Assembly: GCA_017465575.1 (NCBI GenBank)
Contig: JAFTVX010000040.1
Span: 1 to 35,046 of the forward strand
Direction of reading: 5' to 3'
Length of the DNA: 35,046 bases
Source: Alistipes sp.
Lineage (GTDB): Bacteria; Bacteroidota; Bacteroidia; Bacteroidales; Rikenellaceae
Shown here: positions 1 to 35,046 of the stretch, piece after piece
Numbering within the stretch: position 1 is the first letter of the stretch
How the letters are laid out: every line of letters begins with the position of its first letter
Translations under genes and position numbers: made by a program
The notes under the pieces: generated by a model
Told to the model about the DNA's origin: nothing
Seen by the model: the letters and a program-made list of their open reading frames with translations, nothing else
Databases searched by the model: none

Positions 1-65
1 GTTTGTGCATTCTCAAACAAACTGCAACCCGATTGATTGCGACGATAAGTGACCTTTTTTTTCAT
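1..65 (-). CDS. 5' end of an unidentified protein gene (runs off the window)
   Basis: On the minus strand an ATG at 65 opens a frame that stays open to the window edge and gives about 21 residues beginning MKKKVTYRRNQSG. An alternative in-frame ATG lies at 71. The gene is called mainly because a well-formed Bacteroidetes promoter (TTTG-N20-TATATTTG) sits just upstream at 83-114 and points into it. The visible residues are basic and do not identify a family. The promoter is overlapped by a perfect inverted repeat, so the gene is probably repressed by a dimeric regulator, possibly its own product. That last point is inference. Confidence 0.5.
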   Translation of the reverse strand, partial: MKKKVTYRRNQSGCSLFENAQ

Positions 66-71
66 AATCAT

Positions 72-99
72 ATTATTTTGTACAAATATACAAAATAAT
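72..99. promoter_or_regulatory. Perfect 11-bp inverted repeat, candidate operator
   Basis: ATTATTTTGTA (72-82) and TACAAAATAAT (89-99) are exact reverse complements around a 6-bp spacer (83-88). The palindrome covers the -7 box and start region of the leftmost promoter, where a dimeric repressor would block initiation. The role as an operator is inferred from position and symmetry only. Confidence 0.55.
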
Positions 100-114
100 T
101 TACTGATTAGCAAA
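83..114 (-). promoter_or_regulatory. Promoter of the truncated gene at the left edge
   Basis: On the minus strand, TTTG (111-114) is followed after 20 nt by TATATTTG (83-90), an exact match to the Bacteroidetes -33/-7 consensus. The first ATG lies about 12-18 nt downstream of the -7 box, so the leader is very short. Confidence 0.75.
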
Positions 115-299
115 TGGTTAATTTATAGAACTTGCCTAAAATTATTGTCTAATTAAGTGATACAAAAATATATTAAAAAAGTGTAAATGGAGATTATTTA
201 GATAAGATTTTTTGCACAGAGTATTAAAAAAAACAAAAAAAGGACATATTGAACAGGTTAGACGCAATAAAAATAGAAGTGGGGAGGGCAAAATTTTGT
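115..299. other. AT-rich intergenic stretch with no recognised feature
   Basis: This is strongly AT-rich with A-runs and no open frame, RNA gene or repeat that I can support. It lies between the promoter of the left-edge gene and the iterated palindrome at 300-392. Confidence 0.5.
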
Positions 300-392
300 G
301 GGTTAAAATGAGTTAATATGGGTTAAAATGAGTTAAAATATTTCTTCCAATGAAAGAGATATTAACTCATCGTAACACATTTAACTCATTGT
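300..392. repeat. Palindromic iteron array A1 (10-bp units)
   Basis: The left arm is four head-to-tail 10-bp units, GGGTTAAAAT and GAGTTAATAT alternating with their variants (300-339). After a ~20-nt centre, the right arm (361-390) repeats the complement, with TTAACTC and GTAACAC in 9-10 bp steps. The whole folds as an imperfect long hairpin. It lies next to composite element copy 1 on the side away from rny. Other arrays in the window share the architecture but mostly not the unit sequence. Confidence 0.75.
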
Positions 393-407
393 CCGAGACA
401 ACGCAAC

Positions 408-549
408 CTTCCAGCCACCACTACCAATTTCTTGTCAGTTAGGCTTGGCTCAGCGCAAGAGAATCCCCCAAGGGATAGTACTAAAAGGTACAGCCCTTGG
501 GGGATTGCTATTGGGATAGACCGCAGATTGCGGCTTTTCACGGCAAATT
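408..549 (-). repeat. Composite hairpin element, copy 1 (3' of rny)
   Basis: Read on the minus strand it begins at the rny stop codon. Hairpin 2 (521-533, stem CCGCA/TGCGG) is followed by a linker containing CTATCCCAA. Hairpin 1 (462-506) has an outer stem AATCCCCCAA pairing with TTGGGGGATT and an inner part GGGCTGTAC-loop-GTACTATCCC. The tail is one copy of the 27-nt repeat (GACAAGAAATT, 426-436) ending at CTGGAAGG (408-415). The same ordered blocks recur at 31408-31615 and 34709-34911. A role in 3'-end formation or RNA stability is possible but not shown. Confidence 0.8.
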
Positions 550-2079
550 TTACTTGGCGTAGGATACCGAACGAGTCTCACGAATCACCGTAATCTTAAC
601 CTGACCTGGATAGGTCATCTCGTCCTGAATCTTCTTGGCAATATCGTGTGATAGTGCCTCAGACTCCTGGTCAGAAAGCTTGTCGGCACCGACAATTACG
701 CGGAGCTCACGGCCTGCCTGGATAGCGTAGGTCTTGATAACGCCGGGGTACGAGAGGGCGATACCCTCCATCTCCTTGAGACGCTTGATGTACGACTCAA
801 CAACCTCGCGACGAGCACCGGGGCGAGCACCAGAGATAGCATCGCACACCTGAATGATGGGCGCAATAAGCGATGTCATCTCAATCTCGTCGTGGTGAGC
901 ACCTACGGCGTTGCATACCTCGGGCTTCTCCTTATACTTCTCGGCGAGCTTCATACCGATAATTGCGTGTGGCAATTCGGGCTCGTCATCGGGCACCTTG
1001 CCGATATCGTGCAAGAGACCTGCACGGCGTGCCGCCTTGGGGTTGAGGCCGAGCTCGGCAGCCATGATACCTGCGAGGTTAGCGGTCTCGCGGGCGTGCT
1101 GCAAGAGGTTCTGACCATACGACGAGCGGTACTTCATCTTACCGATAAGGCGGATAAGCTCGGGGTGGAGACCGTGGATACCGAGGTCGATGGTGGTACG
1201 CTTACCCACCTCGACAATCTCCTCCTCGATCTGCTTCTTGACCTTCGCCACAACCTCCTCGATGCGTGCGGGGTGGATACGGCCATCGGTAACGAGCTGG
1301 TGGAGAGCCAAGCGAGCAATCTCACGACGCACGGGGTCGAAGCCCGAGAGGATGATAGCCTCGGGGGTGTCATCGACGATAATCTCGATGCCCGTAGCTG
1401 CCTCCAAGGCGCGGATGTTACGACCCTCACGGCCGATGATGCGACCCTTGACCTCGTCAGACTCGATGTTGAATACCGTAACGGCATTCTCGATAGCGGT
1501 CTCTGTCGCTACGCGCTGGATAGATGCCACGACGATGCGCTTTGCCTCCTTCGTTGCCGAGAGCTTAGCCTCCTCGATGGTCTCTGCGATGTAGGCTGCA
1601 GCATCTGCCTTAGCCTCGTTCTTCATATTCTCGATAAGAATGTTCTTAGCATCCTCCGAACTCATGCCCGAAATCTGCTCCAAGCGAGTGTTCTGCTCCT
1701 TGATAACTGCTGCAAGCTCCTCCTTGCGTGCCTCGACGGTCTGGAACTGTACCTCGAGCTGCTCCTTACGCTTGTCGTAGTCCTGTGCTCGCTTCTCCAA
1801 GTCGCGCTCCTTATGCTGGAGGTTGGCCTCGAGCTGCTTGGCACGCTGCTCGCTCTGCTGAAGCTTCTGGTTACGCTCATTCACCTGGCGATCGTGGTCG
1901 CTCTTAAGCTGAATGAACTTCTCCTTAGCCTGCAACATCTTCTCTTTCTTTATCATTTCGCCGTCGGCCTCTGCCTGTGCGACAATGGCCTTAGCGCGTG
2001 TGCGGGCACCCATGAAGGCAGCAACTGCGCCTACGATAGCACCTACCACCACGCCGACGATTATTAAGGTAATGTCCAT
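550..2079 (-). CDS. rny: Ribonuclease Y
   Basis: This is a membrane-anchored endoribonuclease that starts mRNA decay. The 509 residues show the full family layout: one N-terminal membrane helix (about residues 4-25), a long charged coiled coil (about 30-190), a KH RNA-binding domain with the [10 protein letters not shown] loop (212-221), and an HD hydrolase domain with the metal-binding HD pair at 357-358 and further histidines (AHHDE near 394). Length is normal. The ATG at 2079 directly precedes the membrane helix, which supports the start. It is the last gene of the zapB-like - zapA - 6S RNA unit, and its stop codon abuts a composite hairpin element. Identification is firm; transcription as part of that unit is inferred from spacing and direction. 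Confidence 0.97.
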
Positions 2080-2150
2080 AGTAAAGTGTGGTTGTTATTA
2101 TGTATTATTAAAATGTGTTAAAATATTTCACCTTAAAAAACAAAAAATCC

Positions 2151-2342
2151 GCAAAGACTCCTTAACTTGTTTGACGAATCCTGAGATAAGTCATAGGTGG
2201 GGCTCCGAGGCACGCAACAGTCCACTGGTGGCACTTACGCACCACACCCCGTGGGGTTGAGGCCTTGTTTTGTGGCATTACTCGAGAGTTGTCCCAATGT
2301 AATATTAGTTGTACAGATCGCAAAGCTTTTAAGGAATCTTGC
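2151..2342 (-). ncRNA. ssrS: 6S RNA (SsrS), between zapA and rny
   Basis: The 355-nt gap between zapA and rny has no credible protein. On the minus strand, the segment starting GCAAGATTCCTTAA (to 2342) pairs along about 14 bp, with one bulged U, with TTAAGGAGTCTTTGC (2151-2165). This encloses a ~192-nt RNA of mostly paired, bulged hairpins, such as the GTGGTGC/GTGCCAC apex. A run of T follows (2131-2146 on the minus strand). Closed-end stem, length of ~190 nt and location next to zapA all match 6S RNA, which binds housekeeping RNA polymerase as an open-promoter mimic. The central bubble was not proved by folding. A less likely alternative is a long structured leader of rny. Confidence 0.7.
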
Positions 2343-2434
2343 GGGAATTTTGCGCGATAGCACACCACCAAGTGGTGCACCACCATCAAGAACGATGATA
2401 TCGTTGGTTGTAAGGCCGATATCCGCCCCATAAG

Positions 2435-2725
2435 TTATGCCTTGATATAGCGTCGAATACGCTCCTCGATGGCGTGTAGCTCCTCAATGTCGGCATCGCC
2501 AAGTTGTGAGGTATGCTCCGTAGCCAACGATATCATCGAGTAGTATAATGCAGCCAACGCCAGACGGTCCGTAACATCTGACTTAGGTATCTTGGAGTAC
2601 TCCATAACCTTGTCGTTCAGACGCTTAGCCGCCTCACGATACAACTCCTCCTTCTCGGCAGGCACGGTCATAGGATATAGACGACCTGCAATCGAAAGGT
2701 TTATTTTAATCTTGCCGTCAGCCAT
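2435..2725 (-). CDS. zapA: Cell division protein ZapA
   Basis: This 96-residue protein has the ZapA layout: a short N-terminal beta region (KIKINLSIAGRLYPMTVP), then a helix with EELYREAAKRLNDKV, and a C-terminal helix with ALAALYYSMISLA. ZapA binds FtsZ and cross-links protofilaments at the division ring. It lies 10 nt downstream of a small coiled-coil gene and is followed by the 6S RNA gene, an order in keeping with the zapA-ssrS linkage known from other bacteria. It is probably co-transcribed from the promoter at 3067-3097. Confidence 0.9.
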   Translation of the reverse strand: MADGKIKINLSIAGRLYPMTVPAEKEELYREAAKRLNDKVMEYSKIPKSDVTDRLALAALYYSMISLATEHTSQLGDADIEELHAIEERIRRYIKA

Positions 2726-2735
2726 AGCCTAAATA

Positions 2736-3035
2736 TTACTCTTCTAACTCTTTGGTCATAATAGCGATGCAACGGTCAACCTCCCGCAATAAGCTGTTGA
2801 CACGCATTTTTGCTCGCTCAACATCGCGCGACGAGCCACGCATACCCTCCGAAAGTTCAAGACTTTTGAGGCGTGTCTCCTGCTCGCGCACTCTCTCCTC
2901 GAGGCGGTGTTTCTCGCCCTGCAACCTGTCGCGCTCCTTAACCAGAGCACGGCACTCGGCAGCGATACGCTCATGGTCGGCAATCAATCGCTCGACCTGG
3001 GCACTAAGGCGCTTTATTACTTCCTTTTCCGCCAT
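2736..3035 (-). CDS. Small coiled-coil protein, ZapB-like
   Basis: This 99-residue protein is dominated by heptad-patterned charged helix (about residues 5-60: LSAQVERLIADHERIAAECR and LEERVREQETRLKSLE), followed by a second helix near the C-terminus. It has no signal peptide or membrane segment. It immediately precedes zapA (10-nt gap) and shares its promoter, so a division-ring partner such as a ZapB-like scaffold is the natural reading. That role rests on context and coiled-coil character, not on a diagnostic motif. The start at 3035 is supported by a promoter about 32-62 nt upstream. Confidence 0.75.
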   Translation of the reverse strand: MAEKEVIKRLSAQVERLIADHERIAAECRALVKERDRLQGEKHRLEERVREQETRLKSLELSEGMRGSSRDVERAKMRVNSLLREVDRCIAIMTKELEE

Positions 3036-3066
3036 AAAGAGTGGTTTCTTAAATTTTATTATCGCT

Positions 3067-3097
3067 CAAAGATATAAACTTTTTGGCAATTTTCAAA
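3067..3097 (-). promoter_or_regulatory. Promoter of the zapB-like - zapA - 6S - rny unit
   Basis: On the minus strand TTTG (3094-3097) is followed after 19 nt by TATCTTTG (3067-3074), matching the Bacteroidetes vegetative consensus. It lies in the 95-nt gap between rimO and the zapB-like gene. Confidence 0.75.
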
Positions 3098-3130
3098 ATT
3101 TTATACCTTTTTTCCTACGCCTTTACGCCT

Positions 3131-4426
3131 TTACGCCAATTCTGCATAAAGGTCGTAATCCTCCGAGTCGGTGATAACTACCGAGTAGAAGCGACCACGC
3201 AAGAGGCGCTTGCCCAAGCTGTCGATGATAATCTCCTGGTCGACCTCAGGTGAGTCATACTCCGAACGACCGATATAGAAATCACCCTCCTTGCGGTCGA
3301 TAATAACACGCATAGTCTGACCTACACGGCGAGCATTATTCTCCAGCGACACACGCTCCTGAAGGCGCATAATGCGGTCTACGCGGTCATGCTTAACCTC
3401 CTCAGGCACATCGTCTTTGAGGCGTGTTGCCGAGTAGGTACCCTCCTCCTCGGAGTAGGGGAAAACGCCAAGGCGGTCGAACTTCGTGGTCTTGACAAAC
3501 TCCATAAGCTCCTTGAAGTCCTCCTCTGTCTCGCCGGGGTAACCCACAAGAAGCGTGGTGCGAAGTGCGATATCGGGTATCGAACGGCGCAACTTCTCGA
3601 TAAGTGCCACGGCCTCAGCCTTGGTATGGCGACGCTTCATCGCCGTAAGCTGGTTATCCGAGATATGCTGGAAGGGGATATCGAGGTAGCGGCAAATCTT
3701 CTTCTCGCGCGCCATAACATCGATAACCTCATCGGGGAAGTCGGTAGGATAGGCATAGTGCAGACGCACCCACTCCAACTTCTCGATACGGCAGAGGCGT
3801 TCCAAAAGTTCTGCCAACTTTCGTTCGCCATAGATATCTACGCCATAGTAGGTGGTATCCTGTGCGATAACCATAATCTCGCGTACACCGCCCGCAACCA
3901 ATGCCTCGGCCTCCTCGACAAGCTTCTCCATAGGCACAGAAGTATGGCGACCACGAATCAGCGGAATGGCGCAGTAGCCACACATCCAGTTGCAACCCTC
4001 CGAGATTTTGAGGTAGGCATAGTGCGAGGGTGTCGAAAGCTCGCGTTTTGTCGTATGCTCCTCACGCCACTTAGCACCCAAGCGCTCGACGATGCCTGCC
4101 CAGTCGTTGACACCGAAGAAGTCGTCGACCTCGGGCAACTCGGGGCGTAGCTCGTCGGCATAGCGCTGTGAGAGGCAACCCACAACGAAGAGTTCCTCAA
4201 TCTTGCCCGCCTCCTTAAGTTGTGCAGCACGCAAAATGGTTTCCACAGACTCCTGCTTAGCATCGCCAATAAAGCCACAAGTGTTGATAACAACGACCTC
4301 GGCATCAGTGCGGTCGCTATCGAAGACCACTTTGTAGTCCATCGCAGCAAGTTGTGCTGCAAGATGCTCCGAGTCCACGGTATTCTTCGAGCAACCGAGG
4401 GTTATAATATTGATTTTCTTTGACAT
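3131..4426 (-). CDS. rimO: Ribosomal protein S12 methylthiotransferase RimO
   Basis: This radical-SAM enzyme adds a methylthio group to an aspartate of ribosomal protein S12. The 431 residues show the N-terminal UPF0004 domain with its three cluster cysteines (C12, C50, C84), the radical-SAM CxxxCxxC motif (C145, C149, C152) and a C-terminal TRAM-like region (about 370-431). The DFFGVNDW segment and overall length fit RimO rather than MiaB. It starts 8 nt after the ftsY stop and is the last gene of the run beginning at the DUF2723 gene. Its stop codon lies within a short tandem repeat, about three GGCGTAAA units at 3116-3137. Confidence 0.95.
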   Translation of the reverse strand: MSKKINIITLGCSKNTVDSEHLAAQLAAMDYKVVFDSDRTDAEVVVINTCGFIGDAKQESVETILRAAQLKEAGKIEELFVVGCLSQRYADELRPELPEVDDFFGVNDWAGIVERLGAKWREEHTTKRELSTPSHYAYLKISEGCNWMCGYCAIPLIRGRHTSVPMEKLVEEAEALVAGGVREIMVIAQDTTYYGVDIYGERKLAELLERLCRIEKLEWVRLHYAYPTDFPDEVIDVMAREKKICRYLDIPFQHISDNQLTAMKRRHTKAEAVALIEKLRRSIPDIALRTTLLVGYPGETEEDFKELMEFVKTTKFDRLGVFPYSEEEGTYSATRLKDDVPEEVKHDRVDRIMRLQERVSLENNARRVGQTMRVIIDRKEGDFYIGRSEYDSPEVDQEIIIDSLGKRLLRGRFYSVVITDSEDYDLYAELA

Positions 4427-4434
4427 AGTCTCAA

Positions 4435-5484
4435 CTATTTAGCCTCACCAAACAATGCGCGGACAAACTCCTTGCGGTCGAACATCTTAAGCTGGTCGAT
4501 GCCCTCGCCAATGCCGATATAGCGCACCGGGATATTAAACTTATCGCTAATGCCGATAACCACGCCACCCTTTGCCGTGCCATCGAGCTTGGTGATCGTA
4601 AGCGATGTTACCTGCGTAGCCTCGGTAAACTGCTTTGCCTGCTCGAAGGCGTTCTGTCCCGTAGAGCCGTCCAAGACGAGCATCACCTCGTGTGGAGCAT
4701 CGGGGATAACCTTCGACATCACATTGCGAATCTTCGTAAGCTCCTTCATCAAGCCCACCTTGTTGTGCAGACGACCCGCCGTGTCGATAAGCACCACATC
4801 GGCACCATTTGCCACTGCCGAGCGCAAGGTGTCGTATGCCACAGATGCGGGGTCTGAGCCCATATCCTGGCGCACCATCGTAGCACCGGCACGCTCTGCC
4901 CATACCGCCAACTGGTCGATAGCGGCAGCACGGAAGGTGTCGGCAGCACCGATATATACCTTGCGACCCGCCTTGGTGAGCTGCGCAGCGAGCTTGCCGA
5001 TAGTTGTGGTCTTGCCTGCACCATTAACGCCCACAACCATAAGCACATAGGGCATACCCTCCTTAACCTCGATACCGAAATCCTTGGTCGAGCGGTGAGA
5101 CTCCTCCATCAAATCGGCAATCTCCTCACGAAGAATGGCGTGCAACTCCTCGGTGTTGAGGTACTTGTCGCGTGCCACACGCGCCTCGATGCGCTCGATA
5201 ATCTTCACCGTGGTATCTACACCCACATCCGAGGTGATAAGCACCTCCTCCAAGTCGTCGAGGACATCGGCATCTACCGTTGTACGACCCGCAATGGCGC
5301 GCTTAAGCTTGCCGAAGAAGCCCTCCTTGGTCTTCTCCAAGCCCGCCTCAAGCTCCTGACGCTCCTCCTCAATCGTAGGCTCGCCGTTCTCTGTAACGGG
5401 GGCACTCTCCACTACCTCGCCTTCGGTCGACGGTGTTATTGGTTTCTCCTCTTTCTTCTTTTTAAATAAGTCAAAAAATCCCAT
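4435..5484 (-). CDS. ftsY: Signal recognition particle receptor FtsY
   Basis: This SRP-GTPase docks ribosome-SRP complexes at the inner membrane. The 349 residues comprise a short acidic/basic N-terminal A region (1-55), then the N and G domains. Visible motifs are the P-loop GVNGAGKTT (152-160), DTFRAAA (about 182-188), DTAGR (234-238) and TKLDGTAKGG (298-307). It sits 10 nt downstream of the namZ-like gene and 8 nt upstream of rimO. Confidence 0.97.
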   Translation of the reverse strand: MGFFDLFKKKKEEKPITPSTEGEVVESAPVTENGEPTIEEERQELEAGLEKTKEGFFGKLKRAIAGRTTVDADVLDDLEEVLITSDVGVDTTVKIIERIEARVARDKYLNTEELHAILREEIADLMEESHRSTKDFGIEVKEGMPYVLMVVGVNGAGKTTTIGKLAAQLTKAGRKVYIGAADTFRAAAIDQLAVWAERAGATMVRQDMGSDPASVAYDTLRSAVANGADVVLIDTAGRLHNKVGLMKELTKIRNVMSKVIPDAPHEVMLVLDGSTGQNAFEQAKQFTEATQVTSLTITKLDGTAKGGVVIGISDKFNIPVRYIGIGEGIDQLKMFDRKEFVRALFGEAK

Positions 5485-5494
5485 ATCTATTCTT

Positions 5495-6652
5495 TTATTC
5501 TTTGTATAGTAAATATCTCTTTCTTAGCTGTTTAAACGCCTCAACATCTGCCGCCCAGCGAGCCTCAATCTCTTCGGCCGTAGCGTCCTCCATAATCATT
5601 TCGCGCACCCACTTTACGCCGATAAGTTTCTCGAACATAGGCTTAAAAAACTCCTCGCCCATCGCCAAGTTGTGGTAGGCATCGACAACATAGCCAATGT
5701 TGATGCCCTCTGCCCATATCTCCTCGTTGCTCAACCCACGAAGGTCTACGCCATAGCACTTTACGCCATTATGTGGCGGATTCTTCGACCCAGCATTTGG
5801 CATTGGCGTAAACGAAAAGTCGCAACCCTTCATCTCGGGGTGGCCAAAAATCTCGAATGGCGCCTCCGTGCCACGACCCATACTCAACACCGTACCCTCA
5901 AACAGGCAGGTCGAGGGGTAGAGGTATATCGAGTGTTGCGTAGGCAGGTTTGGCGATGGCGCAATAGGCAAAGTGTAGTGGGTCTGATGGTCGTAGTTAC
6001 GGCACTTAACGACCGTAAGTTCTGCCTCCTTTGTCCAACCCTCGCCGATAGCCATCACCGCTATCTCGCCCATCGTGAGTCCGTGCACCACGGGGATAGG
6101 CAACCACCCCACTCCCGACTTATACTGCATATCGAGCGTAGGGCCATCGACATAGTGGCCGTTGGGATTTGGTCTATCCAAAACGATAACCGCACACCCA
6201 AAATCGGCACACGCATCTATCATACGCACCATCGATATATAATAGGTATAGAATCGCAAACCTACATCCTGCATATCGACAATAAGCGTATCAAACGAGC
6301 GCATCACATCGTCCGAAGGTCGCTGTGTGTTGCCGTCATAGAGAGAGAGGATAGGGATACCCGTGCGCTCATCGACGCTATTTTTCACTTTCTCGCCCGC
6401 CTCGGCACTGCCACGAAAGCCGTGCTCGGGCGAGAAGATACCAACGATATCGACACCCTCGCGGTGCATCATATCGACGATATGCTCCTCCTCGGAGTAC
6501 ATCGCCGTATGGTTTGCAAGTATTGCCACGCGCTTGCCCTCGACCAAGGGCATATACTCTGCCGTATCCGTTGCGCCCACCATCACCTCTTGGGCGGTAG
6601 CGGTAGCAAAAAGGGCAAATAGCACAACAATCAACAGAGCAAACCTACGCAT
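5495..6652 (-). CDS. DUF1343 protein, exo-beta-N-acetylmuramidase NamZ-like
   Basis: The 385-residue protein starts with a cleavable signal peptide (about 1-20, ending TATAQ) and has the DUF1343 fold signatures GKRVAILANHTA, IFSPEHGFRG, DMQDVGLRFYTY and VLDRPNPNG. DUF1343 includes NamZ (glycoside hydrolase family GH171), which removes terminal N-acetylmuramic acid from peptidoglycan fragments. That points to cell-wall recycling or scavenging in the periplasm. It is packed between ftsY (10 nt) and prfB (6 nt), so it is expressed with translation and secretion genes. Family membership is clear; the exact substrate is inferred. Confidence 0.88.
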   Translation of the reverse strand: MRRFALLIVVLFALFATATAQEVMVGATDTAEYMPLVEGKRVAILANHTAMYSEEEHIVDMMHREGVDIVGIFSPEHGFRGSAEAGEKVKNSVDERTGIPILSLYDGNTQRPSDDVMRSFDTLIVDMQDVGLRFYTYYISMVRMIDACADFGCAVIVLDRPNPNGHYVDGPTLDMQYKSGVGWLPIPVVHGLTMGEIAVMAIGEGWTKEAELTVVKCRNYDHQTHYTLPIAPSPNLPTQHSIYLYPSTCLFEGTVLSMGRGTEAPFEIFGHPEMKGCDFSFTPMPNAGSKNPPHNGVKCYGVDLRGLSNEEIWAEGINIGYVVDAYHNLAMGEEFFKPMFEKLIGVKWVREMIMEDATAEEIEARWAADVEAFKQLRKRYLLYKE

Positions 6653-6658
6653 AATATC

Positions 6659-7759
6659 TTAATATTGAAGCAAATACTCCTTGATAAAGCCATCTAAGTC
6701 GCCATCCATAACGGCATCGACATTCGATGTCTGGTAGCCTGTACGGTGGTCCTTAACACGCCTATCATCAAAGACATAGCTTCGAATCTGCGAGCCCCAC
6801 TCGATGCGCTTCTTCGTCGCCTCCAACGCCTGTTGTGTCGCCATTCGCTTATCCAACTCTCGCTGATAGAGCTTCGAGCGAAGGATGCGCATAGCATTCT
6901 CGCGGTTCATAAGCTGTGAGCGTGTCTCCATATTCTCGATAAGGAACTCCACCACTTCGCCCGTCTCGGCATCCTTGCCGTGGTAGCGAAGGCGCACTGC
7001 CGTCTCCACCTTATTGACATTCTGACCACCCGCACCACTCGAACGGAAGGTATCCCACTCGTAGTCCGCTGGCGAGATATTAATCTCGATGGTGTCGTCT
7101 ACCGCTGGCGAGATAAATACCGAGGCGAAGGTTGTCTGGCGCTTGTTGTTGGCGTTGAATGGCGAGAGGCGCACCATACGATGCACGCCACTCTCGCTAC
7201 GCAGGTAACCATAGGCATACTCGCCCTCAAACTCCAAGGTGCACGACTTTACGCCCACCTCGTCGCCCGCCTGATAGTTGGCAACCTTAACGGTGTAGCC
7301 GTGAGCCTCGCCCCAGCGGGTATACATACGCATCAGCATCTGCGCCCAGTCGAGAGCCTCCGTGCCACCAGCACCAGCGTTGATATCCATAATGGCGCCC
7401 AACTTGTCCTCCTTGCCCGAGAGCATCTGTTTAAGCTCCAACTTCTCGACAAGCTCCACCGCCGAGGCGTACTGCTCGTCGGCCTCCTCCTCCGAGAGAA
7501 CGCCCTCGGCCACAAAGTCGGGCACAAGGTCGAGGTCGGCAACGGTGCGCTCGGCAGCCTCGTAGTCGTCGATTGATGCCTTGATATCGGCAACTTTTTT
7601 AAGCTGTTTGCGTGCCTCGTCGGGGTTATCCCAGAAGTTAGGCTCCTCGGTGCGCTCCTGCTCATTTTGGAGGTCAATGCGGCGCTGCTCGACATCAATA
7701 GATGCCGAGAGCTTCGCCACACGCGCCTTTAGTTCATTTATCTGTTCTACTTGAAGCAT
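6659..7759 (-). CDS. prfB: Peptide chain release factor 2
   Basis: RF2 terminates translation at UGA and UAA. The 366-residue frame contains the stop-codon reading SPF tripeptide (199-201) and the catalytic GGQ (244-246), with the coiled N-terminal domain before them. The frame is continuous from the ATG at 7759. There is no in-frame TGA near codon 20-26, where many bacterial prfB genes carry the autoregulatory +1 frameshift; the equivalent place reads SASIDV. It overlaps the last base of cysS and ends 6 nt before the namZ-like gene, so it is translationally coupled upstream. Confidence 0.96.
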   Translation of the reverse strand: MLQVEQINELKARVAKLSASIDVEQRRIDLQNEQERTEEPNFWDNPDEARKQLKKVADIKASIDDYEAAERTVADLDLVPDFVAEGVLSEEEADEQYASAVELVEKLELKQMLSGKEDKLGAIMDINAGAGGTEALDWAQMLMRMYTRWGEAHGYTVKVANYQAGDEVGVKSCTLEFEGEYAYGYLRSESGVHRMVRLSPFNANNKRQTTFASVFISPAVDDTIEINISPADYEWDTFRSSGAGGQNVNKVETAVRLRYHGKDAETGEVVEFLIENMETRSQLMNRENAMRILRSKLYQRELDKRMATQQALEATKKRIEWGSQIRSYVFDDRRVKDHRTGYQTSNVDAVMDGDLDGFIKEYLLQY

Positions 7760-9228
7760 TATTCTATCTCCCAGTCGAAACCATCTTTGCGGTCTTTGAC
7801 TCTAATTCCAATTGCGGTCAAGTTATCGCGAATCTTATCCGATGTAGCCCAATCCTTCGCTGCCTTTGCCTCCATACGCATCGTGAGCAACATCTCAACA
7901 AGGGGCGACACCATATCCTTGCCACCTGCCTCGGCAGCCTTCTCGTTACGAAGACCGAGGATATCGAAGACATAGCGGTTTACGGTAGCCTTCAATGCCT
8001 CAAGGTCGTCGGCAGTGAACGACTGCTGACCCTCGGCAGCCTGGTTGATAATGCGCACCCAGTCGAAGAGGGCAGAGATCACCATAGGCGAGTTCAAATC
8101 ATCCGCCATAGCCTCCGCACAACGGCGCTCCAACTCCTTAACATCCGAGGTCGACTTATCGGCGGGCTTAACCTTTGACAATGTCTCAACGGCCTTCATC
8201 AAGCGGTCGAGACCCTTCTCGGCTGCCTGCAACGCCTCGTTCGAGAAGTCGAGCGTCGAGCGATAGTGAGCCTGAAGCACGAAGAAACGAATGGTCATAG
8301 GCGAATATGCCTGTACCAAGATGGGGTGCGAGCCAGTGAAGAGTTGCTCCAAAGTGATAAAGTTGCCGAGCGACTTACCCATCTTCTGACCATTGATGGT
8401 AATCATATTGTTGTGTACCCAGTAGCGTGCCGAGTCCTTGCCCAATGCCGCTGTCGACTGCGCAATCTCGCACTCGTGGTGGGGGAACATAAGGTCCATA
8501 CCGCCACCGTGGATATCGAACTGCTCACCGAGGTACTTGGTGCTCATCGCCGAGCACTCCATATGCCAACCGGGGAAACCATCGCTCCAAGGTGAGGGCC
8601 AGCGCATAATATGCTCGGGCGAAGCCTTCTTCCAGAGGGCGAAGTCGTAAGAGTGGCGCTTATCTGACTGACCGTCGAGTTCACGGGTGTTGGTTACGAT
8701 ATCGTCGAGGTTACGACCCGAGAGACGACCATAGCGGTAGTCCTTGTTGTACTTCTCAACATCGAAGTAGATAGAGCCATTCGACTCGTAGGCGTAGCCA
8801 GCATCAATGATGCGCTTTACCATCTCGATCTGCTCGATGATATGTCCCGAGGCGTGGGGCTCGATAGAGGGCGACTTAACGCCCAACTCGCGCATAGCAT
8901 CGTGGTAGCGCTCGGTGTAGTAGTGGGCAATCTCCATAGGCTCCAACTGCTCCAAGCGTGCCTTCTTTGCAATCTTATCCTCGCCATCGTCGGCATCCTG
9001 CTCCAAATGACCTACATCGGTAATGTTACGCACATAGCGCACCTTGTAGCCCAACGACTGCAAGTAGCGGAACAGGAGGTCAAAGGTTACGGCAGGGCGT
9101 GCGTGGCCAAGGTGTGGATCACCATATACAGTAGGTCCGCAGACATACATACCCACATGCTCGGGGTTGATAGGCTCAAACTCCTCCTTACGACGAGTGA
9201 GCGTGTTGTACAAGAAAATCTTCTCCAT
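7759..9228 (-). CDS. cysS: Cysteinyl-tRNA synthetase
   Basis: This class I synthetase has 489 residues. The HIGH-type motif is HLGH (39-42), following [10 protein letters not shown] with zinc ligand C30. Further zinc-site residues are C225 and H250, and the KMSKS loop is KMGKS (282-286). A helical anticodon-binding domain lies at the C-terminus. It follows the DUF2723 gene by 21 nt and shares one base with prfB. Length and all motifs are normal. Confidence 0.97.
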
Positions 9229-9249
9229 AGTTTATCTTTTATTTTTCGA

Positions 9250-12200
9250 TTATTCGTAGAGTTCCAAAACCACATCATATACCTCGGGACGGCTAAGGTA
9301 GCGGTCGAGGGCATCGACATACTTGGCATCTACCTCCTTGCCCTCCACATAGCGTGTCGCGGGGAGTGTAGAGTATACATCGAAGAGGTTTGATATGTGC
9401 ATCGTCAAAACATTCATCATCGGGTCGGTCGAGTCGGCAGGCGTGATGCGGTCGATAGCCGTAATATAGTGCATCATCATATCGTCGAACGATAGCTGTG
9501 CCGACTGGCTATCCACCGAGGGGTTAGCCACCCAGTCGAAGCTACCCGCAACATCGTGGCTTGTGCGCAACACCTCGATAACATCGAGTGCCACATTATA
9601 AAGCTCGTTGCTCACCATAGGCGTAAAGGCTGAGCGTGTGGCAAACTGCAAATAGTAGGGCACCTTGTCGCCGTGATTTGCTATGTAGTTGATAGCCACC
9701 TCGTCGCCAAGTTTGAAGTTCTCCTCGGCAAACTCAAACGCCTCGTCGCTCAATGCCAGGAGGCGGTCGGCAGAGGTTGTTTCGTTGCCCTCGCGACGAG
9801 CCGTAGACTGCAATGCTGCCGCCAACTCCGAGAGGTCGTAGAAGTAGCTAAAGTAGTCGCCACCAGTGAGCGTAGGTCGGTTGATAGAGTCCTTCATAGC
9901 GGTCATCTCGGCAAGCATATCGACAGCCTCGTCGAGGTAGACCGTAGCATTCATCAGGTGGTGCTGACCGATATAGTAGTAGCCACGGATATAGGGCAAA
10001 ATAGCGTTGTGGGTATAGCCGACATTGCTTGGCGGAAGCATCGCCAAACCACGGTCGAGCAACTCACGGGCACGCACCAAGTCGCCATCGCCATTGCGAC
10101 GAATAAGCGCCGATGCCACACGGGCATAGTTCTCTCTAAATCGCGATGCCGAGAGGTTGTAGCGGTAGAAGTAGTCGACATTTACCCTCTCGTCGTCGAA
10201 GTTGCCGTTACGCAGGGCATACTCCGCTGTGTCGGCATCTGCCGAGTATAGCTCATAGAGGCGGTCGACATCCATAGAACCCACCTCCTGACCGCGCGAA
10301 TAGGGCGTAGCAACAGGCACAAAGGTGTAGCTATAACCATCAAAGCGGGCATAGTCCACAATGCCATAGTCCTGCATAAGGTGCGCCTGGGTGAACGATA
10401 TCGGTCGCTTCCAGTCGAAATTAGCAAAGAGGTCGAGCATCAAGAGGTGGTCTTTGGTAAGTACCGACTTCTCAACCTTGACAGGCACACGCTCCACAAT
10501 AAACTCACGCATATCCTCGCCCACGATACCTGCCTCGATAGCGGCATCTGCATCAACGGGGATATAGTAGTTATCTGCACCGAGCAGGTAGTTGGTCTCG
10601 TTGCCCTCCAAGAAGCTATCCAGGCGAGGCATCAGACGACCCACCATACGATAGTCCTCCTTGCGCTCCTCCTCGGCGATAATCTCGCCATCGTCCAAAA
10701 GCACCATCTCGCCGTCGTTGATAGCCAAGGTCATAGCCTTGTCGCTATTGAAGAGTCGGATAGCATCCTTAAGGTTGAGGCTCGCTGCCGAGAGCTCATC
10801 GTTGTAGTCCCAGTAGTCGCCCACGATGGCGTAGTCCTCCATAAAGCGCTCCGACGAGAGCACAGCATCGTAGATGTTGTAGGATGTGGTATACTGGTCG
10901 TAGAGGCGCATAATGCGTGCATCAGGCTCCTTACCCGAAGCCACAAACTCCTGCAATACAGGGTCTATCTGCTCGACATTGCGCTGAGCATCTGCCAACG
11001 CCTTCGAGATATCGGTATATGTGCCGACCAAGCGCTGTGCCTTGCCCTCGGCATCACGATAGCGGATCTCATATATCTCGAAATCCTCGATACGGCGCTT
11101 CTCGTAGCGTAGACGGCGGGCACGCTCGTTATCCAAGACATCGACGATATTGGCAACGATGGTCCAATCGTTGACGAAGCTATACTTCTCCGAAGGTATG
11201 GTGAAGGGTACTGCATCGGCATCGTTGGCAGCAATCTTCATCTCATCGATATACCACTCGCCACCCAAGTACGAAGAGTTCATAACACGCACATCGGTGC
11301 GGTAGCCCTCAACCTCCTGACAGTACCACAAGGGGAAGGTGTCGTTATCGCCATAGTTGATAAGGATAGCGTTCTCGGGCACGGTAGTTAGGTAGTTCAT
11401 ACCGATATCGCGCGCCATAAAGCGACCCGAGCGGTCGTGGTCGTCCCAGTTCTCCGAGGCGAGCACCGCGGGAACGCTTGCCGAGAACAGTACGGCAACA
11501 ACGGCCGTCGTGCGCAGAGCCTTGGGCGAGGTGAGCTTCATACGCTCAGCCACCGAACGCAAGATATCGGCAACAGCCATAACACCCAGACCCACCCATA
11601 TAGAGTAGGCATAGAAAGCGCCGGCATAGACATAATCTCGCTCACGGGGCTCGTTGGGTGCGGTGTTGAAGTAGACAACAAGCGCTATACCCGTCATCAC
11701 AAAGAGCAACAGCACCACAAAGAAGTTGCGCCAGTCGCGGTTGAGCTGATAGATAAGACCCATCAAGCCAAGCAACAGGGGTAAGAAGAAGTATGTGTTT
11801 CTCGCTCGGTTATTCGCCATATCCGAGGGCAGATTATCCTGCGGGCCACAGAAAATCTCGTCGATAAACTCTATGCCCGAGAGCCAGCCACCATGGAGGT
11901 ATGTGCCGAGCTCGTCTTTCTCTAACTGCACATCGTCCTGACGACCCACGAAGTTCCACATAAAGTAGCGCCAGAACATATCGCCCATCTGATAGCCAAG
12001 GAAGTAGCGGATATCGTCGGCTGCGGTAGGCTCATACCATACACCGGCACTCTCCGACTCACGCAACACCTTGGGGTGGCCGTCCTGCATCGATACCCAG
12101 CCCGTCTCATAGCCATCACGGCGGTTGAACGACCACATACGGGGCAAGAGGCGATTAGCCTCCGAGGGATAGCTATAGCCCTCGAAAATCTCGCGAGGCT

Positions 12201-13386
12201 CATACTTGCCCGACTTCTCGTTATACCACATCACCGACTTGCCATCGTAGTCGCCAGTGGGGATATAGTAGTTCTCAGCCGTGGGGTCTTCGTTGTAGTA
12301 GACCAGAGGCAGGGGCATTGCCGAGTAGTAGGGGCCCACAAGCAGAGGTCGCTGACCATACTGGTCGCGGTTGAGTAACGACAACAATGCGTGGGGGTTA
12401 GAGGGGCGGTTGGAGTTCATCGGGGGATTTGCCGCAGCACGAATCGTAACCGAGGCGTACGACGAAAAACCAATCAAGATAACCGTGGTACAGAGCGCAA
12501 TGATGTTAAGCACACGCTTGCCACGATTGTGCGAATAGATGATAAGCCAGCCCAACGCCGCAAAGACAAGAGCGAGGAATACGATGATACCCACATTTTG
12601 TGGCAAACCAAGCGTATTGACCGCAAAGGTGTCGAACGCAGCACCAAGCGCCACGGTATAGGGGATAATCACGCCATTGATAGCGCCCAAGATAACGAGC
12701 GAAACGACCAAGGCGATAGCAATCTTGATAAGATAATCCTTTGCCGTGCGCATCTCGAAGCGACGGAAGAAGTATATCATCACAAGCGTAGGAATCGCCA
12801 GCAGGTTAAGCAGATGGACACCAATCGATAAGCCCATAAGGTAGGCTATAAGGATAATCCAGCGCATAGCATCCGAGCGGTCTGCCTCCTCCTCCCACTT
12901 AAGCATCAGCCATACTACCAACGCCGTAAACATCGACGAAAGCGAGTATACCTCAGCCTCGACAGCCGAGAACCAGAAGGTGTCGGTATAGGCGTATGCC
13001 AAGGCACCCACAAAGCCCGAGCCGAGCACCACAATCTGGCGCTCCAACGATAGTTCCTCATCCTCACGCGAGAGTATACGGCGAGCAAGATGTGTGATTG
13101 TCCAGAACAAGAAGAGGATGGTGAAGCCCGCAGCAACGCAGTTCATAGCGTTAATCATCACAGGCACAGCCTCCACCGATGGGGCAAGGAGTGATGCAAG
13201 GCGAGCAAGCAACATAAAGAGGGGTGCTCCAGGGGGGTGACCCACCTCCAACTTATACGATGTTGCGATAAACTCACTACAATCCCAGAGGCTTGTCGTA
13301 GGCTCCATAGTGAGCAAATATGAGAGGGTGGCGATAGCAAAAACCGCCCAACCCAAGATATTATTCCAACGAGTGTATTGTTTCAT
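9250..13386 (-). CDS. DUF2723 (GT117-type) multi-pass membrane protein
   Basis: About 1378 residues from the ATG at 13386. The N-terminal half has many membrane helices and the DUF2723 hallmark region (TTSLWDCSEFIATSY, then VGHPPGAPLFMLLARL), an O-mannosyltransferase/GT-C-like fold assigned to glycosyltransferase family 117. The C-terminal half is soluble and largely helical, possibly repeat-rich. A role in envelope or protein glycosylation is inferred from the fold class; the substrate is unknown. An open frame continues upstream to 13587, but its extra 67 residues are low-complexity (SLSSLSVLSVSSLYPL) and come from a tandem repeat. A promoter -7 box at 13414-13421 puts transcription start downstream of that extension. 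An in-frame ATG at 13401 would leave almost no leader, so 13386 is preferred. It probably heads the run down to rimO. Confidence 0.88.
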   Translation of the reverse strand: MKQYTRWNNILGWAVFAIATLSYLLTMEPTTSLWDCSEFIATSYKLEVGHPPGAPLFMLLARLASLLAPSVEAVPVMINAMNCVAAGFTILFLFWTITHLARRILSREDEELSLERQIVVLGSGFVGALAYAYTDTFWFSAVEAEVYSLSSMFTALVVWLMLKWEEEADRSDAMRWIILIAYLMGLSIGVHLLNLLAIPTLVMIYFFRRFEMRTAKDYLIKIAIALVVSLVILGAINGVIIPYTVALGAAFDTFAVNTLGLPQNVGIIVFLALVFAALGWLIIYSHNRGKRVLNIIALCTTVILIGFSSYASVTIRAAANPPMNSNRPSNPHALLSLLNRDQYGQRPLLVGPYYSAMPLPLVYYNEDPTAENYYIPTGDYDGKSVMWYNEKSGKYEPREIFEGYSYPSEANRLLPRMWSFNRRDGYETGWVSMQDGHPKVLRESESAGVWYEPTAADDIRYFLGYQMGDMFWRYFMWNFVGRQDDVQLEKDELGTYLHGGWLSGIEFIDEIFCGPQDNLPSDMANNRARNTYFFLPLLLGLMGLIYQLNRDWRNFFVVLLLFVMTGIALVVYFNTAPNEPRERDYVYAGAFYAYSIWVGLGVMAVADILRSVAERMKLTSPKALRTTAVVAVLFSASVPAVLASENWDDHDRSGRFMARDIGMNYLTTVPENAILINYGDNDTFPLWYCQEVEGYRTDVRVMNSSYLGGEWYIDEMKIAANDADAVPFTIPSEKYSFVNDWTIVANIVDVLDNERARRLRYEKRRIEDFEIYEIRYRDAEGKAQRLVGTYTDISKALADAQRNVEQIDPVLQEFVASGKEPDARIMRLYDQYTTSYNIYDAVLSSERFMEDYAIVGDYWDYNDELSAASLNLKDAIRLFNSDKAMTLAINDGEMVLLDDGEIIAEEERKEDYRMVGRLMPRLDSFLEGNETNYLLGADNYYIPVDADAAIEAGIVGEDMREFIVERVPVKVEKSVLTKDHLLMLDLFANFDWKRPISFTQAHLMQDYGIVDYARFDGYSYTFVPVATPYSRGQEVGSMDVDRLYELYSADADTAEYALRNGNFDDERVNVDYFYRYNLSASRFRENYARVASALIRRNGDGDLVRARELLDRGLAMLPPSNVGYTHNAILPYIRGYYYIGQHHLMNATVYLDEAVDMLAEMTAMKDSINRPTLTGGDYFSYFYDLSELAAALQSTARREGNETTSADRLLALSDEAFEFAEENFKLGDEVAINYIANHGDKVPYYLQFATRSAFTPMVSNELYNVALDVIEVLRTSHDVAGSFDWVANPSVDSQSAQLSFDDMMMHYITAIDRITPADSTDPMMNVLTMHISNLFDVYSTLPATRYVEGKEVDAKYVDALDRYLSRPEVYDVVLELYE

Positions 13387-13413
13387 TTTTTCTCTTGTCA
13401 TTCTTTCAAACTG

Positions 13414-13447
13414 CAAATATAATAATATTTGCCCGATAAACGACAAG
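13414..13447 (-). promoter_or_regulatory. Promoter of the DUF2723-cysS-prfB-namZ-ftsY-rimO run
   Basis: On the minus strand TATATTTG (13414-13421) is a strong -7 box. The best upstream TTG (in CTTG, 13444-13447) is 22 nt away, slightly longer than usual. Its location decides the start codon of the DUF2723 gene. Confidence 0.6.
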
Positions 13448-13487
13448 AAAATGGGAAAATTGTGGAAAAGGAGGAAAATAAGGCGGG

Positions 13488-13665
13488 CAGAGAGGATACA
13501 GAGAGGATACAGAGAGGATACAGAGAGGACAGAGAGAGAGGACAAAGAGGAGGCAGGAAGATGATAAAAAGGCAGAGAGAATGCCAATTAACGCAATCAG
13601 CCCTCCCTGAAAACTCTCTGAATTCTCTCTGAAAACTCTCTGAAAACTCTCTGAAAATTCTCTGG
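13488..13665. repeat. Palindromic iteron array A2 (11-bp units)
   Basis: The left arm is three perfect 11-bp units CAGAGAGGATA (13488-13520) plus a fourth partial one. The right arm is five units of CTCTCTGAAAA and close variants (13603-13657). The units of the two arms share the complementary 7-mer CAGAGAG/CTCTCTG but differ in the other 4 bp, so the arms can pair periodically with mismatched bubbles. It lies between the queG stop and the DUF2723 promoter. Confidence 0.8.
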
Positions 13666-13680
13666 ACAGCCCTACGACCC

Positions 13681-14574
13681 TTACAGATTCTTCCTTATCC
13701 TCTCCAACCCTGCCCTTGTTAGCGGAGTATCGCCAGCGATAGTAGCGAACTCCTCCTCGCTGAGTGTTGCCCAATCAATGGCGGTAGGGTCGAACATAGG
13801 GTCAAACTTGGGATTGCGATGCAGGGGTGCGTGGTGGTTAAATGGACAGACCGACTGGCAGGCATCGCAGCCAAAAATCCAGCCATCGAGATTGACTGAC
13901 TCACCCTCCCACTCTCGCTCGATTGTACGGCACGAAATACAGCGACGAGTATCTATCAACCTATTATCCAAAATTGCACTATTTGGGCAACTCTCGACAC
14001 ACCTATGGCACGAGCCACAGCCAACATCACGCATCGGCTCGGAATATTCATCAACCGTCTCGTTTATAACAAGTTCGCCGAGGAGCATCATCGTACCCAA
14101 CTTGGGATTAACGACCAACGACTGGCGACCAATCCAGCCAAAGCCAGCACGCACAGCGAGCGTTTTTTCTGCCACGGGAGCAGAGTCCGTAAAGGCACGG
14201 AATTTTAGCGTAGGAGCGATAGTTCTAAGCCTCTCGGCAAGCTCCGCCAACATCTCCTTAATCGTCAGATGATAGTCGCGCGCCAAGGCATACGATGCCA
14301 CCTTTCCCCGAGCGCCATCGGCATATCCTCGACCGAAAGGCGAGAGGTACGAAACAGCACAAATAACGATACTCTGCGCACCCTCGACCAAAAGCGAGGC
14401 ATCGAAGCGTTTTTCGCGGTTGCGCTCAAGGTACGCCAACGACGAGTGGTTGCCCGCCAACAGCCACTCTTCGAAGCGGTTACGCTCCTCGGTCAGTGGC
14501 TCGACAGGCACCACACCCACAAGGTCAAAACCGACCTCTGTGGCGGCTTTCGTTATAAACTTTTTCGGAATCAT
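13681..14574 (-). CDS. queG: Epoxyqueuosine reductase QueG
   Basis: This cobalamin-dependent iron-sulfur enzyme performs the last step of queuosine synthesis in tRNA. The 297-residue protein has the QueG N-terminal domain (GFDLVGVVPVEPL), a central AFTDSAPVAEKTLA segment with the conserved aspartate, and two ferredoxin-type cluster motifs in the C-terminal half (CGSCHRCVESCPN, then CISCRTIE and CDACQSVCP). It ends shortly after the cluster domain; some QueG proteins are longer and carry C-terminal HEAT repeats, which are absent here. It is divergent from the acyl-CoA ligase gene. The need for B12 links it loosely to the cobalamin uptake operon further on. Confidence 0.93.
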   Translation of the reverse strand: MIPKKFITKAATEVGFDLVGVVPVEPLTEERNRFEEWLLAGNHSSLAYLERNREKRFDASLLVEGAQSIVICAVSYLSPFGRGYADGARGKVASYALARDYHLTIKEMLAELAERLRTIAPTLKFRAFTDSAPVAEKTLAVRAGFGWIGRQSLVVNPKLGTMMLLGELVINETVDEYSEPMRDVGCGSCHRCVESCPNSAILDNRLIDTRRCISCRTIEREWEGESVNLDGWIFGCDACQSVCPFNHHAPLHRNPKFDPMFDPTAIDWATLSEEEFATIAGDTPLTRAGLERIRKNL

Positions 14575-14590
14575 TGAAATTTTATATGTG

Positions 14591-14598
14591 CAAAATTA
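14591..14598 (-). promoter_or_regulatory. Candidate -7 box for queG
   Basis: TAATTTTG on the minus strand fits TAnnTTTG and lies 16 nt upstream of the queG ATG. I see no TTTG at the right distance, so support is partial. Confidence 0.4.
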
Positions 14599-14620
14599 AC
14601 AAATTTTAATAAATAATTTG

Positions 14621-14628
14621 TATCTTGC
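14621..14628 (+). promoter_or_regulatory. Candidate -7 box for the acyl-CoA ligase gene
   Basis: TATCTTGC, one T short of the TAnnTTTG consensus, lies 43 nt before the ATG at 14672. No convincing -33 element was found. It places transcription start downstream of the in-frame ATG at 14618 and so supports the shorter protein. Confidence 0.4.
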
Positions 14629-14671
14629 ACCTGATTTGTACAAACAAATACTAACCAAAACCCCTACAATT

Positions 14672-16330
14672 ATGACTTTTAACACTCTGTATGAGATAGT
14701 TAAGCATAGCGTAGAAAAGTTTTCGTCACGCATCGCATTCTCGATGATTGGTGGCGAAGAGCTTAGCTACAAGGAGGTTGGCGAGCGCATTGACAAGGTT
14801 CAGGATATGTTGCTCAACGCTGGCGTCGGCGCTGGCGATAAAGTTGCCATCCTCAGTAGTAGTATGCCCAACTGGGGTGTATCCTATTTTGCTGTAACTA
14901 CCGCGGGTATGGTTGCCGTACCCATTCTTCCCGATTTCACATCGAGCGAACTCGACCTTATCATCGAGCACTCCGAGGCGAAGGCTATCCTTGTATCGGA
15001 TAAGCTCTACACCAAGCTCTCGAAGGAGACGGTCGACAAGATGAACATCGTAATCCGTACCAAGGGTCTCAATGCCATTCAGCAGAATGTCGAGGCTCGT
15101 GCCGAGAAGCGAATCCCTGAGCCCGACGACTTGGCGGCTATCATCTACACCTCGGGCACAACATCGAAGCCTAAGGGTGTGATGCTCAGCCACTATGCTC
15201 TTGCTGCCCAGACGATGATTATCCCTCCCCTCTTCGAGTACAACGAGGAGGATGTATTGCTCTCGATTCTACCTATGGCACACACCTATGAGTGTACGCT
15301 CGGTATGATTTACCCCTTCTCGCGTGGTGCACGAGTATTCTATATGGATCGCCCACCTACCGCCTCGGCACTTATGCCTGCATTGGCAGAGGTGCGCCCC
15401 ACGGTGATTGCCTCGGTGCCCCTTATTATGGAGAAGGTATATCGTGGCAAGGTGTTGCCCACATTCCAAAAGAATGCACTAATGCGCAAACTCTATGGCT
15501 GGGACTGGTCACGCAAGTTGCTTCACAAGGTTGCAGGCAAGCAGCTTAAGAAGCTCTTTGGTGGCCGTATGCGCCTCTTTGCCATCGGTGGCTCGAAGTT
15601 CGACTCTGAGGCAGAGCGCTTCTTGCTCGAAGCTGGCTTCCCCTACGGCATCGGCTACGGCTTGACTGAGACCGCTCCCCTTATTGCGGGCGCAGTAGGC
15701 AATATGGTGCGTATCGGCTCGACAGGTCCATCGCTCCCCGCCGTGAAGATTCGCCTCGACGACATTAACCCCGAAACCAAGCAGGGCGAGATTGTTACGC
15801 TCACACCTTGCTGTATGCAGGGCTACTACAAGAATGAGGAGGCTACGAAGGCTGCCTTCACCGAGGATGGCTGGTTCCGCACTGGTGACCTCGGCTACAT
15901 CGACGACAAGGGCTGGATATATATCAAGGGCCGTCTGAAGAATATGATTGTCGGTCCTTCGGGCGAGAATATCTACCCCGAGGATATCGAGGAGGTACTC
16001 AACAGCAACAAGCTCGTTGCCGAGTCGGTTGTTACCGAGGAGGATGGCAAGCTTATCGCCTTGGTACACTTCGACACCGCCGCTTTGGAGGAGGCGTACG
16101 ACGAGTTCAAGTATAAGATGAGCGTCAGCAAGGAGCAGCTCCAGCAGAAGATGGAGGAGATCAAGAAGGAGCTCGAAAATTATGTAAACTCGAAGGTCAA
16201 CCGCTTCTCGAAGATTTCGAAGGTTATCGACAACGAGGGCGAGTTCGAGAAGACACCTACCAAGAAGATTCGTCGCTTTATCTACGACCGCAGCAACAAG
16301 GCGGCAAATAAGGATAACGAACAGAAATAA
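14672..16330 (+). CDS. Long-chain acyl-CoA synthetase (AMP-binding)
   Basis: About 552 residues. It carries the adenylate-forming family motifs in order: YTSGTTSKPKGV (P-loop-like), YGLTETAPL, GWFRTGDLGYID and the hinge IKGRLKNMIVGPSGENIYPE. It activates a fatty acid to acyl-AMP and then acyl-CoA. The C-terminal domain has an inserted charged helical stretch (EQLQQKMEEIKKELENYVN) typical of FadD15-like ligases. The reading frame extends to an ATG at 14618, but those 18 residues lie across the promoter region, so ATG 14672 is chosen. It stands alone and ends at a good terminator. Confidence 0.92.
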   Translation: MTFNTLYEIVKHSVEKFSSRIAFSMIGGEELSYKEVGERIDKVQDMLLNAGVGAGDKVAILSSSMPNWGVSYFAVTTAGMVAVPILPDFTSSELDLIIEHSEAKAILVSDKLYTKLSKETVDKMNIVIRTKGLNAIQQNVEARAEKRIPEPDDLAAIIYTSGTTSKPKGVMLSHYALAAQTMIIPPLFEYNEEDVLLSILPMAHTYECTLGMIYPFSRGARVFYMDRPPTASALMPALAEVRPTVIASVPLIMEKVYRGKVLPTFQKNALMRKLYGWDWSRKLLHKVAGKQLKKLFGGRMRLFAIGGSKFDSEAERFLLEAGFPYGIGYGLTETAPLIAGAVGNMVRIGSTGPSLPAVKIRLDDINPETKQGEIVTLTPCCMQGYYKNEEATKAAFTEDGWFRTGDLGYIDDKGWIYIKGRLKNMIVGPSGENIYPEDIEEVLNSNKLVAESVVTEEDGKLIALVHFDTAALEEAYDEFKYKMSVSKEQLQQKMEEIKKELENYVNSKVNRFSKISKVIDNEGEFEKTPTKKIRRFIYDRSNKAANKDNEQK

Positions 16331-16350
16331 ACGACAATATCTGAGCAAAG

Positions 16351-16381
16351 GAGGGCAGACCTAAATGGTTTGCCCTCTTTT
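16351..16381 (+). terminator. Rho-independent terminator of the acyl-CoA ligase gene
   Basis: GAGGGCA (16351-16357) pairs perfectly with TGCCCTC (16371-16377) around a 13-nt loop and is followed by TTTT. It begins 20 nt after the stop codon. Confidence 0.85.
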
Positions 16382-16442
16382 AGTTATCTATTTTTTTCGT
16401 CAACAAAATAGTTCGATTATATATAGTTTGAAATATTTTCAT

Positions 16443-16485
16443 TATATTTGCACTGCGTAAAATATATCAGTTCACTGCGTAAAAT
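16443..16485 (+). promoter_or_regulatory. -7 box and duplicated 13-mer upstream of the broken ATPase gene
   Basis: TATATTTG (16443-16450) is a good -7 box, though no -33 element is clear. Directly after it CACTGCGTAAAAT occurs twice (16451-16463 and 16473-16485), spaced 22 bp start to start, that is, two helical turns. The repeats span the presumed transcription start and leader and could be operator half-sites or the scar of a small duplication. Confidence 0.5.
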
Positions 16486-16493
16486 GTAATGAC

Positions 16494-17678
16494 ATGTTCA
16501 AAAGAGCTGAGTTTCAAATAATTAAAAGTCGACTTGAAGAACCACGAAAGTTTATTCAAGTAGTTATGGGCGCCCGACAGATAGGCAAATCAACTGTCGT
16601 CAAGCAGGTACTTAAGGAGTTAAATCAGCCATTTCAACTCTTCTCGGCAGACAATGTTCCTGCCACCAACAGCGCCTGGATATCAAATTATTAGGCTGCA
16701 ACACGCGCTCTTATGCAGAACAACGGTTGGGAGAGCGTTGTGCTTGTTATCGACGAGATACAGAAGATAGCCAACTGGAGCGAGGTAGTCAAAAAAGAGT
16801 GGGACGACGATAGCTTTAATGACCGCAATATTAAGGTTTTACTTCTTGGTAGTAGCCGTGTACTTTTGGAGAGAGGATTGTCCGAGTCGCTGGCAGGTCG
16901 CTTCGAGGAGATACGAATGAGTCATTGGAGCTTTCGGGAGATGCACGAGTGTTTCGGCTTCACGCTTGACCAATATATCTACTATGGTGGATACCCTGGC
17001 GCAGCTACTCTAATTAACGACAGCGACCGCTTTGCTCAATATATCCAATCTTCAATTATCGAGGCTACCATCAACAAAGATATCTTGATGGACACCCCGA
17101 TAAGCAAGCCCGCTCTACTCAAACAGACATTTGAGTTAGGTGCAGCATACTCTGGCAACCTACTATCACTCAACAAGATGTTAGGTTCGTTGCAAGATGC
17201 TGGCAACACCTCGACATTGGCAGGATATGTTAACTTGCTCAACGAAAGTGGTCTACTATGCGGTCTACAAAAGTATAGCGTTGATATGTCGCGTCGCCGA
17301 GCGAGCATCCCGAAATTTCAGGTCTATAACAATGCTTTAAAGATGGTTTACACACCTCTAAGTTTCGAACAGGCGATACTTGACCGCAAGGCTTGGGGGC
17401 ATATCTTTGAGTCGGCAGTTGGTGCCTATCTCGTTAGCCAAGCATTTGTACACCGTTTCGAGGTTTACTATTGGCGTGAGCGCAACGACGAGGTTGATTT
17501 CATTCTTCGCAAGAATGGCTCTGTCGTAGCAATAGAGGTTAAAAGCAACGCCGAAAAACAGACCGAAGGCTTAGAGAAATTCAAGCAAATGTTCAACCCA
17601 AAGAGCGCATTTATCGTTGGAGATAGCGGTATAAGTACCGAAGATTTCTTCTCGATGGATATACGAAAGTTATTTTAG
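16494..17678 (+). pseudogene. AAA ATPase/DUF4143 protein interrupted by one amber codon
   Basis: The frame encodes a typical ATP-binding protein of the AAA + DUF4143 type. Walker A is MGARQIGKSTVV (about residues 23-34), Walker B is VVLVIDEIQKI, and the C-terminal nuclease-like block is EVDFILRKNG followed by VAIEVKSN. After NY at codon 66 a TAG (16692-16694) interrupts it, and the same frame continues with AATRALMQNNG to 17678. No frameshift is needed, so a single substitution (for instance TGG to TAG, as a tryptophan would suit this site) explains the break. The rest is intact at the family's usual ~395 residues, so the lesion is recent, a sequencing error, or read through. Its cellular role is not established for most members. 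Confidence 0.85.
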
Positions 17679-17711
17679 AGGCTAATCATTAGAGATTTCA
17701 ATATTTTTTAC

Positions 17712-17719
17712 TACTTTTG
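17712..17719 (+). promoter_or_regulatory. -7 box upstream of coaD
   Basis: TACTTTTG fits TAnnTTTG and lies 20 nt before the coaD ATG; the -33 region is weak. It probably serves coaD-lpxD-ruvC. Confidence 0.5.
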
Positions 17720-17739
17720 TAAGTTATATAATAGGTAGT

Positions 17740-18210
17740 ATGCAGCGAATAGCAATGTTCCCAGGGTCATTCGACCCATTTACGCGCGGTCATAAGGCGG
17801 TTGTTGATGAGGCGTTGAGACTCTTCGACAGGGTCGTTATCGCCATTGGTCACAACACCCAGAAGCGTGGTTTGCTCACGGTTGATAAGCGCAAGGCACT
17901 TATCGAGCGAGCATTCGAGGGCGAGGAGCGAGTTACGGTCATCGCCTACTCATCACTTACGGGCGACGAGGCACGACGCATCGGAGCATCGGTAATCATT
18001 CGCAGTGCGCGCAACGCCCAAGACTTTGAGTATGAGCGCACCATAGCCCTTGCTAACCGTCATATCTTCCCCGAGATAGAGACCGTGGTGCTTATTGCGC
18101 CCGCCGAGATGGAGCATATATCGTCGTCGCTGGTGCGTGAGCTACACACCTTCAACCACTCGGTAGACGACCTACTGCCCGAGGGTATACGCCTCGAGGA
18201 TTACTTATAA
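17740..18210 (+). CDS. coaD: Phosphopantetheine adenylyltransferase
   Basis: This enzyme catalyses the penultimate step of coenzyme A synthesis, ATP plus 4'-phosphopantetheine to dephospho-CoA. The 156 residues start with the nucleotidyltransferase signature FPGSFDPFTRGH, whose TxGH is at 15-18, and end with the conserved SSSLVREL helix followed by a short tail. Length is typical. It begins a three-gene unit with lpxD (27-nt gap) and ruvC. Confidence 0.95.
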   Translation: MQRIAMFPGSFDPFTRGHKAVVDEALRLFDRVVIAIGHNTQKRGLLTVDKRKALIERAFEGEERVTVIAYSSLTGDEARRIGASVIIRSARNAQDFEYERTIALANRHIFPEIETVVLIAPAEMEHISSSLVRELHTFNHSVDDLLPEGIRLEDYL

Positions 18211-18237
18211 GGAAACGAAATAAACAAAAGACGCTAT

Positions 18238-19272
18238 ATGAAATTTACAGCAGAGATGATTGCCGGTCTTTTGGGCGGCGAAGTTGTTGGAGACAAGAGT
18301 GCCGAGGTCTCGACCGTATCCTCTATCGAGGGTGGCAAGGCGGGCTCGTTGGCATATTTGAGCAACCCAAAGTATGAGCAGTATATCTACACCACCGAGG
18401 CATCTATCGTCTTGGTAGGTAACGACTTCGAGCCTAAGGAAGAGATTAAGGCTACGCTAATCAAGGTGGCAGATGTCAACCAGTGCGTATTGTCGCTCTT
18501 GGAGATGTACAACGCATCACGCCCCCGAAAGCGAGGTATCTCGAAGCTCTCGTCGATTAACGACGAGGCAACGGTGGCCGAGGATTGCTATATTGGCGAC
18601 TTTACGGTCGTGGAGCGTGGCGCAAAGATTGGCGCAGGCGCAGAGATTTACCCCCAGTGCTACATCGGCGATGGTGTCGAGATTGGCGAGGGCACACGCC
18701 TCTACCCTGGCGTTAAGGTCTACGAGGGTTGCAAAATCGGCAAGAACTGCATCCTCCACGCTGGCGTTGTCATCGGCGCTGACGGCTTCGGCTTTGCACC
18801 CAAGGCCGACGGCACATTTGCCAAGATTCCGCAGTTGGGCAATGTCATCATCGAGGATAATGTTGAACTTGGCGCAAACACCTGTATCGACCGTGCCAAG
18901 ACCGACTCGACAATCATTCGCTCGGGCGTAAAATTGGATAACCTCATCCAGATTGGCCACAATGTCGAGATTGGCGCAAACACCGTGATGTCGGCACAGG
19001 TGGGCATCGCTGGCACCTCGAAGGTGGGTGCTAACTGCTTCGTGGCGGGTCAGGTGGGCGTTGCCGACCATGTAACCATCGGCAACCGTGTGCAGATAGG
19101 CTCAAAGTCGGGCATCGACAAAAATGTTCCCGATGGCGAGATTCGCTTTGGCTACCCCGCACTTCCCGGCTTGCAGTATCACCGTTCGTTTGCCGTATTC
19201 CGCCAGTTGCCCGATATGGCGCAGAAGATGCGTGAGTTGGAGAAGCGCCTAACGAAGGTTGAGGAGAAATAA
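18238..19272 (+). CDS. lpxD: UDP-3-O-acylglucosamine N-acyltransferase LpxD
   Basis: This enzyme transfers the second acyl chain in lipid A synthesis. The 344-residue protein has the N-terminal uridine-binding domain (about 1-100), then a left-handed beta-helix of hexapeptide repeats (about 105-310; [20 protein letters not shown] and others) with the catalytic histidine at H241 (QIGHN), and a C-terminal helix (about 320-344). Location is the cytoplasmic face of the inner membrane. It is followed after 2 nt by ruvC. Confidence 0.96.
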
Positions 19273-19274
19273 AG

Positions 19275-19886
19275 GTGGATAAGCCTATGCGCATAATGGG
19301 CATCGACCCCGGCACCAACTATATGGGCTATGGCGTTATCGAGATTGTCGGTAACAAGCCTACCGCGTTGGTTATGGGCGAGATAGATATGCACAAGATA
19401 GGGGATGCGCACCAGAAGCTCCGCTATATCTTCGAGCGTGTGCGTAGCCTAACGGAGGAGTACCGCCCTACGGAGGTTGCCTTCGAGTCGCCCTTCTTTG
19501 GCGAGAATGTGCAGTCGATGCTTAAGCTTGGTCGTGCGCAGGGTGTGGCGATAGCTGCCGTGCTGAGTGCTACGGAGTCTACGCCCATTGCCGAGTATGC
19601 CCCCTCGCGTGTTAAGCAGGCGATAACGGGGCGTGGTCAGGCATCAAAGGAGCAGGTGGCGACGATGATAAACTCAATTCTCGGCACCGACTACCACCCG
19701 CGCAAGCTCGATGCTACCGACGGCACAGCCGTGGCGCTATGCCACTACTTCACGCTGAGCAACGCTCTTACGCGTGCCACAGCGGGCGAGAAGCGCAAGG
19801 GTTTGGGTGGCGACAGCAAGGCACGCCGAGGTAGCTCGTCGTGGGAGAAGTTCGTGGAGAGCAATCCCGACAGGGTTAAAAAGTGA
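19275..19886 (+). CDS. ruvC: Holliday junction resolvase RuvC
   Basis: This endonuclease resolves four-way DNA junctions. The acidic catalytic residues are visible in GIDPGTNYMG, FESPFFG and KLDATDGTAVA. The C-terminal ~35 residues are a basic tail (GEKRKGLGGDSKARRGSSS). Two starts are possible. GTG at 19275 has GAGGAG 8 nt before it, inside the end of lpxD. ATG at 19287 (MRIMGIDPG) has AAGGTGG upstream. I keep the longer frame but the difference is only four residues. The stop codon falls at the edge of repeat array A3. Confidence 0.93.
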   Translation: MDKPMRIMGIDPGTNYMGYGVIEIVGNKPTALVMGEIDMHKIGDAHQKLRYIFERVRSLTEEYRPTEVAFESPFFGENVQSMLKLGRAQGVAIAAVLSATESTPIAEYAPSRVKQAITGRGQASKEQVATMINSILGTDYHPRKLDATDGTAVALCHYFTLSNALTRATAGEKRKGLGGDSKARRGSSSWEKFVESNPDRVKK

Positions 19887-20004
19887 GCAATAGTAGAGAG
19901 TTTAAAGAGTTTAGGGAGAGTAAGGAGTTTAGGGATAAATGTTGGTAGCGCTTCACTAAATTCCCTAATTTCACTAAATTCCCTAAATTCCCTATCGACT
20001 GCGC
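19885..20004 (+). repeat. Palindromic iteron array A3 (~9-bp units)
   Basis: The left arm has units such as GTTTAAAGA, GTTTAGGGA and AGTAAGGA. The right arm has TTCACTAAA and TTCCCTAAA units repeated five times in 9-bp steps. They flank the central sequence ATGTTGGTAGCGCTT, and the arms pair imperfectly. The array begins on the ruvC stop codon. A near copy lies in opposite orientation at 21329-21427, and a related one with the same central loop at 31620-31728. Confidence 0.85.
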
Positions 20005-20041
20005 AAAAAGAACAAACAATCAACTAAAACCAAAAAGCAAT

Positions 20042-21085
20042 ATGAAGAAATTATTTATCGCATTGTGCTCGGCCGCGATGTTTGCAGCGTGTGGCACCGC
20101 AACCAACAACACCATCACCATCACTGGTGATCTCTCTACTGCCGAGCGTACCGAGGCTGGCGCAACCATCGAGTTGCGCGTAGCAGGTGCCGAGGAGGCT
20201 TTGGCATCGGCTACCCTCGACGAGAACAAGTGCTTCACCATGGAGGCCGCTGTTCCCGTTGACCAGTTTGCAAACATCGTTGTCGATGGTCGCCCCTCAG
20301 CAACTATCGCACTCGATGGCAGCGACCTTACCATCAAGTACGACGCCGAGAATGAGCGCCTCGATGTTGAGGGCTCACCCCTTCAGGACAAGGTGGCAGA
20401 GGCTATGAATGGTCTTATCGCCATCGTCTACACCGACACCCCCGAGGGTGGCGAGGAGCCTGCCCCCTATGTTGAGAAGGTCATCGTGGAGAATGCCGAC
20501 AACCTCGTTTCGGTATATATGTTGCAGTATTTCAATATGTTCAGCGAGGATACCGCCCGCTTTGTTGAGCTCTTCAACCTTATCGACACCCGCTTCGAGG
20601 GCGTAGCACTCTACGACGAGTACAAGGCACAGGTTGCCAATGCCAAGAACACCACTATCGGTGCCGACCTCGTTGACATCACCCTCTTCAACACAGAGGG
20701 CGTTGAGGTATCTGTTTCGTCACTCTTGGCTGAGGGCAAGTGGGTACTTGTTGACTTCTGGGCTACCTGGTGCGGTCCTTGCCGTGGCGAGATTCCCCAC
20801 CTTGTTGCTGCATACGAGAAGTTCGCACCCAAGGGTCTGGAGATCTATGGCGTATCGTATGACCGCCCTGGCACCGAGGAGCGCTGGAAGCAGTTTATTG
20901 CCGACAATGGTATGGCTTGGGTAAATGTTTGGGGTTGCAACGCCGAGGGCGAGTGGGAGGCTGGAAAGCCTTACAATGTGAACTCTATCCCCGCAAACTT
21001 CCTCTTCTCACCCGAGGGTAAGCTCGTAGCGAAGAATTTGCGTGGCGAGGAGATTGAGAAAATCCTTGCAGAGCATATTCAGTAA
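20042..21085 (+). CDS. TlpA-like thioredoxin lipoprotein with DUF4369 domain
   Basis: The 347-residue protein has a lipoprotein signal with lipobox FAAC (C17), an N-terminal DUF4369-like beta domain (about 23-130), a helical linker, and a C-terminal TlpA/AhpC-type thioredoxin domain (about 205-347). The active site is WCGPC (residues 243-247), in DFWATWCGPCRGE. This architecture is common in Bacteroidetes and serves disulfide reduction in the periplasm, perhaps for cytochrome or secreted-protein maturation. The exact partner is unknown. The gene and the tRNA after it are bracketed by the inverted arrays A3 and A4. Confidence 0.92.
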   Translation: MKKLFIALCSAAMFAACGTATNNTITITGDLSTAERTEAGATIELRVAGAEEALASATLDENKCFTMEAAVPVDQFANIVVDGRPSATIALDGSDLTIKYDAENERLDVEGSPLQDKVAEAMNGLIAIVYTDTPEGGEEPAPYVEKVIVENADNLVSVYMLQYFNMFSEDTARFVELFNLIDTRFEGVALYDEYKAQVANAKNTTIGADLVDITLFNTEGVEVSVSSLLAEGKWVLVDFWATWCGPCRGEIPHLVAAYEKFAPKGLEIYGVSYDRPGTEERWKQFIADNGMAWVNVWGCNAEGEWEAGKPYNVNSIPANFLFSPEGKLVAKNLRGEEIEKILAEHIQ

Positions 21086-21112
21086 TCTACTGATTATCAG
21101 CTGGTAGCGCAA

Positions 21113-21140
21113 GCGACGGCTTCGGCCGTCGCTTTTTTTT
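21113..21140 (+). terminator. Terminator after the TlpA-like gene
   Basis: GCGACGGC (21113-21120), loop TTCG, GCCGTCGC (21125-21132), then eight T. This is a perfect UUCG-capped intrinsic terminator. Confidence 0.95.
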
Positions 21141-21160
21141 GAAAAATAATTGCAAAAATA

Positions 21161-21192
21161 TTTGCACAGATAAAAAATTTGCTCTACATTTG
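21161..21192 (+). promoter_or_regulatory. Promoter of tRNA-Arg
   Basis: TTTG (21161-21164), 20 nt, then TACATTTG (21185-21192) exactly matches the Bacteroidetes consensus. The tRNA begins 22 nt after the -7 box. Confidence 0.85.
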
Positions 21193-21213
21193 CACTCGCA
21201 AAACGAAAGAAAT

Positions 21214-21287
21214 GGCTCCGTAGCTCAACTGAATAGAGTACTTGACTACGGATCAAGCGGTTACAGGTTTGAATCCTGTCGGAGTCA
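21214..21287 (+). tRNA. tRNA-Arg (anticodon ACG)
   Basis: This is a 74-nt cloverleaf. The acceptor stem GGCTCCG pairs with CGGAGTC (one G-U), with discriminator A at 21287. The D arm contains TAGCTC, and the anticodon stem is CTTGA/TCAAG with loop CTACGGA and anticodon ACG at 21248-21250. The T arm is CAGGTTTGAATCCTG. CCA is not encoded. A34 is expected to be converted to inosine so that CGU, CGC and CGA are read. Confidence 0.96.
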
Positions 21288-21290
21288 CTC

Positions 21291-21326
21291 AAGGCGATAA
21301 CGAAAGTTATCGCCTTTTCTTTTTTT
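21291..21326 (+). terminator. Terminator of tRNA-Arg
   Basis: AAGGCGATAAC (21291-21301), GAAA tetraloop, GTTATCGCCTT (21306-21316), then a T-rich run. It starts 3 nt after the tRNA. Confidence 0.95.
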
Positions 21327-21328
21327 AG

Positions 21329-21427
21329 CGCAGTCGAATAGGGAATTTAGGGAAGTTAGTGAAATTAGGGAATTTATCCTTAAACTCCTTACTCTCCCTA
21401 AACTCTTTAAACTCTCTACTATTGCTC
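21329..21427 (-). repeat. Palindromic iteron array A4, inverted near-copy of A3
   Basis: Read on the minus strand this matches A3 almost base for base, including the flanks (CTACTATTGCTC at one end, GCGCAGTCGA at the other). The difference is a deletion of about 20 nt that removes the central GGTAGCGCTT segment, plus a few substitutions. The pair forms a ~1.4-kb inverted bracket around the TlpA-like gene and tRNA-Arg. Confidence 0.85.
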
Positions 21428-21491
21428 ATTGCTAATTGCTCATTTCTCATTGCTAATTAAAAAAAAGAAAGGTTGCTCATTGCTAATTGGA
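21422..21491. repeat. Short direct repeats of a TTGCTCATTGCTAATT type
   Basis: CATTGCTAATT or close variants recur at about 21427, 21449 and 21479, with TTGCTCATT between them. The last unit supplies the TTG of the -33 element of the B12 operon promoter. Confidence 0.6.
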
Positions 21492-21509
21492 TTTTTATTT
21501 CTATCTTTG
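21480..21509 (+). promoter_or_regulatory. Promoter of the cobalamin uptake operon
   Basis: TTG (21480-21482), 19 nt, then TATCTTTG (21502-21509). Transcription would start just ahead of the riboswitch aptamer. Confidence 0.7.
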
Positions 21510-21517
21510 CAAAAGTA

Positions 21518-21700
21518 TTGGTTCTCGGAGGTTTTGCTAAGCCTTATGAGATTAAAAGGGAATCGGGTGAAAATCCCGGACAGTTCCCGCTGCTGTAATT
21601 CTCAAGAGTGTCTGCGACATCATTTAGCCACTGGCCATTGGGCTGGGAAGGCTTCGCAGAAGGAGATAAGTCAGAAGACCTGCCAAGCGTTTACAACGAG
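21518..21700 (+). promoter_or_regulatory. Cobalamin (B12) riboswitch
   Basis: The conserved AdoCbl-riboswitch core is present in order: GGGAATCGGGTGAAAATCCC (from 21558), then GGACAGTTCCCGCTGCTGTAA (to about 21598), GCCACTG (21616-21622), TGGGAAGG (21644-21651) and the B12 box AAGTCAGAAGACCTGCC (21668-21684). B12 binding normally lowers expression of the downstream genes. About 200 nt between the aptamer and the first ATG (to 21907) should hold the expression platform. I see no clear intrinsic terminator there, so sequestration of the start region is more likely. Confidence 0.95.
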
Positions 21701-21907
21701 ATTGTGCCTGCGGCGAATGGGCAAGTCTGCGACTGAAAATTTTTCAGGTATTATATATTATAGGTATAGCCCGTGGAGGAGCATTGTATTCTTGCCATTG
21801 GTCTATCTCACCGAAGCCTGATATCATTTAGTCCCACCCAAGTCCATAAGCCAAGAACGCTCGTTTGTGTAAAAGTTTACGGAGAATGACCTTTTAACAA
21901 ACATTTT

Positions 21908-23152
21908 ATGAGAAAGCAAATTTTCTTGGCTCTCGGCGTAGTAGCTATGCTGACAGCATTGGTAGGTTGCTCGTACGACGACGGAGCAATCTGGGACAAG
22001 TTCACAGAACTCGAAGAGGAGATTGACCAAAACCGCGAGGACATTGAGACCCTTACGGCACTGATGGATGCTCTTAGCGCGGGCAAGGTAATCATCTCGA
22101 CCGAGACAACAGACGAGGGCGTGGTGCTCACATTTAGCGACGGCTCAAAGGTAACAATTCGCAATGGCGAGAACGGCAAAGATGGTGCTGACGGCAAGGA
22201 TGGCAAAGATGGCGTAGACGGCAAAGATGGCGTAGACGGTACTGACGGTAAGGACGGCAAAGACGGCGACTCGATGTTTGAGTCTGTCGAGGAGACCGAG
22301 ACCGAGGTTATCATCACCCTCACCGATGGTCGTGTAATTCGTCTGCCTAAGGCTGGCTCGGAGGGCGAAGGTGGCTCGGAGGGCGAGACATACACCCTGC
22401 GCACTCTATCGTTTGAGGATGCAGATGCTAAATTTGCAGGCTACACCCTCTATGGCGGTGCTGAGATTAACACTTGGAGCGACCTAATCGACGATATGCA
22501 GTATGGTGGCTCGTTGACCTACACCGACTATGTAACAGATGTATACTACTGGTACGACGAGGGCAACACCGAGCTATTCCACTCGTTCGAAACTCCCCTC
22601 TGGGGTGGCGGTCATGTAGTTTCGAACTACATTATCGAGGATTATGAGACACTCCCCGAGGGCTACTACGGCTGGTATGAGTTGCAGATGGCAAACCCCA
22701 TCGGTGGCAACAATGGCTCTGCAAACTTTGCGGTACACAATGGTTATAGCGACTTCTTCAACTCGCAGATTTACGATGCTTCGTTGCAGACCTTGGAGTT
22801 TGCTGATGGCGTAGAGCGTGTTATTGACCATATGTATGTTACGAACACCTGCTATGTACTCAACTCGCTTACTTATGGCGATGGCTTCAACAGCCCCGCA
22901 ACGGAGAGCACCTATGTCAAGATTGTTGCCTATGGCTACAACGCCGCTGACGAGGAGACCGGCTCGGTAGAGTTTGCGCTCTGCGAGAATGGCGTATTGG
23001 TTACCGAGTGGACAAAGTGGGATTTGTCATCGTTGGGCAAGGTCGCAAAGGTTGCCTTTAACTTCTCGGCATCCGAGGACCAGATAGGCTCTTATGGTCT
23101 GAACTGCCCCGCCTACTTCGCCTACGACGATGTTGCGGTACGCTGGGAATAG
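21908..23152 (+). CDS. Surface lipoprotein with collagen-like repeats and DUF4465-like domain
   Basis: The 414-residue protein opens with a lipoprotein signal (C21, followed by SYDDGA, an acidic surface-export-type tail). A short coiled coil and beta segment resemble the DUF4988 N-terminal module (about 27-85). Twelve Gly-X-Asp-type triplets follow (glycine at 87, 90 and on to 120), then a second beta segment (EVIITLTDGRVIRLP). The C-terminal ~250 residues look like DUF4465, including GGGHVVSNYI, GYYGWYELQ, FAVHNGYSD and the end CPAYFAYDDVAVRWE. It is the first gene after the B12 riboswitch, so a role in corrinoid capture or delivery is inferred. DUF4465 itself has no proven activity that I can cite. 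Confidence 0.8.
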   Translation: MRKQIFLALGVVAMLTALVGCSYDDGAIWDKFTELEEEIDQNREDIETLTALMDALSAGKVIISTETTDEGVVLTFSDGSKVTIRNGENGKDGADGKDGKDGVDGKDGVDGTDGKDGKDGDSMFESVEETETEVIITLTDGRVIRLPKAGSEGEGGSEGETYTLRTLSFEDADAKFAGYTLYGGAEINTWSDLIDDMQYGGSLTYTDYVTDVYYWYDEGNTELFHSFETPLWGGGHVVSNYIIEDYETLPEGYYGWYELQMANPIGGNNGSANFAVHNGYSDFFNSQIYDASLQTLEFADGVERVIDHMYVTNTCYVLNSLTYGDGFNSPATESTYVKIVAYGYNAADEETGSVEFALCENGVLVTEWTKWDLSSLGKVAKVAFNFSASEDQIGSYGLNCPAYFAYDDVAVRWE

Positions 23153-23189
23153 AGTTTTGTCGAGGCACAAATAGCCTCAAACAACGAAT

Positions 23190-24893
23190 ATGAGACGATT
23201 TTTAGAGTTTATTTTTTTAAGTGTGTTGGCAATCATCACCTCGTCGTGTAACCGCGACGAGGTGTTGACCGCCGATCTGCCCGAGATTATCATCGAGGGC
23301 GATGGCATATATAGCGTAGCGGTTGGCGAGGAGATACGCCTTGCCCCCGACTACCGCAATGCCGATGATGCAACCTTCGAGTGGCGCATTGGCGACGATG
23401 TAGTGGGCACCGAGCGTGCTTATGTATTTATGGCAGAGGAGGCTGGCGAGGTCTATATCACAATCACGGTAACCACCGATGCTGGCAACGACACGGAGGA
23501 GCTGCGGATCGATGTTACGGAGCCCGACACCCCCGCAATCGACATTGCGATGGAGGATATCACCGTTGCTGTGGGCTACAAGCAGACCATCACAGCCACC
23601 GTGCGCAAGACCGAGCACGAGTGCGAGATACGATGGACAGTCAACGACGAGGAGGTAGCCACCGATGTCGATAGTTATGAGTTCGAGGCGACCGAGGTGG
23701 GCACATACCGCATCGTGGCAACAGCCACCAACCCCCACGGCGAGGCGAGCGACAGCGTAACCATCGAGGTAGTCAATGCCGAGGACCTCGACCTTATCTA
23801 TGAGTTTGAGGCGACCGAATACCACATTACCGAGGGTCGCACACTCATTATTCGCCCTTCCGCGATTAACAAGAGCGAGGGCGTAACATTCCTTTGGATA
23901 TTAGATGGCGAGGAGCAGGGTGCAAATACGAATATGCCCCACTTCCTCTTTAACTCTTCGGAGGTTGGCAAGCACACCCTCGAAGTTAAGGCCACAACAT
24001 ATATCAACACCCCTATCGAGGTTAGCCACACCTTCAGCGTGGAGGTTATCGAGGAGGGCAAATATCGTCGTGAGCGCACCGCAACCTCGGCAAGCGTATT
24101 TAGCCGTGTTGTGGAGTATCTGCCCGCACCTGGTCAGTTTATTGGCGATACGAAGACTGGCGGTTTCACAGGCGAGGAGCTTACCGCAGAGGATGCCCGC
24201 ATCTATGCCGAGGAGCGTCTACACCAAAATAATTGGGTATCGCTCGGCGCATTTGGTGGCTCTATTGTCGTGGTGTTCGACCACAGCATCGCCAACAACG
24301 ACGACTACGACTTCGCCATCAAGGGCAATTCGTTCGATGGCTCGTCGGAGCCAGGCATTGTATGGGTTATGCAGGATGAGAATGGCAACGGCCTTGCCGA
24401 CGATACATGGTATGAGTTGAAGGGCTCGGAGACGGGCAAGGGCTCGACATATCAAGACTATGAGGTGACCTACTACCGCCCTATATCGTCGGGCATGCCA
24501 GTAGCGTGGAGCGACAATAAGGGTGGCAGTGGCACGATAGACTACCTCTCTTCGTTCCACAACCAGCCTTCGTACTACCCCACTTGGATTGGGGCAGATA
24601 GCTACACCCTTCGCGGCACACGCCTCGAAGCTCGCAACTACGATAAGTCGGGCAATGGCTCTATGTGGGTGCAGCCCGCCTACGACTGGGGCTATGCCGA
24701 CAACTATTCGGAGCGCGATTGTGTGGATGCCGAGAATAGCTTCGATATCTCGAACGCCATAGACATCCTCGGCAAGCCCATCGAGTTGGAGTATATCGAC
24801 TTTGTGAAGGTGCAGTCGGCGGTGCAGTCGAAGAGTGGTTGGTTGGGCGAGCTCTCGACCGAGGTGTGCAACTTTGTAGAAATCGTAAAGTAA
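23190..24893 (+). CDS. PKD/Ig-repeat surface lipoprotein of the B12 operon
   Basis: 567 residues with a lipoprotein signal (C20 followed by NRDEV). Three consecutive Ig/PKD-like domains follow (about 30-110, 115-195, 205-290), each with the WxxxxxxV / G-YxxxVTA pattern. The C-terminal domain (about 300-567) contains GAFGGSIVVVFDHSI, DFAIKGNSFDGSSEPGIVWV and DDTWYELKGSE, and is probably a jelly-roll-type fold. Proteins with this C-terminal domain occur beside btuB genes in gut Bacteroidetes. It may correspond to a BtuH-type B12-binding lipoprotein, but I cannot confirm that from sequence alone. The gaps to its neighbours (37 nt and 10 nt) indicate one operon. Confidence 0.78.
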   Translation: MRRFLEFIFLSVLAIITSSCNRDEVLTADLPEIIIEGDGIYSVAVGEEIRLAPDYRNADDATFEWRIGDDVVGTERAYVFMAEEAGEVYITITVTTDAGNDTEELRIDVTEPDTPAIDIAMEDITVAVGYKQTITATVRKTEHECEIRWTVNDEEVATDVDSYEFEATEVGTYRIVATATNPHGEASDSVTIEVVNAEDLDLIYEFEATEYHITEGRTLIIRPSAINKSEGVTFLWILDGEEQGANTNMPHFLFNSSEVGKHTLEVKATTYINTPIEVSHTFSVEVIEEGKYRRERTATSASVFSRVVEYLPAPGQFIGDTKTGGFTGEELTAEDARIYAEERLHQNNWVSLGAFGGSIVVVFDHSIANNDDYDFAIKGNSFDGSSEPGIVWVMQDENGNGLADDTWYELKGSETGKGSTYQDYEVTYYRPISSGMPVAWSDNKGGSGTIDYLSSFHNQPSYYPTWIGADSYTLRGTRLEARNYDKSGNGSMWVQPAYDWGYADNYSERDCVDAENSFDISNAIDILGKPIELEYIDFVKVQSAVQSKSGWLGELSTEVCNFVEIVK

Positions 24894-24903
24894 GGCTCAC
24901 AAT

Positions 24904-25962
24904 ATGAGGTGGTTGTTGTTAATATTTTCGTTGCTTACCGTGGGTTGTATGGAGTGGGACTACGGCTTGGAGGAGGATTTCGATATATCTACCTCGGAGC
25001 GTGGCCTCTTTATCTGCAACGAGGGCAACTTCCAGTATGGCAACGCCACACTCTCGTACTACGACCCCACGACAAAAAGGGTCGAAAACGAGATTTTCTA
25101 CCGTGCTAACGCTATGAAGTTGGGCGATGTTGCGCAGTCGATGATTATCCACAACGGCATCGGCTGGGTGGTGGTCAACAACTCGCATGTGGTATTCGCT
25201 ATCGATCCCACAACCTTCAAGGAGGTGGGGCGTATCACAGGTCTTACCTCGCCCCGCTATATCCACTTCATTTCGGACGATAAGGCATATATCACACAGA
25301 TTTGGGACAACCGCATATTTATCGTAAACCCTAAGCGTTATGAGATTACGGGTTATATCGAGGTGCCAAATATGACCTCCGAGCAGGGCTCTACGGAGCA
25401 GATGGTGCAACTCGGCAAGTACCTATATGTAAACTGCTGGTCGTACCAAAACCGACTGCTTAAAGTCGACACCGAGACAGATAAAATCGTTGCCGAGTTG
25501 GAGGTGGGCATACAGCCTACATCGCTCGCCTTGGACTGCAACGGCAAGCTCTGGACAGTAACCGACGGTGGCTACGAAGGCTCACCCTACGGCTACGAAG
25601 CACCCTCGCTATACCGCATCGACCCCGAGAGCTTCACTATCGAGAAGCAGTTTAGCTTCAAAAAGGGCGATGCACCCTCCGAGGTGCAGATAAATGGTCG
25701 TGGCGACACCCTCTACTGGATTAACGATGATATTTGGTCGATGTCGGTGGATGCCGACAGAGTCCCCGTGCGCCCATTCCTCGATAGTCGTGGCACGATA
25801 TACTACGGTCTTACGGTCGACCCTACGACCGACGAGGTATATATCGCCGATGCTGTGGACTACACACAGCAGGGCAAAATCTATCGTTATAGCGCCTCGG
25901 GAGAACTTATCGACGAGTTTTATGTGGGCATTATTCCCGGAGCATTTTGTTGGAAAGAGTGA
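24904..25962 (+). CDS. BtuG-like beta-propeller lipoprotein (surface B12 capture)
   Basis: 352 residues with a lipoprotein signal (C15) and an acidic stretch after it (MEWDYGLEEDFD). The remainder is repeated beta-propeller blades of the YncE/DUF5074 kind (VVVNNSHVVFAIDPTTFKEV, FIVNPKRYEITGYIEV, LLKVDTETDKIVAELEVG, GKLWTVTDGG and YRIDPESFTIEK). BtuG is the seven-bladed surface propeller that binds cobalamin tightly and hands it to BtuB. The length, order and coupling with a TonB-dependent receptor gene fit that role. Its stop codon TGA overlaps the ATG of the receptor by one base, so the two are translationally coupled. Confidence 0.85.
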   Translation: MRWLLLIFSLLTVGCMEWDYGLEEDFDISTSERGLFICNEGNFQYGNATLSYYDPTTKRVENEIFYRANAMKLGDVAQSMIIHNGIGWVVVNNSHVVFAIDPTTFKEVGRITGLTSPRYIHFISDDKAYITQIWDNRIFIVNPKRYEITGYIEVPNMTSEQGSTEQMVQLGKYLYVNCWSYQNRLLKVDTETDKIVAELEVGIQPTSLALDCNGKLWTVTDGGYEGSPYGYEAPSLYRIDPESFTIEKQFSFKKGDAPSEVQINGRGDTLYWINDDIWSMSVDADRVPVRPFLDSRGTIYYGLTVDPTTDEVYIADAVDYTQQGKIYRYSASGELIDEFYVGIIPGAFCWKE

Positions 25963-28049
25963 TGCAGAGCCTACCGACATATCGTTTTAGGGGATTTATA
26001 CTACTCATCTGCGCCCTTGTCGCTCTCGCGTTGCCCACGGTGGCACAGGAGGGTCAGGCGGGCTATGCCTACCGTGATGGCGAACACTTCGTCGATATCG
26101 AGGGTGTCTCGATTGTCGGCAACCGCCCGATAAAGGAGATTGGTGTGCAGCAGACACCTATCGACTCGGTGGCGCTCAAAGAGAATATCGCACTCTCGAT
26201 GGCAGATGTGCTGACATTCCGCAGCTCGGTATTCGTCAAGAGCTATGGCCGTGCAACGCTCTCTACGGTAGCCTTTCGTGGTACATCACCCTCGCATACT
26301 CAGGTTAAGTGGAACGGAATGAAGCTAAACAGCCCGATGCTCGGAATGACCGACTTCTCGATGATTCCCGCCTACTTTATCGACAAGGCCACCCTTCTGC
26401 ACGGCACATCGTCGGTAAACGACACGGGTGGTGGCTTGGGTGGCTCGGTGAAGCTTGCTACGGCACCCACCGAGAGCCGAGGATTTACGCTGCAATATAT
26501 TCAGGGCATAGGCTCTTTCCGCTCGTTCGACGAGTTTTTGCGCCTCGGCTGGGGCAACGACCATTGGCAACTATCGACCCGTGCGGTACTCTCCACCTCG
26601 CCCAACGACTTCAAATACACCAACCGCGATAAGAAGGTCAATATCTACGATGATGAGATGAACATCATCGACCAATACTACCCCGTGGAGCGCAACCGCA
26701 GTGGCTCGTATCGTGATTTTCATATCTTGCAGGAGGCATACTACGACACCAAGGCGGGCGACCGCTTTGGCATCAATGCGTGGTATCTGAACTCCAACCG
26801 CGAACTTGCGATGCTCACCGTAGACCACGGCGACGATGTCGACTTCGACAACCGCCAGAAGGAGCAGACCCTCCGCACCGTAGCCTCGTGGGAGCATCTG
26901 CGTAGCAGTTGGAAGATGGGGGCAAGGGCGGGATATATCCACACCTCGATGGCATACGACTACAAGCGTGACTTGGGCAATGGCATAATGGCAGATATGA
27001 CCCGTTCGCGCAACAAGATAAACACCATCTATGGTGAGGTAGATGGCGAGTATTATATCGGCTCGAAGTGGCTCTTTACGGCCAATCTTTCGATGCACCA
27101 GCACTTTGTCGAGAGTCGCGATAAGAATATCATCATCCAGAGTGGCGATAAGGGCATCGTGGGCTATCGCCAGGCGCGTGTTGAGCTGTCGGGCGCCATC
27201 TCTGCAAAGTGGCGACCCATCGACCGCTTTGGTCTCTCGGTGGTGCTTCGTGAGGAGCTCTTTGGCGACGACTTCACCCCCATTATCCCCGCCCTGTTCG
27301 TCGATGGTGTACTATCGAAAAAGGGCAATATCGTGGCCAAGGCATCTGTGTCGCGCAACTACCGCTACCCCACGCTTAACGACCTCTACTTCCTCCCTGG
27401 CGGCAACCCCGACCTAAAGAGTGAGAGTGGCTGGACATACGATGCAGGTCTCTCGTTTGCCATTGGTCGCGAGGGCAAGTATAAGCTGTCGGGCTCGGCG
27501 ACTTGGTTCGACTCGCATATCTCGGACTGGATTATCTGGTTGCCCACCACCAAGGGATTCTTCTCGCCACGCAACATCAAGGATGTCCACGCCTATGGCG
27601 TAGAGCTCAACGCCTCACTCGATGTGGCTTTAGCAAAAGAGTGGCAACTAACCCTCGACGGCAACTTCTCGTGGACACCCTCAATCAACGAGGGCGAGAA
27701 GCTCTCGCCTGCCGACCAGTCGGTGGGCAAGCAACTGCCCTATGTTCCAGAGTTTACCTCGACCATCAACGGTCGCCTTGCTTGGCGCAAGTGGTCGTTC
27801 GAGTATAAGTGGTGCTACTATTCGGAGCGCTTCACGATGTCGTCAAACGACTTTATGCTCACAGGCAAACTCCCCGAATACTTTATGTCGAACATATCGC
27901 TCGAGAGGCGTTTTGCGCCCCGCTGGGCAGACCTTGTGGCAAAGTTTACTGTGAACAACCTCTTCGACGAGGAGTACCTCTCGGTGCTCTCACGCCCTAT
28001 GCCGGGCATCAACTTTCAGTTTCAGCTATCTATTACACCCAAGTGGTAG
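25962..28049 (+). CDS. btuB: TonB-dependent receptor, BtuB-like cobalamin transporter
   Basis: This 695-residue outer-membrane protein has a signal peptide ending near TVAQEG. The plug domain (about 50-170) contains ALSMADVLTFRSSVFVKSYG, STVAFRGTSPSHTQVKWNG and GTSSVNDTGGGLGGSV. The 22-strand-type barrel follows and closes on a terminal aromatic residue (FQFQLSITPKW). Placement after a B12 riboswitch and a BtuG-like gene supports a cobalamin substrate. Non-ATG starts exist at 25947 and 25959, but ATG 25962 overlaps the preceding stop and starts right before the signal peptide, so it is preferred. Confidence 0.9.
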   Translation: MQSLPTYRFRGFILLICALVALALPTVAQEGQAGYAYRDGEHFVDIEGVSIVGNRPIKEIGVQQTPIDSVALKENIALSMADVLTFRSSVFVKSYGRATLSTVAFRGTSPSHTQVKWNGMKLNSPMLGMTDFSMIPAYFIDKATLLHGTSSVNDTGGGLGGSVKLATAPTESRGFTLQYIQGIGSFRSFDEFLRLGWGNDHWQLSTRAVLSTSPNDFKYTNRDKKVNIYDDEMNIIDQYYPVERNRSGSYRDFHILQEAYYDTKAGDRFGINAWYLNSNRELAMLTVDHGDDVDFDNRQKEQTLRTVASWEHLRSSWKMGARAGYIHTSMAYDYKRDLGNGIMADMTRSRNKINTIYGEVDGEYYIGSKWLFTANLSMHQHFVESRDKNIIIQSGDKGIVGYRQARVELSGAISAKWRPIDRFGLSVVLREELFGDDFTPIIPALFVDGVLSKKGNIVAKASVSRNYRYPTLNDLYFLPGGNPDLKSESGWTYDAGLSFAIGREGKYKLSGSATWFDSHISDWIIWLPTTKGFFSPRNIKDVHAYGVELNASLDVALAKEWQLTLDGNFSWTPSINEGEKLSPADQSVGKQLPYVPEFTSTINGRLAWRKWSFEYKWCYYSERFTMSSNDFMLTGKLPEYFMSNISLERRFAPRWADLVAKFTVNNLFDEEYLSVLSRPMPGINFQFQLSITPKW

Positions 28050-28076
28050 ATAGCTACCTTTAAGCACCTTAGCCTA

Positions 28077-28096
28077 CTCGCGCACCTACGCGCGAG
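28077..28096 (+). terminator. GC-rich hairpin after btuB
   Basis: CTCGCGC (28077-28083) pairs with GCGCGAG (28090-28096) around ACCTAC. The following bases are AT-rich but not a clean T-run, so this may be a weak terminator or a 3' stabilising hairpin. Confidence 0.5.
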
Positions 28097-28127
28097 AAAT
28101 AATTTTCGGTAATACAGCTTTAGGGTA

Positions 28128-28158
28128 TTGCGAAATCCAATTATTTTTTATAATTTTG
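28128..28158 (+). promoter_or_regulatory. Promoter of guaB
   Basis: TTG (28128-28130), 20 nt, then TAATTTTG (28151-28158). A ~70-nt leader precedes the guaB ATG; I see no recognised riboswitch in it. Confidence 0.7.
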
Positions 28159-28232
28159 TGCGCAACAGAAATAATAAGTAGGTGTCATCGGAATTATTCG
28201 GATTACACACTGACCTAAAAACCTAGTTGCAT

Positions 28233-29708
28233 ATGTCTTTTATCGATGAAAGGGTACAGACCACAGGTCTCACATTCGACGATGTGTTGCTCGTACCAGC
28301 CTATTCTGAGGTTTTGCCTCGTGAGGTGTCGACAGTAGGTCGATTCTCTCGTAATATTCAACTGAACATACCCATTGTGTCGGCGGCTATGGATACCGTA
28401 ACCGAGGCTACTCTTGCTATCGCGTTGGCTCGCGAGGGCGGTATCGGCGTTGTCCACAAGAATATGTCGATTGCTGCACAGGCTGCCCATGTGCGCCGTG
28501 TTAAGCGTGCCGAGAGTGGTATGATTTACGACCCCGTAACCATCAAGAAGGAGAACACCGTGGGTGATGCTCTCCAGCTTATGCAGGAGAACAAGATTGG
28601 CGGTATCCCCGTTGTTGATGACGAGGGTATGCTTATCGGCATTGTCACCAACCGTGACCTCCGCTTCCAGAGCGATATGGAGCGCAAGATTGAGGAGGTG
28701 ATGACCAAGGAGAATATCGTGACCACTCACGAAACCGACCTTAAGTCGGCTGCCGATGTGCTCCTCGCAAATAAGATTGAGAAGTTGCCCGTTGTAGATG
28801 ACAATGGCAAGCTCGTTGGTCTTATCACCTATCGTGATATCACGAAGCTCAAGGACAACCCCAACGCTTGTAAGGATGCTAAGGGTCGTCTGCGTGTAGC
28901 TGCAGGTATCGGCATTACGCCCGATGCTATGGACCGTGTTGCAGCGCTTGTTGCCGAGGAGGTAGATGCCGTAGTTCTCGACTCGGCACACGGTCACACC
29001 AAGGGCGTTGTATCGCTCTTGCGCAAGATTAAGGAGACATATCCCCACCTCGATGTTGTCGTTGGTAACATCGCCACCGCCGAGGCTGCAAAGTATCTTA
29101 TCGAGAATGGTGCCGACGGCATCAAGGTAGGTATCGGTCCTGGCTCTATCTGCACCACCCGTATCATCGCGGGCGTGGGCGTTCCCCAGCTCTCGGCTAT
29201 CTACGATGCTTCTACCGAGGCTAAGAAGGCTGGTGTGCCTATCATCGCCGATGGTGGCTTGCGCTACTCGGGCGATATCGTCAAGGCGTTGGCTGCGGGC
29301 GGCAACTGCGTTATGGTAGGCTCGATGTTCGCAGGTACGGAGGAGTCTCCCGGCGAGACCATCATCTACAACGGTCGTAAGTTCAAGGCTTACCGTGGTA
29401 TGGGCTCTATCGACGCTATGAAGGCTGGCTCGGCAGACCGCTACTTCCAGAAGGGCTCTGAGGGCAATATTATGAAGCTCGTTCCCGAGGGCATCGTTGG
29501 TCGTGTGCCTTTCAAGGGCAAGCTCGCCGAGACCGTATATCAGCTTGTTGGCGGTATCCGTGCAGGTATGGGTTACTGCGGTGCTAAGGATATCGAGACC
29601 TTGCAGAAGGCTCGCTTTATCCGCATCACCTCGAGTGGTGTTACGGAGAACCACCCCCACGATATCACTATCACCAGCGAGACTCCAAATTATTCTCGAG
29701 GCGAATAG
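28233..29708 (+). CDS. guaB: Inosine-5'-monophosphate dehydrogenase
   Basis: This enzyme oxidises IMP to XMP with NAD+, the committed step of GMP synthesis. 491 residues: an N-terminal part of the barrel ([17 protein letters not shown]), a CBS-domain pair inserted at about 95-205 ([19 protein letters not shown] and [18 protein letters not shown]), then the rest of the TIM barrel with the catalytic loop [10 protein letters not shown] (C307). An in-frame TTG lies at 28227, but ATG 28233 (MSFIDERV) is the standard start. The stop codon is at the base of a long hairpin that separates it from guaA. Confidence 0.97.
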
Positions 29709-29806
29709 AAAGGTTGGTTCGGCATCTACCTAAAGCGGAAAATCCTCACATACGCTAAGTATGCTCCGGTATTTCCGCTTTAGAGTAGCTTCAAACCACC
29801 TCTTTC
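29708..29806 (+). repeat. ~100-nt imperfect hairpin between guaB and guaA
   Basis: The arms run from 29708 to about 29754 and from about 29757 to 29806. The inner stem is strong (CTAAAGCGGAAA with TTTCCGCTTTAG, and ATAC with GTAT near the apex). The outer stem pairs GAAAGGTTGGTT with AACCACCTCTTTC imperfectly. It has no T-run, so it is not a standard terminator. It could be an RNase III site, an attenuator or a small repeat element. Confidence 0.75.
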
Positions 29807-29877
29807 TCTTCACCTCGACAGCGAAAGCTAACAACTAAAAACTAACAACTAATAACTACCGCTATTAGTAACCATTT

Positions 29878-31407
29878 ATGACAGAGAAGATTCTAATTAT
29901 CGACTTTGGCTCACAGTACACCCAGCTTATCGCACGACGCATTCGTGAGATGCAGGTATATTGCGAGATTCACCCCTTCAACAATGTCCCCGCACTCGAC
30001 GAGTCGATTAAGGGCGTTGTGCTCTCGGGCTCTCCACGCTCGGTGCGCGATGAGGGTGCTCCTCGCATCGACCTCGACGCCATCAAGGGCAAGATGCCTT
30101 TGCTCGGCGTATGCTACGGTGCGCAGTACCTCGCCCACTTCTACGGTGGCAAGGTTGAGGCATCGCCCAGCCGCGAGTATGGCCGTGCGCGTATGCAGGT
30201 TAAGAACGCTGCCGACCCTCTTATGGCATCGTTGAGCGCAGAGTCGCAGGTGTGGATGTCGCACGGCGACACCATCACCACCATCCCCGAGGGCTACTCT
30301 ATCGTTGCCTCGACCGAGGATGTTGCCGTGGCAGCATACCGCATCGAGGGTGAGCAGACCTGGGGCATACAGTTCCACCCCGAGGTATACCACTCGGAGG
30401 AGGGCTTTACGATGATCGAAAACTTCGTTAAGGGCATCTGTGGCTGCTCTGGCTCGTGGACTCCTGCGGGCTTTGTAGAGAGCACCGTCAAGGAGCTTCG
30501 CGAGAAGCTCGGCAACGACAAGGTCGTGCTTGGCCTCTCGGGAGGCGTAGACTCGTCGGTGGCAGCAATGCTCCTTCACAAGGCTATTGGCGAGAACCTC
30601 TACTGCATCTTCGTAGATTCTGGCCTTTTGCGCAAGAACGAGTTCGAGGAGGTTATCGACTCTTACCGCGGTATGGGTCTCAATGTCAAGGGCGTAGATG
30701 CTTCGGAGAAGTTCTTCGGCGACCTTGCAGGTGTTTCTGACCCCGAGACCAAGCGTAAGATTATCGGTCGTGACTTTGTCGAGGTCTTCGAGGCTGAGGC
30801 AAAGAAGCTCGATGGCGTGAAGTGGCTCGGTCAGGGTACCATCTACCCCGATGTTGTGGAGTCGGCACAGGTAAACGGCACGGCTGTCGTTATCAAGTCG
30901 CACCACAATGTGGGCGGTCTGCCCGAGAAGATGGGCTTGAAGGTTGTTGAGCCTCTGCGCCTACTCTTCAAGGACGAGGTGCGCCGCGTAGGTCGCTCTA
31001 TGGGTATGTCGGAGCGCCTTATCGGTCGTCACCCCTTCCCCGGCCCTGGCTTGGCAATCCGCATCTTGGGCGATATCACCCGCGAGAAGGTCGAGATTTT
31101 GCAGAATGTAGATAAGATATATATCGACACCCTCCGCGAGACGGGCTGGTACGATAAGATTTGGCAGGCAGGCGCCATCTTGCTCCCCGTGCAGTCGGTG
31201 GGCGTTATGGGCGACGAGCGCACCTACGAGCGTTGCGTGGCACTCCGTGCTGTGCAGTCTACCGACGGTATGACCGCCGACTGGGTGCATATCCCCTACG
31301 AGATTTTGGCTCGTCTGTCAAACGAGATTATCAACAAGGTGCGTGGCGTAAATAGAGTAGTCTATGATATATCGTCGAAGCCACCCGCAACTATTGAGTG
31401 GGAATAG
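29878..31407 (+). CDS. guaA: GMP synthase (glutamine-hydrolysing)
   Basis: Converts XMP to GMP using glutamine and ATP. 509 residues. The N-terminal class I glutamine amidotransferase domain has nucleophile C79 in [10 protein letters not shown] and the His-Glu of FHPEVYH. The ATP-pyrophosphatase domain follows with [11 protein letters not shown], and then the GMPS dimerisation domain ending KPPATIEWE. It follows guaB in the same direction after 169 nt that hold the long hairpin and an AACTAA-rich leader. Its stop codon abuts composite element copy 2. Confidence 0.97.
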
Positions 31408-31615
31408 TAATTTCTTGTGAAAAGGGGTCATTTTCGACCCATCCCAAAAAGTTGAGTGCCTCGGGCTGTACTTCTTGTACTATCCCGAGGCACTCACTTT
31501 TGCGATGAGCCAAACCTAACCCCTTTTGACAAGAAATTAGGCTCACACTCTGACTGCAAATCGAGGCTTGCGCGCTTTTGACAAGAAATTAGGCTTGCGC
31601 TGACCTGTAGGTGCT
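31408..31615 (+). repeat. Composite hairpin element, copy 2 (3' of guaA)
   Basis: It begins immediately after the guaA stop with TAATTTCTTGTGAAAAG. Hairpin 2 is GGGTC/GACCC (31425-31440). The linker ATCCCAAAAAG follows, then hairpin 1 (31454-31495), whose outer stem is GAGTGCCTC/GAGGCACTC around GGGCTGTAC-TTCTT-GTACTATCCC. Next come CTTTTGCGATGAGCC and three ~24-28-nt repeat units starting at 31528, 31552 (degenerate) and 31580, the first and last reading GACAAGAAATTAGGCT. The outer stem differs from copies 1 and 3 at almost every base, but pairing is kept. Confidence 0.85.
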
Positions 31616-31619
31616 TTAT

Positions 31620-31728
31620 TAGGGAATTTAGTGAGTTTAAGGAGTGTAGTGAGCTTAAGGATAGATGTCGGTAGCGCTTTCCCTAACTTCTCTAAATTCC
31701 TTAATCTCCCTAAATTCACTCTGCTATT
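31620..31728 (+). repeat. Palindromic iteron array A5
   Basis: Left-arm units such as AGGGAATTTAGTGA and GTTTAAGGA, and right-arm units such as CCCTAACTTCTCTAAATTCC, flank the central GATGTCGGTAGCGCTT. That centre matches array A3 (ATGTTGGTAGCGCTT), and the end CTATTGC also matches. It directly follows composite element copy 2. Confidence 0.8.
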
Positions 31729-31730
31729 GC

Positions 31731-31803
31731 GCCCCTCTGGCCACTCTTGCCCCTTAGAACCCTTTTGTCCCTTGGGGCTTCAGCCCGCAGGCGCAACGCC
31801 TGC
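31731..31803 (+). repeat. Repeat D, left copy, with GCAGGCG hairpin
   Basis: Contains TTGCCCCTTAGAACCC, CCTTGGG and a perfect hairpin GCAGGCG-CAA-CGCCTGC (31787-31803). The same order of words appears in reverse complement at 34563-34628, so the two copies flank the surface-lipoprotein locus as inverted repeats. Confidence 0.75.
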
Positions 31804-31860
31804 AACCTTAGGACTTTAAGATTTCTCCTATCGTCTTAAAACCTAACCGCCACCCACCTC

Positions 31861-31897
31861 AAAAAAAAATGTGCCGTTAGGGAAATCCCAACGGCAC
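31861..31897 (-). terminator. Terminator of the fimbrillin/BACON-like gene
   Basis: On the minus strand GTGCCGTT (31890-31897) pairs with AACGGCAC (31871-31878) around an 11-nt loop, followed by A and nine T. It lies 22 nt after the stop codon. Confidence 0.95.
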
Positions 31898-31919
31898 AAA
31901 ATTTATAATGAATCAAGAA

Positions 31920-34223
31920 TTACTCAGCATATGTAACAGAGATTCCCGCTATACGACGATTACCCGAAGTACCGCCAATAATAAATGTTACTTCTTCTGA
32001 ACTACCTGTCCATGTACCATTTGAATAAGATTCAGAACTTGCAGTAATTATATTAGATCCATCATCAGTTCCAAATGTCAATTCAATCTTTATAATTGTC
32101 TTTTCTGATGACACTGTAAATGTATTACCACCATAACAACGGATTGCTGCACCCGAGGTATAATATTTAGGAGCATTAGAATTCGAACCCTTAGCAAATG
32201 TAACTGTAAAATTAGTTCCTGTATACAACTCTATTGCCTGTGCATTAGCATAATTCTGCTCAGAGAAGGTTACAGACTCTATTTTTTCAGCAGTTGCAGC
32301 ATTTTGTGTTATAGCAACCTCAATAGACTTGCTATCTGCAGCACGAGTAATAGTAATTGTACCTTCAATAGCCTCCTCGCCACCATTAGCTGTCAACGCT
32401 GTAACAGTGATTTCAGTAGTTCCAGCCTCAATGTTTGTGGCGCTTACAGACCACTTTTTTGCATCATCAACCGAAATAGCAGCAGCGTAGGTAGATGTTA
32501 CTGTAAATGTTGCAGTACTATTAGCCTCAGCATCCAAAGACACGACCTCTTTAGATACCTTAAACTCATCAGCCGCCTGAGTTACAGTTACATCCTTTGT
32601 TACGCCTTTAGACGCAGAAGACAAGGTAATCTTACCTGTACGAACATCACCAGTGTAGTTAGGCTCTACCTCATAGAGTATACTGCCATTGCCTGCCATA
32701 GCGGTAATCCATTCATCAGTAGATGTTGCTGTAACATCATCCTCCATATTCATAACGCTGTATGATGCCTTGCCATCGCCACCATTAGCTTCAACCTCGA
32801 TTGCAGATGCGGAGATAGCGGGATCTTTAGTTATCTTCTTATAAAGGTAGGTTACACCATTCTGTGTAGTATTGTTTCCAGTGTAAGAACCATAACTAGT
32901 AGTATAACAACGCCAATCCTGACTATTATACAACGCAATGTAACGATCTGTGGTTGAATACTGCAAAGACAGAGATTGATTTACACTCGCATGTGCAGCA
33001 ATCTTCCATGTATTATTAGTATTACCTACGCGCAGGCCATTGTTTGATGATGTTGTATATAGATACTTACCATCAGCATTAGCAATGGTTACAGCATTAG
33101 CACTACCAGTAAAAGTAAAACGAGCGCCAGCAGGAATAAGGGTAGTTTTAAACACATCAGCATTGCTTAAATCCAAACCTGTTACAGTAATAACAGTCTG
33201 AGTAGGAGCAGATGAAGTATTTGTAGCAGAAGGGAGATACACTATATTGCCATCATTATTCTTAGCCACAATAATATACTCACCATCGGTAATATCAGCT
33301 ACATTAGTAATAAGCTGCCAAGTCTCAGCATCTTCATCTGTAGGATACTCTATACCCGCCATATCCACATTAAAGGTTACAACCTTACCAGACTCAAACT
33401 TCGCAGTAGCAGGCATTGTAACATCTCTTGATAAGATACCCTTATCAGTAGTGATAGAGAAAGTAAGCACCTTACCAGACACATCAACAGGGGCAACAGC
33501 AAGCCACAAATTCTCAGTAGAATTTGTTACAAGAGTTATGCTCTTCTCCAAACGATCGTACTCAGCAAGTTCACCTGTTGAAGGAATATACTGGTAGCGA
33601 CCAGCCAGGTTTACATCTTTTGCTGTAACAGAAACAGAGCTTACTACACCACCCTCGGCTACATTGGTAAACGAGAACTTAACATAAGCCGACAAGTGCT
33701 CGAAGTTTACATCAAATGAATCTGCGCTATCCATAGCCTCTGACTTAGCAAAAAGTACCTGTGATGCAGGATCACATGAAACAGCTGTAGGAGTCTGGGT
33801 GTTTCGTGCTATATAGAATCGAAGATAGTCATCGGTAAAATGGTACGATGACCACGCACTGGCAGGTGAAATAGCATACAAAGTATATGTGCCATCATCA
33901 GATGCTGAAGGTACATTTGAAAGCGTGAAATTAGCATTTGCCGACTTAAAATCATCTGAGAAGGTGATTTTATCAATTGACTCAGTATACTTATCGTTAA
34001 TAGCAGCAAACCATTCTTCATTACCCTCCCACAAGGTAGGATATGTTTTGCTATCCGCATTATAGTCTCCAAATGCACTTCGTGTGGTATCAGTAGTATT
34101 AGCATTGATAGACACCTCAAAGCCCTCAGTTTCGGGAGTAACATAAATCTCATCGTTTGAACACGATGCAAATGCCATTGCTGCTACAGCAACGAACATT
34201 ATCTTGCTAAAAAGATTCTTCAT
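31920..34223 (-). CDS. Fimbrillin-like/BACON-like surface lipoprotein
   Basis: About 767 residues from ATG 34223 (MKNLFSKIMF). The lipobox is FASC (C21), followed by SNDE, typical for surface export. The N-terminal ~300 residues resemble the fimbrillin (Mfa-like) family, with WEGNEEWFAAIND and NFEHLSAYVKFSFTNV. A middle beta domain (about 310-460) precedes two BACON-like or Ig-like repeats (about 465-650, each ending in VTQAAD or ITQNAAT). The last ~110 residues have the pattern common at the end of Bacteroidetes surface proteins (APKYYTSGAAIRCYGGNTFT, GGTSGNRRIAGISVTYAE). Codon use is plainly more AT-rich and less GAG/CTC-biased than the neighbours, so transfer or high expression is possible. 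An ATG ten codons upstream is rejected because it precedes the signal peptide. Ligand unknown. Confidence 0.82.
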   Translation of the reverse strand: MKNLFSKIMFVAVAAMAFASCSNDEIYVTPETEGFEVSINANTTDTTRSAFGDYNADSKTYPTLWEGNEEWFAAINDKYTESIDKITFSDDFKSANANFTLSNVPSASDDGTYTLYAISPASAWSSYHFTDDYLRFYIARNTQTPTAVSCDPASQVLFAKSEAMDSADSFDVNFEHLSAYVKFSFTNVAEGGVVSSVSVTAKDVNLAGRYQYIPSTGELAEYDRLEKSITLVTNSTENLWLAVAPVDVSGKVLTFSITTDKGILSRDVTMPATAKFESGKVVTFNVDMAGIEYPTDEDAETWQLITNVADITDGEYIIVAKNNDGNIVYLPSATNTSSAPTQTVITVTGLDLSNADVFKTTLIPAGARFTFTGSANAVTIANADGKYLYTTSSNNGLRVGNTNNTWKIAAHASVNQSLSLQYSTTDRYIALYNSQDWRCYTTSYGSYTGNNTTQNGVTYLYKKITKDPAISASAIEVEANGGDGKASYSVMNMEDDVTATSTDEWITAMAGNGSILYEVEPNYTGDVRTGKITLSSASKGVTKDVTVTQAADEFKVSKEVVSLDAEANSTATFTVTSTYAAAISVDDAKKWSVSATNIEAGTTEITVTALTANGGEEAIEGTITITRAADSKSIEVAITQNAATAEKIESVTFSEQNYANAQAIELYTGTNFTVTFAKGSNSNAPKYYTSGAAIRCYGGNTFTVSSEKTIIKIELTFGTDDGSNIITASSESYSNGTWTGSSEEVTFIIGGTSGNRRIAGISVTYAE

Positions 34224-34237
34224 AATCGCATTACAGA

Positions 34238-34372
34238 TTAAAGAGTTCCCCAATCCTCGGTTTCAGCATCTTCAATTGTGAAAGCTTCAAAACTTGTCTG
34301 GAAGCCATTCTCAACGGTTGCGAGAACAATCTCCATCTCGGGAGCTGTGTACTCCATTGTGTTTTTCTTCAT
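34238..34372 (-). CDS. 44-residue small protein upstream of the surface lipoprotein
   Basis: ATG 34372 to TAA 34238 encodes 44 residues starting MKKNTMEYTAPEMEIVLATV and ending in an acidic tail (EDAETEDWGTL). It has no signal peptide, cysteine or membrane helix. It sits 14 nt before the lipoprotein gene and directly after a consensus promoter and 5' leader, so it is the first gene of that transcript. Short ORFs with a K-x-Y-x-APE-x-E start are, to my knowledge, recurrent beside surface-protein loci in Bacteroidales, but I know no function. A precursor peptide or a leader peptide are possibilities. Confidence 0.7.
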   Translation of the reverse strand: MKKNTMEYTAPEMEIVLATVENGFQTSFEAFTIEDAETEDWGTL

Positions 34373-34445
34373 TGTTTGTGATTTTTAAGTTATTGTTTTG
34401 ATATTGTTTCTATCGTTTTCTATATCTTTTTCGTTATTAGAGCGA

Positions 34446-34466
34446 AGTTGTATGTAATACAACTTG
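34446..34466 (-). promoter_or_regulatory. Palindrome in the 5' leader of the small protein/lipoprotein transcript
   Basis: AAGTTGTAT pairs with ATACAACTT across a 3-nt centre. It begins at the -7 box (34467-34474), so it spans the transcription start. It may be an operator or a 5' stabilising hairpin. Confidence 0.5.
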
Positions 34467-34497
34467 CAAAGTTACAGCGACCTAAATTAAAATCAAA
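34467..34497 (-). promoter_or_regulatory. Promoter of the small protein/lipoprotein operon
   Basis: On the minus strand TTTG (34494-34497), 19 nt, TAACTTTG (34467-34474). This is an exact Bacteroidetes consensus, giving a leader of about 90 nt. Confidence 0.85.
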
Positions 34498-34562
34498 GAA
34501 TTTATTGGACTTTTTTCGTTATTTGTTAGAAAAAAGTGCGGAAAGAGAGGTGCAACCGCTTA

Positions 34563-34628
34563 TAGCAGGCATCCCGCCTGCGGGCAGAGACCCAAGGGGT
34601 ATAAGGGTTCTAAGGGGCAAGAGGGGCG
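34563..34628 (-). repeat. Repeat D, right copy (inverted)
   Basis: In reverse complement this shows the words of the copy at 31731-31803: GCGCCCCTCTTGCCCCTTAG, AACCC, CCTTGGG and GCCCGCAGGCG with its hairpin partner GCCTGC. It lies upstream of the lipoprotein operon promoter, so the ~2.8 kb locus between is bracketed by inverted repeats. Confidence 0.7.
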
Positions 34629-34675
34629 CACAGACAAACACTTGTACCCCTTGTACCTCTCGTACCCCTCTGCGA
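34597..34675. repeat. Palindromic iteron array A6 (10-bp units)
   Basis: The right arm repeats CTTGTACCCC, TTGTACCTCT, CGTACCCCTC in 10-bp steps (34641-34670). The left arm has AGGGGTATA, AGGGTTCTA, AGGGGCAAG and AGGGGCG (34594-34627), which can pair with it. It overlaps repeat D and is followed by the hairpin GCGCTC-CAACA-GAGCGC (34682-34698). Confidence 0.65.
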
Positions 34676-34708
34676 TAGCAGGCGCTCCAACAGAGCGCAA
34701 CACACCAC

Positions 34709-34911
34709 CTTCCAGTCAGCACGACCCAATTTAGCGTCAAGAGTGCGTGAGCCTAATTTCTTGTCAGAAGTGCGTGAGCCAAATTGCTTGTCAGAAGTTG
34801 TGAGATGTGGTCTATCGCAAAAGAATCCCCCAAGGGATAGTACAGAATAGTACAGCCCTTGGGGGATTACTTTTTGGGATAGGCCGCAGATTGCGACTTA
34901 TCACAAGAAAT
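34709..34911 (-). repeat. Composite hairpin element, copy 3
   Basis: On the minus strand: ATTTCTTGTGATAAG, hairpin 2 (GTCGCA-ATC-TGCGGC, 34883-34897), CTATCCCAAAAAG, hairpin 1 (34824-34868; outer stem as in copy 1, loop TATTCT), CTTTTGCGAT. Three 27-nt units then follow (GACAAGCAATTTGGCTCACG, GACAAGAAATTAGGCTCACG and a degenerate GACGCTAAATTGGG), ending in CTGGAAGG (34709-34716) as in copy 1. Unlike the other two copies it is not directly downstream of a gene in the same sense. Confidence 0.85.
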
Positions 34912-34978
34912 CATAAGTGTCCACTAAAAAATCGAAATAGTTCTTTGAAATGATTGATATTTAATTTGTTATGCAAGT

Positions 34979-35010
34979 TTTGTGAGCGAACGGATTTGAA
35001 TTTACTTTTG
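34979..35010 (+). promoter_or_regulatory. Promoter of the truncated right-edge gene
   Basis: TTTG (34979-34982), 20 nt, TACTTTTG (35003-35010) match the Bacteroidetes consensus, 20 nt before the ATG at 35030. Confidence 0.8.
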
Positions 35011-35029
35011 CAGTCTAAATCAGACAGTT

Positions 35030-35046
35030 ATGCTTAAAGACAAATA
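35030..35046 (+). CDS. 5' end of an unidentified gene (runs off the window)
   Basis: ATG at 35030 starts MLKDK before the sequence ends. It is called because of the consensus promoter immediately upstream; nothing can be said about function. Confidence 0.5.

Follow-up and report, generated by a model that had tools for sequence, protein, structure and literature searches.

Long palindromic repeats that usually start at in-frame stop codons form an apparently mobile family in Alistipes

The genome of an Alistipes species carries at least 120 non-redundant copies of a palindromic element that usually starts exactly at the in-frame stop codon of an upstream frame, in the sense of that gene. Three copies lie in the window, the whole analysed stretch of 35,046 nt (Alistipes sp., assembly GCA_017465575.1, contig JAFTVX010000040.1, positions 1 to 35,046, forward strand). 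The initial annotation of the window recognised a structured element in these three copies and missed the family as a dispersed repeat that is anchored at stop codons and apparently mobile. The stop-codon anchoring, the patchy spread and turnover, the comparison of G.T with A.C mismatches, the palindromes in other phyla and the lack of a Y1 transposase in the congeners searched are new here. No earlier description of the family was found in the literature searched, with subscription papers mostly outside that search. The earlier statement that no named family has this layout holds for Rfam, in which no family reaches its gathering threshold on the element. A permissive Rfam search gave matches on the element that all stay under the gathering scores. 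For seven other loci, Rfam gave no match on the elements.

Copies in the window

The copies were initially placed at 408-549, 31408-31615 and 34709-34911. All three are present, but their true boundaries are 426-550 (-), 31408-31538 (+) and 34782-34913 (-). The earlier extents of the last two copies were too long because a second, orphan 3' arm had been taken in (31575-31591; 34756-34771). The copies and their parts are located as follows.

31408..31538, + strand: complete type A element, directly 3' of guaA
31409..31427, + strand: outer arm, 5' side AATTTCTTGTGAAAAGGGG, partner of 31520-31538
31520..31538, + strand: outer arm, 3' side CCCCTTTTGACAAGAAATT, from folding and alignment pairing
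31426..31439, + strand: 'hairpin 2' region, with which the outer stem competes; 73% of cells paired
31440..31451, + strand: middle stem, 5' side CATCcCAAAAAG, from alignment pairing
31453..31496, + strand: apical hairpin with covarying stem, CT/TAT internal loop and GTAC/GTAC tip stem
31466-31467 (CT) and 31481-31483 (TAT), + strand: internal loop of the apical hairpin in the guaA copy
31497..31507, + strand: middle stem, 3' side CTTTTGcGATG, T-rich, immediately after the apical stem
31575..31591, + strand: orphan extra 3' arm
426..550, - strand: second copy, right half shortened, overlapping the rny stop codon (550-552)
34782..34913, - strand: third copy, an exception to the stop-codon rule
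34756..34771, - strand: orphan extra 3' arm adjoining the third copy

The window genes with an element at the stop are those of the glutamine-hydrolysing GMP synthase (guaA) and ribonuclease Y (rny). In the guaA copy, the element's own first bases TAA come after the TAG stop at 31405-31407. None of the ORFs listed for the window ends at the third copy. Comparisons of the predicted folds with those of shuffled sequences gave z values of -4.44, -10.78 and -7.85 for the three copies, and none of the 200 shuffles of each copy folded as well. Further inverted-repeat modules lie 3' of the elements at 302-390 (TTAACTCATTTTAACCCA type) and 31623-31700 (AGGGAATTTAGTGAGTTTAAGGAG type), and stretches like these come after elements elsewhere in the genome. 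The window also contains a cobalamin riboswitch at 21502-21701 (+) (RF00174, 106 bits) and a tRNA at 21214-21287.

Family size and anatomy

A covariance model was built from 25 copies, which had been picked by the CT/TAT motif with at most one substitution per half. The search of the genome with this model scored 150 of 733 candidates; many of the 150 places are the two strands of one palindrome and were merged by hand. After 80 stretches were read, at least 120 non-redundant elements were counted, a lower bound since only 150 of the 733 candidates were scored. The covariance-model search that the initial annotation had proposed, with a lack of further copies as the result that would speak against a structured element, thus found them in abundance. 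When one copy was used together with its flanking sequence as a nucleotide query against the same genome, 51 matches were obtained, part of which concern a different repeat further downstream.

Each element is one imperfect palindrome of ~130 nt. The consensus of the 25 type-A copies has 131 positions and starts with TAATTT. In type A, the outer stem pairs AATTTSTTGTGAWAAGGGG with CCCCTTYTGACAASAAATT. Further in come the variable 'hairpin 2' segment and then a middle stem (CATCcCaAAAG / CTTTTGcGATG) that contains a C.C mismatch, and the apex is composed of a 13-pair apical stem, the CT/TAT internal loop and a GTAC/GTAC tip stem. The outermost block, which had earlier been taken merely as a start, is in fact a paired arm. 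Across the 120 copies, the core is CT/TAT in 41, AAATAC/GTATGT in 55, CAGTAC/GTACAG in 16, another GTAC/GTAC form in 6 and unclassified in 2. Thus, the CT/TAT loop, earlier described as fixed, is invariant in the 25-copy alignment but is found in only 41 of 120 copies family-wide, indicating a loop that is fixed within its type and not within the family.

All types have in common an arm frame with near-constant ATTT and AAAT close to the ends, in which positions 4-6 are constant in at least 117 of 118 copies. Arm positions 7-9 vary and are mostly complementary; the outermost two positions vary too. A tail motif GTGCTGATTGGAAGGT follows 60 of 119 elements when up to four substitutions are allowed. 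With at most two substitutions, 28 occurrences remain in the loci read, of which 26 lie behind a modelled element and two behind a truncated 3' arm. Since the strict motif is found only behind elements or arms, the 3' tail seems to belong to the mobile unit. Elements are often stacked head to tail, with further copies either abutting the first (AAATT|TAATTT) or sitting in its tail. Two elements are chimeric (L245:981-1113 and L247:936-1066): their halves match different copies and join at the apical core, giving a mismatched apical stem.

Anchoring at stop codons

In 59 of the 98 first-in-array copies of this genome, the stop codon of an ORF of at least 60 codons lies at offset 0 of the element, and all 59 stops are TAA. 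The remaining first copies comprise 27 with a stop within -11 to +10, one with a stop at -54 and 11 with no ORF stop within -60 to +12. The mirror test on the opposite strand and the other end gave a stop in only one of the 98 copies. The element-free 3' flanks (170 sequences) contain on average 1.6 TAA and 1.7 TTA per 100 nt; at this density, free insertion at such triplets would place less than a quarter of the elements at a stop (rough arithmetic). The wider set consists of 114 elements with a TAATTT-like start, the eight other-phylum loci and any elements lacking such a start being excluded, and the first TAA of the element is the stop of an upstream frame of at least 80 codons in 65 of them.

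Distribution and turnover among relatives

The covariance model matched 19 of 61 genomes, all 19 being among the 37 of the same genus. It had no match in the other 18 of these 37 congeners or in 24 genomes of other families. The match counts per genome take both strands, with the top values noted as at least 56; 11 of the 37 congeners have 36 matches or more. Seven weakly positive congeners are mixed: by eye, several of their matches are palindromes with other arms, and two (L157 and L163) look like coding sequence. The loci L153, L154, L160, L298 and L312, from congeners or related genomes poor in type-A copies, have palindromes with other arms and the same apical core, and L160 has 23S and 5S rRNA upstream.

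The guaA and rny stops in congeners are empty, filled with an element of the same type, or otherwise filled. Among 36 pairs of sites whose upstream sequences are at least 87% identical, different elements occupy the same stop in pairs of 96.0, 97.25 and 98.25% upstream identity. The rny copy of the window and that of a 96.0% identical relative have the left half in common and not the right half. One 127-nt sequence is present as two identical copies at different genes, and 22 pairs of equal-length copies differ at three positions or fewer. A near-identical pair of one filled and one empty site was not found among the 36 pairs, and exact ends, a target duplication and the insertion itself were not seen; the 3' junction triplets vary. 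Since chimeric copies exist, some of the turnover may have come from copies recombining with each other.

Pairing and covariation

In the 25-copy alignment, 94.8% of 1115 cells are paired vs. 84.8% after shuffling, and both sides have changed in 19 of 45 pairs; any of five measures was reached by none of 500 shuffles. Related sequences may beat such shuffles without structure, and the argument rests on the 19 pairs and on a control with slid partners, which pair in 45-54% of cells only. The earlier claim that the stems change with their pairing kept is thereby borne out. The 'hairpin 2' stem, which had been put forward as one of these stems, is the weakest part, with 73% of its cells paired and a varying register. 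Cells altered on both sides number 85 vs. 7 altered on one side with pairing kept, the cells being sequences and not events. Alignment columns 14 and 123 inside the outer stem covary as a non-pair (10 T/C and one A/C vs. 13 A-T), and this change combines freely with the compensatory change at columns 7 and 130.

A folded sense RNA is expected to tolerate G.U and not A.C. The nine apical pairs of 170 type-A elements, which are those with the exact core from all genomes read, comprise 1347 Watson-Crick, 49 G.T, 58 A.C and 76 other combinations. Two apical positions hold 28 G.T and 32 A.C, compared with 19 and 21 at the other seven, and their mismatch load may reflect register. The arms of 70 of these elements have 601 Watson-Crick, 8 G.T, 11 A.C and 10 other combinations. 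When the arms are counted across all types in this genome (118 copies), the values are 999, 7, 31 and 25, respectively; the excess of A.C probably stems for the most part from a single arm variant (GCC/GAC, by eye). As G.T is no commoner than A.C, the counts argue against selection acting mainly on a folded sense RNA. The initial annotation had suggested selection on folded RNA or single-stranded DNA; a constrained folded strand is supported, whereas sense RNA as its main form is disfavoured by the counts. What is maintained is pairing as DNA or on both strands, and the G.T and A.C counts do not speak against use of both strands.

The same data bear on an old set of palindromes that is homogenised and diversified by recombination and arm-to-arm copying with no dedicated enzyme. 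The 85 two-sided vs. 7 one-sided cells, the chimeric halves and the lack of a G.T surplus speak for it. However, it leaves unexplained both the arrival of elements at new stop codons in exact frame and the persistence of fixed mismatches (the internal loop and the C.C mismatch), and we regard it as quite improbable.

Of 117 elements, 113 have a T-rich 8-mer behind the apical stem, compared with 24 of 117 in a shuffled control (one shuffle per element). An A-rich 8-mer precedes the stem in 75 of 117 (a count without shuffles). A terminator role is compatible with pairing kept on both strands. The elements might be read as cis-acting 3' UTR RNA elements, terminators or 3'-end stabilisers that are inherited with their genes, immobile and kept by selection on folded mRNA. 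The position right at stop codons, in the sense of the gene, agrees with this explanation, as does the T-rich stretch, and several element-free orthologous genes show terminator-like hairpins at that place (by eye). However, a terminator scan called a site inside only one of the three window copies, and G.T is not favoured over A.C, although use of both strands would blunt the latter point. The patchy distribution within the genus, the different elements at the same stop of genes that are 96-98% identical and the identical copies at different genes also weigh against an immobile, inherited element, which is an unlikely explanation.

Palindromes outside the genus

A pattern scan of genome contigs for the exact core GGGCTGTACN{3,8}GTACTATCCC gave at least 114 stretches. 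Among the 80 core matches listed, 72 are from Alistipes or Rikenellaceae and eight from Chitinophagaceae, Spirochaetaceae, Proteobacteria, Deltaproteobacteria or Desulfovibrionales records. About ten matches are expected by chance in 257 Gb (rough arithmetic), so single core matches mean little. Five non-Rikenellaceae genomes, chosen because the core scan had matched them, contain 5, 3, 3, 1 and 5 occurrences of the core; the reversed pattern is absent from all five. The exact core was not found in 246 other Bacteroidota genomes or in viral contigs.

In these five hosts, too, long palindromes are formed, by arms of unrelated sequence. A search of the three Proteobacteria/Desulfovibrionales-type genomes with an arm sequence from outside the core gave 7, 5 and 49 places, and 30 of these 61 were read, one of them (L356) being a chance match inside a gene. 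In 22 of 30 Desulfovibrionales-type loci, an ORF stop lies at -20 or -21 from the arm motif, falling in CTAG at the start of the palindrome; GGGCTGTAC is present in 23 of the 30 loci and the full core in 6. In the Spirochaetaceae genome, the core of two of the three copies is preceded by an ORF stop at a distance of 44-46 nt, and the Chitinophagaceae genome has a stop beside the core in none of five. Judged from these sequences, the likeness outside the genus may reflect descent from one another or convergence.

Search for a moving enzyme

The Y1 transposase domain (Y1_Tnp, PF01797) was found in none of 41 congeners, none of three further Rikenellaceae and none of four of the five other hosts, the Chitinophagaceae genome having one. 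The same search detected the domain in 5 of 14 genomes taken as controls, E. coli among them. These results bear on GTAG-type REPs or REPINs moved by a Y1 tyrosine transposase (RAYT), which the present elements resemble in copy number, palindromy, non-coding dispersal, position mostly 3' of genes and an asymmetric unpaired tail. However, GTAG REPs are 20-40 bp long with an unpaired GTAG, whereas the present element is ~130 nt long, starts with TAATTT in its consensus and not with GTAG, has a stop codon as its start in 59 of 98 first copies, and occurs in a genus in which no Y1 transposase was found. Movement by a RAYT is disfavoured and very improbable.

A classical MITE, which derives from a DDE insertion sequence by deletion and is recognised through terminal inverted repeats, would match the inverted arms, the almost constant ATTT/AAAT near the ends (positions 4-6) and the non-coding, dispersed nature of the family. 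MITEs are 70-300 bp in size with inverted arms and non-coding (PMC3733652). However, arm positions 7-9 vary with compensation, and no parent element with a gene between the arms was found in the loci read (arm pairs < 7.5 kb). A pattern search showed that 65 of 146 5' arms are without an exactly complementary 3' arm and that no pair is 300 nt or more apart. With the varying 3' junction triplets and no target duplication seen, a MITE is a rather improbable explanation.

Clustering of the neighbouring genes gave no convincing candidate by eye; the largest cluster, an ABC-type ATPase, covers 10 loci and the others are small. At the other-phylum loci, the recurring frames look, by eye and among the matches listed, like translated repeats and a few duplicated genes. 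The intervening sequences of 23S rRNA with a PF05635 protein are palindrome-associated repeats in related hosts. They differ in that PF05635 does not track the present elements: it scores above the cut-off in the element-free genomes G001, G007 and G024, has no match or only matches under the cut-off in the element-rich genomes G006, G011, G022 and G035, and model R1 has no match beside 14 of its loci. At L318:1464-1842, a PF05635 gene lies between its own TTAGTTTTTAGTTGTTAG-like inverted repeats.

Discussion

The palindromes are probably non-autonomous mobile elements that function in the manner of a REP or REPIN. A putative enzyme would recognise the folded strand, the candidate recognition parts being the ATTT/AAAT ends, which hardly vary, and the apical hairpin with the small loop inside it, and would insert the unit at TAA or TAG. 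Within this genome, types with shared arms have different apical cores, which weakens the case for the core as a recognition part. Also speaking against the mobile reading are the searches that found neither a Y1 domain in the congeners nor a candidate neighbour family, the third window copy and the 11 of 98 first copies with no ORF stop at them, the full core in only 6 of 30 Desulfovibrionales-type loci, the five Chitinophagaceae cores without a stop beside them, and the covariation of columns 14 and 123 as a non-pair. Insertions at stops would survive because the protein stays intact there, and also because the apical stem, being GC-rich and followed by T-rich sequence, could replace the native terminator. 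In integrons, attC sites are recombined by IntI at the GTTRRRY box. More tentatively, and with some doubt, the elements could belong to an undescribed mobile class in at least three phyla, defined by precise insertion at stop codons, recognition of a folded hairpin, a stop codon of its own, and a non-Y1 enzyme possibly reading single-stranded or transcribed gene ends.

By analogy, REPs and REPINs may serve as the nearest working model. REPs of E. coli that lie close behind stop codons reportedly affect translation (Liang, Rudd and Deutscher 2015); these REPs lie near the stop codon, whereas in the present element the stop codon is formed by its own first bases. MITEs are alike in size, inverted arms and non-coding nature, whereas here neither a parent insertion sequence nor a target duplication was seen. 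CGTC REPs are CGTC-tagged palindromes of 20-40 bp in five phyla, including Bacteroidetes and Spirochaetes, and are stated in the parts of the source consulted to have no dedicated transposase (Di Nocera et al. 2013, PMC3733652). In those parts, they are described neither as ~130-nt palindromes nor as anchored at stop codons, and the question of how they spread with no known transposase is left open (PMC3733652). By eye, the consensus of the 25 type-A copies has neither an unpaired CGTC tag nor a CCA-like tail.

If the mobile reading is true, this DNA family limits the harm to its host by landing exactly at stop codons, and a novel enzyme places DNA there. The spread of REP-like repeats without a known transposase would become testable, because a single genome offers more than 100 copies, some of them recent and nearly identical, and there are sister species with none. 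The 3' ends of genes in these gut bacteria would then swap faster than the genes themselves change.
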